64,000 bases of DNA. Origin: Roseivirga sp. E12. Lineage in GTDB: Bacteria; Bacteroidota; Bacteroidia; Cytophagales; Cyclobacteriaceae. The DNA lies in contig NZ_JAGFMD010000006.1 of NCBI RefSeq assembly GCF_017592825.1, positions 186,001 to 250,000 on the forward strand, given 5' to 3'. The position numbers and the translations under genes were made by a program. This document shows positions 1 to 64,000 of this stretch, piece by piece; positions within the stretch are counted from its first letter, which is position 1, and every line of letters begins with the position of its first letter. A model generated the notes under the pieces. The model ran no database searches, was not told where the DNA came from, and saw nothing but the letters and a program-made list of their open reading frames with translations.

Positions 1-520
1 CCACGATGAGCATAACAACATTGTCTCTAATCCGATAAGAGATAGCGAGAATAGCCAATAACACCAGTGCCGCACCAATGGATGCTGCAATTACGATTAA
101 CCAACTACCTCCTAATCCTAGTGAACGGATGGTGAAGGCAGTGGTGGCACTGCCAGCGGCCAACATAACTGCTGCTACACCCAAGCTTGCTCCTGCTGTG
201 ATTCCTAATACAGATGGTCCTGCCAATGGATTCCTAAAGAGTGTCTGCATTTGAAGGCCGCCAACAGACAAAGCTGCACCTGCCAACACTGCGGTGATCG
301 TTCTTGGTAGTCTGATCTTTAAGACAATCGCTTGCCATGCCTCATTTTCGACTGCACTTCCAGTAAGGATTTTTGCTACTTCCGTGATGGGTATGCGAAC
401 TGAACCTAGGCCTAAATCGAGCAAAATCAATAGAATGACTGCCACGATCAGAATGACCATGAGCCTCAAATTCGTCAAGCCTTTGCCTGATTGATTCAAT
501 ATAGTCTGGGAACTGGACAA
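1..520 (-). CDS. btuC: Cobalamin ABC transporter permease, FecCD family (partial, runs off left edge)
   Basis: Inner-membrane permease of a type II ABC importer, probably for vitamin B12. Only the N-terminal ~170 residues are in the window. Reading the minus strand gives a first hydrophobic helix, then the FecCD hallmark 'RLPRTITAVLAGAALSVGG', 'QMQTLFRNPLAGPSVLGI' and 'TAGASLGVA', followed by further membrane helices. It lies directly downstream of the binding-protein gene and the cobalamin riboswitch, which is why B12 is preferred over a siderophore. The start is uncertain. A TTG at 520 sits just after the upstream stop codon and gives a normal cytoplasmic N-terminus. The first ATG, at 460, would begin right at the membrane helix. 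Family assignment is firm; the substrate is inferred from context. Confidence 0.85.
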   Translation of the reverse strand, partial: MSSSQTILNQSGKGLTNLRLMVILIVAVILLILLDLGLGSVRIPITEVAKILTGSAVENEAWQAIVLKIRLPRTITAVLAGAALSVGGLQMQTLFRNPLAGPSVLGITAGASLGVAAVMLAAGSATTAFTIRSLGLGGSWLIVIAASIGAALVLLAILAISYRIRDNVVMLIV

Positions 521-524
521 GGGT

Positions 525-1730
525 TTATTTCAATCGGTTATAGTAAACCAACTCATGATTGGGCAATAACTCAGGATGAAAGACCTTGATGTTGTCTTTG
601 AGCACCAAATGCGGATTGACCACTGCTGATTCGTAGTAATCGTTGCCTCCACCTTCGGTATACCTACCATAGATATTATAGATATTTCTACTTTTAAAGG
701 ACTTGAAATCCGCGTATCGGCTATCGGCTTGAATAATCTCGTCCAATGTCTTCGCAGTACTCGGTACCATCCAAAAATCGGCTTTTAGTCCTTCGGCATA
801 AACAGTCTCAAAATCGAGTCTAAGACTTCCGGTATTCTCGCTGTTCTTCCAGGGGTATTCTACCTTGGCCAAATCGAGAATGTAATAGGCAAAGCTTTTG
901 CCCCCGGCTACAAACCAGGCATCTCCCTGGGCGATACCCGTAATAGTAGATGGCCCTTTCTTTACACTTGCCTCTACTAGTTGCAACACTTCATTGAACT
1001 CCTTTTCAATAGCCCCAAACCGCTCATTGACGAGTTCTTCTTTATTGACAAGGGCTGCCAATAATTTCATCCACTCGGCTCTACCTAAAAGTGTTTTCTC
1101 CTGCCAATCGGCATTGAGAAGGACGGGTATCCCAGCATTTTCTAATTCTTGATAGCTGTCGTTTTGTGAATTGGGATATCCAACACCCAGCAATAGCTCT
1201 ATACCCTCATTCACCGCCAACTCCGTGTTCAGGGTTCCGGAAGGCTCTAATTCCGTGATTTTTCCTTCCTCCACCAAAGCTCTTACATTCGGACTCGAAA
1301 CGTATTCTGCTCGTTCAATACCTTTCAGTACATCCAAAGCATCTAGTTTCTCAAACATGCCTAAGTGGGTGGTTGACATCGAGGCCAAACGCTGTGAAGG
1401 AATTGTAACAATTCGGTTTTCGGAGAACCCATCGGGAGAGGGAGTTCCTCTTTGCACCAGAGCAAACCTTACTGTATCTACAAAATCATTATAGTGCCTA
1501 AAAAGCTGGACTTCTTTCCAGTTTTTATGATAGATCAGATCAAAGCCGATGGCATGATCGATTGACGTTTTCTCTGAGAAATAGTCTTTGCTCGGGTCGA
1601 AACCTTCGTCAACAGCGTTTTTATTTTTGGAATCTTGACACCCCAGAAGAAGGGCGATCAGTAATGCGGGAAACCATGTCAGGGTGTAATCCGCCCTGCG
1701 ATGGGTAATATTGTTTCTCAGTCTTTTCAT
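525..1730 (-). CDS. btuF: ABC transporter substrate-binding lipoprotein, probable cobalamin binder
   Basis: 401 residues. The N-terminus has a basic start, a hydrophobic run and a lipobox (LLLGC, Cys about residue 31), so the mature protein should be a lipoprotein. The rest has the helical-backbone binding-protein pattern (class III, TroA/BtuF type): N-terminal lobe with 'TIPSQRLASMSTTHLGMFEK', a central segment with 'GVGYPN' and 'AGIPVLLNADWQEKTLLGRA' (binding lobe and start of the connecting helix), and a C-terminal lobe ending near 'NDYYESAVVNPHLVLKD'. It is 42 bases downstream of a clear cobalamin riboswitch and about 4 bases upstream of the FecCD permease, so one B12-repressed operon is expected. 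No btuB receptor gene is in view. A haem or siderophore binder would look similar; the riboswitch decides for B12. Confidence 0.8.
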   Translation of the reverse strand: MKRLRNNITHRRADYTLTWFPALLIALLLGCQDSKNKNAVDEGFDPSKDYFSEKTSIDHAIGFDLIYHKNWKEVQLFRHYNDFVDTVRFALVQRGTPSPDGFSENRIVTIPSQRLASMSTTHLGMFEKLDALDVLKGIERAEYVSSPNVRALVEEGKITELEPSGTLNTELAVNEGIELLLGVGYPNSQNDSYQELENAGIPVLLNADWQEKTLLGRAEWMKLLAALVNKEELVNERFGAIEKEFNEVLQLVEASVKKGPSTITGIAQGDAWFVAGGKSFAYYILDLAKVEYPWKNSENTGSLRLDFETVYAEGLKADFWMVPSTAKTLDEIIQADSRYADFKSFKSRNIYNIYGRYTEGGGNDYYESAVVNPHLVLKDNIKVFHPELLPNHELVYYNRLK

Positions 1731-1771
1731 ACCAGTAGCTTTTCCTCAGAAAGCGTCATAGTGATCAAAAA

Positions 1772-1950
1772 CAAAGGCAGGTCTTCTGACTTTCCCGGTT
1801 TTACTGAGCCTTCCCATCCCGACATAATTCGGGGCAGTGGCAAAATTCAGCAAACCTAAAAATGGGTTTACAGCAGCTGGGACTGTTCAGGATTTACACC
1901 TGATTCCCTATTAATCTCAGGGTTTTTACACCAAGAGAACCTTTGAACTG
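1772..1950 (-). promoter_or_regulatory. Cobalamin (AdoCbl-type) riboswitch
   Basis: Read on the minus strand, the leader contains the B12-box elements in the right order: GGTTCTCTTGG, GATTAATAGGGAATCAGGTG, AAATCCTGAACAGTCCC, a GCTGCTGTAA segment, GCCACTG, GGGAAGG and the 3' P3-type element AGTCAGAAGACCTGCC. It ends 42 bases before the start of the binding-protein gene, which fits control of translation or early termination when B12 is plentiful. An arm between GCCACTG and GGGAAGG forms a CCCGA...TCGGG hairpin (1818-1833). The boundaries are approximate by about 10 bases. Confidence 0.93.
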
Positions 1951-2015
1951 CCGGTAAAGGTATGAAAAGTTTGTGGATTGCATGCAGCCTCCCGACCTGA
2001 TCGGCTTGGTTATGC

Positions 2016-2900
2016 CTAATAACTTATGGTTGCTCCGAGTGCATAAACCAGAGAGGTTATTCCTCTTTCTTTCCGGGGTACCCAGTCTCCATAACTGCCA
2101 AACCTAATAAATTGTACTCTTTTCAACCCTGACGGCTTACTTTGTCTAGCGTAGATCGTGAAGTTATTTGATTTACTTTTCAAGCTCACATCTAAAAACT
2201 CAATTGAAATAAAAAAATCACCTTCAATCATTACACCCTGATCCTGAAGATCAATTTTTACAAAACCAGTTTTCCGACCTATGTTTTCAACAACATTTCT
2301 TTTAAGTAGCTCTTCTCCCGGTTCTCCACTCCTTTCGTTTATATCAAAGACTCTGACCCTAACGAACAAAGAATCTACATCATTTATGTAGATACCTATC
2401 TGTACACTTGCCAAAGCAGCAGGATAATCTTTCAAGCTAATTCTCCTCGCAATTTGTGCTCCTTTATAGAACTTTGGCGTATGCATCCTTATGTTAGTTT
2501 TTTTTCGATCACCATAAGTTTTGTATTTCCGTTTTCCGTCAGCCATCACAACGAAATCATCCAGTTGAATAACTTCTTGAGAAAGTCTCACCTCTAGTTC
2601 TTCATCGAAACTAATATCACTTATACTCAACCCTTCTTCCAGATAGCCTACTGAGGAAAAGAACAGGGTGTCACTTCTAAGGCTCGAGGGTACAGTCAGC
2701 TTGAAAAAACCGTTCCGGTCTGAGACTGTCCCAATGTTCTTACCTTTTAATCCAATATTGACATAGGACAATGGTTCTTCACTGGAATCATCGAATACAC
2801 GCCCCATAATTAATATATCCTGAGCTTGACTCAGATGACAGACAAAGAATAGAGAAAATGTTGTGAGCATTCGAAAAGTATGGCTGATTGAAATTGACAT
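2016..2900 (-). CDS. Secreted carboxypeptidase-regulatory-like domain protein
   Basis: 294 residues from the ATG at 2900; a reading from 2942 is possible but would put extra polar residues before the signal peptide. The signal peptide ends near 'HLSQAQ'. Next comes a CarboxypepD_reg-like beta-sandwich of about 80 residues ('DSSEEPLSYVNIGLKGKNIG', 'VSDRNGFFKL', 'SSVGY'), the domain found at the N-terminus of SusC/TonB-dependent proteins. The remaining ~180 residues resemble no family I can name, but alternate like a beta-rich extracellular domain. No membrane barrel follows, so this is not a TonB receptor. It is downstream of the hydrolase gene on the same strand. Role unknown; probably periplasmic or surface-exposed. 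Confidence 0.75.
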   Translation of the reverse strand: MSISISHTFRMLTTFSLFFVCHLSQAQDILIMGRVFDDSSEEPLSYVNIGLKGKNIGTVSDRNGFFKLTVPSSLRSDTLFFSSVGYLEEGLSISDISFDEELEVRLSQEVIQLDDFVVMADGKRKYKTYGDRKKTNIRMHTPKFYKGAQIARRISLKDYPAALASVQIGIYINDVDSLFVRVRVFDINERSGEPGEELLKRNVVENIGRKTGFVKIDLQDQGVMIEGDFFISIEFLDVSLKSKSNNFTIYARQSKPSGLKRVQFIRFGSYGDWVPRKERGITSLVYALGATISY

Positions 2901-2969
2901 ACTTCCACAACGTATAACTTCCGCATCACATCTGCCTGCCAAAAAAATTCACATATTCATGTGATGACG

Positions 2970-4097
2970 TCACTTTAAGTTCCTTAGAAACGCATTAATG
3001 GCATTCCAATACTCTTCACCACCTTCTTGACCTTCCCATAAGGCTCGTGAGCCATGGTATCCATCTCCTTTTGGCACAAATTGGCTTTGTGCATTGGAGA
3101 GTTTACCTGCATCAACTAGTCCAGCTAACACTTCGGCCTCTTCCTTGGAAGACGTTACTAAGAATGGCTTTCTTAATGACTTAAATACCGTTGAGAGTGA
3201 CGGTTTCCTTTCTCCGAAGTAATCACCAGGGCTGAATGAAATGATAGCACTGACTTTGTCACTTTTGTCTCCAATGAATAACGCTAGGCTAGATGAATAG
3301 GAGCTGCCCCAAAGGATCACTTCTCTACCATACTTCTCGTAAAGAAAATCAACTGCCGCCTGAATGTCTTGTTCGGCATCCAAGAATCCGGTTTCGAGAC
3401 CATCGGCTTTTGCTCTTTCGAAAGTGGCGTTATTTTGGCCTCCAAAACTACCTCCAGATCGCTGGTCCAAAGCCATGACATTGAAGCCCATTTCATTCAA
3501 TTTAGGAGCTATATCGGCATACTCATATTTATTATACCCTGCCTGATGACAAAGTAATATCACGGGTCTATCAGAGCCTACGTCATACAGATTAGCATCA
3601 ATTTCCAAGCCGTCATTAGCTTTGAAGCCCACTTGTTTGTAAGTGTACTTTTCTGCGAGTGGGCCAGGAGTCGGTGTCTGCTTTTGTCGGGCAAGGGCGG
3701 CTTGAGCTTCGGCCTGTTCTCTTAAGAGGTTATCTATTAATTCAAGTTTAGTGATCTTACCTTCCTGATCAAAAAGTAACTTAGATGAGCGATCACCGAG
3801 GCCATCAAAATTATATTTGACGCTTGCCTCTCCCTCTTTTTGACTTACAATGTCCAGACTATTGAGTTTAGGTAGATTATTAAATACCTGACCCAAAATC
3901 TGAATTGTAACACCTGCCGGATATGTTCCAAAAGACAGGCTTTCGCTTACATAAGGCTTTATTGCTTCGCTATTCTTAGCACCAAAACTAAGTTTCAATG
4001 CTTCAACTTGTTTTGAATAATCTACCTGAGCATAACTCGCCACAATTGACATGCAAATGATAGCTACTGAGTATATGGTTTTCATTATGTATTTCAT
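2970..4097 (-). CDS. Secreted alpha/beta hydrolase, dienelactone-hydrolase-like
   Basis: 375 residues with a signal peptide ending near 'ASYAQ' (the start could equally be the second Met, at 4085). The first ~100 residues look like the small cone-shaped domain (DUF3887-like) often placed before secreted hydrolases. The hydrolase domain starts near residue 155: 'PVILLCHQAGYNKYEY' (oxyanion region), 'VMALDQRSGGSFGG', nucleophile elbow 'LWGSSYSSSLAL' around residue 270, and the likely catalytic His in 'GDGYHGSRALW' near the end. The elbow reads G-S-S-Y-S rather than the textbook GxSxG. The substrate cannot be told from sequence. A 58-residue membrane ORF ends one base upstream, so the two are probably co-transcribed. 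Confidence 0.82.
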   Translation of the reverse strand: MKYIMKTIYSVAIICMSIVASYAQVDYSKQVEALKLSFGAKNSEAIKPYVSESLSFGTYPAGVTIQILGQVFNNLPKLNSLDIVSQKEGEASVKYNFDGLGDRSSKLLFDQEGKITKLELIDNLLREQAEAQAALARQKQTPTPGPLAEKYTYKQVGFKANDGLEIDANLYDVGSDRPVILLCHQAGYNKYEYADIAPKLNEMGFNVMALDQRSGGSFGGQNNATFERAKADGLETGFLDAEQDIQAAVDFLYEKYGREVILWGSSYSSSLALFIGDKSDKVSAIISFSPGDYFGERKPSLSTVFKSLRKPFLVTSSKEEAEVLAGLVDAGKLSNAQSQFVPKGDGYHGSRALWEGQEGGEEYWNAINAFLRNLK

Positions 4098-4098
4098 A

Positions 4099-4275
4099 TC
4101 AAGTAATTTTTGTCCTTTTTCTCCAATGGATAATTTTCTTTGTGAGAATCATTACTATACCAACCATCGTGACTATATCTCCCACAAGCGGATAGTTTGT
4201 AAATGATATCTGTCCAACAAATGAGAGTGTAATACCTATATAGCAAATACCTCTTTCCGTTCCAGCGTTCCACAT
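4099..4275 (-). CDS. Possible small membrane protein, 58 residues
   Basis: An ATG at 4275 opens a 58-codon frame that stops one base before the start of the hydrolase gene. The predicted peptide begins MWNAGTERGICYIG, has two hydrophobic stretches (about residues 10-22 and 32-45) separated by a short loop, and ends in a strongly basic tail (KKIIHWRKRTKIT). That topology, and the near-contact with the next gene, suggest a real small inner-membrane protein translated from the hydrolase mRNA. I recognise no family. It could also be the eroded remnant of a longer gene, since 55 bases separate it from the stop of the upstream gene. Confidence 0.42.
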   Translation of the reverse strand: MWNAGTERGICYIGITLSFVGQISFTNYPLVGDIVTMVGIVMILTKKIIHWRKRTKIT

Positions 4276-4330
4276 AATTCTACTGTTTATATGGTTAGTG
4301 GAGAAGAGACATGCAGAATTACACTTTGGA

Positions 4331-5005
4331 TCAAATAATTTCGGAATCCTCAGTCTCCATCGCTTCTAGCTCATTCAAACGATCGTCAAGGGCTTTGACA
4401 AAGCGTCCGAATTTTCTGTTCATCATAAATTTTGCTAAGTAGTAAAATCCATATACCAAAGCCACTGCGGCCAACAGAAGGTAAAGGAGTCTCAAATCGA
4501 AAGCAAATGGCTCCTTATTATAAACCTGGACAGCGATAATTAAGATCATCACCAGTGGTGTTACAATTGTATCGCTCAATACACCCGCACCGATTATTTT
4601 TTGAAAAATACCTCGCGTTTGGGTCAGCGATGCCTTCAAAGGTTGTGCTGCTTCGACCAGTTGTCGCACTTGTCTGTGCCTAATTCTTGTATGTATGGAA
4701 ATCACTCCTACAGCTACTCCCATTATGATAAGGGTAATTCCATAGGCCAAACCAGTTGGCACAAAGTCTCCCAGATCTAAATCTGCTGGCGGTTTAAATA
4801 CAATGAAACACCCCATCACAAGTCCAAAAACACTGAAGATCGTAGTCATCAATATTTTGTTCTTGAGCTCCTTCTGAACATCAGCTATGGCCGCATGCGA
4901 TTTCTTTTTGAGCATTGTCCTCAAATCTTCATCGCTCACCCAATAACCCGATTTCTCTCGGTCACTGGCCTTTTTCCATATGGCTTTTAGGTCGTTGACT
5001 TCCAT
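4331..5005 (-). CDS. Four-helix membrane protein coupled to ECF sigma factor (possible anti-sigma factor)
   Basis: 224 residues. A ~45-residue cytosolic N-terminus ('MEVNDLKAIWKKASDREK') is followed by four hydrophobic segments (about residues 48-68, 85-105, 138-160 and 168-190) and an acidic C-terminal tail. The gene starts one base after the stop of the sigma-factor gene, so the two are translationally coupled. In Bacteroidota such sigma/membrane-protein pairs are usually regulator and anti-sigma partner. No zinc-binding anti-sigma motif (HxxxCxxC) is present, so the anti-sigma role is inferred from context only. Confidence 0.7.
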   Translation of the reverse strand: MEVNDLKAIWKKASDREKSGYWVSDEDLRTMLKKKSHAAIADVQKELKNKILMTTIFSVFGLVMGCFIVFKPPADLDLGDFVPTGLAYGITLIIMGVAVGVISIHTRIRHRQVRQLVEAAQPLKASLTQTRGIFQKIIGAGVLSDTIVTPLVMILIIAVQVYNKEPFAFDLRLLYLLLAAVALVYGFYYLAKFMMNRKFGRFVKALDDRLNELEAMETEDSEII

Positions 5006-5006
5006 C

Positions 5007-5537
5007 CTATTGAGTGTTTAAGATCCTTTTGAGTTTTTCTTTGCTCCGGTTCATTCTAACTCGGACATAATTCTGAGATATCCCTATAATCTCAGCAATC
5101 TCTTCATTGTCCCTATCTTCCAGATAGAGCATAATTATCGCCTTTTCGATATCATTTAGTTGGCTAATGGCTGCATAGAGCTGCTTTAAGTCCTCTTCGT
5201 AATTATCATCCTGTATGGTATCAGAAAGATTCTTTACCTCATCGGAGAGGTGCGTTTGACTTGGCTTTTTGCGCTCCTTCCTTACATACTGCAAAGCAAC
5301 GTTCAGACTTACACGATACATCCAAGTAGAAAACTTCGCCTTTCCTTGAAAGGATCCAAATGACTTCCAAAGTTGAATCAGGATCTCTTGAAAAAGATCT
5401 TTACGGTGCTCTCTATCATCACAATAGATATTGCACACCTTGTGAATGATTCCCTGAGATTCAGTAACCATTTCAACAAACCTACCTTCGGTATTTGCTT
5501 CGATCAAAGACTTAGAACTATCAAATTTGTACTTCAA
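5007..5537 (-). CDS. ECF-type RNA polymerase sigma factor
   Basis: 176 residues, normal length for a group 4 sigma factor. Region 2 lies at about residues 29-95, with 'DREHRKDLFQEILIQLWKSF' and the -10-binding 'FSTWMYRVSLNVALQYVRK'. Region 4 lies at about 118-173, with helix-turn-helix 'EEIAEIIGISQNYVRVRMNR'. Regions 1 and 3 are absent, as expected. It heads a two-gene operon with the membrane protein that follows. Targets are unknown. It reads away from the FKBP isomerase gene across an 81-base shared promoter region. Confidence 0.93.
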   Translation of the reverse strand: MKYKFDSSKSLIEANTEGRFVEMVTESQGIIHKVCNIYCDDREHRKDLFQEILIQLWKSFGSFQGKAKFSTWMYRVSLNVALQYVRKERKKPSQTHLSDEVKNLSDTIQDDNYEEDLKQLYAAISQLNDIEKAIIMLYLEDRDNEEIAEIIGISQNYVRVRMNRSKEKLKRILNTQ

Positions 5538-5618
5538 TGTAGTTAGTTACAATCAGTTGTCAAGAATTACACTTTTGCGTATAAAACTTCAGTCTAGGAT
5601 TACTAATTTCAGATTCCT

Positions 5619-6275
5619 ATGCGGTTATTCATCTCTAGTATTGCCTTTGTAGCGCTGATAATATCGGGCTCTAACACTGTTCTTGCACAAAAAGTGACTG
5701 AACGGCATGAAAATGGTAACAAGAAATATCAAGGTAAAACCAAGGATGGAATCAAAGTCGGCAAGCATATTTTCTGGTTCGAAAATGGAGAAAAACAGCG
5801 CGAGGAGACTTATAATGACAAGGGCATTCATGTAAGATTAAAGGTTTGGGACGAAACCGGAAACCTAACCGAAGATTCCAACCCAGAAGAAGCATTCGAA
5901 AAACTAAGAAACCAGCAATTCAAAGACTTTAAATGGGTCAACGGACAGAGTGGTATTCGCTATATGAAACTCAAGGGTCGTTCAGACCTTTATCAGCCTT
6001 TGATAGGCCGAACAGAGATGACTCTGCATTATGCTACATACCTCTTTAACGGCAAAGAATTAGACAGCTCGTTTCGGAGGAAGAAACCAATTAAGCTAAA
6101 TCTCTTCCGCAACAACTTCATCGATGGATTTATTAAAGGTTTGGGCTTTTTTGAAAAGGGAGACAATGGTTACATCATTATTCCATCCTACCTAGCTTAT
6201 GGTGAAGAAGGAGGCAGAAATGTTCCTCCCAACTCGGTCTTGGTTTTCCAAGTAATGGTGCTTGATGTCAAATAG
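5619..6275 (+). CDS. Secreted FKBP-type peptidyl-prolyl isomerase with MORN-like N-terminal repeats
   Basis: 218 residues. The signal peptide ends near 'NTVLAQ'. Residues ~28-75 form two MORN-variant repeats ('NGNKKYQGKTKDGIKVGKH', 'ENGEKQREETYNDKG'), of the kind seen in Bacteroidota surface proteins. Residues ~105-218 are an FKBP domain: 'LHYATYLFNGKELDSSF', 'FIDGFIKGL', 'IIIPSYLAYGEEGG' and 'VPPNSVLVFQVMVLDV'. It should catalyse prolyl cis-trans isomerisation and help fold exported proteins in the periplasm or outer membrane. It ends 14 bases from the convergent giant surface-protein gene. The family is certain; the joint role of the repeat segment is unknown. Confidence 0.88.
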   Translation: MRLFISSIAFVALIISGSNTVLAQKVTERHENGNKKYQGKTKDGIKVGKHIFWFENGEKQREETYNDKGIHVRLKVWDETGNLTEDSNPEEAFEKLRNQQFKDFKWVNGQSGIRYMKLKGRSDLYQPLIGRTEMTLHYATYLFNGKELDSSFRRKKPIKLNLFRNNFIDGFIKGLGFFEKGDNGYIIIPSYLAYGEEGGRNVPPNSVLVFQVMVLDVK

Positions 6276-6289
6276 GCTAATTAGCGACT

Positions 6290-9200
6290 CTACTTCTTGA
6301 TCACCTTAAACCGATCAACCTTTTCTTCAGTAGTAATCAACAGAATGTAAATGCCATCAGCGGAAGATTTCAACCGCTGTCTTACCCAGTCGACTCCATC
6401 TTCAATACTCAACACCTCCTGATATGTATTGCGCCCTCTTGCATCAATAATTTGGAAAAGGTACTTCCCAAATCGATCAACAGAAGGGTCAATTAGTGTT
6501 AATTCGAAATCGTCACCATTGGTAGGGTTGGGAAAGAATTTCCAACTTGGGGTTCGAAGTTTTGGGGCACGGTCGACAGCTACGGAGATAATAGGGCTGT
6601 ACTCGAAACTTCCGGAAAAATCCACCTGTTTCAGTCGGTAAAACAAGTTGCCAGCCATGTCCGGTACTTGATCATCCACAAACGAGTAGTTGATCAATAC
6701 GTCAGAATCTCCATTACCCGCAACAAAGTCTAAATCGGTGAAATCTGCTCCATTAATTGATCTTTGGACTACAAAATGATTGTTATCTGTCTCTGCAGCA
6801 GTCTGCCAATTTAGCTCTACATTCCTTGAATTATTCAGCTCTCCGGTAAAAGAAACCAGGGTGACTGGCAAAGGAGAAATGTTATTAGTTACCGCCATGT
6901 AAACACGACTAGTCCCTGTAAGGGTGATTGTTCTTTCTCTGAAGTAAGGATCACTACCGCTTTTAGTGGCAATGTTACTTCCAACATCCCAGAAACGATC
7001 CATTGATGGTAGGTTGGTATCATAAATACTGATCCCAACATCATCTCCAAGTGTATCGTCCTCATCGGTGCCATCCCAAGTAATTCTTACAGTCACAGTT
7101 ACAGGCGCAGTACCCGACCTCAACCTAATGCGCCATTGGCTTCTAACCACATCATCAGTGATTAAGCCGGAAGAGGTTGTAGGATTCGTATAAGGACCAC
7201 TTCTTGCCCTCAAAGTATATCTAGCCCCAGAACAACCTGAGGAGCAACTTACTACAACAGGTCTATATGGGTTATAACCTAAGGGAATCGTGAGTGGGTC
7301 ATTACCGGTTAAGAAAAAATCAACCCCAATTTCATCATCTGTATCGTTATCATTTAAATCTAGGTCTGTATCGATGTAGCTTGTAGCACTGCCTCCGACA
7401 ATATTAATTGCACTTCCATCAAAACCGAGTGTTACGGTTGTGCTTGCCGCTATTCTGATGAATCCTTCAGTGAGTGTTAGGTTATCTCTAATGGTAAAGT
7501 TCTCTTCAAAGTCCACTGTTCCAGAGGCAGTTCTATTGATCGTGAAGTCGCCTAGAGTTTCTCCACCAGTAGTAAAGTCTATAGTTCCTAAAGCGCCTGT
7601 TCCACCTACTGAGATATCGGAGGTACTGCTACCAGTGATCGTTCCGGCCCCGGTAATCGTTCCATTCAAGGTGAGTAAGTTTGAGCCAATAGATAGGTCA
7701 CCTGCGGATATATTCAAAATTCCTCCAACCGTAAGAGCGCCATCCATTGATTTAGTTCCGCTACCACCGACTCCCATATTATTATAGTCCGTTCTAGCCG
7801 TTACTGTCTGCGCCCCTGCTGCGTCATATGTAATGCTAGATGCCGCACCAATTGTGACACTACTTAGTGTATTGGCAAAAGCAGTTGCCGCACCACCAGA
7901 TAATCCATTGGCATTGGACGTGGTCAAGGATCCATTAATCACAGCACTACCCGTTCCGCTTATGACGCTTGCATTCATGTCCAAAGTATTAGAAGCATCC
8001 TGTGTTAGCGTACCATTGACTGTAATGTTATTCTGTACAACCACTGTGGCAGACGTATTGGAAATGGTCAGGTTGTTAAAAGTGCTTGAGCCTGAAGAAG
8101 TGATAATATTTTGTGCACCTGTTCCACTTATAATGAAAGTTCCGTTAGTGGCGTTGAAGGTTGCCCCTGTATTGTTGAAGTCTCCCCTTAAATTGGTGGT
8201 AGTATTATTTGTTTGATTGACTGTGCCAGCCGATAAATCCCAGTCACCGGTTATATCCAAATCCACATTTGCGAGATTCTTGGCACTCGTTCCGGTGAAA
8301 ATCAATGCACTAAAACCGTCAGGGGTATTAATCAATGTCCCATCATTAGTATCACCTGTATAATTAACTGTTCCGGTAAACCCAGAGATGTCAGCTGATG
8401 GAAAGCTAAAGTTATTACTTGCTGTTGCTTCCAGCGTGAGCTCTCCCGATCCGGTAATATCTCCGAAGGTATGACTGAGTGTAGAAACTAGATTTAAGGT
8501 GCCCTCAAGGACAAGCGCAAATGTACTTCTGGAGTTAGCCGTAATGGTAACTTCATGCCCTGACCTTATAGTCACGTTATTTCCCGCGGGCGCTGTAGAG
8601 GGTAATGGAGCACTGTCGGTTCCATCACTATTAAAAGTCCATGTACCCGCGGTTTCCCAATTGCCTCCTCCAGAGCCTGCTGTGGCGTTTCTGCTATAGT
8701 AGGTTTGAGGTGTTCCGAATTCTGCGGTTTCTCCGGCAGTAAAATCACCCGTCACAAAGCTGACTCCCGTATAGGTAATTGTATTATTAGTGTCATTGAC
8801 TCGTCTAGTAATACCAACATCAAATTCATCTCCGCCATTAGGTGTCCATGCGCCACCTACCACACGACCAGCAAAATAAGAGCCTTCAGCTCCTTGTACA
8901 TCAGTCTCGACATAGTTAAATATGAGTGTAGAGGTCACTCCAGAAAGGCCCGTACTACTCAGTCGATAGTAATATAGCAGCTCAGTCGCACCAGCATCTG
9001 TGGTCAATGGATGGGCTTCATTAAACAAAGCGAGAGTCACCGATCCGGTGGCAGAATTTGCAGTTAAATTGACGGTTACCGGTGTATAATCGGTGCTTAT
9101 GCCTACCGGAAATGTGAAGTTGCTAGCACTGGCCGGATAGTTCTTAGTGATGTTATTATTAGATGACGTGCGGATCATTTTGGTTCCTGAAAAACCTGAA

Positions 9201-12200
9201 CCCGTAATGGTATTAGCATCTCCGAAAGTGAGCGCATTACTACCTATACTATAAACTACCGATCCATTGAAATCAAGATCTCCATTGATTGTAGTAGCAC
9301 TACCTACTGTAATGGTTCTACTAGTACCATTTAACGTAATATTTCCAAAGGGGCCAGTACCGGTTAAGTTGTGGTCTGCATCTGTAAAGGAAATCCCCCC
9401 GGTACCGACAGTTCCACTTGTGTGTGTTGCGTTATTCGTTACATTCCCAGTAATAGTCAAAGTACGCCCCCCATCTTCCATGGTGCCACTTGTCAATGTT
9501 AAGTCTCCGGCTATTGTGGCATCGTTTGTGCCACCAAGAGTAAGTGTCCCTGAGCTCTTGTTGACAACGAAATTGTTGAAGGCGGTGGTCGTATTGAAAG
9601 TTGCAGCCTGAGCACCGGTACCATTGAAAGTGGTGGTATTCGATCCTGTTGTATAGGTTCCTGAATTAGTGAGATCTCCACCTATTGTGACATCAAGTCC
9701 ATTGGTGTCAAATACACTATTGGCTTCTGATAGGGTTAACGCGCCATTCAACGTAATACCAAAAATATCCAAGTCCAGAGTGGCGGTATTGCTTCCTCCA
9801 TTACCGGTGATAGTAAGATTATTCAGAGTGACATTAGCATCCATTGTATAAGCTTGGTTACCCGCGGTACCTGGAGCAAATACGATGGCACCCCCAGACA
9901 CCGTAGAGGAACCTGGCCTCAAGTGCAAGTCATCAAAGGTGGTACCTCCACCTCTAACAATATTCAAAGTGCTGCTACCCGACATATTGAATACACCGCT
10001 ATTGGCTACTTCCAGTTTAGCTCTTGTCGCTAAATTGGATCTACCATTTATGGTAACGGTTCCTCCAGACTGGGTATAAGTTAATGATCCATTGGTATTC
10101 ACTGCACTCCTTCTAATCTGTCCATTAACGAAGAGGGTTCCTCCTTGGACGTCAATCGTAGGCGTCCCTATGCTGGCATATTCGATATCATTGTTATTGG
10201 CATTTGTAGAGGTTCCAATGTTAACTGTCCCTGTAATGATCTCCAATTCTCCATTTAAAGTCAGGTCATTCGCATTGCTTGCTCCTGTGGCAATATTGAT
10301 TGTTCCTCCATTGGCAGACAAAGCCGCTGTGGAAGGAATAGTGAGAGTGGTGGAAGATGCTGTAATTGTGGTTGCTGTGGTTAATCGGAAAGTCCCGTTA
10401 GTCAATGTCAAACCGGGATCTCTTGCGATAGCAAAATTACTCGAAGTTACCTCTAGAATTGAGGTGGCCGAAGTACCCTTATCTACTTCAATACTTGCGA
10501 ATTCGGTAGTCCCTCCTGTACCTGAAATACTGGTGTTGGCAGCCGAAGTGAATACTGTTCTAATAAATGCATCTGTGTTTGACAAATCCAGTGAACCATT
10601 GTTAACCACATTTCCATGAATAGTCATTGTCAGCCCAGTAGAGACAGCGGTATTATTCATTCGAATATCACCTTCCACAGAGAGGTCTCCCATAATGATA
10701 ATGTTCCTGGTTATTGCCGTGGCCCCTTCTCTTATTCTAAGAAAGCCTCCTGATTGAACAGTGAGATCTCCATTGATTGTAATGTCTCCGCCAGAAGCAT
10801 TTTGTGAAGTTTGAACTCTATTGAGATCTGTACCACTGCCTATTGTCATATCATTGAAGACAGTGATTGACTGGTCGGGTGTGGTTATTCTGTTCTGTCC
10901 ACCTGTGTTAATCGTCAAGTTGTAAAATGTTGCAGGGGAAATATCTGGAATTGTATATGCCTCATCAGCAGTGCCAGTATTGAAATATTCAACCGTACCA
11001 CCAGAGGCTCCCAAAAAACTTGTAAAGTCACCACTCGGAAAACTAGCTCCCGCGATACGCAAGGTTCCAGTTCCATCCGTAGTTGAAAAAATATGGCCGG
11101 TCGTTTCAGCCAGATTTAAAGTGGAGCCTGAGGCTATGGTCAAAGCAGCGGCTTCTTTGATGTTGGCCTCCGCTGTAACGGTGTAGTTGTTGGATCCTCC
11201 ATCTCCAATTAAAACAACATCCTGAGCTCCAGGCACACCTGTGGCAGCAGCTCCTCCATGTCCGACTGTAGACCAAGTAGTTGTTGTTCCCCAGTCGCCA
11301 TTCGCTCTAGCATAATAGGTAAGTGGATCAGAAAATGCATCCGCAGCCGTGAATTCCCCCTCAAAGTAAGAGACATTAGTGACAGTGAACTGATCGCTTC
11401 CTTCAATCACCTGACCCGGAGTTCCTGAATCTCCTAAGTCTGTCCAACTTGATCCAAGATATCGGCCCGCCCTATAACTGGCGTCACTTCCATTGGTCGG
11501 GTAGTCATAGGTGTGTGTAACTGTGGCGGATGTCCAACCACTTTCTGATACGACCCAATAGGCACCAACACCGGTATTGCTCATTCCCAGTATAGGGTGG
11601 TCTATGGAAAGAGGCTTGACTGTGATACTTCCAAAGCCACTGGCGGTGAAAGTATAGGTAGCTGGTAGGTAATCTGTACTTGTGCCAACTGGTAGTACGT
11701 AAGCCGTGGCGTTACCTGAGAAAGTTTTTGTGATTCCTCCATCCGAGGCATTACCAGCGGTTTGAATGTATCGAGCAGAAGTCTGCCCGCTTGTCACTCC
11801 TGAAGTTCCTAGTGCCAAGTTATTCGTTCCAATATTAAAAAGTTTGTCATTGGAAAAAGTAAGTGTCCCATTGATCGTCATGTTAGCTGAAGTAGAAACC
11901 GGAGCAGCAGCAGCGTTAGTATTGAACAATGTCAGGTTTTGAAAGATACCGGAGCCGTCTCCCGAGACAGTCTGGGTATTCGCACCATTTAACTGAATAC
12001 TTCCCGAACCGCTGTGTGTCGCACTATTTACGACATTGCCTGCCACAGCTATGGTCTTGCCATTGTCATCAAAGGTTCCGCTCGTCAAAGTCAGTTGATC
12101 TATTACCGTAATAGTCGCTGGAGAAGATGCTGATAGACTGAAAGTCCCTGTGCTTTTGTTGACTGTGAAATCATCGAAACCCGTAGTCACAGTCCCTTCA

Positions 12201-14347
12201 ATGGTCAAAGTCTGCGTTCCCGATCCGTTGAATGTGGTAGTGTTGGTTCCTGGAGTATATGTCGTTCCTGAATTGATGGTAAAATTGCCCCCTACAGTTA
12301 GGTTGTCATTATCCATATTGAGAACAACATTTTGGTCCAAAACCAAGTCATTTTGAACCTCTAGATTCGTTAAATCGATGCCATCATTCATAGGACGAAC
12401 ATCTGCTGTGGCTCCATCTAGGTCTTCCCTTACCGTTAGATTATATAATGGCCCAGGAACTGTTATTCCAAAATTATTTGCATCAGTAACTTCCGCGATT
12501 ATCGTTCCACCGGTAACGGAAAAATCCTGCGCTCTAGTTTGGATGCTTATACCACCTGTTGCCGAATTTGCATCACTTACAATCAACGTTCCATTGGTCA
12601 TGGTAAATGAGCTCTGGGCTTCAGATAAGTTGGTCGATTCCATGTCAAACCTAGCTACATTTCCGTTGTTTCTTCCATCATTATTAAAAGTAACCGTGCC
12701 TCCGGTTTGCGTATAAGAGGCTTTATTATTCGTAGATCCTGAGTTAGCACGCCTAAACTGTGCAAGTGTCATAGTTCCTCCCTCAATCAATATTTCGGCA
12801 TTACCTCTATAGTTAATTCCCGGACCATCTCCCCCAGTAACAGTACCACTAGTCAATCGGAAAAGTCCGTAAATGGCAATTCCCTGATTACCTCCATTGC
12901 TCCCAGTATCTTCGGATAACGCAACTGTAGCTCCATCTATCCAAAGACCGCCATTGCTCGGTACATAAAAGTGTTTGGTGCCTTCGGTTAGAGAAAATAT
13001 CTCAATGTTAGTATTTAGTTTGAGCGTCCCTGTTCTTATCCAAAGGGCTTTGGTCACATTATTCGGATTCTCGGTGTTTTCATTATTATCATTGGTGGTT
13101 CCATACAGTTCAAAATTTCCTGTAGCATTGGCGCTGACCGTAAGCAAGAAAGTCTTATCTGTTCCTTTATTGACAATAAGCCTGTAGAAGTCTGTTGTAC
13201 CATTACAGACAAGTACGTTATCAGCAGCACCGGTGAATGTCACTATAGCAACACCTACAGAGGGATCAACCGTGTAGCTAGGTGTTACCTGTGCGGTGAA
13301 CCGTACTGATCCACTGTTCGTAAAGTCAGCACCCACCTCAATATTATGCTCCGTTAATGCAACACCGGTCCTTATTATAATGCTTGAGGTTGCATCCACA
13401 GTAACATTTCCTGACCATGTGATATTTCGTACGGTGGCGTCATCACCTATAGTAATGTCACTATCATTTTCGAGTGTAAATGTCCCATTAACTGTCAGGT
13501 CAAGGCCTAAGGTCAAATCGGAGTTATCAAAAATTAGATTGTTATAGGTTGTTTGATCGCTAGTAGTCAGGGTGGCAGTTCCTGCATTGTAGTATTCAAA
13601 AGTACCTCCAGAGGTTGTAACAAAGTCATTAGTAGTACTGCCTGGAAACTCCGCAGTGCTACGCATTAATCCAGTACCCGAAATTGTCGTAAACGTATGT
13701 CCATTGGTTGCACCAAGATCTAGGGTACCATTGGCATTGACATCCATTGAATTGACATCAAAGTCATTCTCTGAAATTGTCACTGTTCTATTGGCCAAAA
13801 TTACTACATCATCAACTGGGCTAGGAACTGCCGAGTTGACTAAAGTCACTCCTGATGAATTAGTCGTCCAGGTACCAGGGCTTTCTGCATTGCCATTTTG
13901 GAAACTGTAATAGGTCTGAGCCGCTGTGGTTGCCGTACTTGTAGTCGGAACTGAGGTTAGCAGATAGTCAGGATCGTTGGGAGAGCCACCGGTGTTGAAT
14001 TCATAGGCAGCAAAGTGGTATGTGGTACTGGCACTCAATCCACGAATAGTAGTGGAGGTTCCGGTTCCAATATATACCACATAATTACCTGTACCTATCT
14101 GAGTTCCTAGACTAAATCGGTCGGCCGTGTAGGTAGTATTATCTGATGGGTTCGCATCTACGGCAGAACCAGATTTTGCCAAGATAATGATGTTCCCCCC
14201 ATTGCCCCGGGTCCAGGAAAGTGTAAGGGTTCCTGACCCAACATCTGCTGTTGACAAACCAGATGCCTGGGTAGTAGGTTCCTGTGCTACTCCCATAAAT
14301 GGAACTAGCAAAAGCACACTGAATAGTATGGTTTTAATCCTGAGCAA
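6290..14347 (-). CDS. Giant T9SS-secreted surface protein (adhesin-like, repeat-built)
   Basis: 2,685 residues. Signal peptide (MLRIKTILFSVLLLVPFMGV) followed by a fibronectin-III-like domain (~24-140). The core is three long modules of about 870 residues, each opening with a similar block: 'TYYSFQNGNAESPGTWT' near 146, 'TYYARANGDWGTTTTWST' near 1009 and 'TYYSRNATAGSGGGNWE' near 1882. Within modules, short Thr/Asn/Gly-rich strands recur ('NNLTI', 'TTTFNGTGAQ', 'NGTLTL'), as in beta-solenoid adhesins. Near 2500 there is a linker 'PLPVTLVSFTGELNNSRNVE' and then the T9SS sorting domain ('FFPNPTNGDDFELTL', 'DGIYILLITTEEKVDRFKVI'). It is expected on the cell surface, in adhesion or gliding; no ligand can be named. 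Cysteines are few, clustered at 'SCSSGCSG'. The DNA shows no frameshift. Confidence 0.92.
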   Translation of the reverse strand: MLRIKTILFSVLLLVPFMGVAQEPTTQASGLSTADVGSGTLTLSWTRGNGGNIIILAKSGSAVDANPSDNTTYTADRFSLGTQIGTGNYVVYIGTGTSTTIRGLSASTTYHFAAYEFNTGGSPNDPDYLLTSVPTTSTATTAAQTYYSFQNGNAESPGTWTTNSSGVTLVNSAVPSPVDDVVILANRTVTISENDFDVNSMDVNANGTLDLGATNGHTFTTISGTGLMRSTAEFPGSTTNDFVTTSGGTFEYYNAGTATLTTSDQTTYNNLIFDNSDLTLGLDLTVNGTFTLENDSDITIGDDATVRNITWSGNVTVDATSSIIIRTGVALTEHNIEVGADFTNSGSVRFTAQVTPSYTVDPSVGVAIVTFTGAADNVLVCNGTTDFYRLIVNKGTDKTFLLTVSANATGNFELYGTTNDNNENTENPNNVTKALWIRTGTLKLNTNIEIFSLTEGTKHFYVPSNGGLWIDGATVALSEDTGSNGGNQGIAIYGLFRLTSGTVTGGDGPGINYRGNAEILIEGGTMTLAQFRRANSGSTNNKASYTQTGGTVTFNNDGRNNGNVARFDMESTNLSEAQSSFTMTNGTLIVSDANSATGGISIQTRAQDFSVTGGTIIAEVTDANNFGITVPGPLYNLTVREDLDGATADVRPMNDGIDLTNLEVQNDLVLDQNVVLNMDNDNLTVGGNFTINSGTTYTPGTNTTTFNGSGTQTLTIEGTVTTGFDDFTVNKSTGTFSLSASSPATITVIDQLTLTSGTFDDNGKTIAVAGNVVNSATHSGSGSIQLNGANTQTVSGDGSGIFQNLTLFNTNAAAAPVSTSANMTINGTLTFSNDKLFNIGTNNLALGTSGVTSGQTSARYIQTAGNASDGGITKTFSGNATAYVLPVGTSTDYLPATYTFTASGFGSITVKPLSIDHPILGMSNTGVGAYWVVSESGWTSATVTHTYDYPTNGSDASYRAGRYLGSSWTDLGDSGTPGQVIEGSDQFTVTNVSYFEGEFTAADAFSDPLTYYARANGDWGTTTTWSTVGHGGAAATGVPGAQDVVLIGDGGSNNYTVTAEANIKEAAALTIASGSTLNLAETTGHIFSTTDGTGTLRIAGASFPSGDFTSFLGASGGTVEYFNTGTADEAYTIPDISPATFYNLTINTGGQNRITTPDQSITVFNDMTIGSGTDLNRVQTSQNASGGDITINGDLTVQSGGFLRIREGATAITRNIIIMGDLSVEGDIRMNNTAVSTGLTMTIHGNVVNNGSLDLSNTDAFIRTVFTSAANTSISGTGGTTEFASIEVDKGTSATSILEVTSSNFAIARDPGLTLTNGTFRLTTATTITASSTTLTIPSTAALSANGGTINIATGASNANDLTLNGELEIITGTVNIGTSTNANNNDIEYASIGTPTIDVQGGTLFVNGQIRRSAVNTNGSLTYTQSGGTVTINGRSNLATRAKLEVANSGVFNMSGSSTLNIVRGGGTTFDDLHLRPGSSTVSGGAIVFAPGTAGNQAYTMDANVTLNNLTITGNGGSNTATLDLDIFGITLNGALTLSEANSVFDTNGLDVTIGGDLTNSGTYTTGSNTTTFNGTGAQAATFNTTTAFNNFVVNKSSGTLTLGGTNDATIAGDLTLTSGTMEDGGRTLTITGNVTNNATHTSGTVGTGGISFTDADHNLTGTGPFGNITLNGTSRTITVGSATTINGDLDFNGSVVYSIGSNALTFGDANTITGSGFSGTKMIRTSSNNNITKNYPASASNFTFPVGISTDYTPVTVNLTANSATGSVTLALFNEAHPLTTDAGATELLYYYRLSSTGLSGVTSTLIFNYVETDVQGAEGSYFAGRVVGGAWTPNGGDEFDVGITRRVNDTNNTITYTGVSFVTGDFTAGETAEFGTPQTYYSRNATAGSGGGNWETAGTWTFNSDGTDSAPLPSTAPAGNNVTIRSGHEVTITANSRSTFALVLEGTLNLVSTLSHTFGDITGSGELTLEATASNNFSFPSADISGFTGTVNYTGDTNDGTLINTPDGFSALIFTGTSAKNLANVDLDITGDWDLSAGTVNQTNNTTTNLRGDFNNTGATFNATNGTFIISGTGAQNIITSSGSSTFNNLTISNTSATVVVQNNITVNGTLTQDASNTLDMNASVISGTGSAVINGSLTTSNANGLSGGAATAFANTLSSVTIGAASSITYDAAGAQTVTARTDYNNMGVGGSGTKSMDGALTVGGILNISAGDLSIGSNLLTLNGTITGAGTITGSSTSDISVGGTGALGTIDFTTGGETLGDFTINRTASGTVDFEENFTIRDNLTLTEGFIRIAASTTVTLGFDGSAINIVGGSATSYIDTDLDLNDNDTDDEIGVDFFLTGNDPLTIPLGYNPYRPVVVSCSSGCSGARYTLRARSGPYTNPTTSSGLITDDVVRSQWRIRLRSGTAPVTVTVRITWDGTDEDDTLGDDVGISIYDTNLPSMDRFWDVGSNIATKSGSDPYFRERTITLTGTSRVYMAVTNNISPLPVTLVSFTGELNNSRNVELNWQTAAETDNNHFVVQRSINGADFTDLDFVAGNGDSDVLINYSFVDDQVPDMAGNLFYRLKQVDFSGSFEYSPIISVAVDRAPKLRTPSWKFFPNPTNGDDFELTLIDPSVDRFGKYLFQIIDARGRNTYQEVLSIEDGVDWVRQRLKSSADGIYILLITTEEKVDRFKVIKK

Positions 14348-14510
14348 TTAGTCTCAAATGTTTAGGTATTGACATATGCCAATACAAGAGACTGGAAATC
14401 GCTATAGAATTAACTTTTATGAATAGCCCCTATCCAGCCCGAGCTTATATTGATACACGTTAAGCGTATTTCTCCCTATTAATATTGCCCTTTAAGCAGC
14501 ATAAATGGGA

Positions 14511-14527
14511 ACCTGAAAAATTCAGGT
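14511..14527. repeat. Perfect short inverted repeat in giant-gene leader
   Basis: ACCTGAA and TTCAGGT, 7-base arms separated by AAA, about 165 bases upstream of the giant gene. It could be an operator or a small RNA hairpin; nothing ties it to a known regulator. Confidence 0.4.
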
Positions 14528-14550
14528 CATTAAACAATTAATGATCAAGT

Positions 14551-14575
14551 TGAGAATCGAATTGAAATATTCTCA
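14551..14575. repeat. Inverted repeat in giant-gene leader
   Basis: TGAGAAT and ATTCTCA, 7-base arms with an 11-base loop, just downstream (minus-strand sense) of a -7-like TACTTTTG at 14577-14584. If that promoter is used, this hairpin sits at the very 5' end of a ~220-base leader. Confidence 0.35.
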
Positions 14576-14576
14576 C

Positions 14577-14584
14577 CAAAAGTA
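14577..14584 (-). promoter_or_regulatory. Candidate -7 element for the giant surface-protein gene
   Basis: On the minus strand the sequence is TACTTTTG, a full match to the Bacteroidota -7 consensus TAnnTTTG. No convincing -33 TTG is seen at the usual distance, and the leader would be about 220 bases. Confidence 0.3.
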
Positions 14585-14661
14585 CAAAAAAATCTGATTC
14601 TAATGATTAAAAAAGCTGATAATCAATCTTCCGATAGATATTGAAATGCCGTAATTGAAGA

Positions 14662-14680
14662 AAGTAGCCTCGCTAGGAAT
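14662..14680 (-). repeat. tRNA-Arg 3'-end copy 1 (attachment-site-like)
   Basis: 17 of 19 bases match 16105-16123, the 3' acceptor and T-stem end of the tRNA-Arg gene, including an unbroken 13-base match cctcgctaggaat. Orientation is the same as in the intact tRNA, and it lies downstream of the tRNA 3' end, the geometry left by site-specific integration into tRNA genes. Confidence 0.6.
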
Positions 14681-14849
14681 TTTTTGATTCCTGACAATCA
14701 GTGACTTGCTTAATTAGCATAAAACAATGTGAGTAACACATTAGTAATTTGGAACAATCAGCTTACTCAAAAGGAACCCACAGAACTTGGGCTGAAGGAA
14801 CTAGGGTTACATCTCCTTTTTGTATTTAGCACTGCCTTATTGAATGCCC

Positions 14850-14907
14850 GTGAGAACGTATAGAGCGATGGTCGAACGCTAATTCAACAACCTGCCTCTT
14901 TGATTCA
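14850..14907. repeat. Diverged direct repeat, copy 1
   Basis: Shares an ordered set of blocks with 15267-15344: GTGAGAAC, ATAGA, CGA, CGAAC, ATT-AACAACC-G and CTTTGAT. Copy 1 is shorter in the middle. The two copies are in the same orientation about 417 bases apart and bracket the 38-residue ORF and its terminator, like the ends of a small cassette. Confidence 0.5.
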
Positions 14908-15041
14908 GAAAACTTCTCTATTTTAAGCCCTTTTAGTATCTTTATTATAATCTACCAAAATGGTAGTCCCATGAGACGGTGTATCATCCGATGAGATCCG
15001 GTGCCCTGCTAGTCTAGCAAGGTAAATCTCAATAAAGAGAC

Positions 15042-15158
15042 ATGTTTATATACTTAGAACTGGGAATGCCTGAAGCAATTGTTATTGCGGCTGTCATTAC
15101 CGGTTTGTTCAATTTACTTAGTGCATTGGTCCGTGAGGAGAGAACGGAAAGGGAATAG
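15042..15158 (+). CDS. Possible 38-residue membrane peptide
   Basis: ATG at 15042 opens a 38-codon frame: a hydrophobic helix ('MPEAIVIAAVITGLFNLL') followed by a charged tail (VREERTERE). Purine-rich AAAGAG lies just upstream of the start. A strong stem-loop with a T-rich tail follows 10 bases after the stop, so this frame seems to sit on its own short transcript. A one-helix peptide with a charged tail is the shape of small membrane proteins, including type I toxins, but I recognise no family. The 98-codon frame on the opposite strand (15029-15325) runs through the terminator and is less likely. Confidence 0.45.
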   Translation: MFIYLELGMPEAIVIAAVITGLFNLLSALVREERTERE

Positions 15159-15168
15159 ACTCCCATTG

Positions 15169-15200
15169 AAAGGCTGCCATAAGGTGGCTTTTCCTTTTCT
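15169..15200 (+). terminator. Rho-independent terminator after the 38-residue ORF
   Basis: AAAGGCTGCC, loop ATAA, GGTGGCTTTT gives a 10-pair stem (three wobble pairs), followed by TTCCTTTTCT. The U-tract side is on the plus strand, matching the small ORF. Confidence 0.65.
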
Positions 15201-15266
15201 TCCGACTCTTCAATTGGCAATTCTTTATAGGCTAATATTATGAAAGCACAATCTTGGCAAACGTTA

Positions 15267-15344
15267 GTGAGAACACATAGAACGAACGATAGCCGAACCA
15301 AAAAGCGAAGACTCTTATTAAACAACCAGGGTTCTTTGATAAAG
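15267..15344. repeat. Diverged direct repeat, copy 2
   Basis: Second copy of the repeat at 14850-14907, with about 19 extra bases in the middle. It ends about 30 bases before the second tRNA-3'-end copy. Matching blocks include GTGAGAAC, ATAGAACGA, CGAAC, AACAACC and CTTTGAT. Confidence 0.5.
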
Positions 15345-15373
15345 GCGTGAGTAAGGAATAACTAGTTGATGAT

Positions 15374-15391
15374 AATAAGTGACCTCGCTAG
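15374..15391 (-). repeat. tRNA-Arg 3'-end copy 2 (attachment-site-like)
   Basis: 18 of 18 bases (aataagtgacctcgctag) are identical to 16102-16119, which spans the last 12 bases of the tRNA-Arg gene plus 6 bases beyond it. Same orientation, 728 bases away. The match running past the tRNA end argues for a recombined attachment core rather than chance. Confidence 0.72.
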
Positions 15392-15619
15392 AGGTTTTTA
15401 ACAAACTAATTTTCAGTTGCTTATAACATTGCTATAAACAATTTAGATAACGGATAATAGTATTACCCTCAATTCATCAAGTTTGCAATAAGTTTACTTG
15501 AATCAACACTCTTTGTTCATACAATTTAGTCTTGAGTAAAATTAAAAATACCCAGAAGTAGGTATTGAAATAGCGCTAATAAAACTAGAGCATTATATTG
15601 CTTAAAGTACTTATCCAAA

Positions 15620-16096
15620 ATGAAAATTGATCCGGAGCAAACATATTTCATTCAAGAATATTGGCAAGGATTAATTGCAGTGTTAGCATTGGTGCTGTCA
15701 ATGATATCTTTATGGATCCAACGAACACATAACAGAAATTCTGTTCGCCCAATAATCAATTTGTCCAGGTACAAGGAAAAAGGCAGATACAAGGTTAAAA
15801 TCGAGAACAAAGGTCTTGGGCCAGCTTTAATTAGCAACATTCAGTACAAAAAGTATGGAGAATCATTAGACCATGACGCTTTTTGTTATAGAATTACAAA
15901 GATTCGTCAAAAACCATCCAATTGGAACTTCTCGGCAGGATTCACAGCAGCTGTAGAGCCAGGAGCTCATATGCTTGCTTTAAATTTAGATTTAGATAAG
16001 CACAAGAACCTTGATTCAAACATTGAAGGTTGGGATTTGCACATTGAGTATAAAGACTTATATGGAAAACCCTTCACTAGAGTTGGATCTCTTTAG
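15620..16096 (+). CDS. Uncharacterised single-pass membrane protein in the tRNA-Arg strip
   Basis: 158 residues. A short polar N-terminus is followed by one membrane helix (about 15-33, 'GLIAVLALVLSMISLWI'), then a cytosolic or periplasmic domain beginning 'RPIINLSRYKEKGRYKVKIE' with 'NKGLGPALISNIQY'. This R-P...N-x-G-x-G-P-A pattern is typical of small immunoglobulin-like beta domains behind a membrane anchor. I recognise no named family. It lies between two copies of the tRNA 3' end, ends 12 bases before the tRNA gene and converges on it, so it is probably cargo of an integrated unit. No integrase accompanies it. Confidence 0.7.
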   Translation: MKIDPEQTYFIQEYWQGLIAVLALVLSMISLWIQRTHNRNSVRPIINLSRYKEKGRYKVKIENKGLGPALISNIQYKKYGESLDHDAFCYRITKIRQKPSNWNFSAGFTAAVEPGAHMLALNLDLDKHKNLDSNIEGWDLHIEYKDLYGKPFTRVGSL

Positions 16097-16107
16097 AATC
16101 AAATAAG

Positions 16108-16179
16108 TGACCTCGCTAGGAATCGAACCTAGATCTAAAGTTTAGGAAACTTCTATTCTATCCATTGAACTACGAGGCC
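16108..16179 (-). tRNA. tRNA-Arg (anticodon CCU)
   Basis: The minus strand folds into a full cloverleaf of 72 bases: acceptor GGCCTCG/CGAGGTC, anticodon stem GAAGT/ACTTT with loop TTCCTAA (anticodon CCT, reading AGG), T-arm CTAGG-TTCGATT-CCTAG, discriminator A. No CCA is encoded. It lies 30 bases downstream of hflX on the same strand. Its 3' end is copied twice further downstream (15374-15391 and 14662-14680). Confidence 0.96.
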
Positions 16180-16209
16180 AGAAAATGCCGTGAGGGGCTA
16201 CAAATGTAA

Positions 16210-17406
16210 TTAATAATAAGAATCCTTCAGGTAGTTCGGGAAGATGGTAAAGTGCCTTTTCTTGACTTTTTCCATTAAAACCGACCTGAATTCTTCAATA
16301 TTCTTTTTCTCAACTGCAGATATAAAAACGGAGGTATTCGCACCTTTAGCTATATAGGTGTTCTTTAATTCTTCGAGTGTCAGAGGTGGTTCCTCCATCT
16401 CCTCAGCCAATTCAGGATCAATATGATTGAATTGATCAATCTTATTGAAGACCAGAATGGTAGGCTTGTCCTTCACCCCAATATCGGCCAATGTCTCATC
16501 CACCGTCTTCATTTGATCCTCAAAGTAGGGATGAGAAACATCCACCACATGGAGCAGCACATCCGCCTCTACAACTTCAGCTAAAGTAGATTTAAATGAT
16601 TCAATTAAGTGTGTTGGAAGCTTTCTAATAAAACCCACAGTATCCGAAAGTAGGAATGGAATGTTTTCAAAAACGACCTTTCTTACTGTAGAGTCAACTG
16701 TTGCAAATAACTTGTCTTCGGCCAGAACGTCTGCCTTTGTCAACAATCGCATAATCGTTGACTTACCTACATTGGTATAACCAACAAGTGCAACCCTAAC
16801 TACGTTATGCCGAGACTTTCTTTGTACAGCGTTTTGCTTTTCAATCTTTTCAAGTCGCTTCTTCAAAACTGTAATGGTGTTTCGAATCGCCCTTCTATCT
16901 GTTTCAATTTCTTTTTCACCAGCACCACCACGTGTACTTGTACCCCCTCTTTGTCTTTCAAGGTGGGTCCACATACGGGTTAGTCTAGGTAATAAATATG
17001 TTGATCTGGCTAACTCAACTTGGGTCTTTGCTTGAGCCGTCTGAGCGCGTTGCAGGAATATATCAAGAATAAGTAAACTACGGTCGTAGATTTTAACCTT
17101 GAGTTCTTTCTCCAGATTTCTCAGCTGAGATGGTGTAAGGTCATCATCAAAAATGATAGTCGTGATTTCTTCAGCAGTGATATAAGTCTTTATCTCCTCG
17201 AGTTTACCTTTTCCAACAAAACTCCTAGTGTCGGGCTTCTCAAGCCTTTGTGTAAAAGACTTCGCAACCTCAACCCCTAAAGTCTCTGATAAGAAAGCCA
17301 ATTCATCGAGGTACTCGACAACCTTCTGCTCGGATTGTTCCTGTGTGATTAAGGCCACTAAAACAGCAGTCTCCTTTGTATATGATCTAGTCTCGTATCC
17401 CCCCAT
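16210..17406 (-). CDS. hflX: GTPase HflX
   Basis: 398 residues from the ATG at 17406 (a reading from 17454 adds 16 atypical residues). HflX binds the 50S subunit and splits stalled ribosomes under stress. N-terminal HflX domain with 'SFVGKGKLEEIKTYI' and 'IIFDDDLTPSQLRNLEK', a coiled linker carrying the glycine-rich 'RGGAGEKEIETDRR', then a G domain: P-loop 'GYTNVGKST' (about 209-217), G3 'DTVGF' (about 255) and G4 'NKID' (about 326). Length and motifs are normal. The tRNA-Arg gene follows directly. Confidence 0.96.
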   Translation of the reverse strand: MGGYETRSYTKETAVLVALITQEQSEQKVVEYLDELAFLSETLGVEVAKSFTQRLEKPDTRSFVGKGKLEEIKTYITAEEITTIIFDDDLTPSQLRNLEKELKVKIYDRSLLILDIFLQRAQTAQAKTQVELARSTYLLPRLTRMWTHLERQRGGTSTRGGAGEKEIETDRRAIRNTITVLKKRLEKIEKQNAVQRKSRHNVVRVALVGYTNVGKSTIMRLLTKADVLAEDKLFATVDSTVRKVVFENIPFLLSDTVGFIRKLPTHLIESFKSTLAEVVEADVLLHVVDVSHPYFEDQMKTVDETLADIGVKDKPTILVFNKIDQFNHIDPELAEEMEEPPLTLEELKNTYIAKGANTSVFISAVEKKNIEEFRSVLMEKVKKRHFTIFPNYLKDSYY

Positions 17407-17483
17407 AAAATAGGGCGTAAAGCTACAATTAATCGTAGGTAAATGGAAATTCAACGTAATTATCGGTAGGTTGACCTAAAGGC

Positions 17484-17515
17484 TGTGACATTCCTAAAAA
17501 AAGTCACAATCTTTG
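17484..17515 (+). promoter_or_regulatory. Candidate promoter/operator region of rfbC
   Basis: TGTGAC at 17484-17489 and GTCACA at 17503-17508 form an inverted repeat (6-base arms, 13-base spacer), immediately followed by AATCTTTG, a 7-of-8 match to TAnnTTTG, 19 bases before the rfbC start. A dimeric regulator overlapping the promoter is possible but unproven. Confidence 0.3.
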
Positions 17516-17533
17516 GATCTTTAAGAAAGTGGA

Positions 17534-18079
17534 ATGAAAATAATTGAAACAGGTTTTGAGGGGCTCTATGAACTCGAACCCAATGTTTTTGGGGATGAAA
17601 GAGGTTACTTTTTTGAATCTTATCGTAGAAATACCTTTAGGGAATTAGGGATTAAGGAAGACTTTGTTCAAGACAACGAGTCCTTTTCAGTAAAAGGGAC
17701 TTTGCGCGGCTTACACTATCAGACAGGACAATATGCTCAAGCAAAGCTTGTAAGGGTTTCAAAAGGCAGGGTACTAGACGTAGCATTAGACATTAGAAAA
17801 GACTCTGTTACTTTTGGTAAACATCACACAGTGTTGCTTGAGGCAAGCAGACATAATCTGTTTTTAATTCCAGCTGGCTTTGCTCACGGATTTTTAGCCT
17901 TAGAAGACAGTATTTTCAATTATAAATGCTCCAACTATTACGATAAAGAGTCAGAAGGAGGGATAATGTATAATGACCCCGAACTGGCAATTGATTGGCA
18001 GGTTTCGAACCCTATAGTATCTGACAAAGACCAAGTTTTACCTACCTTTGCAGTATACAAGGAGGCACCAGCATTTTGA
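17534..18079 (+). CDS. rfbC: dTDP-4-dehydrorhamnose 3,5-epimerase
   Basis: 181 residues, the usual length. It epimerises dTDP-4-keto-6-deoxyglucose at C3 and C5 in dTDP-L-rhamnose synthesis. The cupin core has 'FVQDNESFSVKGTLRGLHYQ' with the catalytic His61, Arg58 and the partner Tyr130 ('IFNYKCSNYY'); 'IPAGFAHGFLAL' is also diagnostic. The rfbA, rfbB and rfbD genes are not adjacent. It overlaps the next gene by 4 bases, so the two are coupled. dTDP-rhamnose would feed the cell's surface polysaccharides, possibly those of the locus at 44-64 kb. Confidence 0.95.
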   Translation: MKIIETGFEGLYELEPNVFGDERGYFFESYRRNTFRELGIKEDFVQDNESFSVKGTLRGLHYQTGQYAQAKLVRVSKGRVLDVALDIRKDSVTFGKHHTVLLEASRHNLFLIPAGFAHGFLALEDSIFNYKCSNYYDKESEGGIMYNDPELAIDWQVSNPIVSDKDQVLPTFAVYKEAPAF

Positions 18080-18816
18080 GCATTTTCTCATTTCTAAAAA
18101 ACACAAAAACTTCGGCACCCGATATAGGTCATTTAAAGACTGATGTCCATTCTCACCTGATTCCAGGCATCGATGATGGCGTTCAATCTCTTGAAGAAAG
18201 TCTTGACATATTAAGGGAAATGGAAGCTCTGGGCTATGAGAAAGTTATTACCACCCCTCACACCATGTCTGGCTCTTATGATAATACACCTGAGATAATT
18301 AATGCTGGTCTAGACAAAGTAAGAAAGGGTATTACTTCAGAAGGGCTTAACATAAAACTTGAGGCCGCCACAGAGTATTTTCTTGACGAAACATTCATGG
18401 AAAGACTTGAAAAGGATGAACAGCTAATGACTTTTGGTCAGAACCATGTCCTAGTCGAAACATCTTTCATCAGTCCTCCGCCACAGCTAAAAGAGGCTTC
18501 ATTTCAATTAACAATGAAAGGTTATAAAATGATCTTTGCACACCCAGAAAGATACATCTACCTCCTAGAAGATAAGTTGTTACTGGAAGAGCTGATTGAC
18601 CGGGATATAATATTTCAATTGAATGCAGTCTCTTTAACGGGCTGTTACTCAAAACCAGTAAAGAAGTTCGCAGAAAGGCTAATAGATATGAAAATACCCC
18701 GTTTGGTAGGTACTGACTGTCACAATATGGGACACATTAATTTGCTCAAAGAAGCGACTCAAACCAAATACTGGAAAAAACTGTTGGACCTAGACTTGCT
18801 CAATAATTCACTATAA
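18076..18816 (+). CDS. PHP-family tyrosine-protein phosphatase (CpsB/YwqE type)
   Basis: 246 residues, TTG start overlapping the rfbC stop. PHP metal-binding motifs: 'DVHSHLIPGIDDG' (HxH at 25-27), 'TTPHTM' (His62), 'FAHPERY' and 'GTDCHNMGH'. Family members dephosphorylate bacterial tyrosine kinases that control capsule polymerisation and export (CpsB of streptococci, YwqE of Bacillus). The coupling to rfbC supports a link to polysaccharide production. No BY-kinase or Wza-like exporter gene is in this window, so its substrate kinase must be elsewhere. Confidence 0.88.
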   Translation: MSIFSFLKNTKTSAPDIGHLKTDVHSHLIPGIDDGVQSLEESLDILREMEALGYEKVITTPHTMSGSYDNTPEIINAGLDKVRKGITSEGLNIKLEAATEYFLDETFMERLEKDEQLMTFGQNHVLVETSFISPPPQLKEASFQLTMKGYKMIFAHPERYIYLLEDKLLLEELIDRDIIFQLNAVSLTGCYSKPVKKFAERLIDMKIPRLVGTDCHNMGHINLLKEATQTKYWKKLLDLDLLNNSL

Positions 18817-19803
18817 ATGAAAGTATTTATTACCGGTGCCACAGGTTTGGTTGGCAGCTTTGTTTGTCGGCAGCTTTTAGAAAACGGACATCAGGTTCGT
18901 GCAGTAAAGCGGAACTCTAGCAAGATGACTTTGCTGGAAGACATTGAAAAACGAATCGAATGGGTTATTGGAGACATGAACGATACAGATTTCTTAGAGG
19001 AATCACTCAAGAACATCGATGCCGTAATTCATGCTGCAGCCATCATTTCCTTTGACAAACGTTGGGAACAGAAAATGTATAAGACCAATGTTTTGGGGAC
19101 AGCAGATCTCGTTAATTCATGCCTAAAACTTGGCGTTAAGAAATTCTTACATGTAAGCTCGGTGGCTGCCATTGGCAGAAAGGCCGGGCAAATAGAATTA
19201 AGAGAAACCGATCGTTGGGAAGGTACAGAGTTTGATTCCATTTACGCCCGTTCAAAATACCTCCAGGAACTCGAAGTTTGGCGCGGAGCCCAAGAAGGAC
19301 TTGAGGTCAAAATTGTGAACCCTTCGGTAATATTAGGTCCCGGACTTTGGGGACAAGGTGGCAGTACGTCTGTTTTCAAATATGCCTATGACGAGAAGTC
19401 ATTTCACCCGGAAGGGACTGTCAATTATGTAGATGTCAGAGACGTTTCCAAAGCAATAGTTCAGCTTCTGGAATCAGATATCACCGGTGAGCGATTCATT
19501 CTCAATGCCGGAACACTTTCTTACAAAGAGTTCTTTGGAAAAATTGCCAACGCATTCGATAAAGAGGGACCTCAGAAGGTAGTCAAACCTTGGATGCTGA
19601 AAATCGCAGTTGCTTTTGAGTATATCCGATCTAGGATTACTGGCAATGAGGCAATGATTACCAAAGACACAGCTATTCTTTCTAGGTCGAACTTCCATTT
19701 TCAAAATGACAAGGTGAAAGAAAACCTCAATTTTGAATTTAGACCGTTGGATGAAAGCATAGCATGGTCTGTCAACGAATTAAAACAAATGCATTCTCTC
19801 TAA
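18817..19803 (+). CDS. NAD(P)-dependent epimerase/reductase, extended SDR
   Basis: 328 residues, starting at the base after the phosphatase stop. Rossmann motif 'GATGLVGSFVCRQLLENGHQ', 'AAAIISFD', active-site region 'VSSVAAIGRK' and 'YARSKYLQELEV' (YxxxK). It resembles dihydroflavonol-4-reductase-like and SDR-a proteins common in Bacteroidota; the substrate cannot be read from sequence. The tight packing with rfbC and the phosphatase may be functional or simply operon layout. Length is normal and the frame intact. Confidence 0.85.
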   Translation: MKVFITGATGLVGSFVCRQLLENGHQVRAVKRNSSKMTLLEDIEKRIEWVIGDMNDTDFLEESLKNIDAVIHAAAIISFDKRWEQKMYKTNVLGTADLVNSCLKLGVKKFLHVSSVAAIGRKAGQIELRETDRWEGTEFDSIYARSKYLQELEVWRGAQEGLEVKIVNPSVILGPGLWGQGGSTSVFKYAYDEKSFHPEGTVNYVDVRDVSKAIVQLLESDITGERFILNAGTLSYKEFFGKIANAFDKEGPQKVVKPWMLKIAVAFEYIRSRITGNEAMITKDTAILSRSNFHFQNDKVKENLNFEFRPLDESIAWSVNELKQMHSL

Positions 19804-19927
19804 AGAGAGTTAACTATTTCTTTTTCAAGGCACTACACTATCAGAGTCTAGGATCTTTGGTAATTTCGCGTCTCAGAGTGGTTTTAGAAATAGGTTTTGA
19901 GTACTTTAAATAAACCAATTGACATCA

Positions 19928-21331
19928 ATGCAGGAAGATTATCCGAGTAGAGAAGAGGAACGTGGGCTGGTCAATAGATTCGAGGAACAACTCAAGAACA
20001 ATACATTCAATTTTTTCGATGTTACGGAATACGAGACGATCATTCAGTACTATCTGGATCATCTGAAGTATGGAAAAGGACTAAAAGCCGCTTTACTAGC
20101 ATTGGAACAATACCCGTTCAGCATGGAAATCAGTATGCTGGCTGCTCAGTGCTATTTAGGAAAAGAACAGTTTGACGAGGCTCTGAAAGTCATCGAAAAT
20201 GCAGAAAACCTTCACCCCAACGATGCAGAGTTACTGTTGGTTAAGGGAAATATTCTGTCAATCATCGGAGAGTTTGACAAAGCCATCGAGGTGCTGCTCA
20301 GTACCCTTGATCTGGCGGAAGATAAATCTGAAGTATTTTATAATGTTGGTTTGACCTACCAAACTAACGGCAAATTCCTGGAAGCAATAGACTATTATAA
20401 ACAAGCAATAGAAGCTAACTTGAATCATGAGAGTGCTCTCTATGAATTGGCCTACTGTCTTGATGTCACAGGAAAGCTTGAAGACAGTGTTTCCTACTAT
20501 AAAGCATTTATTGATCGCGACCCATACTCATCATATGCATGGTATAATCTGGGTATCGTTTATAATAAGCTTGAAAAGTTCGAAGAGGCTGTAAAAGCCT
20601 ATGACTATGCGCTCGTAATTGACGATACCTTTGCATCGGCCTGGTTCAACTTAGGTAACTCCTATATGAACCTTGAGCAATTCAAAGATGCTCTGGAAGC
20701 ATATAAAAACACACTTTCCAATGAGGGACCTTCTTCGGAAGTATATTGTTGTATTGCGGCATCATACGAAAAACAAGAGGCCTACGAATATGCCATAAAG
20801 TACTATCGAAAAGCCTCCAAACTCGATCAATTCTATGAAGATGCTTGGTATGGTATAGGTTGCTGCCTTGCAGCACAAGACAAATACTATGAGGCAATCC
20901 ATTTCTTGAACAAAGCCTTGAAACTCGATCCGGAAAATGCCAACTACTGGATGGCCGTTGCTGATGCAGAGTTTCACATTGACAATATCGTTTCTGCGGC
21001 CGAGGCCTATCAAGAAGCTGCCATGCTAGAGCCCAATAATTCGGATATCTGGTTAGATTGGTCATTTATTTATCATGATCAAGGTGAACATCAGAAGTCC
21101 ATTGAGTTGATGGAAAGAGCCCTAGAAGAGTCTCCAGACGATTCTGACCTTCTTTATAGAATGGTGGTTTATCAAATCAGCGCAGGTCTATACAAAGAAG
21201 CATTTACATATCTGGAAAATGCGTTAATTTTGGACTTTGAAAATCACGAGGTGCTCTTTGAGTTCTTTCCTAAACTGGAAACCCAGAAGGCACTTTACAA
21301 GATCATTGATCAGTACAGAGAAAAAAATTAG
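19928..21331 (+). CDS. TPR-repeat protein
   Basis: 467 residues from the ATG at 19928; an upstream in-frame TTG at 19919 adds three residues. Nearly the whole protein is tetratricopeptide repeats, about eleven, with clear consensus units such as 'AWYNLGIVYNKLEKFEEAVK', 'AWFNLGNSYMNLEQFKDALE' and 'DAWYGIGCCLAAQDKYYEAI'. No signal peptide, so cytosolic. It should serve as a protein-interaction scaffold. It is the first gene of a four-gene run with phosphosulfolactate synthase, DUF368 protein and aroE, whose genes touch or nearly touch. Its partner is unknown. Confidence 0.9.
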   Translation: MQEDYPSREEERGLVNRFEEQLKNNTFNFFDVTEYETIIQYYLDHLKYGKGLKAALLALEQYPFSMEISMLAAQCYLGKEQFDEALKVIENAENLHPNDAELLLVKGNILSIIGEFDKAIEVLLSTLDLAEDKSEVFYNVGLTYQTNGKFLEAIDYYKQAIEANLNHESALYELAYCLDVTGKLEDSVSYYKAFIDRDPYSSYAWYNLGIVYNKLEKFEEAVKAYDYALVIDDTFASAWFNLGNSYMNLEQFKDALEAYKNTLSNEGPSSEVYCCIAASYEKQEAYEYAIKYYRKASKLDQFYEDAWYGIGCCLAAQDKYYEAIHFLNKALKLDPENANYWMAVADAEFHIDNIVSAAEAYQEAAMLEPNNSDIWLDWSFIYHDQGEHQKSIELMERALEESPDDSDLLYRMVVYQISAGLYKEAFTYLENALILDFENHEVLFEFFPKLETQKALYKIIDQYREKN

Positions 21332-22099
21332 ATGCACTATTTTTTGAAAGATGTGCCCGAAAGGACACAGAAGCCTAGAGACAAGGGATTCACCATGGCC
21401 ATGGACAAAGGCCTCAGCGTTAGACAAGCCGAAGACTTTTTAAGCGTTTCGAGTGAATATGTTGATATTGTGAAGTTGGGTTGGGCAACCTCTTATGTTA
21501 CTCCTAATCTTGATGAAAAACTGAATGTTTATCGGGAAGCCGGAATTCCATTCTATTTTGGCGGAACTCTATTTGAAGCTTTCATCGCAAGAAACCAGTT
21601 CGATGACTATCGAAAGCTTTTAGATAAATATGATGTCCCATTTGCCGAAGTATCTGATGGATCTTTGGAAATGGATCATGATGAAAAGTGTCAATACATC
21701 ACTCAGCTTAAAGAACAGGTGACCGTTTTGTCTGAGGTAGGTTCAAAAGATGAGGAGAAGATTATCCCTCCTTACAAATGGATTGAATTGATGCAAAAAG
21801 AATTAGATGCCGGAGCATGGAAAGTAATTGGTGAAGCGAGAGAAAGTGGCAACGTTGGTCTTTTCCGTTCTACTGGAGAAGTTCGTTCTGGTCTTGTACA
21901 GGAAATATTGACTCAAATACCGTTTGAGAAAATCATCTGGGAGGCACCTCAAAAGTCTCAACAGGTCTTTTTCATAAAGCTTATGGGTGCCAACGTTAAC
22001 CTAGGGAACATCGCACCTTCAGATGTGATTCCATTGGAGACCATCCGTTTGGGCTTAAGGGGAGATACTTTTAGTCATTTCCTTAATCTGAAAGATTAG
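21332..22099 (+). CDS. comA: Phosphosulfolactate synthase (ComA family)
   Basis: 255 residues, starting at the base after the TPR gene stop. The family adds sulfite to phosphoenolpyruvate to give (R)-phosphosulfolactate, the first step of methanogen coenzyme M synthesis. TIM-barrel motifs are all present: 'YVDIVKLGWATSYV', 'FGGTLFEAFI', 'EVSDGSLEM', 'KVIGEARESGNVG', 'IIWEAP' and 'GANVNLGNIAPSDVIPLE'. No other coenzyme M gene (comB, comC) is here. In bacteria the product could become sulfolactate or another C3 sulfonate; a link to sulfonolipids is only a guess. Family assignment is strong, the pathway is open. Confidence 0.88.
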   Translation: MHYFLKDVPERTQKPRDKGFTMAMDKGLSVRQAEDFLSVSSEYVDIVKLGWATSYVTPNLDEKLNVYREAGIPFYFGGTLFEAFIARNQFDDYRKLLDKYDVPFAEVSDGSLEMDHDEKCQYITQLKEQVTVLSEVGSKDEEKIIPPYKWIELMQKELDAGAWKVIGEARESGNVGLFRSTGEVRSGLVQEILTQIPFEKIIWEAPQKSQQVFFIKLMGANVNLGNIAPSDVIPLETIRLGLRGDTFSHFLNLKD

Positions 22100-22100
22100 G

Positions 22101-23036
22101 ATGAATCATATTATCAAGCCTCTGCTATTATTCCTTAAAGGTGTAGCCATGGGTAGCGCAGATGTGGTTCCAGGGGTATCGGGAGGAACCATCGCCTTTA
22201 TTACCGGTATTTACGAAACACTGTTGAATTCTATCAAAAGTGTGGACTTGCAAGCTCTTAATTATCTTAAGAAGTTTGAAATTAAGGCCCTGTGGGAGCA
22301 CGTTAATGGGAATTTTCTGATTGTCCTTTTTGCGGGTATTGTCACGAGCTTTCTGTCGCTGTCCAAAGTAATCACCTACCTACTTGATGCCTACCCTATC
22401 CAACTATGGTCATTCTTTTTTGGCCTTATTGTGATTTCAGCTTTAATGGTCCTTAGAGAAATCAAAAAGTGGAATGTTGGGGTTTTCATCGCTATTATTT
22501 TAGGTGGACTGATAGCATACTTTATCACTTCAGCGGTTCCTTCTGAAACTCCAGACGAGCCTTGGTTCTTATTCATCGCAGGTGCGGTGGCTATTTGTGC
22601 CATGATATTGCCAGGTATTTCTGGTTCATTTATCGTTTTGCTTTTCGGCAAATACGAATACATGATGGCTGCGCTAAACGAACGAAGGATAGTTGACATC
22701 CTAGTGTTTGCAGCTGGTTGCCTTGTTGGTATTTTAAGCTTTGCCAGAGTCATCAGTTGGCTATTCAAAAAGTATCACAACATCACTGTTGGGGTGCTGA
22801 GCGGTTTTATGATTGGTGCCTTGAATAAAGTTTGGCCATGGAAAGAGACCATTGAAACTTATGTCGATCGCCATGGTGAGGTCAAACCTTTATATGAGGT
22901 CAATGTACTACCCAATGAGTATCTAGCAAAGACAGGAATTGAGCCGCATTTTATCGAGGCCATTGGTTACGCAGCTGCCGGCTTTTTGATTGTACTATTT
23001 ATTGATCGACTGTCTGTTTGGTTAAAAAAGGACTAA
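22101..23036 (+). CDS. DUF368 membrane protein, candidate undecaprenyl-phosphate translocase
   Basis: 311 residues with about eight or nine membrane helices. The signature is the repeated re-entrant motif: 'GVAMGSADVVPGVSGGTIAF' at the N-terminus and 'AICAMILPGISGSFIVLLFG' near the middle. DUF368 proteins (PopT) were shown in other bacteria to return undecaprenyl phosphate to the cytoplasmic side for reuse in wall and capsule synthesis. That role fits a genome making much surface polysaccharide. The gene begins one base after the comA stop. Function here is by family only. Confidence 0.9.
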   Translation: MNHIIKPLLLFLKGVAMGSADVVPGVSGGTIAFITGIYETLLNSIKSVDLQALNYLKKFEIKALWEHVNGNFLIVLFAGIVTSFLSLSKVITYLLDAYPIQLWSFFFGLIVISALMVLREIKKWNVGVFIAIILGGLIAYFITSAVPSETPDEPWFLFIAGAVAICAMILPGISGSFIVLLFGKYEYMMAALNERRIVDILVFAAGCLVGILSFARVISWLFKKYHNITVGVLSGFMIGALNKVWPWKETIETYVDRHGEVKPLYEVNVLPNEYLAKTGIEPHFIEAIGYAAAGFLIVLFIDRLSVWLKKD

Positions 23037-23037
23037 C

Positions 23038-23781
23038 ATGAGAAAGTTTGGACTCATCGGTTACCCTTTAAGTCACTCCTTTTCAAAAAAGTATTTCACA
23101 AATAAGTTTGAAAAGGAAGAGATAAACGATACCCAGTACGAGCTCTTTCCACTTACATCAATTAGCGAATTACCCAAGTTACTTTCCGATAATCCTGATT
23201 TGGTTGGCCTAAATGTTACCATCCCTTACAAGGAACAAGTCATTCCTTATTTGGATACTATTGACCCTAAGGCAGAAGCTATCGGGGCGGTAAACACAAT
23301 AAAAATAGAAGGTGGAAAATTAACAGGTTACAATACAGACTATCATGGCTTCAAAGATTCGTTAACGAAATTCATCGGCCCCAACCCAACTCCCAAAAAA
23401 GCCCTGATTCTTGGAACTGGTGGTGCTTCAAAAGCTGTAAAAGCTGCATTGGAAGATCTGTCGATTGAGTACCAATTGGTTTCTCGAGAACCAGTAGAAG
23501 GTGAGCTCTCTTATGAAAGCATTGCCTCTTCACCGAATCACCTCCTCAGCTCTTTACTGATTGTCAACACTACTCCGCTGGGCATGTCTCCGAATGAAGA
23601 CTCTTTACCTGCCCTGCCTTATGAGCAGCTAACTACCGATCACCTCCTTTATGATCTAGTGTACAATCCTACGAAAACCACATTTATGCAAAAAGGGATT
23701 GACGCTAAATGCTGGGTAAAGAATGGTCTGGAAATGCTCCATGGCCAGGCGGAAAAATCTTGGGAGATTTGGAATAAATAA
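23038..23781 (+). CDS. aroE: Shikimate dehydrogenase
   Basis: 247 residues, slightly short but complete. It reduces 3-dehydroshikimate to shikimate with NADPH in aromatic amino-acid synthesis. N-terminal substrate domain: 'GLIGYPLSHSFSKKYF' and 'GLNVTIPYKEQVIPYLD' (catalytic Lys), with 'GAVNTI' and 'GYNTDYHGF' (catalytic Asp). C-terminal Rossmann motif 'ILGTGGASKAVKAAL', then 'NTTPLGM' and 'DLVYNP' and the closing 'GLEMLHGQAEKSWEIW'. Last gene of the TPR-comA-DUF368-aroE run, one base after the preceding stop. Confidence 0.95.
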   Translation: MRKFGLIGYPLSHSFSKKYFTNKFEKEEINDTQYELFPLTSISELPKLLSDNPDLVGLNVTIPYKEQVIPYLDTIDPKAEAIGAVNTIKIEGGKLTGYNTDYHGFKDSLTKFIGPNPTPKKALILGTGGASKAVKAALEDLSIEYQLVSREPVEGELSYESIASSPNHLLSSLLIVNTTPLGMSPNEDSLPALPYEQLTTDHLLYDLVYNPTKTTFMQKGIDAKCWVKNGLEMLHGQAEKSWEIWNK

Positions 23782-23838
23782 GTCGGAAAACCATCCGCTA
23801 ATCTTTCCGTACTAACTTCTTCCTATTAGCTTTAAATC

Positions 23839-25863
23839 ATGGAATTCAAACTCACTTCGGAATTTGAGCCCACGGGCGATCAACCTAAAGCCATAGAAGG
23901 ATTGGTGAAAGGAGTGGAAGCTGGTGAAGAGGCACAAGTCCTCCTAGGGGCTACAGGTTCGGGAAAGACTTTTAGCATTGCCAATGTGATTCAACAGACC
24001 CAGCGACCAGCTCTGATCTTAAGTCATAATAAGACACTGGCTGCCCAATTGTATGGTGAGTTCAAGCAATTCTTTCCAGAAAATGCCATAGAGTATTTTA
24101 TCTCCTACTACGATTACTATCAACCTGAAGCCTTTATCCCAAATAGCAACCTCTATATTGAGAAAGACTTATCAATCAATGAAGAGATTGAAAAGCTAAG
24201 GCTAAGTGCTACTTCTTCCCTCCTGACTGGTAGACGTGATGTCATCGTGATTGCTTCAGTTTCTTGTATCTACGGTATAGGAAACCCAGATGAATTTGGG
24301 AAAAATGTGGTCCGCCTTCAGGTTGGGGACACGGTACCAAGAAATCAATTGCTTTTTGCATTGGTTGATATACTTTATAGCCGATCGGAGGTTGAGTTTA
24401 AGCGAGGTAATTTCAGAGTTAAGGGTGATACGGTGGACATCTATATTGCCTATGGTGATTTCGCTTATCGCATCTACTTCTGGGGAGATGAAATCGAGTC
24501 GATCCAAATGATCGATCCATCCTCAGGCAAGAAAATATCAGAAGAAAAAATCATTACCATATTCCCAGCAAACCTTTTCGTGACAGGAAAGGATGTACTC
24601 CAACAAGCCATCGCTGAAATCCAAGATGACCTTGTGGAAAGAGTTGATCAGTACGAACAAGACCGAAGATTTCTAGAAGCCAAACGTCTGAAAGAAAGGA
24701 CTGAATTCGACCTAGAGATGATGCGTGAACTGGGCTATTGTTCGGGCGTGGAGAACTACTCTAGATACTTTGATAGGAGACAAAAAGGTCAGCGCCCCTT
24801 CTGTCTCTTAGACTACTTCCCAGAAGACTATTTACTTATCATTGACGAAAGCCATGTTACGCTTCCGCAGGTCCGTGCAATGTGGGGTGGCGACAGGTCA
24901 AGAAAAGAAAACCTTGTCGAATATGGTTTTAGATTACCTTCAGCGCTAGACAATAGACCTTTGAAATTCGATGAGTTCGAGGGTTTAACGAATCAAGTAA
25001 TCTATGTAAGTGCTACCCCTGCAGACTATGAACTGACAAAAACCGAGGGAGAGGTGGTGGAGCAAATTATTCGACCTACCGGTCTCTTAGACCCAATTAT
25101 TGATGTTAGACCATCACTTAATCAGATTGACGATTTACTCGAGGAAATTGACATAAGAGTAAAGAAAGAAGAACGGGTACTGGTCACTACTTTAACGAAA
25201 CGTATGGCCGAAGAACTGACAAAGTATCTGGAACGTGCAGGCGTTAGAGTAAGGTATATCCATTCGGAAGTCAGCTCGCTGGACCGGGTGGAGATACTCC
25301 GAGAACTTAGGCTGGGTATTTTCGATGTCCTAGTTGGTGTAAATCTGCTTAGAGAAGGACTCGATCTTCCTGAAGTTTCCCTCGTGGCAATCTTAGATGC
25401 TGACAAAGAAGGCTTCCTAAGAAACCAGAGATCATTGATCCAAACGATAGGTAGAGCTGCAAGAAACGAGAACGGTCGTGTGATTATGTATGCTGATGTG
25501 ACCACTGATTCAATGCGCGATGCAATCGATGAGACTAATAGACGTAGAAGCATTCAGATTGCCTATAACGAAGAACATGGCATTACCCCGACTACCGTCA
25601 AAAAGTCGAAAGAGGCCATCATGGGACAAACGAGTATCGCTGACTCCAAGAAAGGTCACAAGTCATACTATGTCGAAAGCGAAGAACATTCTATTGCAGC
25701 AGATCCGGTAGTCGCTTATATGGACAAGAAAGCACTAGAAAAAATGATTCAGAAGACTCAAAAATCTATGGAAAAGGCTGCCAGAGAACTCGACTTTATC
25801 GAAGCTGCTAAGATGCGGGATGAATTAAATGAACTCAAGGAACTTTTGAAGAGTAAGTCATAA
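23839..25863 (+). CDS. uvrB: Excinuclease ABC subunit B
   Basis: 674 residues, full length. UvrB is the DNA-damage verification helicase of nucleotide excision repair. Walker A 'GATGSGKT' at 37-44, the strand-separating beta-hairpin '[12 protein letters not shown]', helicase motif '[11 protein letters not shown]', motif VI '[10 protein letters not shown]', and the C-terminal UVR domain ('[20 protein letters not shown]') that contacts UvrC. uvrA is not adjacent. Ordinary in every respect. Confidence 0.98.
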
Positions 25864-25959
25864 GCGATTAGACTCATTTCAATCGATTTCACTGAATTCG
25901 AATTAAATGGAATAATTTTTAATCCAATATTTCTCTATTTTATGTAACCAATCATTTTT

Positions 25960-25980
25960 TCAGGTCAATTTTTAACCTGA
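25960..25980. repeat. Inverted repeat upstream of amt
   Basis: TCAGGT and ACCTGA, 6-base arms around a 9-base AT-rich centre, 20 bases before the amt start. It could be an operator or a leader hairpin that masks the start. Confidence 0.35.
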
Positions 25981-26000
25981 TTCACATCGAATTACATAAA

Positions 26001-27344
26001 ATGAGAAAACAATGGATCCCAGGGTTTGCACTATTAATTATTGTAGCCCTTGTTAGCCTCCTCGATATGCCAACTGGCGAGGAGTTTTTAGCCGACCCTA
26101 ACATCAGCGGAGCAGACACAGCTTGGATGTTAGCCGCAACAGCCTTGGTATTATTAATGACGCCTGGCCTTTCATTCTTCTATGGTGGAATGGTAAGCCG
26201 TAAAAACGTCATATCTACAATGCTCCAAAGTTTTATCTGCATGGGTGTAATTACACTTGTATGGGTAGTTGGAGGCTTCAGTTTGGCCTTTGGAGATTCT
26301 ATTGGAGGTTTTATTGGCGACCCAAGGACATTCTCCTTTTTTAAAGGAGTCGGTGCCGCTACCCAAGCAGACCTGGCTCCTACCATTCCTTTCATTCTGT
26401 TCGCATTGTTTCAGATGAAGTTTGCCATTATAACTCCAGCACTGATTACTGGTAGTTTTGCTGAACGGGTCAGGTTCTCAAGCTTTATTCTTTTCATCAT
26501 TCTTTTCAGCATAGTTGTCTACAGCCCATTGGCGCATATGACCTGGCATCCAGAGGGGTTCTTAAGAAAGTGGGGCGTACTTGACTTTGCAGGAGGAACC
26601 GTTGTTCACATGTCAGCAGGTTTTGCGGCAATTGCTGCAGCCATCATCCTAGGTAAAAGAAAGAATCATGGGGCTGTACATAAACCAGCGAATGTCCCAT
26701 TTGTTTTACTAGGGACAGGTCTGCTCTGGTTTGGTTGGTTCGGCTTTAATGCTGGCTCAGCACTCGGAGCCAATGGAGATGCTGCAATGGCTTTTGCTAC
26801 CACAACAGTGGCCTCAGCAGCGGCTATGTTGGCTTGGGTATTCTATGATGCTTTGATGGGTAGAAAAATCTCTGGTCTAGGCGCCTCCATCGGAGCGGTT
26901 GTTGGCCTGGTAGCCATCACCCCAGCTGCTGGATTTGTCACGATTGGACAAAGCGTTTTCATCGGTGTGGCCAGTGCCATAGTTTCCAACATAGTGGTTT
27001 ACTATAAGAACAAAACAGGCATCGATGATACGCTAGATGTTTTCCCTTGTCATGGTGTAGGTGGTATTACAGGAATGATTTTAACGGGAGTATTCGCAAA
27101 AGATGTGGGTCTCATTTACGGAGATCCAACTACATTTCTAAGACATATGGCGGCAATCTTCCTTGTAGGCGGATTCACTTTCGGGGCATCTTACCTTCTT
27201 TTCAAGGTTACCAACTTGATCATTCCGATGAGGGTCAACGAAGTTTCTGAGGAAGTTGGCCTGGATATTAGTCAGCATGGAGAAAGCCTTTCAAAGAGTC
27301 GGACTCCCCAAGAAATTGCAGAAATGATGAAGAAGGCTTCTTAG
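26001..27344 (+). CDS. amt: Ammonium transporter
   Basis: 447 residues, 11-12 membrane helices. It conducts ammonium/ammonia across the inner membrane. Signature features: 'AWMLAATALVLLMTPGLSFF', 'DFAGGTVVHMSAGFAA' and 'FPCHGVGGITGMI', giving the twin pore histidines His203 and His351. The C-terminal cytosolic tail is present. The usual glnK partner gene does not follow; instead a bidirectional terminator does. Likely induced by nitrogen limitation, but the sequence shows only an inverted repeat before the start. Confidence 0.96.
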   Translation: MRKQWIPGFALLIIVALVSLLDMPTGEEFLADPNISGADTAWMLAATALVLLMTPGLSFFYGGMVSRKNVISTMLQSFICMGVITLVWVVGGFSLAFGDSIGGFIGDPRTFSFFKGVGAATQADLAPTIPFILFALFQMKFAIITPALITGSFAERVRFSSFILFIILFSIVVYSPLAHMTWHPEGFLRKWGVLDFAGGTVVHMSAGFAAIAAAIILGKRKNHGAVHKPANVPFVLLGTGLLWFGWFGFNAGSALGANGDAAMAFATTTVASAAAMLAWVFYDALMGRKISGLGASIGAVVGLVAITPAAGFVTIGQSVFIGVASAIVSNIVVYYKNKTGIDDTLDVFPCHGVGGITGMILTGVFAKDVGLIYGDPTTFLRHMAAIFLVGGFTFGASYLLFKVTNLIIPMRVNEVSEEVGLDISQHGESLSKSRTPQEIAEMMKKAS

Positions 27345-27358
27345 TTCATAGTTAGCAA

Positions 27359-27397
27359 AAAATAGGCCCGCTTATATAACATGAGCAGGCCTATTTT
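27359..27397. terminator. Bidirectional terminator between amt and DUF3857 gene
   Basis: AAAATAGGCC pairs with GGCCTATTTT (10 pairs), continuing inward after one mismatch with about five more pairs. A-rich and T-rich flanks on both sides suit termination in both directions between convergent genes. Confidence 0.85.
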
Positions 27398-27418
27398 ATA
27401 CGGGTTAAACGAATAGAA

Positions 27419-29323
27419 TCAAGTAGCCCCAACCAATACAATCTTGGCTTTGTCCGCCTTCACCACCTTTCGAATAAAATCACGATAGTTATTATAATCC
27501 TCTGCTGAGTACTTTCCTTCCCTCATCTTTATAGTTCTGACATACTCTAACGTATTTGAATCCGGGTTAAAATTATAGGTAACCTTATATTCTCCAAAGT
27601 CTGATTTCAACTCAACATCCTCCAAATCAAACTCCAGACGATAGCCTTCTGGCATTTTGATATTCACATGATCGGTATCGAAGTATGAGGTTTTCAAGAC
27701 TACGGGAGATTTCCTTTCATCTTCCTTCGGAGGCTTAGCATTCATTCTGTTTAAGAAATTAGGCGTCACGAATATTCTTTTACCACTCTTGGATGCATAT
27801 TTTCTCGCCTTTATAGTGATCCGTTCAGTGACAAAAGGGTCTTCGGTAGTTCGATCCTCTTTAAGAGAAAACTCCCCAAGATCAAATGCTGGAAGGTCAA
27901 TTGCATTCAAAAAATACTTACGCTGCTCATCAGTTCCTCTATCAACTAGACGATAAATCCAATCATACTGCAAACCCTTGTAGATTGTCTCTACATCAGC
28001 CACTACATTTCCTTCCTTGTCTATTTCTACATCTATTCTCCTTTCTTGGGTATTTTGATTTAGCTCATATTTGGGCGTTTTCACAAGAGACCCTTTCCCA
28101 TCATCATCAATTAACAAAGCATGCCGATCGTCAGTAAATGAACCTAAAAAGTTGAAGGGAGTGGTCTGACTAGTACACTCTAACCAAACCGTATCTTTTT
28201 CCATTGGCACAGCCAAAATCACGTGATTAAACTGAGAACTAGGAAAATCAGTTATAATGTCCTCTTCGCCATCACCAGCATTAATCACTACATAGTTTGA
28301 ATCAACACCTGCGTATTTGAGCAAGCTGTACATGTAATTAGTCAGGGCCTTACAGTCTCCATATCCATTTTTGATTACATCCATCGCTTCAAAAGGCTGA
28401 AATCCTCCAATACCGAGCTGGACACTAACATACCTTGTTGAGGACTGCATGTATTTATAGATCAACCTACTCTTTTCTCTGGGATCTTCTACACCTTCAA
28501 TTAAGGCATCTATTTCAGCCTTGACTTCATCACTAATTTCGTCACGGCCTTCCTTAAGTTTACCCACCCATTCGCCAAAGCTGCTCCAGTCTGACATATT
28601 TCCTGAGTATCCTTCCATAGCAAAGTCCGAAGGTTGAATCAGTACATATGGCGCTAAATCCCTAGAGGGCAAGCCACGATACTCCGTATCCACAGGAGCC
28701 ATACTTGACATTTTCCACTGATACGAATCCTTTTCTCCATGGGTCAATTCTGGGTCTTCTGCTCCATTGACGCCCCTATATCTTAAATTATAGCCTTTTG
28801 GCACAATAGCGGTGTATTGGGCATCTTGTATACCCAGCTTATCAGAATAGATTGGCCTAAAAGCTGGCATCCCCACCATTGTGCGATAATCATACTCGTA
28901 CTCATACGCTATTGTAAATGGGTAATCGTATTCTTCAGGTTCGTAATACTTAAGGCGGACATCATCAAAAAGAGTACCCGAAGAGTTAACATTATAATCT
29001 TCAATATCACTTTTTTTGACTCGCTTCAGCAATTCTCCATCAGCATCAAAATAACTCAGCTTAATGCCACTAATCTTCATAAGCTTAGTATAGCTCGGAT
29101 TAAAAACCGCCTCTCCAAAAGCATCAGAGTTAAGAATTGTCACAACTTTCTTGATATTATAAGTGCCCTGTGAGTAGTCAATCATTTCAAAAGTTTGATG
29201 ACTGGATCTAACGACTGCATTAGCTCCTTTTCTAACCTCTGTTGGAATATCTGATACCGGATAATTCTGGGCCATCATAGTCAATCCCATGAAGCCCGAA
29301 ATCATGATTATTAAATATCTCAT
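27419..29323 (-). CDS. DUF3857/transglutaminase-like protein (catalytic residues present)
   Basis: 634 residues with a signal peptide ('IIMISGFMGLTMMAQ'). Order: DUF3857 beta domain (~40-230), transglutaminase-like core (~265-400), DUF3858-like C-terminal beta domain. The core keeps 'GYGDCKALTNYMYSLLKYAG' (Cys near 323) and 'SQFNHVILAVP' (His near 365); the third position reads 'WLECTSQ', Glu where Asp is usual. Such proteins are exported and thought to be cysteine proteases or cross-linkers, without a known substrate. The start overlaps the stop of its upstream paralogue by 4 bases, so the two are made together. Confidence 0.88.
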   Translation of the reverse strand: MRYLIIMISGFMGLTMMAQNYPVSDIPTEVRKGANAVVRSSHQTFEMIDYSQGTYNIKKVVTILNSDAFGEAVFNPSYTKLMKISGIKLSYFDADGELLKRVKKSDIEDYNVNSSGTLFDDVRLKYYEPEEYDYPFTIAYEYEYDYRTMVGMPAFRPIYSDKLGIQDAQYTAIVPKGYNLRYRGVNGAEDPELTHGEKDSYQWKMSSMAPVDTEYRGLPSRDLAPYVLIQPSDFAMEGYSGNMSDWSSFGEWVGKLKEGRDEISDEVKAEIDALIEGVEDPREKSRLIYKYMQSSTRYVSVQLGIGGFQPFEAMDVIKNGYGDCKALTNYMYSLLKYAGVDSNYVVINAGDGEEDIITDFPSSQFNHVILAVPMEKDTVWLECTSQTTPFNFLGSFTDDRHALLIDDDGKGSLVKTPKYELNQNTQERRIDVEIDKEGNVVADVETIYKGLQYDWIYRLVDRGTDEQRKYFLNAIDLPAFDLGEFSLKEDRTTEDPFVTERITIKARKYASKSGKRIFVTPNFLNRMNAKPPKEDERKSPVVLKTSYFDTDHVNIKMPEGYRLEFDLEDVELKSDFGEYKVTYNFNPDSNTLEYVRTIKMREGKYSAEDYNNYRDFIRKVVKADKAKIVLVGAT

Positions 29324-31272
29324 TCGTTAGTCTTCTCTTTTAATACAATTTGCTCTTGCTGTTTTGCAACGACTTGATTGAAGAGTTCCTTTAATGCAGG
29401 GTAAGATTCTGGAGTATACTGTGTTTTTGATAAACTAAGCCTAATCATTATCTGAATGGTATCATCCTGTTGACCGGCTATAAACATGTATTTACCTCCG
29501 GCATTTGGGAGCACCATGTTTTGAGATTTCGGTAGCTCTTCAACCTCATACCCTTCTGGAATCTTAATTTTAAAAATATACGTATCGGCTATCGGTGCCG
29601 GGATTTCCACAGGGAATAGCCTATTTTCTAGTTTAAAGGGATTTTCATCCACATACTTCATCAAAACGGGTGAAAGAAAAATCTTATCCCCCATCGCATT
29701 GATATCACCCTCAGTTTTGAAGTCATATTGTACTTTTAATGTTTTGTCAATCTCATCCACATTAATGACCTCCAAATTCTCTACCTCACCAGTTTTATAG
29801 TCATCCAAGCCTTCTTCCTCTTCATCATCCGTTGTCTCTTCCTCCTCCTCTACATCATTCTCGACCTTTTCTCTTTCTTCAAATATGCTTGACCTCAAAC
29901 TACTAGCGGCCATTCCATTGAAATCAATCTGCATCTTCCCTTCCAAACCATCGAGGTCTTCATTAAAGCCAAACTCTCCAGAAACAGTCTTGGAATCCAT
30001 TTCACCATTCTCACGCAAATCAATCCAAACCGGCCCAGCTTCTGTGACCATAAGTCCTTCTCCGTTCATGGCCCGGGCTGGCAAAACATTATATGGCCTA
30101 AATTTCTCCGTAGCATCCAATAGGACCTTCTTATCGTCAATTATCGCACAAACGACCATATAGTTGAACTGTTTGACCAGTGGAACAAACTTCTTCAAAT
30201 ACCCATGTCTTCGTGTACTGAGCACAACAGGATATACCTGAATGCCCGCTTGTTTTAAGAACTGAGCCAGAGTCACATTAATGTCCGCGTTATCACCTTC
30301 TCCTTCTTCCCAAAGCTTTTTGGATCGATCAACAACAGCATAAGCATATCTCTCATTCCATTCAAAATGGTCTCTAACGTAATTATATATGTCAATAAGG
30401 CTCTCCGTATTGTTAGTCCAATTCTTATCAGTGGGATAAATCTTTTTGAGTTGTTTGGTATCGTTGATTACTTCACCGAGCGTCTCAGACTCCCATAATT
30501 CTTTGTTAATCGCCTCCCAGTTTTCCATGAAAGTCTCCGAATAGTTTGGAGCTCTGACAGCCTTTATTTCAAATCCAATTCTGGACCTATAGTTCTCTAA
30601 TGTAGATATGTATGGTTCCTTCTTTAATGAAGGAACATCTTCCATTATGATGTGGTAGTACTTCTTGGTAATATCTTGCTTGGTAGCAGGGTGGTATCCC
30701 TGGATACTTGGTTGATAAACACCATAATGCGGGATTTGCAACCAATATTCTGAATACCGAACAGGAATTGATGACTGAAAGCTCCATCCCGGAAGATTTC
30801 CAAGATTGCCTGTGGTTTGTTCGTATGTATACTCAATAATAGAACCAACTTTGACATCAGGAAAGGACAAGGTTTTCGACCTTGTGTTATCACTAACCTT
30901 TTCGTCTACCCATTCTTTTCGCCCAACCTTTTTGGTCACTTTCTTTCCATTCTCAATGTTATGTGTAGCGGCCGAAATCTTTGAAGGGGCATTTCCTTTT
31001 GCGTACCTCAAGGTAATATCTGCTCTACTTAAACCGCTTTCTTTTAAAATCTTGAGTCTCACATGAATAGTAGATTTCATACCCATGTTGTATTCTGTAA
31101 AAACTGCTTCTCCTTGATCAAGGAGGTAGACAGCCTCTGCACCTGAATCTAGAGGGTAAGCAGTCATTTCAAGATCTTCAATTGAAACATCTCCAAACTT
31201 AAACTCCTTAACCTGCGCTTGAAGAGAGACTATAAAGAATAGGGTCAGAAAACTAATGGTAAATTTTTTCAT
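29320..31272 (-). CDS. DUF3857/transglutaminase-like protein, apparently inactive
   Basis: 650 residues, signal peptide ending near 'IVSLQAQ', and the same three-domain order as its downstream neighbour. At the catalytic Cys position it reads 'GDNADINVTLAQFLKQAG' (Asn near 327 instead of Cys), and at the His position 'QFNYMVVC' (Tyr near 370). Asp survives in 'VLLDATEKF'. So it should bind rather than cleave. An acidic run ('EEEEETTDDEEEEGLDDY') is inserted before the C-terminal domain. First gene of the two-gene operon. It is likely a regulatory or structural partner of the active paralogue. Confidence 0.85.
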   Translation of the reverse strand: MKKFTISFLTLFFIVSLQAQVKEFKFGDVSIEDLEMTAYPLDSGAEAVYLLDQGEAVFTEYNMGMKSTIHVRLKILKESGLSRADITLRYAKGNAPSKISAATHNIENGKKVTKKVGRKEWVDEKVSDNTRSKTLSFPDVKVGSIIEYTYEQTTGNLGNLPGWSFQSSIPVRYSEYWLQIPHYGVYQPSIQGYHPATKQDITKKYYHIIMEDVPSLKKEPYISTLENYRSRIGFEIKAVRAPNYSETFMENWEAINKELWESETLGEVINDTKQLKKIYPTDKNWTNNTESLIDIYNYVRDHFEWNERYAYAVVDRSKKLWEEGEGDNADINVTLAQFLKQAGIQVYPVVLSTRRHGYLKKFVPLVKQFNYMVVCAIIDDKKVLLDATEKFRPYNVLPARAMNGEGLMVTEAGPVWIDLRENGEMDSKTVSGEFGFNEDLDGLEGKMQIDFNGMAASSLRSSIFEEREKVENDVEEEEETTDDEEEEGLDDYKTGEVENLEVINVDEIDKTLKVQYDFKTEGDINAMGDKIFLSPVLMKYVDENPFKLENRLFPVEIPAPIADTYIFKIKIPEGYEVEELPKSQNMVLPNAGGKYMFIAGQQDDTIQIMIRLSLSKTQYTPESYPALKELFNQVVAKQQEQIVLKEKTNE

Positions 31273-31365
31273 CTGTGTTATTAAGGTTGAACCAATAAGA
31301 TAAACAGCCAGAATAAAGACCGCAATTAAAATGCAAAAAAATGTAAATATAATTAAGGCAAAAAA

Positions 31366-31389
31366 GCCACCCCGATATGTCGGGGTGGC
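31366..31389 (-). terminator. Terminator after sodA
   Basis: GCCACCCCGA...TCGGGGTGGC, a 10-pair GC-rich stem with a 4-base loop, followed on the minus strand by TTTTTTGCC. It separates sodA from the DUF3857 operon. Confidence 0.9.
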
Positions 31390-31414
31390 TTTTCATTTGA
31401 CTTAGAAATACGGT

Positions 31415-32020
31415 TTATTTTCCTTCTGAGTACCTTCTGCTCACTTCATCCCAGTTAATGACATTAAAGAAAGCATTGATATAGTCAGGTCTTCTGTTCT
31501 GATAGTTCAGGTAATAAGCATGTTCCCAAACGTCAAGACCTAAAATCGGTGTTCCTCCACAGCCAATGTTTGGCATTAGCGAATTGTCTTGGTTTGCAGT
31601 TGAGCAAACTTCCACTTTGCCACCTGCATGTACGCAAAGCCAAGCCCAGCCAGAACCGAAACGCGTTGCAGCCGCTTTTGCAAAAGCATCTTTAAAAGCA
31701 TCAAATGATCCAAATGCCTCATTGATGGCATTGGACAAATCGCCAGTAGGTTCTCCACCACCATTCGGAGACATTACAGACCAGAAAAGGCTGTGGTTGT
31801 AAAACCCCCCACCATTATTTCTGACAGCTCCGTTGTCGGTATGATTAGCCAAAAGGTCTTCAATACTCTTGCCTTCCATCTCTGTTCCGGCAATTGCGTT
31901 ATTCAAATTATTAGTATACCCAGCATGGTGTTTCCCATGGTGGATCTCCATAGTTCTTGTGTCAATATGTGGTTCCAAAGCATCGTGTGCGTATGGAAGT
32001 TGAGGTAGTTCGAATGCCAT
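31415..32020 (-). CDS. sodA: Superoxide dismutase, Mn/Fe family
   Basis: 201 residues. It converts superoxide to peroxide and oxygen in the cytosol. Metal ligands His27 ('[11 protein letters not shown]'), His76 ('[11 protein letters not shown]'), Asp163 and His167 ('[20 protein letters not shown]'). Glycines at 71-72 and Gln144 in 'TANQDNSLM' match the manganese type rather than the iron type, though cambialistic enzymes exist in this phylum. It follows tadA by 37 bases on the same strand and has its own terminator. No export signal. Confidence 0.95.
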
Positions 32021-32057
32021 AATTGAATTATTTAATATTTATACAAAAATTGTGATT

Positions 32058-32504
32058 CTATCTAAGCTTAGCAAAAAACTGTTTCATCAGCATTTCACTT
32101 TCTTCTTTTAACAATCCAGAAGCTATTTCTGTTCTTGGATGAAGTAGATTTTTCTTATTTAAGCTATATCCCCGCTTCATGTCACTTGCCCCGTAAACCA
32201 ACTTACCCAATTGTGCCCAGTACAAAGCACCCGCACACATCACACAAGGTTCAAGCGTTACAAAAAGTGTGCACTCATTTAAATATTTAGAGCCTATAGC
32301 ATTAAACGCTGAAGTAATGGCCAGCATTTCTGCATGAGCTGTTACATCCGTTAATTGCTCCGTCTGGTTGTGAGCACGTGCTATAATTCGTTTATCAGCC
32401 ACTACAACGGCCCCAACAGGAACCTCGCCTGCCTCGAAAGCAAGTTCTGCCTGCCTCAAGGCTTGTTCCATAAAATATTCGTCTTTGTAGACACTGAGCT
32501 CCAT
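32058..32504 (-). CDS. tadA: tRNA-specific adenosine deaminase
   Basis: 148 residues from the Met at 32504 (in-frame Mets at 32522 and 32567 would add residues not typical of the family). It deaminates A34 of tRNA-Arg(ACG) to inosine. Zinc motifs 'TAHAEMLAI' (His57, catalytic Glu59) and 'TLEPCVMCAGALYWAQ' (Cys87, Cys90). The short start also frees the region holding the divergent aspS promoter. Guanine deaminases are similar, but the length and 'DMKRG' region favour TadA. Confidence 0.9.
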   Translation of the reverse strand: MELSVYKDEYFMEQALRQAELAFEAGEVPVGAVVVADKRIIARAHNQTEQLTDVTAHAEMLAITSAFNAIGSKYLNECTLFVTLEPCVMCAGALYWAQLGKLVYGASDMKRGYSLNKKNLLHPRTEIASGLLKEESEMLMKQFFAKLR

Positions 32505-32555
32505 TTTACCCTCGGTTTTCATTGTAATATTAAACCCAATTGCTAAAACTATTAC

Positions 32556-32563
32556 TAAATTTG
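32556..32563 (+). promoter_or_regulatory. -7 promoter element of aspS
   Basis: TAAATTTG, exact match to TAnnTTTG, 25 bases before the aspS start, giving a leader of about 20 bases. A TTG lies 13 bases upstream, closer than the usual -33 spacing. Confidence 0.55.
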
Positions 32564-32588
32564 CCACTCATTTTTAAAAGGTGCAGAG

Positions 32589-34334
32589 ATGCTAAGATCA
32601 CATACTTGCGGAGAGTTAAGAATTGAACATGTAGGAACGGAAGTGACCCTTTCTGGTTGGGTGCAACGTATACGTGATAAAGGCGGCCTTATGTGGATCG
32701 ATTTGCGTGATCGCTATGGAGTAACTCAACTCACCTTTGAAGAAGGCAAAAGCGATGCTACTGTTGTCGATCAAGCTCGAAACCTTGGGAGAGAGTTTGT
32801 GATTCAGGTTAAGGGAAAAGTTGTTGAGCGCTATTCCAAGAATGACAAAATCCCTACGGGTCAAATTGAGATTGAAACCATAGAACTCAATGTGCTCAAT
32901 GCCTCGCAAACGCCTCCTTTCATCATTGAAGATGATACTGATGGAGGCGAAGATCTAAGAATGAAATATCGCTACCTCGACCTTCGAAGAAATGAGGTTA
33001 GAGAAAAACTGGCCCTAAGAAGTAAACTGGCAATAGCCGTTAGAAACTATTTGGCAGAAATCGACTTCTTGGAAGTTGAAACTCCAGTATTGATTAAATC
33101 AACACCAGAGGGAGCTAGAGATTTTGTGGTGCCTTCACGAATCAACCCAGGAGAGTTTTATGCACTACCTCAGTCTCCACAGACTTTTAAACAATTGTTG
33201 ATGGTATCTGGCTTCGATCGATACTTCCAGATTGTTAAATGCTTTAGAGACGAAGACCTAAGGGCAGATAGACAACCGGAATTCACCCAGATTGACTGTG
33301 AAATGTCATTCGTTGATAGAGATGACGTCCTAGGTGTATTCGAAGGAATGACTCAGCACCTGTTCAAAAACATCATGAATGTTGATCTAGGAGAGTTTCC
33401 ACATATGACTTATGCGGAAGCCATGGAAAAGTATGGCAGCGACAAACCAGATATTCGTTTTGCTATGGAGTTCGTCAATTTGAATGAGGTAGCACAAAAC
33501 AAAGGTTTTAATGTTTTCGATCAAGCCGAACTGGTAGTGGGTATTTGTGCCAAAGGATGCGCTGAGTATACCAGAAAACAATTAGATGCACTGACCGATT
33601 TTGTGAGAAAACCTCAAATTGGTGCAAAAGGTCTCGTTTATGTAAAATGTAACCCCGATGGCTCCTTTAAATCTTCAGTTGATAAGTTTTACTCTCAAGA
33701 AGATCTTAAAGCTTGGGCCGAGCAATCAGGTGCAGAACCTGGCGATTTAATACTGGTGTTATCAGGTGCTACAAATACGGTCCGCAAACAAATGAATGAA
33801 TTGCGTTTGCACATGGGCACTGAACTTGGGCTTAGAAAAAGTGATGAATATCAACCGCTATGGGTAGTTGACTTTCCATTGCTAGAATGGGATGAAGAAA
33901 CAGAACGTTATCACGCGATGCACCATCCATTCACCTCTCCTTTAAACGATGATATAGCAAAACTTGACTCTGCACCAGGCGAAGTCAGAGCAAATGCTTA
34001 TGATTTGGTGATCAATGGAGTCGAAATCGGGGGTGGATCAATAAGAATTCATGATCGCGAGATGCAAAAAACCATGTTCAAGCATTTGGGCTTCACCGAT
34101 GAAGAAGCGAAAGCTCAATTCGGCTTCCTAATGGATGCTTTTGAATATGGTGCTCCTCCTCATGGAGGTATTGCCTTCGGCTTCGATAGGCTCTGCGCAA
34201 TGTTCGGTGGAACTGAAACTATTAGGGATTACATCGCCTTTCCAAAAAACACTTCAGGGCGAGATGTTATGATAGATTCTCCGTCACCAGTAGCAAATGA
34301 CCAGTTAAAAGAGCTTGGAATCAAGCTATCATAG
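32589..34334 (+). CDS. aspS: Aspartyl-tRNA synthetase
   Basis: 581 residues, the bacterial long form. N-terminal OB-fold anticodon-binding domain ('[20 protein letters not shown]'), class II core with motif 1 ('[20 protein letters not shown]') and motif 2 ('[20 protein letters not shown]'), the bacterial GAD insertion (~290-420) and motif 3 ('[16 protein letters not shown]'). It charges tRNA-Asp. It reads divergently from tadA. Confidence 0.98.
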
Positions 34335-34405
34335 ACAATGAGATTGTGAAACTCTTCGTTTCATAGCATCAACCAATAGCTTATTTTGTAGTTTCGGATT
34401 AGTTT

Positions 34406-36475
34406 ATGCCTTTGAAAGTCCAGTTTACACCGAAGTTCTACATACGTGCGAGTATCACAATGGCCATAATTATATGGGTCATTGCCACGTCTATTCGGAT
34501 ATTGGAGATCCTGGCAACTAAAAGTGGATTAGACTTAGAGATATCAAGGTACCTACCAATACTCTTACAAGACCTGTTCTATGTATTCATTCTGGTCTAC
34601 TACAGGTTCAAAATTCGAGCGGTCGAAAGCGGCAACTTCGTGGACTTACTCTGGAAAGTCTTTGCAACAGGCCTTGTAACAACTGTTATTTCATTATCAA
34701 TTAGACTTTTCTATGACTCTATAGCCGACACCATGTTGGCAGAGAATGAGTTTTTGGATACTTTCCTTTATAGCCTTAACAGAGCACTCATTTCTGTATT
34801 TCTGATCTCCACGCTCACCGTTTGGAAAAAGTTGATTCTTTACCAGAAATCAAGAAAGCTCATTGTTTATTGGAATGTATTTGAGGTAGCCCTATTCGCT
34901 TCCATATTCTTTAACCTCACAGGTTTTACATTACAGGAGCACTTAATCTTTGAGATTCTGTTTGCGATTCTGGCTATCATGGCCATCATTCTCTCAGCCA
35001 ATCTCAAATGGGTGGCATATCTGAATTTCAAACAGAAATGGAAGAGTGTCTTGATCATCGTGCTCATTACCATATACATCTTCTACTTTTTCACCTACCT
35101 ATACATTTCACCAGAAGAGGCCATTACAAACTTCAACGCTATAGATGATTTGTTCATCATTGTTGTCTTTACATTTCTACTCTTTTACAGCATTTTTTCA
35201 CTACTCGTTATCCTTTTCAACCTACCAACCTCATCAGTTTTTGAAAAGAAAATGGAGGAGGCAATCAATTTTCAGCGCTTAAGTCAGTCTATTCAGCAGG
35301 GTGAAAATGAAGATCAAATCTTTGATGTATTGCTTAATTCATCGATGAATGCAGTATATGCAGATGCCGGCTGGATAGAGGTAACCCTTGAACAAGACGA
35401 GGCCAAGATTTTATCGAAGCATATTAGCCGTGAGAATATCAATCTGGTTAAGGAGCAGATAATGACCAGTAAAAATAGGTCTGTCATTAAGAATCCTCTG
35501 GCTACCAATACAGATTCAGATAGGGTCTTAGTAGGATTGAAAAAGTCCAATTATCGATCAGTATTTGTAGTGCCTCTTACAATTCAAAACCAAGTTAAGG
35601 GGTTTATGTACCTCCTTAATGAAGTATCGGATAGCTTCAATAAGGAGATGATTAGCATCATTAACACTTTTGCAAGCCAAGCCAGCGTATCTATTGAGAA
35701 TTTTAGGTTAATGGGTGAAGCACTTCTCAATGAACGCTACAAAGAAGAGTTGAACATTGCCAAAAGTGTTCAAAGGGCTCTTTTACCCAAAGAGTTAGAT
35801 CATAACTCTTCTTTCTCCATTCATGCATTTACAGAAGCCGCAGCGGAAGTTGGAGGTGATTACTATGATACTTTTCAACTAAGCGAACACCGATTTGCAA
35901 TAGTAATAGGTGATGTATCTGGAAAAGGAACCTCTGCGGCCTTCCATATGTCGCAAATGAAAGGAATATTTCAAAGTCTAGTCCAGTTAGACCTGTCTGC
36001 CGAGGAGTTCTTGATCAATGCTAACACTGCTTTGAGCAAGTGCCTTGAAAGAACATCTTTCATTACTTTGACCTATTTCATTATCGATACAGAAGAAAAA
36101 ACACTAGAGTTTTCACGTGCAGGGCACTGCCCAACACTTTATTACGACAAAAAGAAAAAAGAAACAAAATACTTTCAGGACAAGGGTTTAGGCCTGGGTA
36201 TAATCAGAAATTCGACCTACAAGAATTTTATTCAAGTGAATAAAATGTCCTTTGACAAGGATGATATTCTGGTCCTATATACAGATGGCATTTCTGAAGC
36301 TTCCAATGAAGAGCATGATGAGTTTGGTTATGACCGAATGAAGAACCTTCTGCAGCAGAATGCGCATTATGATCCTATGATGATCCAGAAAGTATTCATA
36401 AGTAAACTGTATGAGTTTTGTGGAGGCAAAGACCTTGACGATGATTACACAATGTTGGTGATCAAGTTTAATTAA
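34406..36475 (+). CDS. Membrane-bound PP2C (SpoIIE/RsbU-type) serine phosphatase with GAF domain
   Basis: 689 residues. About eight membrane helices in the first 270 residues form a sensor-like domain. A GAF-type domain follows (~285-440, 'VFVVPLTIQNQVKGFMYLLN'). Then the SpoIIE phosphatase: 'RALLPKELD', metal motif 'AAEVGGDYYDTF', 'IVIGDVSGKGTSAAFHMSQM', 'SRAGHCPTLYY' and 'LYTDGISEAS' with 'DDDYTMLVIKF'. It should dephosphorylate the STAS protein encoded next, in response to a membrane or cytosolic signal. First gene of a compact module with STAS and HATPase genes. Confidence 0.92.
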   Translation: MPLKVQFTPKFYIRASITMAIIIWVIATSIRILEILATKSGLDLEISRYLPILLQDLFYVFILVYYRFKIRAVESGNFVDLLWKVFATGLVTTVISLSIRLFYDSIADTMLAENEFLDTFLYSLNRALISVFLISTLTVWKKLILYQKSRKLIVYWNVFEVALFASIFFNLTGFTLQEHLIFEILFAILAIMAIILSANLKWVAYLNFKQKWKSVLIIVLITIYIFYFFTYLYISPEEAITNFNAIDDLFIIVVFTFLLFYSIFSLLVILFNLPTSSVFEKKMEEAINFQRLSQSIQQGENEDQIFDVLLNSSMNAVYADAGWIEVTLEQDEAKILSKHISRENINLVKEQIMTSKNRSVIKNPLATNTDSDRVLVGLKKSNYRSVFVVPLTIQNQVKGFMYLLNEVSDSFNKEMISIINTFASQASVSIENFRLMGEALLNERYKEELNIAKSVQRALLPKELDHNSSFSIHAFTEAAAEVGGDYYDTFQLSEHRFAIVIGDVSGKGTSAAFHMSQMKGIFQSLVQLDLSAEEFLINANTALSKCLERTSFITLTYFIIDTEEKTLEFSRAGHCPTLYYDKKKKETKYFQDKGLGLGIIRNSTYKNFIQVNKMSFDKDDILVLYTDGISEASNEEHDEFGYDRMKNLLQQNAHYDPMMIQKVFISKLYEFCGGKDLDDDYTMLVIKFN

Positions 36476-36497
36476 TTGCCGTAGAAAAGAGTAGACT

Positions 36498-36842
36498 ATG
36501 ATAGAAATAAAGAAAGAAACTGAGAACAATTACCTGAACATTGTCGTAAATGGAGAAGCTGATGCAAGTTCTTCCATTCACTTAGACAAAGCGATCAAGG
36601 AAGCAATGGAGGAAGGCCATCAGCACATTCTTATTGACTGTACCAATCTCAACTACATTTCTTCTGCAGGGCTTGGAGTTTTCATGTCTTACATCGAAGA
36701 GATATCCGAAAAATCCATCGACTTTATCCTATTCGGATTGTCCGAAAAGGTCTTAAAGGTTTTTGGGATTCTCGGATTGGACCAATTATTGACTATTAAA
36801 GAAAATAAAGAAGCAGCAATAGCAGCAATCCGTGAAGTATAG
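36498..36842 (+). CDS. STAS-domain anti-sigma factor antagonist
   Basis: 114 residues, a single STAS domain. The phospho-acceptor region reads 'LIDCTNLNYISSAGLGVFMS', with Ser55/Ser56 at the position phosphorylated in SpoIIAA and RsbV. In partner switching the unphosphorylated form binds the HATPase kinase and frees its target. It lies 22 bases after the phosphatase gene, and its last 11 bases overlap the kinase gene. Confidence 0.93.
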   Translation: MIEIKKETENNYLNIVVNGEADASSSIHLDKAIKEAMEEGHQHILIDCTNLNYISSAGLGVFMSYIEEISEKSIDFILFGLSEKVLKVFGILGLDQLLTIKENKEAAIAAIREV

Positions 36843-37251
36843 TTTCGACATACCAAGTAGCAAAAATAAGCTTCGTTTGATGCGTAAGTTCGTAACTGAC
36901 GTATTGAAAGATCATGATGTCTCTGATATTGAGATCAATATGATGGTGCTAGCTGTTGACGAAGTTTGTGCAAACATTATTATTCACGGTCACCCGTCAG
37001 ATGACATGAGCGAAGTAAAGCTCGGAATTAGCTTCAAAAACGAAGGCGTTTGGTTCGAAATCATTGATCAAGGCAATGCTTTTGATATTGTAAGTTACCA
37101 AGAACCAGTCATCGAAGATTTGGTGAGAAATAAAAACAAAGGAGGAATTGGGATTATGCTCGTGAAAAAAATCATGGACGACATCCAGTTCAAGTCTTCT
37201 CCATCTAAAAACACGCTTACTCTTTACAAAAAGGTGGAATACACCAAATAA
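36832..37251 (+). CDS. RsbW-like HATPase (anti-sigma/serine kinase)
   Basis: 139 residues, GTG start within the STAS gene, so translation is coupled. GHKL fold: N box 'DEVCANIIIHGHP' (Glu44, Asn48), G1 'IIDQGNAFD' (Asp79), G2 'KGGIGIMLVKKIMD'. RsbW-type proteins phosphorylate their STAS partner and sequester a sigma factor or other client. No sigma factor gene is adjacent, so the client is unknown. The next gene, a parvulin, starts 8 bases later. Confidence 0.92.
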   Translation: MKYSFDIPSSKNKLRLMRKFVTDVLKDHDVSDIEINMMVLAVDEVCANIIIHGHPSDDMSEVKLGISFKNEGVWFEIIDQGNAFDIVSYQEPVIEDLVRNKNKGGIGIMLVKKIMDDIQFKSSPSKNTLTLYKKVEYTK

Positions 37252-37259
37252 AACCTAAT

Positions 37260-39158
37260 ATGAAAGGTGTTTGCACTTTACTGATTGGATTGCTGTGCTC
37301 TTCGACAGTTTTGGCGTACCAGTCAGAGCAAATCATTGTGGCCCAAATCAACGATTACGAAGTCAGCTCTTCTGAGCTTCTCTATGGTTACCAGAAAAAT
37401 CGTGATGATCAAGGCAAGCTACATATTGATTCTTTGAAGAAATACCTCGAGAACTACATCAATTTCAAACTGAAAGTTCAGGCGGCAGTGAAACAAGGCT
37501 ATGATACCACAGCCGGTTTCAAGCAAGAGCTAGCCGGTTACCTCAGCCAAATAAGGAAGCCGTACTTGGACAACCCCGAAGCAGAGGAAAAGCTCATTTC
37601 AGAAATACACAGAAGGAAACAGATAGAGATTGACGCATCACATTTGTTAATCAAAGTGGCTCCCAATGCATCTCCTTCGGACACTTTGAGAGCATACCAA
37701 CTTGTCGATAGTCTTCGCCAAACTGTTAAGTCAAAAGAGGAGTTTGAAGCGTTGGCCAAAAGGTTTTCTCAAGACGGATCTGCTCAAAATGGAGGTAAAT
37801 TGGGATGGTTCAGTGCCATGGATATGGTAGGCCCTTTTGAGAATGCTGCCTACCATACGGAAGAAAATCAGGTGTCCGAAGTGGTGAAGACGCAATTTGG
37901 ATATCACATACTATATATCAATCAGGTCAGACCTTCCCGGGGTAGCTTGAAAAGTTCACACATTTTCTTTAGCACTCAAGGACGTAGTCGAGATGCGACT
38001 CAAAGGATAGCAGAGGCTATATATGACTCTTTAAAAAATGGTGCAGATTGGAACACCATGACCCGGAGATACTCCAATGACAATAGAACTAAGATGAATG
38101 GAGGTCAGTTACCATGGGCTAGAATAAAGCAGCTTCCTGATGAATTTTATGATATAGCATATGGAGTTAAGGAGATAAATGGAATTTCCAAACCTCAAAG
38201 AACTCAGTTCGGCTGGCATATTGTAAAGTTGGATGACGAAAGGCCTATTGGACCTTTATCCGAAGAACGCTCTGCAATTGAACAACAGTTGAAACGGTCC
38301 GGAAGAAATGTGCTTAACAATGACCAGTTAATCAACAAGCTCAAAACAGAAAATAATTTTCAGCAGAATAAGACACAGCTTAATGCTCAATTAAGTGCAT
38401 TGAGTGAAGGAAGTCTGAATGAAATCATCAAAAGAGAAACCATCTTCAGAATCGGGCAAAGACAATTTCAGTTGAGTGACTTCATCAAAACTCTGCCTTC
38501 TCAAAAAATAGTACTCAATAACAACATCATCAGATCTCTCTATTTGGAGTTTGAACGTAAAAGCATAATAGCCTATGAAGATTCGATTGCACCCATCAAG
38601 TATCCTGAATACGGCTTTTTGAGACAGGAGTACAAGGAGGGTCTTTTGCTATTCGAGATAATGCAAAAAGAAGTATGGAATAAAGCGATTGAGGATTCAG
38701 TCGGGTCCAAAGTATATTATGAAAACCACCTTGATCAATACAAAGCTGAAAAGCGTCTTGAAGTAACGATAATAAGCAGTGAAGAAGTTTCATTGGTCGA
38801 AAGACTTATGAAATCAGAAGTAAAAGCTCAATCGATCGAAGAATTGGCCAAGTCAATCTTCACAAACAAAGAGCAATCGCTGTTAAAAATTGTAAAAAGA
38901 ACTATTAAGGCATCCGAAATGAATAAATTTGACCCAACAGAATTAAAATCAGGCAGTTGGGCAAAAGATTCTGACACACCAGAATACTACTATTTGAATA
39001 AAATTATTCCCTCGGGTTACTTTTCATATGAGGAGATCAAAGGTCAAGTACTTTCCGGTTACCAAGATTTTTTAGAACAGCAATGGATAAGACAACTAAG
39101 GGCTCAGAACAGTATTAAAATTTATGATAGTGCTTTAAAGGAGATAGTGAAAAATTGA
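37260..39158 (+). CDS. Periplasmic peptidyl-prolyl isomerase with two parvulin domains
   Basis: 632 residues, signal peptide ending near 'STVLA'. SurA-type N-terminal region, then two parvulin (PpiC) domains: the first with 'EIDASHLLIKVAP' and 'NGGKLGWFSAMDMVGPFENA', the second with 'LKSSHIFFSTQGRS', 'MNGGQLPWARI' and 'TQFGWHIVKLDDERP'. A ~270-residue helical C-terminal region follows. It should help outer-membrane proteins fold in the periplasm. It starts 8 bases after the HATPase gene and heads three chaperone-type genes. Confidence 0.9.
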   Translation: MKGVCTLLIGLLCSSTVLAYQSEQIIVAQINDYEVSSSELLYGYQKNRDDQGKLHIDSLKKYLENYINFKLKVQAAVKQGYDTTAGFKQELAGYLSQIRKPYLDNPEAEEKLISEIHRRKQIEIDASHLLIKVAPNASPSDTLRAYQLVDSLRQTVKSKEEFEALAKRFSQDGSAQNGGKLGWFSAMDMVGPFENAAYHTEENQVSEVVKTQFGYHILYINQVRPSRGSLKSSHIFFSTQGRSRDATQRIAEAIYDSLKNGADWNTMTRRYSNDNRTKMNGGQLPWARIKQLPDEFYDIAYGVKEINGISKPQRTQFGWHIVKLDDERPIGPLSEERSAIEQQLKRSGRNVLNNDQLINKLKTENNFQQNKTQLNAQLSALSEGSLNEIIKRETIFRIGQRQFQLSDFIKTLPSQKIVLNNNIIRSLYLEFERKSIIAYEDSIAPIKYPEYGFLRQEYKEGLLLFEIMQKEVWNKAIEDSVGSKVYYENHLDQYKAEKRLEVTIISSEEVSLVERLMKSEVKAQSIEELAKSIFTNKEQSLLKIVKRTIKASEMNKFDPTELKSGSWAKDSDTPEYYYLNKIIPSGYFSYEEIKGQVLSGYQDFLEQQWIRQLRAQNSIKIYDSALKEIVKN

Positions 39159-40027
39159 AACTGAAATACATATCCATATTAACCATCCTATTGAGTTCTC
39201 TTTCTTGTGATTACTTGGGTACCTCAGACCAGTCAAGTGTCAACAATAGTAAGGAGCTTGTGGCTAGTGTAGGCAGCTCTTTCCTATTTGAGTCTGACAT
39301 TGCAAATCTAGTGTCGGTACAAACAAATAAGGAGGACAGTACCTTGATAGTAGAGCGATATGTGAGGAATTGGATAAAAAAAGAGCTTCTTGTTAAAGAG
39401 GCCAATAGCAGTATCAAGGTCAATCAATCTGAAATTGAGAAGAAGGTCTCAGACTATCGATACACGCTGCTCTCCTATGAGTATCAAAAACAAATGATTC
39501 AGCAACTCCTCGACACAGCCGTGTCCTATGAGGAAATCAGAAGCTATTACGAAGATAACCGAGAGAATTTTTCACTACGCCAAAACATCTTTAGAGGGCG
39601 TTACTTGAAAATCTCCAACGATGCTCCAAAGAAGAATGACATAAGGCGATGGATAAAATCAAGTCGGCCTCAAGATCTGGAATCTCTCAAGTCTTATGCA
39701 TTTCAGTTTGCAGACAATTATTCTTTAGAAGATTCAACATGGATCAAATTTGATGACATTATCAAGAACTCACCCTTATCGACAGTTTCAAACAAAGTCC
39801 AATTTCTTCGAAGAAACAGATATGTAGAAGAAGTGGATTCTGTCTATCTTTACCTCCTCAAAATTCAGGAATACAAAATTTCAGAAGAAGCTTCACCGTT
39901 AGAGTTTGTGCAAGAGGAGATTCGAAACATAATTCTTAACAAAAGAAAAGTGGCGTTGGCGAAAGGTTTGGAGAATGATATTTATGAACGTGCGAAGGAA
40001 AATGAAGACTACAAAATATATTATTAA
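39155..40027 (+). CDS. SurA-like lipoprotein lacking a recognisable parvulin domain
   Basis: 290 residues, TTG start overlapping the previous stop by 4 bases. Lipobox LSSLSC (Cys near residue 18). The body is helical and matches SurA N-terminal chaperone segments in style ('LVASVGSSFLFESDIANLVS', 'IVERYVRNWIKKELLVKEAN', 'YYEDNRENF'). The sequence after residue 140 has no parvulin hallmark such as GGxLG or GxH. It is therefore probably a membrane-anchored holdase rather than an isomerase. Its placement between two isomerases suggests a shared periplasmic assembly. Confidence 0.8.
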   Translation: MKLKYISILTILLSSLSCDYLGTSDQSSVNNSKELVASVGSSFLFESDIANLVSVQTNKEDSTLIVERYVRNWIKKELLVKEANSSIKVNQSEIEKKVSDYRYTLLSYEYQKQMIQQLLDTAVSYEEIRSYYEDNRENFSLRQNIFRGRYLKISNDAPKKNDIRRWIKSSRPQDLESLKSYAFQFADNYSLEDSTWIKFDDIIKNSPLSTVSNKVQFLRRNRYVEEVDSVYLYLLKIQEYKISEEASPLEFVQEEIRNIILNKRKVALAKGLENDIYERAKENEDYKIYY

Positions 40028-41348
40028 GGCAATTCTGGTATTATCCATCTTGATACCCACAGTTGCTTCCGCTCAGGAAGGACAGGTGGTTGATAAGATC
40101 ATCGCCAAGGTTGATGACAAAATCATTCTAAAGAGTGAGTTAGAGTCTGCCTACATACAATTTCTAACAAGTCCTCAGGCCCAAAGTTTTCAAGGTGATG
40201 CAAAATGCGTATTACTCCAAAGCTTCGTTGAAAGTAAAGTGATGCTGATTATGTCTGAGATAGACTCTGTAGAAGTTGGAGAATCCAGATTAGATTATGA
40301 AATCAGAAGTAGAGGCCAGCAAATAATTCAGCGCTTTGGCTCTGAAGAGGCAATTCAACAGGCATATGGCAAGTCATTAGATCAAATAATGAACGAGCTC
40401 AGACCCTCAATAGAAGAGCAAATTAGGATTGAGGAACAAGAGAATAACATACTGGCCGATATCACTGTAACACCGAAAGAAGTTAGAAAATTCTATAACC
40501 GCTTTCCGCAAGACAGTTTGCCGCTTTATTCAATGGAATACGAAATAGGTGTAATCGTAAAGGAGCCAGACGTGAGTGATGCTGAGAAAGAAAGAGTAAA
40601 AAAAGTACTTCTTGATATAAGAGAGAGAGCACTTAATGGAGAGAGTTTTGAAATTTTAGCAACCTTCAATTCTGAAGGTCCTTCCGCTAAAGATGGCGGA
40701 AACCTAGGTTTTGCTTCTAGAGGAACAATGGACCCTGCATATGAAGCAGGCGCTTTGTCTCTAAAGCCTGGGGAAATCTCTATGCCAGTTGAGTCTTCTT
40801 TTGGTATTCACTTAATCCAGTTAGTTGAAAAAAGAGGAAATGAATATCAGACAAGGCATATTATAATGTCTCCAAAACCAAACGAAGATGATTTGGCTAA
40901 GGCATCTTCCATTCTGGAGGACCTTAGAAACAAAATTTTGACCGACAGCATAAGTTTCGAGCAAGCTGCGCAACTTGTATCAGACGATGAGAGTACAAAG
41001 GTAAATGGTGGCTTCTATGCTGATCAATTCGGTTCACTTAGAATTCCTGCGAATTCATTAGAACCTGAGTTGTTTTTTGAAATTGATAAAATGAAGGAGG
41101 GGGATATATCCATGCCTCAGTTAATCGAAGTAGGAACTGATGCAAAAGTTGCTAGAATCATTTATTACAAGAAAAAACTACCTCCTCATAGAGCAAACCT
41201 GACGGATGACTATGAGAAGTTAAAGGCCGCTACTACCCAAATGAAAAAGTCACTGAAACGTGCAGAATACATAAAGGAGAAAATGCAAGAAGTTTATCTT
41301 GAGATCGATCCAGTATTTAACCGTTGCGGCATTATCAAGAATCAATAA
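40002..41348 (+). CDS. surA: SurA-type chaperone/peptidyl-prolyl isomerase
   Basis: 448 residues from the ATG at 40002, overlapping the preceding gene by 26 bases (an in-frame ATG at 39975 would spoil the signal peptide). Signal peptide ends near 'TVASAQ'. SurA N domain ('KIIAKVDDKIILKSELESAY'), then two parvulin domains: 'EYEIGVIVKEPDVSD', 'KDGGNLGFASRGTMDPAYEA', 'SFGIHLIQLVEKRG', and 'YQTRHIIMSPKP', 'VNGGFYADQFG'. Periplasmic chaperone for beta-barrel proteins. Closely followed by the MoxR gene. Confidence 0.9.
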   Translation: MKTTKYIIKAILVLSILIPTVASAQEGQVVDKIIAKVDDKIILKSELESAYIQFLTSPQAQSFQGDAKCVLLQSFVESKVMLIMSEIDSVEVGESRLDYEIRSRGQQIIQRFGSEEAIQQAYGKSLDQIMNELRPSIEEQIRIEEQENNILADITVTPKEVRKFYNRFPQDSLPLYSMEYEIGVIVKEPDVSDAEKERVKKVLLDIRERALNGESFEILATFNSEGPSAKDGGNLGFASRGTMDPAYEAGALSLKPGEISMPVESSFGIHLIQLVEKRGNEYQTRHIIMSPKPNEDDLAKASSILEDLRNKILTDSISFEQAAQLVSDDESTKVNGGFYADQFGSLRIPANSLEPELFFEIDKMKEGDISMPQLIEVGTDAKVARIIYYKKKLPPHRANLTDDYEKLKAATTQMKKSLKRAEYIKEKMQEVYLEIDPVFNRCGIIKNQ

Positions 41349-41350
41349 GT

Positions 41351-42316
41351 ATGAGTGAAAACACATCTGATGTCGCTTTAGCCGACAAATTCTTTGAAGA
41401 TTTTAAGAGACTTAAAGCTGAAATTTCAAAAGTAATTATTGGTCAAGATGAAGTAGTCAACCTTCTCTTGACCTCCATCTTTTGTAAAGGGCATAGTCTA
41501 CTCGTGGGTGTTCCTGGTCTTGCCAAAACACTCTTGATACAAACTATTTCATCAGCCTTGGACTTAAGCTTCAAAAGAATTCAGTTCACTCCTGACTTAA
41601 TGCCTTCAGATATTCTCGGAGCTGAGACAATAGACAAAGACAGAAACTTTAAATTTATCAAAGGACCCATCTTCGCCAACATTGTTTTGGCAGATGAGAT
41701 TAACCGGACGCCTCCTAAGACGCAGGCGGCCCTGCTAGAATCAATGCAAGAATATTCGGTGACTGTTGCGGGTCAGCACTTCGATCTGGACAAGCCATTC
41801 TTTGTCTTGGCCACTCAAAATCCAATTGAGCAGGAAGGCACATATCCACTCCCTGAAGCTCAGCTTGACAGGTTTCTCTTTAATATCACATTAGATTACC
41901 CTTCGTTCCAGTCAGAGGTAGATATTGTAAAAAATACAACTTCAGATGTTGAAAATATAGTTGGCCATGTTCTAGACGGGGAAGCTGTAATGAATTACCA
42001 GCATTTAGTAAGAAGAGTGCCTATTGCAGATAATGTGGTTGAATATGCCGTTAAGCTGGTTCATAAAACTAGGATAGCAAGCGAAATGGCGCCATCCACG
42101 ACTCAAGAATATATTGAATGGGGTGCAGGACCAAGAGCTTCTCAAAACTTAGTAATCGCAGCTAAGTGTAATGCCCTTGTTAATGGTAAGTACTCTCCAG
42201 ATATTGAAGATGTTCAGGCGGTTGCCAAACCTATTCTAAGACATAGAATCATTCGGAATTTCAAAGCTGAGGCTGAGGGGATTACAATAGATAAATTGAT
42301 CGAAGATCTTCTCTAA
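41351..42316 (+). CDS. MoxR-family AAA+ ATPase
   Basis: 321 residues from the ATG at 41351, two bases after the surA stop. Walker A region 'LLVGVPGLAKTLLIQTISSA', Walker B 'NIVLADEINRTPPKTQAALL', sensor 1 'FFVLATQNPIEQEGTYPLPE'. MoxR ATPases act as chaperones for metal-insertion or protein assembly and normally sit with DUF58 and von Willebrand A genes. Here those partners are absent and the gene ends one base before the convergent dehydrogenase. Its client is unknown. Confidence 0.93.
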   Translation: MSENTSDVALADKFFEDFKRLKAEISKVIIGQDEVVNLLLTSIFCKGHSLLVGVPGLAKTLLIQTISSALDLSFKRIQFTPDLMPSDILGAETIDKDRNFKFIKGPIFANIVLADEINRTPPKTQAALLESMQEYSVTVAGQHFDLDKPFFVLATQNPIEQEGTYPLPEAQLDRFLFNITLDYPSFQSEVDIVKNTTSDVENIVGHVLDGEAVMNYQHLVRRVPIADNVVEYAVKLVHKTRIASEMAPSTTQEYIEWGAGPRASQNLVIAAKCNALVNGKYSPDIEDVQAVAKPILRHRIIRNFKAEAEGITIDKLIEDLL

Positions 42317-43177
42317 TCAGTCATAGGTATAAAAACCTTTTCCAGATTTTCTTCCGTGATGGCCGGCATCGACCTTTTGCTGCTGAATTCGTGATGGACG
42401 AAATTTGGCGTCTTGATGAAAAGCATTGAACATAGATTCGGTGACCGAATAGTTAGTATCTACACCAATCAAATCCATCAATCTAAACGGACCCATTCTA
42501 AAACCGGAAGATTCAACTAATCTGTCAATCCCATTCACATCGCTTACCCCCTCTTCCAGAGCCTTTAAACCCTCAACATAAAAATGCCGAGCAACTCGGT
42601 TTACAATAAAACCGGGAGCATCTGCAGCCATTACTGGGGTTTTACCCAGTTTCCGAGCCAGTTCTGCTGTAGTATCAGCCACATCTTGGTCCGTAGCCAC
42701 TCCAGATATGACCTCAACGAGCTTCATTATATGAGCCGGATTGAAGAAATGCATACCAACAAACCGTTCTGGATGTTTCAAACCTGCAGCAATTCTTGTA
42801 ATAGGAATTGACGAAGTATTAGACGCCAGGATAGCATTCGGGCTATTAATCTGCTCTAACTTTTGAAACAGCGACTTTTTCACATCAAGCTTCTCAACGA
42901 CTGCTTCAATTATAAAATCAGCTACCAATGAATTCTCGGCATCCGAAAAACTTATTCTTTCAAGAGTGGTTTGTTTATCTTCTTTCGTCAACTTACCTCT
43001 ATCAACTCCCTTATCCAAATTCTTTGAGATAATAGACTCAGCCTTGATCAAAGCTTCTTGTTTGAGGTCATAAAGAAGCACTTCATATCCAGCCAAGCCA
43101 CAGATTTGGGCAATACCCTGTCCCATGGTACCCGCACCTATTACTGCAATCTTAGATATTTCATGAATTTTCATCAA
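42317..43177 (-). CDS. 3-hydroxybutyryl-CoA (3-hydroxyacyl-CoA) dehydrogenase
   Basis: 286 residues. NAD-dependent oxidation of 3-hydroxyacyl-CoA in fatty-acid or butanoate metabolism. Rossmann motif 'IAVIGAGTMGQGIAQICG', 'ASNTSSIPIT', catalytic 'FVGMHFFNPAHIMKLVEVI' and the C-terminal 'ADAPGFIVNRVARHFYVEGL', ending 'GRKSGKGFYTYD'. Normal length for the stand-alone enzyme. It overlaps the pheS stop by 4 bases and is therefore co-transcribed with it, without an obvious functional link. Confidence 0.93.
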   Translation of the reverse strand: MMKIHEISKIAVIGAGTMGQGIAQICGLAGYEVLLYDLKQEALIKAESIISKNLDKGVDRGKLTKEDKQTTLERISFSDAENSLVADFIIEAVVEKLDVKKSLFQKLEQINSPNAILASNTSSIPITRIAAGLKHPERFVGMHFFNPAHIMKLVEVISGVATDQDVADTTAELARKLGKTPVMAADAPGFIVNRVARHFYVEGLKALEEGVSDVNGIDRLVESSGFRMGPFRLMDLIGVDTNYSVTESMFNAFHQDAKFRPSRIQQQKVDAGHHGRKSGKGFYTYD

Positions 43178-44193
43178 AGCGAATTAAACTGTTTTAGGAA
43201 CCGGACGTCATTCTCAGTAAAAAGCCTGAGATCTTTTATTCCGTACCTCAACATTGTGATTCTTTCTATACCCATACCAAAAGCAAAACCGGAATACTCA
43301 TTCGGGTCAATACCGCAGTTCTCCAGAACATTAGGATCTACCATACCTGAACCTCCTATCTCTACCCAACCTGTGTATTTACAGATATTACAACCATCCC
43401 CATGACAAATCTGGCATGATATATCTATTTCCGCGCTAGGTTCAGTAAATGGGAAGTATGATGGTCTGAATCTTATTTGAGTGTCTTTTGTAAACATCTC
43501 CTTTACAAAATGATAAAGCGTTTGCTTTAAATCTGCAAAAGAAACATTCTTATCTATATACAAACCTTCCATTTGGTGGAAAACGCAATGCGCCCTAGCA
43601 GAAATCGCTTCATTTCTAAATACACGTCCCGGAGATAATGTTCTAATTGGAGGTTTCTCGTTTTCCATCACTCTTATCTGAACACTTGAAGTATGTGTTC
43701 TAAGGGCGATATCTGGATCCTTTTCTATAAAGAAAGTGTCTTGCATTTCACGAGCAGGATGGTTCTCTGGGAAGTTTAAAGCAGTGAAATTATGCCAATC
43801 ATCCTCTATCTCTGGTCCTGAAGACACATTAAAACCAATACGTTCAAAAATCTGGATGAATCGTTGCCTTGTGGCCGTCAAAGGATGAATAGAACCAAAG
43901 TCTTCTTCAGTAGGGGGTAAAGTTAGATCAGGGTAATCTTCTGAATCAGTTCCCCCAGAACTCAAACTGTCAATTAATGACTGAAACTTCTCTTGTGCTA
44001 GATTCTTTAGTTCGTTTACAGATTGTCCAAAAACCTTCTTTTCTTCATTCGGAACATCCTTCATTTGTGTAAAAAGCTCTCCTATGACATTCTTTCTACT
44101 AATAAACTTTAATCTGAACTGTTCAAGCTCATCAGCATTCGATGCCTTAAAAACCTTGATCTCCTCAGCTATTTCCTTGAATCTATCGGACAT
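43174..44193 (-). CDS. pheS: Phenylalanyl-tRNA synthetase alpha subunit
   Basis: 339 residues from the ATG at 44193; a start at 44223 would lie within the promoter element at 44221-44228. N-terminal coiled coil, then the class II core: 'HPLTATRQRFIQIFERIGF', 'LRTHTSSVQIRVM', 'RVFRNEAISARAHCVFHQME', a Cys-rich loop 'CQICHGDGCNICKYTGWVE', and motif 3 'GFAFGMGIERITMLRYGI'. Charges tRNA-Phe with PheT, whose gene is not here. Confidence 0.96.
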   Translation of the reverse strand: MSDRFKEIAEEIKVFKASNADELEQFRLKFISRKNVIGELFTQMKDVPNEEKKVFGQSVNELKNLAQEKFQSLIDSLSSGGTDSEDYPDLTLPPTEEDFGSIHPLTATRQRFIQIFERIGFNVSSGPEIEDDWHNFTALNFPENHPAREMQDTFFIEKDPDIALRTHTSSVQIRVMENEKPPIRTLSPGRVFRNEAISARAHCVFHQMEGLYIDKNVSFADLKQTLYHFVKEMFTKDTQIRFRPSYFPFTEPSAEIDISCQICHGDGCNICKYTGWVEIGGSGMVDPNVLENCGIDPNEYSGFAFGMGIERITMLRYGIKDLRLFTENDVRFLKQFNSL

Positions 44194-44220
44194 ATGGGTA
44201 TTCCTAAATCTTTGAGAAGA

Positions 44221-44228
44221 CAAAAATA
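44221..44228 (-). promoter_or_regulatory. -7 promoter element of pheS
   Basis: TATTTTTG on the minus strand, exact TAnnTTTG match, 28 bases before the chosen pheS start. It supports the shorter pheS reading. No clear -33 TTG. Confidence 0.55.
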
Positions 44229-44261
44229 ACAGTACTTCACGATTAAATGAGTTGATACTCC

Positions 44262-44269
44262 TATTTTTG
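44262..44269 (+). promoter_or_regulatory. -7 promoter element of galE
   Basis: TATTTTTG, exact TAnnTTTG match, 7 bases before the galE ATG, so the message would be nearly leaderless. It is 33 bases from the opposing pheS element, so each -33 region overlaps the other promoter. Confidence 0.45.
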
Positions 44270-44276
44270 AAATAAT

Positions 44277-45296
44277 ATGAAGAACATTCTGGTAACTGGA
44301 GGTGCTGGTTATATTGGTTCGCATGTAATTGTTAGACTACATGAAGAAGGGTATAACGCAATCATTCTCGATGATTTTTCGAATTCGAACAAATCGGTAC
44401 TCAAAGGCTTGCACAAAATAACTGGCAAAGACTTCAGAGTTTACGAAGGTGACATTTTAGACATATCCCTTTTCGAAAAAATATTTCACGAAAACCAAAT
44501 TGAAGGTGTTATTCACTTTGCAGCCAAAAAAGCTGTTGGAGAATCAGTGGACAATCCTTTGTTGTATTACAAGAATAATGTCACTGGTTTGATTACACTT
44601 CTTGAATCAATGACAGAAAATAAGATCAAGAACTTGGTGTTCTCTTCTTCTTGTACTGTCTATGGACAGCCAGACTCATTACCTGTCACAGAAGATTCAC
44701 CCATAAGGCCAGCTAATTCTCCATATGGAAATACCAAGCAGATTGGTGAGGAAATGATTGAGGACACTGTGAAAAGTGGAGCATTCTTGAGGTCAATAGC
44801 CCTACGATATTTTAATCCTATTGGGGCCCATCCATCTGGAGAAATAGGTGAGTTACCTCTAGGGATTCCAAACAATCTAGTTCCATTTATCACGCAAACC
44901 GCTGCCGGCTTGAGAGACTCGTTAACAGTCTTTGGTCAAGATTACAATACACAAGACGGAACTTGCATAAGAGACTATATTCATGTGATGGACTTGGCAG
45001 ATGCTCATGTCCAATGCTTAAAGTACCTAGAGAACATTAACAACCCAAACCACTTTGATTTCATGAATATTGGCACCGGAACAGGGAGCACGGTTCTTGA
45101 CGCAATTAGTTCTTTCGAAAATCAGTCGGGTAAAAAGTTAAATTATCAATTGGGCCCTAGACGACCCGGAGATGTAGAGAAAATTTATGCCCAAGTGGAC
45201 AAATCTGTGGAGCTTCTTAATTGGAGGACACAATTCACATTGGATGATGCAATGAGGGATGCTTGGAACTGGCAAAAAAAGTTGTCCAGTATTTAA
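44277..45296 (+). CDS. galE: UDP-glucose 4-epimerase
   Basis: 339 residues. Interconverts UDP-glucose and UDP-galactose. 'TGGAGYIGSHVIVRLHEEGY' (NAD-binding), 'FSSSCTVYGQP' (Ser124 region), Tyr150/Lys154 in 'SPYGNTKQIGEEM', and the GalE-specific 'GTCIRDYIHVMDLADAHV'. First gene of the polysaccharide locus, followed by UDP-glucose dehydrogenase and UDP-glucuronate decarboxylase genes on the same strand. Confidence 0.95.
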   Translation: MKNILVTGGAGYIGSHVIVRLHEEGYNAIILDDFSNSNKSVLKGLHKITGKDFRVYEGDILDISLFEKIFHENQIEGVIHFAAKKAVGESVDNPLLYYKNNVTGLITLLESMTENKIKNLVFSSSCTVYGQPDSLPVTEDSPIRPANSPYGNTKQIGEEMIEDTVKSGAFLRSIALRYFNPIGAHPSGEIGELPLGIPNNLVPFITQTAAGLRDSLTVFGQDYNTQDGTCIRDYIHVMDLADAHVQCLKYLENINNPNHFDFMNIGTGTGSTVLDAISSFENQSGKKLNYQLGPRRPGDVEKIYAQVDKSVELLNWRTQFTLDDAMRDAWNWQKKLSSI

Positions 45297-45328
45297 CACG
45301 CATCATCTGTCAATTAACGAATCAATAC

Positions 45329-45336
45329 TACCTTTG
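45329..45336 (+). promoter_or_regulatory. -7 promoter element before the UDP-glucose dehydrogenase gene
   Basis: TACCTTTG, exact TAnnTTTG match in the 99-base gap after galE, with a leader of about 55 bases. It suggests the dehydrogenase/decarboxylase pair has its own promoter. Confidence 0.5.
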
Positions 45337-45395
45337 AGCGATATTTAAAGAGAGTAGTAAAGCTTCACAATACATTTGAGTCAAACAATTCAAAG

Positions 45396-46712
45396 ATGAA
45401 AATTACAATAGTAGGAACTGGATATGTTGGATTAGTCACTGGAACGTGCTTTTCGGAAGTCGGGATAGATGTGACCTGTGTAGACATAGACCAGAAAAAA
45501 ATCGAGGGGCTGAGAAAAGGCATCATGCCTATATATGAACCAGGCCTAGAAACAATGGTATTAAAGAATGTGGAGAAAGGTCGACTTAACTTTTCAACCA
45601 GTCTGAGTGAAAGTATAAAAGGTTCAGAAGCTGTTTTTATAGCGGTAGGAACACCTCCAGGAGAAGATGGAAGTGCTGATTTGAAATATGTTCTGGCAGT
45701 AGCTAAAGAAGTTGGTGCACACATGGACGATTACTTAGTGGTGGTCACCAAGAGCACAGTACCAGTCGGAACAGCGGAAAAGGTAAAAAATACGGTGACA
45801 AAGGCGCTTAAAGACAGAAATTCAGATCTGTCATTTGATGCTGCATCAAATCCAGAGTTTTTGAAAGAAGGAGCCGCGATCCAAGACTTTCTTAAACCTG
45901 ATAGAATTGTGGTCGGTGTTGAGACAGAAAGAGCTCAAAAAATTATGGAGAAGCTTTACAAGCCTTTTCTACTGAATGGACATCCAACAATTTTTATGGA
46001 TGTACCTTCTGCAGAAATGACCAAGTATGCAGCCAATTCAATGTTAGCTACCAAGATTAGCTTTATGAATGACATTGCCAACCTATGCGAAATCATGGGT
46101 GCGGATGTCAATATGGTTCGCAAAGGTATTGGTAGCGATTCCCGAATCGGAACAAAATTTATTTACCCAGGGGTTGGATATGGAGGCTCTTGTTTTCCAA
46201 AGGATGTCAAAGCATTGATCAAAACTGCTGAAGACAATGGTTATCAAATGCGAGTTCTTAAGTCTGTTGAAGATGTCAATAATGACCAAAAGTCAGTTTT
46301 GGTTAACAAAGTAAAGAAACACTTTGGGAATCATTTGAGCGGAATGACTTTCGCTGTATGGGGGCTTTCTTTCAAACCCAAAACGGACGATATGAGAGAA
46401 GCACCTTCCGTTGTAATCATCAATCAATTACTCGCTCTTGGGGCTCAAGTCAAAGCATTTGATCCTGTCGCCATGGAGGAAGCCCACAGGGATTTAGGGG
46501 ATTCAATAACCTATACCAAAGATGAGTATGAGGCACTTGTCGATGCAGACGCATTGCTACTGGTTACGGAATGGCCTGAGTTTAGAATTCCTAACTTCAC
46601 CGTTGTCAGCAAACTACTCAAGAACAAGGTCATTTTTGACGGTCGGAATGTCTATGACCAAGACGAAATGAACGATTTAGGTTACACTTACTACGGTATT
46701 GGTCTAAATTAA
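45396..46712 (+). CDS. ugd: UDP-glucose 6-dehydrogenase
   Basis: 438 residues. Oxidises UDP-glucose to UDP-glucuronate using two NAD+. Rossmann motif '[20 protein letters not shown]', '[14 protein letters not shown]', 'SNPEFLKEG', '[17 protein letters not shown]' and the catalytic Cys near residue 266 in '[16 protein letters not shown]'; C-terminal domain '[17 protein letters not shown]'. The next gene, 6 bases on, uses its product. Confidence 0.96.
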
Positions 46713-46718
46713 GAGATT

Positions 46719-47705
46719 ATGAAGGAAAGAGTTCTCATTACAGGAGCAGCAGGTTTCCTAGGCTCACATTTGTGTGACAGGTTTATTAAAGAAGATTTCC
46801 ATGTAATCGGTATGGATAATCTTATTACAGGAAACCTTGATAATATCTCGCACTTAATGCCCTTGGAAGCATTCGAGTTTCATCATCATGATGTCTCAGA
46901 CTTTGTGCATGTCTCAGGTAAACTAGATTATATACTCCACTTCGCTTCACCAGCAAGCCCAATAGACTACTTGAAGATACCCATTCAAACACTCAAAGTA
47001 GGGTCCCTGGGAACACATAACCTATTAGGCCTCGCAAGAGCAAAAAGTGCACGAATGCTTATCGCATCAACGTCTGAGGTGTATGGTGACCCATTAGTTC
47101 ACCCTCAAGTTGAAGAGTACTACGGCAATGTCAACCCTGTGGGCCCTCGTGGTGTCTATGACGAAGCTAAGAGATTTCAGGAAGCTATCACCATGGCCTA
47201 TCATACTTATCATAAGCTGGAAACTCGAATAGTCCGTATTTTCAATACCTATGGCCCTAGAATGAGACTAAACGATGGTCGTGTTCTTCCGGCTTTTATA
47301 GGCCAAGCACTTAGAGGAGAAGACTTGACAATTTTCGGTGACGGTAGTCAAACTAGGTCTTTTTGTTATGTTGATGATCAGGTGGAGGGCATATATAGGC
47401 TTCTTATGTCAGATTACGCTTATCCAGTTAATATTGGTAACCCTGATGAAATAACCATTCGTCAATTTGCTGAAGAAATTATTAAGCTTACCGGTACCAA
47501 ACAAAAAGTTATCTTCAAAAATCTGCCGAAAGACGACCCAATGCAAAGGCAGCCAAACACGGCAAAAGCCAAGGAAATTCTTGGCTGGGAGGCGAAAATT
47601 GGTAGAAAAGAAGGGTTGAAAATAACATATGACTACTTCAAATCACTACCTAAAGAAAAGCTCCATAAAACGGAACACAAAAACTTTTCTTCATTTATTA
47701 AGTAG
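46719..47705 (+). CDS. UDP-glucuronate decarboxylase (UDP-xylose synthase)
   Basis: 328 residues. Converts UDP-glucuronate to UDP-xylose. '[17 protein letters not shown]', '[20 protein letters not shown]', '[14 protein letters not shown]', active-site Tyr/Lys in '[13 protein letters not shown]' and '[19 protein letters not shown]' are diagnostic for this SDR group. With galE and ugd it gives a UDP-glucose to UDP-xylose route, suggesting xylose or glucuronate in the surface polymer. Confidence 0.93.
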
Positions 47706-47737
47706 CTTTACAACCTTTTTGACGTTTGTGAAGTCTA

Positions 47738-49153
47738 ATGTATATGATCAAAATTAGACTTATTTTTTTATTAATTATTGCTTATTCAAGTCTTCACGGT
47801 CAAGAAATTGTCAATGACAGTACGAGAACAGTTGAACGCAGTCTAAAAATAGAAAGCGGAATACTCATAAGCGCTAAAGACGGGCTGCCTTTTTGGATGA
47901 AGTCTAACACTTCAAACCGCTTTAATGATAAATCTGCGAACTCCCAATATCATATTCTGTTCTATCAAGCAAATTATCAGTTGTTGGATAATATCAAGAT
48001 TGGAGGAGAGATTGAATCCATTGTCAATATCCGAGAGAGAGTTAACGGTAAGTTTGTCCAAACCAACTTTTATCTAGAATCAAATTTCTTAAGGGTTCGG
48101 GGAGGGTATGAAGAAGAATTCTTTGGACTGAATGATAGCACACTTTCAATTGGAAACTTGGTCTATGGAAATAATGCCAGGCCAATCCCCAAGTTCTCTA
48201 TCTCCACTAATGGTTGGCAAAGTAGCCCATTTCTAAAAAATAACGTCTCTTTCCAAGCCTACTTGGCCCACGGTAAGTTTGAGCAAAACAGATTTCAAAG
48301 CGGTGCTTTTCTACATCAGAAGTATTTCTACATTAAAATTGATCTATTAAAAACGAGACTCTCATTGATCGGTGGTCTTAATCACAATGCGCAGTGGGGA
48401 GGTGGTAATTCGGCAAATGAAAGTACTCAACCGACCGGGCTTAAAAATTATTTGAAGATTTTCACTGGTTCCTCTGGAGGCAGTGACGCCCTTCCGACCG
48501 ATCAACAAAATGCGCTGGGAAATCATCTCGGCAGTTATGACTTAAGAGGTTCATATCAATTCGAAAATTTCAAAGTGTCACATTATTGGCAATTTCTTTG
48601 GGAAGACAAATCCGGCCTAACTCCTTTCAATTGGCGTGATGGACTGATGGGGGCTTCAATAGAGTTCAAGAATAGCAAATCAATAAATAAAGTGGTTCTA
48701 GAAGTGGTTCGAACCAACAATCAAAACGCTCAAAAAGTCGCAGATGATGGTACTCCCATATTCGAACCTGACAATTTTTTTAATAATGGAGTTTACAGAA
48801 CTGGCTGGTCATACCACAATCAGGTTATTGGAAATCCAATGTTTTTGATTCTGAATGAAGAGTCTAGCTCTTCGTCAAGGATAAAGAATAGTATCAATGC
48901 TGTTAATATTGGCGTCAGTGGTGAGTATAGAGAGCTGGCATACCAGATCAATTATGTTGACTTTAAAAACAAGGGAACGAAATCAGAAATTATTTCTCCA
49001 TCGCTTAGATTGAAGGCAATAAACGTGACTCTTGAGTATATGATCTCAAAAAAATCAAGCTTAGGTACGAGGATGAGCTATCAAGAAGCAAACTTTCAAT
49101 CTCAAAAAAACTTCGGCTTGCAAATCAATTATAGAGGGTATATTAATCTTTGA
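47738..49153 (+). CDS. Wzi-like capsule assembly outer-membrane protein, copy 1
   Basis: 471 residues with a signal peptide ending near 'YSSLHGQ' (the second Met, at 47744, is an equally good start). The rest alternates as a beta barrel. Diagnostic segments: 'GLPFWMKSNTSNRF', 'NGWQSSPFLKNNVSFQAYLA', 'GGLNHNAQWGG', 'NALGNHLGSYDLRGSY' and 'VIGNPMFLI'. Wzi anchors capsular polysaccharide to the outer surface in enterobacteria; the same fold is assumed here. It is the last plus-strand gene after the UDP-xylose synthase gene and is paralogous to the gene at 50639-52159. Confidence 0.82.
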   Translation: MYMIKIRLIFLLIIAYSSLHGQEIVNDSTRTVERSLKIESGILISAKDGLPFWMKSNTSNRFNDKSANSQYHILFYQANYQLLDNIKIGGEIESIVNIRERVNGKFVQTNFYLESNFLRVRGGYEEEFFGLNDSTLSIGNLVYGNNARPIPKFSISTNGWQSSPFLKNNVSFQAYLAHGKFEQNRFQSGAFLHQKYFYIKIDLLKTRLSLIGGLNHNAQWGGGNSANESTQPTGLKNYLKIFTGSSGGSDALPTDQQNALGNHLGSYDLRGSYQFENFKVSHYWQFLWEDKSGLTPFNWRDGLMGASIEFKNSKSINKVVLEVVRTNNQNAQKVADDGTPIFEPDNFFNNGVYRTGWSYHNQVIGNPMFLILNEESSSSSRIKNSINAVNIGVSGEYRELAYQINYVDFKNKGTKSEIISPSLRLKAINVTLEYMISKKSSLGTRMSYQEANFQSQKNFGLQINYRGYINL

Positions 49154-49161
49154 GTCAACGA

Positions 49162-50544
49162 TTAATAGGCCTTTTCTTGGCCCTTTATAATACCAAAAAT
49201 TGTAAGGAAGACAATCTTGATATCTAAAAGAAAAGACCAGTTTTGAAGATAAAACCTATCGAGTTTTACTCTAGAGTTCATTTGATAGAAATCACTTATT
49301 TCACCTCTGTAGCCCATAGCCTGTGCTAGGCCTGTTACACCAGGTCTTGATTCATGCCTTTTTGCAAATTTTTCAACTCTTGATTTATAAGTGTCATTGA
49401 GTAATATTGGATGGGGTCTAGGTCCAACCACAGACATTTGACCGATAAGAACATTTAGGAATTGTGGGAATTCATCTAATGAGGTTCTACGCAAGAAAGA
49501 ACCAAATTTTGTTGTTCTAGGGTCATTTCTGGCAGCCCACATCGTATCGGAATCTTCATTTTGGATCATAGTCCTAAATTTTAAACAAACAAACCTTGAT
49601 CCATTTTTACCTTCTCTATACTGTTTGAAAAATATCGGCCCTCGACTTTCAAGTCTAATCATCAAGCCCACCAGAGGACACATCCAGGATAGCACAAATA
49701 CAACTATCATTAGAGCAAACACTAGATCAAACGAACGCTTTATAACCCTATTAAGTAGACCATCTAATGGCAGGTTGTTAATGTCAATTACAGCTACAGA
49801 ATCATACCTACGAAGGACAAAAGTTTTTAGGAGATCTGTTTTAATCTCAGGTAACAGCTTCACACGTTTCGCATGACCATCTGCAAATTGTACAAGCTGA
49901 TCTTTAGTAACTTTATCGACTCGATCACTTATATAAATTGAGTCCAGTTCACTTAAATCAAGCCTGAAAAAATCACTCAGAGTTCCATTTATCGGGTAAT
50001 TCTCGTTCAGGGGTACGTTTGAGTCAATCGAAAAAATACCTTTACACCTTATTCCATAATGGGGCTTTCTAATGAGAAGATCGTATAGCTTAAACCCTAG
50101 TCGATCATAGCCTATGATTACAGTATTTCTAATATTTCCACCAAAGGTGCGATATCTATCCAGAACTAAGTGGACCGATACACGATAGATGGTAAGCCAA
50201 ACAAAAAGCAACAATATAAGAGACATTATGAAGTGTCTGTCAATTGCACTCTCAGCCAAAAACAACCATAGAAGAGAGATTAGAGAAACAAAAATAAACA
50301 CACTTGTAAAAGCCCTCTTAAATGTATTATAATAGCTTACCGCCCTGCCTATTTTAAAGTCTCTACTTACATAGGATAGGATTGGCCAAATTATTAAATA
50401 AGCAACTAGGGCTGTGGTATATGGCTGTTTAAGGTTAAATGAGCCAAAAGCTATGTAAAGCGAAATAAAATAAAGGGCGGCAACAATTAGCAACTCGCCC
50501 GAGATGAAAAGTGATGGGAAATATTTATTAAACCTCTTCTTCAA
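49162..50544 (-). CDS. Polyprenyl-phosphate sugar-1-phosphate transferase (WcaJ/WbaP type)
   Basis: 460 residues. Four N-terminal membrane helices, a CoA-binding-like middle domain ('NTVIIGYDRLGFKLYDLLIR'), another membrane segment near 280, and the catalytic C-terminal domain: 'RGPIFFKQYREGKNG', 'FVCLKFRTM', 'KFGSFLRRTSLDEFPQFLNV' and 'MSVVGPRPHP'. It places the first sugar phosphate on undecaprenyl phosphate, starting the repeat unit. The first sugar (glucose or galactose type) cannot be fixed from sequence. It stands alone on the minus strand between two Wzi genes. Confidence 0.93.
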   Translation of the reverse strand: MKKRFNKYFPSLFISGELLIVAALYFISLYIAFGSFNLKQPYTTALVAYLIIWPILSYVSRDFKIGRAVSYYNTFKRAFTSVFIFVSLISLLWLFLAESAIDRHFIMSLILLLFVWLTIYRVSVHLVLDRYRTFGGNIRNTVIIGYDRLGFKLYDLLIRKPHYGIRCKGIFSIDSNVPLNENYPINGTLSDFFRLDLSELDSIYISDRVDKVTKDQLVQFADGHAKRVKLLPEIKTDLLKTFVLRRYDSVAVIDINNLPLDGLLNRVIKRSFDLVFALMIVVFVLSWMCPLVGLMIRLESRGPIFFKQYREGKNGSRFVCLKFRTMIQNEDSDTMWAARNDPRTTKFGSFLRRTSLDEFPQFLNVLIGQMSVVGPRPHPILLNDTYKSRVEKFAKRHESRPGVTGLAQAMGYRGEISDFYQMNSRVKLDRFYLQNWSFLLDIKIVFLTIFGIIKGQEKAY

Positions 50545-50638
50545 TGTTCCTTAAAAACACCTAAACTGAAAATTGACATCAAATAAATGATACTTTCAAA
50601 ACTACAAAACCTAGTTGACAATTAGAATTTATGGTACT

Positions 50639-52159
50639 TTATCCTTTGGTTAAATCATAGTATAACGAAAACTCAGATCCAAAGGCATGGTACAAATCCC
50701 CAAAGTCATAAGCGACTTTGAGTTCAAGAGAAATTGGTAATTCCTTTAAAACTTCTTCACATCGAAATTTAAATTGCATATAGAACTGCTCCCTCATCGG
50801 TCTGAACACATAGTCAAAACTAGTATCATTAATTACACCATCCCAAGCGAACCTTCCTTCATAAAGACCTGCATAGGTCCCAAAATTTTGTGTATAGGTA
50901 AACAATCCTTCATAAAGCAAAACTCGCTTTATTTCACCTCTGATTCCGAGATGAACGGCTCTAAGTCTATTATTCGCTATAGCCACATCATAATCAGGAT
51001 AGTTTTCAAAAAAGTTTAGGGTACGTTGATGAGTTAGAAACAATGGGTTTCCGATAACATCCCCATCATATGTCCAGCCAGATCGATACAGCCAGTTGTT
51101 ATATATGTCATCTCGCCCCCCGAAAGAGTAACCAAAATTTTCTACTTCAGTCGGCACACTTGAAGTCGCATCTGGCAGACCTGGGCCTCCTTGCCATTTA
51201 GTCTGGACATATTCAAAATATATGGTATTAATCAATGAACCTATATTCGGCAATGACCACTCCAAGCCAATCAGATAATCCGTCAAACTGATATATTGAA
51301 GACCCCCAAAGTCCTCAAACGGCTTTTGATAATTTAAAGTAAGAGTATGCTCCCCCACTCTCTGGGTTACGTGCGTATCTATAATACCCAAATGATTTCC
51401 CAAGCCATTGCTCTCGCCTTCAGTTGTGCTGTTAAGGTTAGGTATTCCAGAACCAGCAAACACTCTGAAAAAATCTGAAAGTGAACTTGGTTGTTTATCA
51501 CCCTGAGGAGAAATCCCTCCATATTGGGCGAAGTGAACTAAACCTGATGAAGCGGTCCAGCCAATTTCCTTATCCAAATCCAACTTTAAATAGAATGATT
51601 TAGAATGCAGCAATGCCTTTGATATGTACCGGTCTTCTTCAAACCAACCATGGTTTAAATGTCCTTTGGTCTTAAAGTAACCTCCTGTAAAGGGCACATT
51701 AATATAATCAGCAACTCTTAAATTGACCATTGGGATAGGCCGCGCGTTTGAACTTACGCCCATAGATCCACTGGAAAGAGTATTCCCAAGCCCACCAATT
51801 GACCATTTTTCACGCCCAACGCTGATTTCTATCTCTCTATACTTTAACCTGATAAAATGCGAAGAAAGAAACTTGTTTCTAAAAGAAAACCCAGTGACGA
51901 AATTCATTTTATCAAGTACGGGTACCATATAGGTTAGATCGCCTCGAACAAACAGACCCTCCTGCTTTACTTCTCCCCACTGATTACTAACAAGATGGAA
52001 AGGTAAAAAGCTTGTCTCTGAACTAACCAATGTACCAAGGCCAATACTTAAATTCAAACTGTCTCTCTCTTGTGCCGAAACAGCCAAGAGGCTTGAGAAA
52101 ACAAGACAAATTGTCAATGATATTTTTTGTAAAAACCCCTCGGTTTCAAAATTTTGCAT
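50639..52159 (-). CDS. Wzi-like capsule assembly outer-membrane protein, copy 2
   Basis: 506 residues, signal peptide ending near 'LAVSAQ'. Beta-barrel pattern throughout. It shares with copy 1 the segments 'HFAQYGGISPQGDKQPSSLS', 'NGLGNHLGIIDTHVT' and 'DGDVIGNPLFLTHQ', and has 'NTLSSGSMGVSSNARPIPMV' in place of the NARPIPKF block. So the two are paralogues. Probably surface retention or assembly of the polysaccharide. A full -7 match lies ~90 bases upstream. Confidence 0.8.
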   Translation of the reverse strand: MQNFETEGFLQKISLTICLVFSSLLAVSAQERDSLNLSIGLGTLVSSETSFLPFHLVSNQWGEVKQEGLFVRGDLTYMVPVLDKMNFVTGFSFRNKFLSSHFIRLKYREIEISVGREKWSIGGLGNTLSSGSMGVSSNARPIPMVNLRVADYINVPFTGGYFKTKGHLNHGWFEEDRYISKALLHSKSFYLKLDLDKEIGWTASSGLVHFAQYGGISPQGDKQPSSLSDFFRVFAGSGIPNLNSTTEGESNGLGNHLGIIDTHVTQRVGEHTLTLNYQKPFEDFGGLQYISLTDYLIGLEWSLPNIGSLINTIYFEYVQTKWQGGPGLPDATSSVPTEVENFGYSFGGRDDIYNNWLYRSGWTYDGDVIGNPLFLTHQRTLNFFENYPDYDVAIANNRLRAVHLGIRGEIKRVLLYEGLFTYTQNFGTYAGLYEGRFAWDGVINDTSFDYVFRPMREQFYMQFKFRCEEVLKELPISLELKVAYDFGDLYHAFGSEFSLYYDLTKG

Positions 52160-52508
52160 AGTAAAAAGCTTTCCCAGTCTTCAATACCCTAAAAAGTACT
52201 CTTCCAGATAGAGCCCTTATTCTTAACAGATTTTTCGTTGCCTACTCCTGCCAAAATTAAAGTTTTTACTTCGTCAATTCATACAATCCGTTCGGTTTTA
52301 AGACTAATTGGCACATGTTGCCTGTCTGTTGCAGTATAAGTCACTTTAAGGAAATAGTCAGCGTTCAACTCCTTTTAAAAACCCTCGCCTTTCACTGGAA
52401 TGCTTGACCAATAAATAATTCTTCAACCTCATTTCAACCCTACACTATCACTTTTTAGAAGAAGTCCATAAAGGTCACAATCAAATTGGAGCTAATAAAA
52501 AAAGAAAT
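52160..52508. other. Divergent regulatory gap in the polysaccharide locus
   Basis: 349 AT-rich bases between divergent genes. Apart from the -7 element on the minus strand (52252-52259) I see no gene, repeat or terminator. The size leaves room for regulation of both sides. Confidence 0.5.
52252..52259 (-). promoter_or_regulatory. -7 promoter element of Wzi copy 2
   Basis: TAATTTTG on the minus strand, exact TAnnTTTG match, with a TTG 15 bases upstream (slightly short of the usual spacing). The leader would be about 85 bases. Confidence 0.45.
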
Positions 52509-53240
52509 TTGATTACCTTCCCAAATCAAAAAAAATCAAAAAAAGCTTTGCTAAAACAAGCAATTCCAAAATCAAAAGAATTCTTCTTTCTTTGTTGCTT
52601 ATTGTTGACTTTAGGGTGTAGTTCTAATTTCGACATCGTTGAAGAGCGATTGTATTTCTATGATTTTGAATCAGACTATACCAACATCGATAGTGTATTT
52701 GTTTCAGAGTTTAATAACACCCGGGTTTTAGGTCCCTTTAATAATTCAGGCTTCTCTTCTCATTGGGATAATCTACCCGAACACCAATATATCAGATTGA
52801 CCTTTAATCTTTACATACATGACACTTGGGAAGGTAATAGCAATGATTCTGGAAATGGATTGTTAGACCATGATGCATGGATGATTGAATTTGACCCTCA
52901 CTTAAAAGTAAAGCCCCATGAAAAGGTCTATTTTGAGACAACCTTTTCGAATGGCCCTTGCATCCCTGGCTGGTGTTTCACTCAGTCCTATCCAGATGAA
53001 TTCCCGTCTAATAACAGAGCCAGAACGGAAGCCAATCCAAAAGATTTTTATGGCAGGTGTCTATATGAAGACACACCCACAGGAACATCATTATATAGAG
53101 TTGACAAAATTTTTCCTCATAACAAAAGTTCTGTGGTTATTGCTTTCTATGACAGACTGAAACAGGATGCTCCATTCGACAAGCTTTGTGAAGAGAGCTG
53201 GTCACTAGACAACTTAACAATTTCATTAATCAAGAGATAA
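52509..53240 (+). CDS. Uncharacterised lipoprotein upstream of Wzi copy 3
   Basis: 243 residues from a TTG at 52509; an in-frame TTG at 52548 is an alternative, and there is no upstream ATG. Lipobox LTLGC gives a mature N-terminus 'CSSNFDIVEERLYFYDFESD'. The body has aromatic and acidic beta-strand segments ('HDTWEGNSNDSGNGLLDHDA', 'VYFETTFSNGPCIPGW') and four more Cys. The pattern of a small carbohydrate-binding or jelly-roll domain is possible, but I recognise no family. It ends 3 bases before the Wzi copy 3 gene, so the two should be co-expressed. Confidence 0.72.
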   Translation: MITFPNQKKSKKALLKQAIPKSKEFFFLCCLLLTLGCSSNFDIVEERLYFYDFESDYTNIDSVFVSEFNNTRVLGPFNNSGFSSHWDNLPEHQYIRLTFNLYIHDTWEGNSNDSGNGLLDHDAWMIEFDPHLKVKPHEKVYFETTFSNGPCIPGWCFTQSYPDEFPSNNRARTEANPKDFYGRCLYEDTPTGTSLYRVDKIFPHNKSSVVIAFYDRLKQDAPFDKLCEESWSLDNLTISLIKR

Positions 53241-53243
53241 ACA

Positions 53244-54920
53244 ATGCTAAAGAAGCTATTCGTAATTTTTATTGGAGCGTCTCTTTCTCTTATGTCTTAT
53301 GGACAGACAGTACCTCTCGGGTCTCCAGGCGTAGAAAACTACCTTAGAAGACAGCAACTTTTGGGTAAATTTGATTCTTCCTTTACCTTCAATTACAGAC
53401 CCATTACTTTGACAAAAAATGGTCTTGATGTTGACAGTTCCATTTTCAACACTTCAGAATATTTCAAAGAACTAAAATCGGATAAGGGCAAAGTTTCAAT
53501 ACTTCCTTTGGAGTTTAGGATGTCTTTTGATAAAAACCACCCAGATAGCCGAAATGACGGGGCCATGATTCGTTCTAGAGGTATGCAGGCCTATTTAAGT
53601 GCTGGTATTTACAGAGAGATAGGCCCTTTGTCAATCCAACTTAAGCCTGAATTCATTTGGGCCGAAAATAGAGATTATCAGGGATTTCCCGAATGGCCAA
53701 GACATTATCAAAGTATTTGGCAAACAAGGTATGTCTGGTTCAACAGAATTGATCTACCTGAAAGATATGGAACAAACCAATATACTAAGCTTACTCTTGG
53801 GCAATCCAGTATTCGACTTAACAAATGGGGTATGTCTTTGGGGCTTTCTACTGAGAATATTTGGTGGGGGCCAGCCGTTAGAAACAGCATAATGATGAGT
53901 AACAATGCTCAGGGGTTCCCTCATTTTACTTTCAATACTCAAAGGCCTATCAAAACTGGCATTGGTTCATTTGAATGGCAATTTTTAACAGGAAGATTAG
54001 GAGCATCTGGATTTGACCCACCATCTACAGATCAAATTTTTGAAGGTCGTGTTTTATTTGTCCCAAAACCTGATGACTGGAGATACTTCCAGGCGTTAAC
54101 TCTTTCCTACTCTCCTAAGTGGATAAAAGGTTTATCCTTAGGGCTTACTCGGTGGGTCCAGCAATATGGTGAAAATGCGAAAGAGACGAATAGTTTCTTT
54201 CCAATTTTCCAAAACCTCCTTCGAAAAAATGACAAAGAAGAATTTGGGTTTAACTTGGACCAAGATCAAGCGGCTGGCATCTTTGGAAGGTGGGTCTGGT
54301 TTGATTCTAATGCTGAGTTCTATTTCGAATTTGCAAAGAATGATGCATCAATCAATTTTAGAGACCTATTGGTCGATACGGATCACTCCAGAGCATTGAC
54401 AGTTGGAATCAACAAGCTTTTTTCAACGTCAAAAAAGGATGAGTACTGGCAATTCAATTTTGAATGGACGCAGACATCTCAAACTGAAAGCCGACTTCTT
54501 AGAAATTCTCTAAGCTGGTACATACACAGCAGGGTCCGTCATGGATATACAAATAATGGTGATGTATTGGGTTCAGCCCTTGGCCCTGGTGGCAATGCTC
54601 AATACTTGGAGGTGGCCAAAGTAAAAGGGTTCAATAGAATTGGTGGGGCTATAGAAAGGTTTGTTCACAACAACGACTTTAACAATTCTGCCTTCGAGGG
54701 CGACTTTACTCGATACTGGGTCGATTTTAACCTGCATGGCTTCTATGAACAAAGGTTTGATAGAATAATGCTGACCGCATCTATATTCTATACCTATTCA
54801 CTCAACTATCAATGGGAAGCACTATTCGACCCTGATGATCCATCAGTATTTCCAGATACTCCAGGGGTTGACAGAAATAATTGGAACCTTGATATCAAGG
54901 TTTCCTATTCATTGTTTTAG
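53244..54920 (+). CDS. Wzi-family capsule assembly protein, copy 3
   Basis: 558 residues, signal peptide ending near 'SLMSYGQ'. Closest of the three to classical Wzi: '[20 protein letters not shown]', '[20 protein letters not shown]', '[20 protein letters not shown]' and '[20 protein letters not shown]'. The C-terminus '[11 protein letters not shown]' ends in Phe, as outer-membrane barrels do. Expected to bind polysaccharide at the outer surface. Its last 12 bases overlap the convergent epimerase gene. Confidence 0.87.
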
Positions 54921-55964
54921 GCGTGATTTCCAGGAGTCATGAATCTCTTGAAATGTGGTTTTGAGATCTTTTTTAATATTCCAATCGGGATAGTGCGATT
55001 TCATTTTAGTAAGATCTGAAATATAACAAATATGGTCTCCAGATCGGTTTTGATCACTGTACTGATAGATCATTTCCTTATTGGAAATTGATTCGATTAG
55101 GTTAAAAGCCTCTAAAATAGAAATTGAATTCTCCCTTCCACCTCCTAAGTTATAAACCTCCCCAGACTTGGGATTTTCCAAAAAATACTCAATGAAGCTT
55201 GAAACGTCATGCGAATGAATGTTATCCCTGACCTGCTTCCCCTTATAGCCAAAAATCGTATAGCACTTCCCTATAAAATTGCATTTGATGAGATAGCTCA
55301 GAAAGCCATGCAGCTCTACACCACTATGATTAGGCCCGGTCAAACAACCTCCACGCAGGCAGCAAGTCGGCATATCAAAGTATCTTCCATACTCTTGTAC
55401 CATCACGTCAGCCGACACTTTTGATGCTCCAAAGATGCTATGTTTTGATTGATCAATTGTGAAACCTTCACTAATTCCGTTATAAAATTCAACATCTCCA
55501 TAGTCCCAACGGGTATCCCTTTCAATCAAGCTCAAGTGATTGGGTGCATCTCCGTAAACCTTATTGGTAGACATATGAACAAACGGAATTTTGGCGGAAT
55601 ACTTTCTTGTTGCTTCAAGAAGGTTCATAGTACCTAAAGCATTAACATCAAAATCATCAAAGGGTCTAGTAGCAGCCAAGTCATGACTTGGCTGAGCAGC
55701 GGCATGAACGATGGCATCTGGTCTATGAGTCCTCATAAATCTAACAAGCTCTTGCCTGTCTCTTATATCGATCTCATGATGTTCATAGCTCTTGTACTGA
55801 TCAACTAACCTTTTTGCGTTCCAAGTAGTATCTCCCCCAGCACCAAAAAAATCAGAACGCATGTTGTTATCAATTCCGATAACACGCCACCCTCTCTTAG
55901 CAAAATGAGATACAACTTCACTTCCTATAAGGCCTGCAGAACCTGTTACCAAAAGTTTTTTCAT
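54909..55964 (-). CDS. NAD-dependent epimerase, CDP-paratose 2-epimerase-like
   Basis: 351 residues. '[20 protein letters not shown]' (NAD-binding), '[20 protein letters not shown]' and '[20 protein letters not shown]' resemble the CDP-paratose/CDP-tyvelose 2-epimerase group. The usual catalytic Tyr of YxxxK is Phe158 ('[13 protein letters not shown]', Lys162 kept). This may be normal for the subgroup or mark altered chemistry. Last gene of the minus-strand cluster; 8 bases separate it from the WecG-type gene. Confidence 0.82.
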
Positions 55965-55972
55965 ATAGGTGA

Positions 55973-56749
55973 TTAATTGCTCCTATAGGGTTGTCTATAG
56001 AATAATTTGAATTTCAAAAAAATTAAAATGAATCGGGTATTTGTAACAAAATATCTTTTAGCAAGTCTTCTCGGTTCGATGTATAATCTGAACAGCCACT
56101 CTAGGCCATGTCTTTGCATCCAACTAGGAGCCTGTTTTAGCGTTCCCGCATGGAAGTCGAATGCCGCTCCCACTGCCATCATTGCAGCGTTCACCTTTCC
56201 CTTGTGATTAGCCACCCAAAACTCCTGTCTAGGGCAACCTCGTCCAACAAGGACAATATGAGCGTCACTTTCATTGATCCTCCTTATATCTTCTAAGTCT
56301 TCTTCGTGTGTTGCCTCCCGAAATCTATCCACATGAATTCCGCAAACCCTGACATTTGGGAACTCAGTATTGATAAAATTTTCAAATTTTTCCAATGTGG
56401 TCTGAGTGCTACCGTATAGGTACACATTAAGAAACTTTTGATCCGCCTTTTTCAGAACATGTAATGTCAATTCTGGTCCATATACACGGTCCTGCATTCC
56501 CAACCTGTAGAAGTTATTAAGTGCCCATCGAACCGGCTGACCATCCGGAACTATCAAATCGATTTTATTGATAATCTTTCCTAACTCTTGATTCTTGATA
56601 CTCTCCATCAAACCATGAACAGCCATGGCAGAGACACCGAAGCTTCTTCTCTCTATTGCCTTTTCGAGGATGATATCTGATGCCGAATCGTAATTCACAT
56701 TGGCATACTCAGGTATAAAGAGTTTATGTTTTGTGTAGCTAAATGGCAT
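55973..56749 (-). CDS. WecG/TagA/CpsF-family glycosyltransferase
   Basis: 258 residues. GT26 fold: '[20 protein letters not shown]' with the catalytic Asp, '[18 protein letters not shown]', '[20 protein letters not shown]' and '[20 protein letters not shown]', ending with the '[20 protein letters not shown]' amphipathic tail that docks on the membrane. Family members add ManNAc, ManNAcA or similar sugars to a lipid-linked acceptor. The donor sugar here is unknown. Confidence 0.93.
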
Positions 56750-56977
56750 TTATACTAAAAACAACATATAGTTTCGTCATCACTATTTTCATGGGTTAAC
56801 ATAAGAATTCTTTCCATTTCCCCGCTGCAATTATTCCAGTTTAATTACGTCTAGTACTTTCAAGGACTAATACCAACAATAATTCTTTGATTGTTCTAAC
56901 TGTTTTAATCACAAGTCCATTGATGATTCTCCTTCATTTAGACTTAAGTGGATGGACATTACTGACAAATTTAGATG

Positions 56978-58135
56978 TCATCCTGATATTGACTTTTCAA
57001 CCACCTTGAAGATTACTTCACTAAATTGATCTGTAAACTTCTCTCGGGTAAAATCTTGAGCCCTTAAATGACCATTCCTAATTAGCTCACTCCTTGTTTC
57101 TACGTCTGAAAGCTCAATCATACGATCATGAAGTGATGCCTCATTCTCCAATTCAAAGACTAATGCAGCTCCTTTAGCGACTTCTACTAATGCAGGTTGG
57201 TTCGATACAATCAGTGGAGTACCGGTCTTCATAGCTTCTACGATGGGTATTCCAAAACCCTCTTCTTTAGAAGGAAAGACATATGCAAAAGATGACCGAT
57301 AAAGAGAGTCTAGATCATCTGAATGAACAAAACCTGGCATAATGACTCGCTCTACAATACACAATTCCTTGGATAGCCTAACCAGATTTTGGAAATCATC
57401 ATGAAAAATACCCACACCTCTCGCACCCGCTAAAACCAAATAAAAATCTTCATAAAATTCATTTTCTAGAAGCTTGGCAAACGACCTTATCAATAACTTT
57501 AAGTTCTTCCTCTCTTCAAATATTCCAACATGCAGAAAGTATTTTGCTCCCATTGGAAGACCGATCTTCTGATAATCTAGACTGTTATTCTCAACCCTAA
57601 TTAAATCATTGGGGGCCTGATATACTACAGAAAGCTCGTGTCGATTTGTAACATGTTTCTTCACTTTCTCAGTTATATATTCTGTTGTCGTAATAATATG
57701 GGTTCTACTATCAAGCCCAAGTCTGATTGAAGTAATAAAATACTGCCTCCAAAGTGGGTTATACTTTCCTTTCAACTCCCAATAAAATGTATCATGAACT
57801 ACAGTAACACTCTTTGCATTGAACTTAAAAAAAGGTAAAAGGTAATCAGTAGTAATAACAACGTCTATCCGCTTAAAAAGAATTAGTAGTGGGATACAGA
57901 CCTGTTTCCAACAAAAATATATAACATGGTTTAATACTTTCTTGAATACATTGACTTTTCCCCTAAGGAACTGTGTCTCATTGACCCATCTCCAATTGGG
58001 GTAAATTTTGTATTCAATTTCCTCAGAATCTAGTGCCTCAATTCCTTTTAAAAGCTGAGTGGTATAGGTTCTTATTCCTGTCAAGGCTTGAAACAGATGG
58101 AAAGCATCAATCAGTGCACGCGGCTTCTTCTTCAT
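56978..58135 (-). CDS. GT4-family glycosyltransferase
   Basis: 385 residues, GT-B fold. N-terminal acceptor domain ('DAFHLFQALTGIRTYTTQLL'), C-terminal nucleotide-sugar domain with 'YFLHVGIFEERKNLKLLIRS' and the E-x7-E motif in 'FPSKEEGFGIPIVEAMKTGT'. The insert of basic hydrophobic residues near 85-100 should touch the membrane. Adds a sugar to the growing lipid-linked unit; donor unknown. It overlaps the polymerase gene by 4 bases. Confidence 0.92.
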   Translation of the reverse strand: MKKKPRALIDAFHLFQALTGIRTYTTQLLKGIEALDSEEIEYKIYPNWRWVNETQFLRGKVNVFKKVLNHVIYFCWKQVCIPLLILFKRIDVVITTDYLLPFFKFNAKSVTVVHDTFYWELKGKYNPLWRQYFITSIRLGLDSRTHIITTTEYITEKVKKHVTNRHELSVVYQAPNDLIRVENNSLDYQKIGLPMGAKYFLHVGIFEERKNLKLLIRSFAKLLENEFYEDFYLVLAGARGVGIFHDDFQNLVRLSKELCIVERVIMPGFVHSDDLDSLYRSSFAYVFPSKEEGFGIPIVEAMKTGTPLIVSNQPALVEVAKGAALVFELENEASLHDRMIELSDVETRSELIRNGHLRAQDFTREKFTDQFSEVIFKVVEKSISG

Positions 58136-59556
58136 GAGCTCAATTCAATTTGTCTAGGCCTCAGGCGTGGTCTAGAATCCTCGACCTTAAGGCTTTGGTA
58201 TTTAGTCTCAGCATTCCCAATGAGCCACCAAGACGTCAAGGATACGTAGATATACGCTTCGCCATTAGCTGTGAATAGAGGCAACAAGAGTCCGAATTTG
58301 ACAGCCGCAGCTACAAAAGGTACAATACCTTCTATCCTAGTAGTGCTCAATCGAAATGCTCTCCAAGAGTTTCTTATCCCATAATAGAGGACCCCAATAT
58401 AGAGTAGCATCCCAAGGAATCCCATTTGCACTCCATATATTAGGTATTGATTTTCACCTCCAACGATTAGGTCTTTTTCGACTCCTCCTGCATTACCACT
58501 CATAGCCAATCCTATACCCATAGGACTAGACAACATACTCTCTACTGCATTCAGCCAGTCAACTATATGAGTCACACTTGAAGAGTTTTCAAATGAAATA
58601 GTGTCTAAAACAAAGAATAGAATCTCGTCTCCGGCAAAAAAAATGACATAACCAGTGACAACGGCTATTACGAACGCTCCAAATTTTAGGAGCTTATAGT
58701 AACGCAGTAAAAATGCCATGAACCCAAGCAACATAAAAAAAGCAACGAACGAAGCCCTAGAGTATGCGAAAAGAATACAGATAAAGGCACAAAAAAGTAT
58801 CCCCAAGTATTTGTACTTATTCACTTTATGCGGTACCGATATAAGGTAAATAATGCAAATAGAGGTAATGACAAACATAGATGCAGCAAGCTCCAATGGA
58901 TGTGCGAAGAAGGCCCCATAGCGAGGTTGACCTCCTTCTGCCTCAAACGTCCAAGATAAACCATAGACACCTTGAGGCTCTTCTCCTGTCATGAACGTAT
59001 TGTATTTTGCATAGCCGGCAATTGTATGAAAGTGTATACCAACAACTTTTTCAATAATCACAAATCCACAGGCAAGAACCGTAGTGACCATTATAACTTT
59101 AAAAGCATTATTCCAGTGATGGAATTCCATTTTTACATTTCTACCAAAAAAGTAAAATACGCCTATCAACAATATATTCTTTAGATATATGGCCCTGTTA
59201 AAAAAAGTGGCTTCCCCTAGGCCAATAATAAAAAAGACAAACGCAAGGCTGATGAAGGATAAAACTAACTTATCAAGAAAAGAAAAATGCCAAGATCTTT
59301 GCTCAAGACTTTTTTGGCCAAATATCCATATTGCAAGCGCAGTAAAAACAACAACCTCTTTAGAGTATTGGATCAACTTCACCATGATAGGAGACTCAAA
59401 AAAGTCAAAATTAATCGTAATGAAAAGTGCGTAAACAGGGAAAAAAGCAACAGCATAGAGAAATACACTTTGTAACTTTCCGCTGAGTACGTTCTTCATG
59501 ACATATATAAAGAAGACGAAGTAGAGTACCAAAAGCAGAGCCGCAACTAGAAACAT
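58132..59556 (-). CDS. O-antigen polymerase/ligase-like membrane protein (probable Wzy)
   Basis: 474 residues, about eleven or twelve hydrophobic helices. A large periplasmic loop lies around residues 190-225 ('HTIAGYAKYNTFMTGEEPQG', 'GQPRYGAFFAHPLELAASMF'), as in Wzy and WaaL proteins. Another loop near 'NSSVTHIVDWLNAVESML' is typical too. In a cluster with glycosyltransferases and a flippase it is most likely the polymerase that joins repeat units at the periplasmic face. Sequence alone cannot separate Wzy from WaaL. Confidence 0.85.
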   Translation of the reverse strand: MFLVAALLLVLYFVFFIYVMKNVLSGKLQSVFLYAVAFFPVYALFITINFDFFESPIMVKLIQYSKEVVVFTALAIWIFGQKSLEQRSWHFSFLDKLVLSFISLAFVFFIIGLGEATFFNRAIYLKNILLIGVFYFFGRNVKMEFHHWNNAFKVIMVTTVLACGFVIIEKVVGIHFHTIAGYAKYNTFMTGEEPQGVYGLSWTFEAEGGQPRYGAFFAHPLELAASMFVITSICIIYLISVPHKVNKYKYLGILFCAFICILFAYSRASFVAFFMLLGFMAFLLRYYKLLKFGAFVIAVVTGYVIFFAGDEILFFVLDTISFENSSSVTHIVDWLNAVESMLSSPMGIGLAMSGNAGGVEKDLIVGGENQYLIYGVQMGFLGMLLYIGVLYYGIRNSWRAFRLSTTRIEGIVPFVAAAVKFGLLLPLFTANGEAYIYVSLTSWWLIGNAETKYQSLKVEDSRPRLRPRQIELSS

Positions 59557-59593
59557 AAGGTCACTTTAAACCAAACTTAATTCAATAAATATA

Positions 59594-60739
59594 TCAACTG
59601 TGTAATACTGAAGCATATACTTTCAATAGGTTTTCATAACCACGCTCCTTAGAATACTTATTGCAATAATCCTGAAACGCATTGTTTCCAAGTTGCTCCG
59701 CCAATTTATCATCATGTTGTAAATGCTCTACTTTCTCGACCAGTTCGGTTATTTGTTCGTATTTTAAGCCATTAAAACCATCACCAATCATGGTCGACAT
59801 CGCCCCCGTATTCCTGGTAATAACGGTCTTTTTATGAGCAAATGCCTCAAGGATTACTATTGGCATTCCTTCATAATAAATAGATGGAAAAATAACTGCT
59901 TTACATCTACTCATATATTCCAATACATCCTCTCTATCTCGTTCACCGAGATGAGTCACATTGTCAAACTCTCTGAAAACTTCAGGATTGTCCGACTTTC
60001 CAATTAAAATGAATTGTGAAGATTTATTATGTCTAAATAAGTGAAGAAGATCTTGAAGGCCTTTGGAATCATTCAACCTACCCACAAACAAAAAGAAGTC
60101 CTCTCTCTGAATATTTCTACCTTCATAAGATAAGAAGTTAGGTTTTACTACAGTCTGCTCTCTCTTCAACCCCCCTGATACAAGCTTATCTCTTTGGAAT
60201 TCTGTTAAACAGATATACTTGTCAATTAGGTTATCCCAGGTACCCTTTTTCCTATGATACTGTATAACGTGTGCTTGAGCAGCTGTAGCCAAATGAGAAT
60301 TTCTATAGCATTTAAACTTTATTGAATTGTACAAATTCTTATTTAAGCATTGTTCACAGACTTTTCCATCTCTAAATAAAAGACTGTTGGTACAAATCAT
60401 TTTATAGTTGTGTAAAGTCTGTACCACAGGCACATTAAGTCGTTTACAAACCTGATATATCACGGGAGTTATTAAAGGGAAAGTATTATGCACATGACAA
60501 ATATCTGGGCATTCAGTATTAAGAAGTTCTTCGAACTCCAATGCCACAGTCTTCGAGCTAGTTAATGATAATAGAAGCTTAGCTTTTGCCAATTTAGAGG
60601 AGTCATTGATATCGGAATTATTCTTAATGTACTGGATAACCTGATGCCCATTCTCTTCCAATATCTTCTTTTCCTCATTGACCACAGCTTCTTCACCAGT
60701 CTTTCCAATATAGATATTATGAACTTGAAGAATTCTCAT
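59594..60739 (-). CDS. GT4-family glycosyltransferase
   Basis: 381 residues, GT-B. N-terminal 'QVHNIYIGKTGEEAVVNEEK', 'CHVHNTFPLITPVIYQVC' and a Cys-rich loop 'FRDGKVCEQCLNKNLYNSIK' (a C..CxxC pattern shared by several GT4 enzymes). C-terminal 'FFLFVGRLNDSKGLQDLLHL' and 'VIFPSIYYEGMPIVILEAFA'. Donor and acceptor unknown. Part of the minus-strand operon; 37 bases from the polymerase gene. Confidence 0.92.
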   Translation of the reverse strand: MRILQVHNIYIGKTGEEAVVNEEKKILEENGHQVIQYIKNNSDINDSSKLAKAKLLLSLTSSKTVALEFEELLNTECPDICHVHNTFPLITPVIYQVCKRLNVPVVQTLHNYKMICTNSLLFRDGKVCEQCLNKNLYNSIKFKCYRNSHLATAAQAHVIQYHRKKGTWDNLIDKYICLTEFQRDKLVSGGLKREQTVVKPNFLSYEGRNIQREDFFLFVGRLNDSKGLQDLLHLFRHNKSSQFILIGKSDNPEVFREFDNVTHLGERDREDVLEYMSRCKAVIFPSIYYEGMPIVILEAFAHKKTVITRNTGAMSTMIGDGFNGLKYEQITELVEKVEHLQHDDKLAEQLGNNAFQDYCNKYSKERGYENLLKVYASVLHS

Positions 60740-60754
60740 ATTCCTTTTGGTTAG

Positions 60755-61651
60755 TTACTGAATCAATCCGTGAAATGCTCCTCTAACTGTATATTGAACC
60801 TTTTTAAATCTACCCCTTAATAAAAAATAAGTAATATATCCGAGTAACTTGAACGCTTGATAACACCAAGAACCTATGGCATTAAATCCACTTGCATATC
60901 GTCTTACTATAAACAGATGGTTTCTAACATTTTGATAATGAGAAAAAGGAGAAACATTACCTTCTCCATACTTGTCTCTATTTATATCAGACCTACCTGC
61001 TTCATGATAAATGACTGATTTTGGCTCAAAACCCAGTTTTAAGCCTTTTCGCCTAAGCTTCAATGACCAATCCAAATCTTCGTAATAGATAAAAAACCTT
61101 TCATCTAGCAAACCTATACTTCTAACCTGATCAGACTTAATCAAAAAACAACATCCTGTGATCCATTCAGTAGTTGTTATGTTATTAAACTGACCATTAT
61201 CAACCACTCCCTCTCCTCGGGTAATTGGCTTTGATATTGAAGCTCTAAAAACACCCCCTGCATTCCAAATAATACCCCGATCATAGTTGTACATTATTTT
61301 AGGTTGAATCGCAGCCCAATCTTCCCCTTCCATTCTTTTCACAAGTGGGGAAAGAAAATTCGGTGTGATGATGGTATCATTATTCAATAACATCACATAA
61401 TCATAGGAGTGATCCAGCGCATATTGAATTCCAGTGTTATTCCCTCCAGTAAACCCTTGGTTTTCATCATTTTGAAGAAAGATCACATTAGAGAACTCCA
61501 ATTTTAGCTTTTCTCCTGAACCGTCATCAGAACCGTTATCCACAACTATGACCTTATAAGAAGGGTATTCAAGTGTCTTTATAGATTTAAGACATTTGCA
61601 TGTAAAACTATAACTATTCCAGTTTACTATTACAATCGCAACTGAGGCCAT
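60755..61651 (-). CDS. GT2-family glycosyltransferase (rhamnosyltransferase-like)
   Basis: 298 residues from the ATG at 61651 (a GTG at 61669 would add six residues). GT-A fold: 'VAIVIVNWNSYSFTCKCLKS', 'VIVVDNGSDDGSGEKLK', DxD-like 'YVMLLNNDTIITPNFL', and 'WITGCCFLIKSDQVRSIGLL' with 'DERFFIYYEDLDWSLKLRRK'. This subgroup includes rhamnosyltransferases, so dTDP-rhamnose (rfbC, 17.5 kb) is a reasonable but unproven donor. Confidence 0.92.
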   Translation of the reverse strand: MASVAIVIVNWNSYSFTCKCLKSIKTLEYPSYKVIVVDNGSDDGSGEKLKLEFSNVIFLQNDENQGFTGGNNTGIQYALDHSYDYVMLLNNDTIITPNFLSPLVKRMEGEDWAAIQPKIMYNYDRGIIWNAGGVFRASISKPITRGEGVVDNGQFNNITTTEWITGCCFLIKSDQVRSIGLLDERFFIYYEDLDWSLKLRRKGLKLGFEPKSVIYHEAGRSDINRDKYGEGNVSPFSHYQNVRNHLFIVRRYASGFNAIGSWCYQAFKLLGYITYFLLRGRFKKVQYTVRGAFHGLIQ

Positions 61652-61672
61652 ATTGTTAGAGCCTTGCACAGA

Positions 61673-62686
61673 TTAATCCCTACTAAGGGAGGTTGACTTC
61701 CAAAACCCATACAAACCCCTCTCTAACTCGTAAGAAGACCAAACAAAACGATCCCTTTTGGGCAGTTGTTTTGCCCATTCCCACATGATACTTAGACCTG
61801 TGTGTAGATTCGTTTTGTCTTCAAAATTAAGTAGCTCTATTGACTTTTGCCAAGTCGGATGAGCATCCTTAACTTCATGTCTTTGTTCTAAAAATAAAAG
61901 TTCTCCGCTACCCATTACCTCTTTCAAAATCTCAGCTGCATCTTTAATAGAATATTCAATAGCTGAACCCAAATTTATAATTTGTTTCGAGGCACCGTCA
62001 TAGGTTGCTGCATTCCACAATGGTTTGAGACAGTCATCGATAGAGCTAAAGGCCCGTTTTTGACTCCCATCACCAAAGATTGTCATTGGTTGGCCAGTCA
62101 TATTTTGCAACATCCAAATTCCCAAAACGTTGCGATACGAATCCCAAATATTCTGATTTATACCGTAGACATTGTGGGGCCTTATTATACACCAATCAAG
62201 CCCATGCTGCTCGGCTGCTACTTTGATATCAAGTTCGCAGGCATATTTAGCGATACCATAAGGGTCAATGGGAGCTGGTTGATCCTCTTCATCAAATGGG
62301 GGGGTACCTCTTCCATAAACAGCCATTGAGCTTGTGAAAACCAGGCGTTTCACTTGAGACCTTATACATTCGTTAATGATGTTGGCTGTTGCTATAAGAT
62401 TACTTTGGTAATTGAACTTTCTTATAAAAGGAGAAAGTCCTTCGGCAGCATAAGCCGCAAAATGAAATACATACAGAGGATCATGCTTTTCAAAAACTTC
62501 CTTCAACGATCCATCTGCGCAGTCCATCTGATAGAATGTAACCTGTTTGACTACGTTTTCTCTATAGCCCCCACTCAAGTCATCAATACCCACGACCTCA
62601 TATTCAGGATAGTGCTTAACTATCCAATCAGCCATGCGACTTCCTATTAAACCCGCGACTCCAGTGATGATGATGCTTTGTTTCAT
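61673..62686 (-). CDS. NAD-dependent epimerase/dehydratase (GalE-like SDR)
   Basis: 337 residues. 'ITGVAGLIGSRMADWIVKHY', 'FTSSMAVYGRGTPPFDEEDQ', Tyr/Lys in 'DPYGIAKYACELD', and 'FGDGSQKRAFSSIDDCLKPL'. A nucleotide-sugar 4-epimerase or related enzyme; exact substrate unknown. First gene of a seven-gene minus-strand operon of short gaps and overlaps. A near-match to the -7 element (TATATTTT) lies about 20 bases upstream. Confidence 0.87.
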   Translation of the reverse strand: MKQSIIITGVAGLIGSRMADWIVKHYPEYEVVGIDDLSGGYRENVVKQVTFYQMDCADGSLKEVFEKHDPLYVFHFAAYAAEGLSPFIRKFNYQSNLIATANIINECIRSQVKRLVFTSSMAVYGRGTPPFDEEDQPAPIDPYGIAKYACELDIKVAAEQHGLDWCIIRPHNVYGINQNIWDSYRNVLGIWMLQNMTGQPMTIFGDGSQKRAFSSIDDCLKPLWNAATYDGASKQIINLGSAIEYSIKDAAEILKEVMGSGELLFLEQRHEVKDAHPTWQKSIELLNFEDKTNLHTGLSIMWEWAKQLPKRDRFVWSSYELERGLYGFWKSTSLSRD

Positions 62687-62803
62687 AAGTTAATACTTGT
62701 TGCGAAAATATAGCTAAATCCCTAATTCTCTACTCAATCTCCATCAATTGTGGGTGACTTCGATAAAAAGCCTCAAAGAAAAGCCAACAATCATTTATTC
62801 GCC

Positions 62804-62811
62804 TAAATTTG
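62804..62811 (+). promoter_or_regulatory. -7 promoter element of the methyltransferase gene
   Basis: TAAATTTG, exact TAnnTTTG match, 52 bases before the methyltransferase ATG. No clear -33 TTG. Confidence 0.5.
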
Positions 62812-62862
62812 AACAAACAGATAATCTAGTAAACAGAGCGCTTTTAGCTCTGAAATTTGTTT

Positions 62863-63639
62863 ATGAATTTTGAAAAAAAAATGAGTAAGTCGCAGCTCAA
62901 GAAATATTTTAAGAATAACGACAAGCGACTTATTCACAAATGGAATCATTATTTTGACATCTATGAACGCCATTTCTCCCGTTTTAAAAACAGACCAATA
63001 GTATTACTAGAGATTGGGGTTTTTCATGGTGGCAGTCTTCAAATGTGGAAGGACTATTTTGGGGAATCCGTTCAAGTCTATGGTGTCGATATTAACCCAG
63101 AATGTAAAAAACTGGAAGAAGATCAAGTAGAAATTCATATTGGTTCTCAGACTGATAGATCATTCTTGCGGCAATTAAAAAAGAAAATTCCACCCGTGGA
63201 TATTCTCATAGATGATGGAGGACACATTATGAAACAGCAAAAAGTGACCTTCGAAGAACTCTTTGATCATGTGAAGGAAGATGGCATTTACTTATGCGAA
63301 GACACTCACAGTTCTTATATGTATGAATACGGTGGCGGATATAGGCGCAGAGGGACCTTCATTGAGTTTTCTAAGCGATTTATAGATTACATTCATGCCT
63401 TTCATAGCCAGCAGCGTTCTTTGAAGCCTGACTCTTTTACTAAAAGTGTCGACTCGGTTCATTATTACGATAGCATCGTAGTAATTGAAAAACAAAAAAG
63501 GCAGCCTCCCTTTGACGAACAAACAGGAATAGAAAGCTACAAAAGCACTTATCAGAATAGCCCACCAAAATATAAAGCTCTAATTAAAAAAGTTATTGGG
63601 AAGACCCTACAGGTTCTCAGAGTAGGTAGTTTCAGGTAA
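62863..63639 (+). CDS. Class I SAM-dependent methyltransferase (CmcI/TylF-like)
   Basis: 258 residues from the ATG at 62863 (a second Met at 62881 is possible). SAM-binding 'RPIVLLEIGVFHGGSLQMWK', 'VYGVDINPECKKLE', metal-binding-like 'DILIDDGGHIMKQQKVTFEE' and 'GIYLCEDTHSSYMYEYGGGY'. This pattern matches sugar- or antibiotic-modifying O-methyltransferases. In the polysaccharide locus, methylation of a surface sugar is likely. Convergent with the flippase gene, overlapping it by 8 bases. Confidence 0.87.
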   Translation: MNFEKKMSKSQLKKYFKNNDKRLIHKWNHYFDIYERHFSRFKNRPIVLLEIGVFHGGSLQMWKDYFGESVQVYGVDINPECKKLEEDQVEIHIGSQTDRSFLRQLKKKIPPVDILIDDGGHIMKQQKVTFEELFDHVKEDGIYLCEDTHSSYMYEYGGGYRRRGTFIEFSKRFIDYIHAFHSQQRSLKPDSFTKSVDSVHYYDSIVVIEKQKRQPPFDEQTGIESYKSTYQNSPPKYKALIKKVIGKTLQVLRVGSFR

Positions 63640-64000
63640 TGTGGCTAGTTCTTCTTGCCCTGTTTAGTATCCATCTGTGTACAAAATAATTGATGAGTTC
63701 GGAAATCAGAAGTGCCACAGACAGGCCGTAACTACCATAAAAATAACTTCCTACAATACTCAGAACTAACATAAACGTTGTGGTAATCCAAATTGCCTTT
63801 GACAATACATACTTTTGCTCTTTTACAAGGATTCTAATCATATTTGGCACGTTCAGCATACTTAGAAATGGCAGGAACCCGAGGATTGCCATGAGTTCAG
63901 CGCTAAGCGGGATAAACTCTCCAGCTAATACTCTCACAATCCACTTTGAGAATGTGGCTACTATCAATCCTGTGGCTAGAGTAATCAGAATGCCTATCTT
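63632..64000 (-). CDS. Wzx-type polysaccharide flippase (C-terminal part, runs off right edge)
   Basis: The last 122 residues of a larger membrane protein; the frame stays open to the window end. Helices: 'IGILITLATGLIVATFSKWI', 'LMAILGFLPFLSMLNVPNMI', 'IWITTTFMLVLSIVGSYFYG' and 'YGLSVALLISELINYFVHRW'. The 'GEFIPLSAELMAILGFLPF' segment is typical of the polysaccharide synthase/MATE-like flippases that move lipid-linked repeat units across the inner membrane. It completes, with the polymerase, a Wzx/Wzy system. Confidence 0.8.
   Translation of the reverse strand, partial: KIGILITLATGLIVATFSKWIVRVLAGEFIPLSAELMAILGFLPFLSMLNVPNMIRILVKEQKYVLSKAIWITTTFMLVLSIVGSYFYGSYGLSVALLISELINYFVHRWILNRARRTSHIT

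Follow-up and report, generated by a model that had tools for sequence, protein, structure and literature searches.

Organization of the tRNA-Arg(CCU) locus

Inspection of the window, which here denotes the whole 64-kb stretch of DNA analyzed, reveals a single tRNA gene, tRNA-Arg(CCU), called by ARAGORN as tRNA-Arg(CCT). The strip on its 3' side contains two further copies of the end of this gene, and tRNA is the only RNA family recovered from the strip by an Rfam search at E<=1. The repeated elements are as follows:

16107..16179, minus strand: tRNA-Arg(CCU) gene, intact, its 3' end the putative integration target (ARAGORN; Rfam RF00005, 66.2 bits)
16102..16119, minus strand: putative tRNA-side attachment core, CTAGCGAGG followed by TCACTTATT, the latter presumably supplied by an element (18 of 18 bases against the middle copy)
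15374..15391, minus strand: middle copy, the junction between unit 1 and unit 2 (18 of 18 bases identical to 16102-16119)
14660..14680, minus strand: distal copy ATTCCTAGCGAGGCTACTTTC, with the form of the tRNA end found in relatives (repeat search and tails of relatives)

A direct-repeat search places copies of the tRNA 3' region at 14662, 15377 and 16105, with spacings of 715 and 728 that agree with those given by a prior sequence-only reading of this DNA (728 and about 715). That reading also described the middle copy as a perfect 18-base match in the orientation of the tRNA end, which sequence comparison bears out, and as running six bases past the gene, which the ARAGORN boundaries correct to five. 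Its distal copy, 14662-14680, matches the tRNA end at 17 of 19 bases in the same orientation, with count and coordinates both upheld. The two mismatches of the distal copy amount to an adjacent swap (GA/AG on the plus strand) and form the most informative part of the repeat.

The repeats were compared with chance at several scales. Within the 64 kb, AAGTNNCCTCGCTAG has three perfect matches, where 0.02 would be expected with up to one mismatch, and none of 100 shuffles reached three. Across the 4.7-Mb genome, the 14-base end AGTGACCTCGCTAG is matched three times with at most one mismatch (the tRNA, the middle copy and one other place, the last with one mismatch), versus once for a reversed control pattern. 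Scans of the flanks of 40 relatives, about 12 kb each, gave a reverse-strand control score of at most 11, and on the same scale the window copies score 18 (middle) and 13 (distal). Same-strand scores of at least 13 are also reached in the 12-kb 3' flanks of 8 of the 29 other tRNA genes of this genome, so tail copies are not peculiar to tRNA-Arg(CCU). Several of these eight are real tail copies, and at least two (scores 13 and 14, at 5.6 and 8.3 kb) look like chance matches; the case for the distal copy therefore draws more on the AAGTNNCCTCGCTAG chance test, its tail and its arm site than on its score.

Elsewhere in the same genome, 5 of 10 small single-domain GIY-YIG genes lie within 0.5 kb 3' of a same-strand tRNA, four of them within 0.2 kb. 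In three cases (tRNA-Asp, -Ala and -Asn) part of the tRNA recurs about 350 bp on, interrupted by a TCCCGA..TCGGGA palindrome. These GIY-YIG units are a different class from the strip, and a stranger one.

The tail of the tRNA and the order of events

Read on the tRNA strand, the window tRNA ends CCTAGCGAGG-TCAC-TTATT, the middle copy CTAGCGAGG-TCAC-TTATT and the distal copy CCTAGCGAGG-CTAC-TTTC. Tails were compared across 16 flanks from the genus and 60 of the 109 family genomes with a tRNA match, taken as 40 plus 20 (individual genomes are referred to by G numbers). Ten of these relatives have the CCTAGCGAGG core, and it is followed by CTAC in nine, by CCAC in one (G087) and by TCAC in none. 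Within the genus, CCTAGCGAGG-CTAC occurs in G006, G003 and G016, which are the nearest relatives by hflX identity, and it recurs in 6 of the 40 sampled genomes of other genera (G128, G065, G022, G083, G028 and G038); the further 20 tRNAs contributed one with the CCTAGCGAGG core, that of G087. The TCAC tail per se is common, being present on other cores in 5 of the 16 genus tRNAs (G001, G002, G005, G010 and G015).

Because the distal copy carries CTAC as relatives do, while the window's own tRNA and the middle copy carry TCAC, the window tRNA most likely has a replaced tail whose older version was displaced to the distal copy. The tRNA-proximal unit would consequently be the younger of the two. 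A replaced tail together with a displaced older tail is the expected product of integration into a tRNA 3' end, and attachment sites are the best interpretation of the copies.

The same tRNA in relatives

The closest relative searched, G006, shares 83% nucleotide identity with the window over the tRNA-hflX region. There, an FKBP-type gene lies within 6 bases of the tRNA and the strip is absent; the window homologue of this gene lies 9.8 kb from the tRNA, past the strip and a giant open frame. Two other members of the genus carry full-size islands at tRNA-Arg(CCU). That of G003 spans 18 kb and is bounded by a distal 18/18 copy of the tRNA end at +18133..18150. It encodes a tyrosine integrase of 391 aa (+137..1312) with Arm-DNA-bind_5, Phage_int_SAM_5 and Phage_integrase domains. 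The island of G005 spans 25 kb, with its repeat at +24841..24855, and encodes an integrase 57% identical to that of G003 (end at +1318, start at +92 or +137) as well as QatABCD (QatB less strongly) and AbiE as cargo. At E<=1e-100, the G003-type integrase was found in 2 of 19 genus genomes, namely G003, which supplied the query, and G005, at tRNA-Arg(CCU) in both. G016 has a distant relative (E 2e-17) located elsewhere than this tRNA, and a search of viral contigs with the G003 integrase gave no match. PADLOC recognised none of three cargo proteins from the G003 island, so we do not call it a defence island.

The genus flank set comprised 16 genomes, with flanks of 5.5 to 32 kb; G008 and G009 gave no tRNA match. 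A tail copy is present in five (G003, G005, G010, G017 and G018), and no clear copy was seen in the 5.5 to 27 kb examined for each of the other 11. An HflX search of named genomes gave a best match of 68% identity; 7 of its 80 loci include tRNA-Arg(CCT), and 2 of those 7 show a similar tail within 150 bp. The sequence-only reading had held that the same strip in all relatives would speak against insertion. We find instead that G006 lacks the strip and that other relatives carry full islands, other short units or nothing detectable. tRNA-Arg(CCU) is a repeated landing site in the genus.

Several of these relatives carry short units. G010 is a parallel case with intact cargo: a 2.03-kb unit with AbiEii/AbiEi ends in a copy of the tRNA end and is followed by a unit of about 1.4 kb with a SoFic gene and a second, degenerate right end. 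G017 has a 1.41-kb unit consisting of a single SoFic gene, opposite in orientation to that of G010, and then a flank shared with G011. G018 has an AbiE unit of about 1.94 kb, with a copy near +1930 that retains 16 of 20 bases of the tRNA end (count by eye). In G002, the left end of an island and the beginning of an integrase gene are followed by AbiE, with no clear far copy and no match to the G003-type integrase in a genome search. Decay is seen here too, at the same tRNA. Known defence genes (AbiE, SoFic, QatABCD) lie at tRNA-Arg(CCU) in 5 of the 16 relatives (G002, G005, G010, G017 and G018), an arrangement suggesting that defence cargo can persist after the integrase that delivered it is lost.

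Contents of the two units

The copies divide the strip into two units, whose contents, together with the open frame beyond them, are:

15392..16101, no strand: unit 1, candidate remnant next to the tRNA, lying between the tRNA end and the middle copy (728 bp repeat to repeat)
15620..16096, plus strand: open frame of 158 aa, the sole candidate cargo of unit 1 (open-frame list)
14681..15373, no strand: unit 2, candidate distal remnant, 715 bp repeat to repeat (repeats, blastn, local alignment)
15241..15354, plus strand: fragment of the 5' end of an island gene, in unit 2 (blastn 82% over 62 bp against G003, E 3e-10)
14850..14909, plus strand: possible second, more decayed fragment of the same island-gene start (local alignment, suggestive)
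6290..14347, minus strand: giant open frame of 2685 codons directly beyond the distal copy, inside the 9.8 kb between tRNA and FKBP gene that has no counterpart in G006

A blastn search (E<=1e-3) of the 16 genus relatives' flanks 3' of the tRNA gave no match to unit 1, so it is the core and the arm motif that carry the case for descent of this unit from a larger island. Its 158-aa frame has, by eye, an N-terminal hydrophobic stretch and a domain with the motif NKGxGPAxI. This product has no match in Pfam, NCBIfam or PADLOC and a weak one to a PHROG of unknown function (E 2e-4). It matches in 12 of 118 family genomes, its own included, and has two distant paralogues in its own genome.

A nucleotide search with unit 2 in 118 family genomes, of which only G000 and G018 belong to the genus, returned three short, weak non-self matches (E>=0.0018). 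The fragment at 15241..15354 has lost its start codon, its frame is broken and the remainder of the gene is missing. Its local alignment scores 93 against G003 (500 shuffles, 24.2 +- 4.6, maximum 44) and 43 against G005 (shuffles 21.1 +- 3.6, maximum 41). The parent gene, with products of 249 and 235 aa (MAEPKA..IQQLGFFD..), is intact in the G003 and G005 islands, and a search with it gave matches in 2 of 116 family genomes at E<=1e-5. By eye the product resembles a PD-(D/E)XK nuclease; Pfam, PHROGs and NCBIfam give no match. The segment at 14850..14909 is suggestive of a second fragment of this gene, scoring 40 against the first fragment (500 shuffles, 20.8 +- 3.5, maximum 32), 40 against G003 (shuffle maximum 48) and 29 against G005 (shuffle maximum 40). 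Three open frames of at least 60 aa occur in the strip (158, 98 and 62 aa), all without a Pfam match, so no transfer gene was found.

Unit 2 also holds a 38-codon open frame (15042-15158) with a hairpin after it, both noted by eye, which we do not claim as a gene. The giant open frame is matched by a 68% relative at another place in G016; in G006 it has no match. A third attachment copy on its far side (about 6278-6292) was considered and rejected, since the weak resemblance to the G006 tRNA end there is no better than that of random 44-mers (p = 0.67); the giant gene is accordingly not claimed as cargo.

A proposed arm-type motif and the recombinases of the genome

Comparison of element ends yielded a paired repeat, TTGTT-N6-AWTGTT, which would represent an arm-binding site of the island integrase. 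At the integrase-side ends, the motif starts 112 bp from the tRNA end in G003, in G005 and at the second element end of G005 (0 mismatches each), and in G002 (2 mismatches). Of eight right ends, seven, among them those of both window units, have it 62-63 bp before the core with no more than two mismatches: there are none in G005 and the two G010 ends, one in unit 2, and two in G003, G018 and unit 1. The right end of G017 does not fit the motif. The two occurrences in the window are:

15425..15453, minus strand: putative arm-type repeats of the unit 1 right end, CCGTTATCTAAATTGTTTATAGCAATGTT (2 mismatches 62 bp and 0 mismatches 50 bp before the core)
14723..14739, minus strand: putative arm-type repeat of the unit 2 right end, GTGTTACTCACATTGTT (1 mismatch, 63 bp before the core)

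With up to two mismatches, the motif has a background of about 7e-4 to 1.2e-3 per position. With zero or one mismatch it occurs 10 times in the whole window versus 6.86 expected; it is not enriched and is therefore informative only through its distance to the cores. The motif came to light when the window ends were compared along with the others, and two of the cores, in G018 and at the second G010 end, were placed by eye. It is therefore a proposal, for whose definition six perfect examples from outside the window suffice. At +112 the left-end motif is missing from both window units, whose best matches have two mismatches at +84 and +78. This fits a deletion and also fits units that never had the motif.

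Two PF00589 loci are present in the genome, neither of them in the strip, and their best models are XerD (above cut-off) and XerC (below cut-off). A search with PF00589 and the G003 integrase found no island-type tyrosine integrase in the strip or the rest of the genome. The prior claim that neither unit carries an integrase is thereby confirmed for tyrosine recombinases, the two Xer-like loci both lying outside the strip. Since neither a left arm motif nor an island integrase was found, the units are most likely remnants that cannot move. Their present immobility, like the order of events, is inferred, as is the proposal that an island integrase would act at the tRNA-Arg(CCU) repeats.

Origin of the units

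Taken together, the strip very probably consists of two stacked remnants, dead or dormant, that derive from site-specific genomic islands. A tyrosine integrase family in the genus would use the tRNA-Arg(CCU) 3' end as its bacterial attachment site. On integration, an island would swap the tail of the tRNA for its own copy, leaving the tRNA functional and pushing the old tail to the far end. Insertion of this kind would have occurred at least twice in the lineage of the window. The newer island would have adjoined the tRNA, giving the tail TCACTTATT common to the tRNA and the inter-unit junction, with the older CTAC at the distal copy. Both islands would then have lost their integrase side and nearly all else, leaving a core and a right-end arm site, plus one open frame in unit 1 and a broken gene fragment in unit 2. 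The sequence-only reading had proposed either the successive insertion of two units of about 0.7 kb or the decay of larger elements to this size. Two tandem events at the tRNA 3' end followed by decay are retained from it, and the insertion of whole units as such is not. Its view of the units as remnants of larger elements gains support from the right-end motif of the integrase-bearing islands and from the broken island-gene fragment in unit 2. Its other suggestion, satellites mobilised in trans, gains no such support and seems unlikely: a satellite would have intact ends, and both units keep the right arm motif while their left ends lack one at the usual place, and the gene in unit 2 is broken.

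A related possibility is that the units are genuine minimal cassettes, each with a core, a right arm and cargo, moved in trans by the integrases of visiting islands. Short integrase-less units do recur at this tRNA (2.03 and about 1.4 kb in G010, 1.41 kb in G017, about 1.94 kb in G018, 0.73 and 0.72 kb in the window), and the SoFic genes of G010 and G017 face opposite ways. If this were so, single defence systems such as AbiE and SoFic would be shuffled and stacked at tRNA-Arg(CCU) without a recombinase of their own. We nonetheless regard it as unlikely, since none of the short units has the left arm motif at +112 (G017 has a 1-mismatch match at +39), G002 keeps an island left end and a broken integrase start beside its AbiE genes, the 25-kb island of G005 likewise carries AbiE as cargo, and the gene in unit 2 is broken. 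The broader notion that units of 0.7-2 kb form a working class of integrase-free defence cassettes, for which core and right arm suffice for integration, is improbable to the same degree.

Local duplication of the tRNA end by slippage or unequal exchange, with no recombinase involved, would account for the shared orientation and locus of the copies. It would leave unexplained why the distal copy has the tail of relatives rather than that of the window tRNA, why the DNA between the copies has no match in the tRNA flank of G006, and why relatives have integrase islands with these repeats at the same site, and we give it very little credence. No more plausible is an origin as GIY-YIG nuclease mini-units like those 3' of other tRNAs in the genome. 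Units of the same geometry do exist in this genome at tRNA-Asp, -Ala and -Asn, and an apparent one lies at tRNA-Arg(CCU) in another genus (G049, by eye), but the strip has no PF01541 match, the palindrome is found nowhere in the window, and both the arm motif and the gene fragment argue for the integrase class.

Comparison with known systems

The mechanism itself is already established. Among the papers listed for tRNA-Arg islands in Bacteroidetes (10 of 10) and for integrase-less tandem tRNA islands (12 of 37), titles and abstract openings make no mention of this site. Its value is that of a clean case, with an arm motif to propose and one integrase paired with one target. Successive insertions at a single tRNA can be read from the replaced tail, the displaced tail, the proposed arm sites and the decay.

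The closest counterparts are CIMEs (cis-mobilizable elements), ICE- or IME-derived remnants that can be moved in cis once they have accreted with a functional element. As described in the part of PMC5704250 drawn on here, their history has three steps: an element integrates, it decays to a CIME in which attL and attR are retained, and the next element is added by accretion. We consider it highly likely that the units are CIME-like, that is, two tandem right-end remnants of decayed islands. Both systems have lost the integration genes, kept the attachment cores and come to lie in tandem at one target gene (PMC5704250, same part). Cores and a right arm motif are present in the window units. They differ in being far smaller (0.7 kb) and in that no left arm motif was found. 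Derivation by deletion from an ICE or IME would fit what they have in common with integrase-bearing islands, namely the fragment in unit 2 and the core and right arm motif in both. The candidate parent islands (G003/G005) may be ICEs, IMEs or satellites.

Several tandem islands at one RNA gene are likewise reported for Dehalococcoides ssrA, where the portion of PMC3146451 considered describes tandem islands with 20-bp ssrA repeats, 15 of them without an integration module. That system pairs a serine recombinase with tmRNA and carries reductive dehalogenase genes, whereas a tyrosine integrase family and tRNA-Arg(CCU) would be paired here, with defence genes as cargo in several relatives. Partial tRNA duplicates are a widespread by-product of integration according to the section of PMC9897764 used, whose data set is archaeal (Thermococcaceae). 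The tRNA fragments described there are likewise traces of integration; in the window, the displaced older tail would in addition reveal the order of the events.

Some GIY-YIG genes adjoin tRNA genes in the genus and apparently beyond it

Inspection of the Roseivirga sp. E12 genome reveals that five of its ten small single-domain GIY-YIG nuclease genes follow a tRNA gene on its 3' side and on the same strand, at a distance of less than 0.5 kb, with four of these five less than 0.2 kb away. Downstream copies of the tRNA tail, i.e., partial repeats of the gene's 3' end in the same orientation, are located at +346 for tRNA-Asp, +348 for tRNA-Ala and +353 for tRNA-Asn.

GIY-YIG/tRNA loci in the Roseivirga sp. 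E12 genome
L182, tRNA-Asp
L189, tRNA-Ala
L178, tRNA-Asn
L184, tRNA-Val/Pro

Among the matches listed for the genus, 8 of 30 GIY-YIG loci begin downstream of a tRNA, 46-170 bp from its 3' end. Five of these eight carry a tail copy with a score of at least 20; at one of the five (L245) the copy is a 44/44 match. No bacterial description of GIY-YIG genes 3' of tRNA genes with tail copies is present in the titles listed, which covered 15 of 99 and 12 of 149 literature matches.

In two other genera, a pseudo-tRNA lies downstream of tRNA-Arg(CCU), and a GIY-YIG-like reading frame was assigned by eye to the interval separating the two; the frame in G131 appears to be broken. Visual inspection also indicates that the pseudo-tRNA is split by GC-rich palindromes in both genomes.

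Regions 3' of tRNA-Arg(CCT) with a GIY-YIG-like frame, other genera
L228, genome G049
L208, genome G131

Pseudo-tRNA copies near GIY-YIG genes, likewise read by eye, present a palindrome, TCCCGA..TCGGGA, in place of the anticodon arm. In G006, the closest relative searched, five tRNA-Ala-derived units bearing the palindrome are arranged in tandem with a period of 128-129 bp, immediately upstream of the real tRNA-Ala.

Palindrome-bearing pseudo-tRNA copies
L259:1376-2463, tRNA-Ala locus of G006
L182, L178, L189 and L255, further copies

Features of the strip and its surroundings

Three features describe the strip of two probable remnant units 3' of tRNA-Arg(CCU) and the gap from the strip to the FKBP gene.

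Features in the window
15536-15567, palindromic AATACC..GGTATT block in unit 1
15042-15158, 38-codon candidate frame, read by eye
6290-14347, 2685-codon open frame occupying the gap

The palindromic block occurs a second time in the same genome (L002:1501-1532, 91% over 32 bp), similar blocks are found in tRNA flanks of the relatives G011 and G017, and the block is possibly a regulatory site. If translated, the 38-codon frame would yield a short peptide, hydrophobic and with a charged tail; a hairpin and a T run follow the frame, all being read by eye.

A Pfam search with the 2685-codon frame returned nothing above the cut-off, the best matches being fn3 and G8. The frame is without a match in G006, and a relative (68%) is located at another locus in G016. 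The full-size island at tRNA-Arg(CCU) in the relative G005 carries QatABCD plus AbiE (L085:13776-18494).
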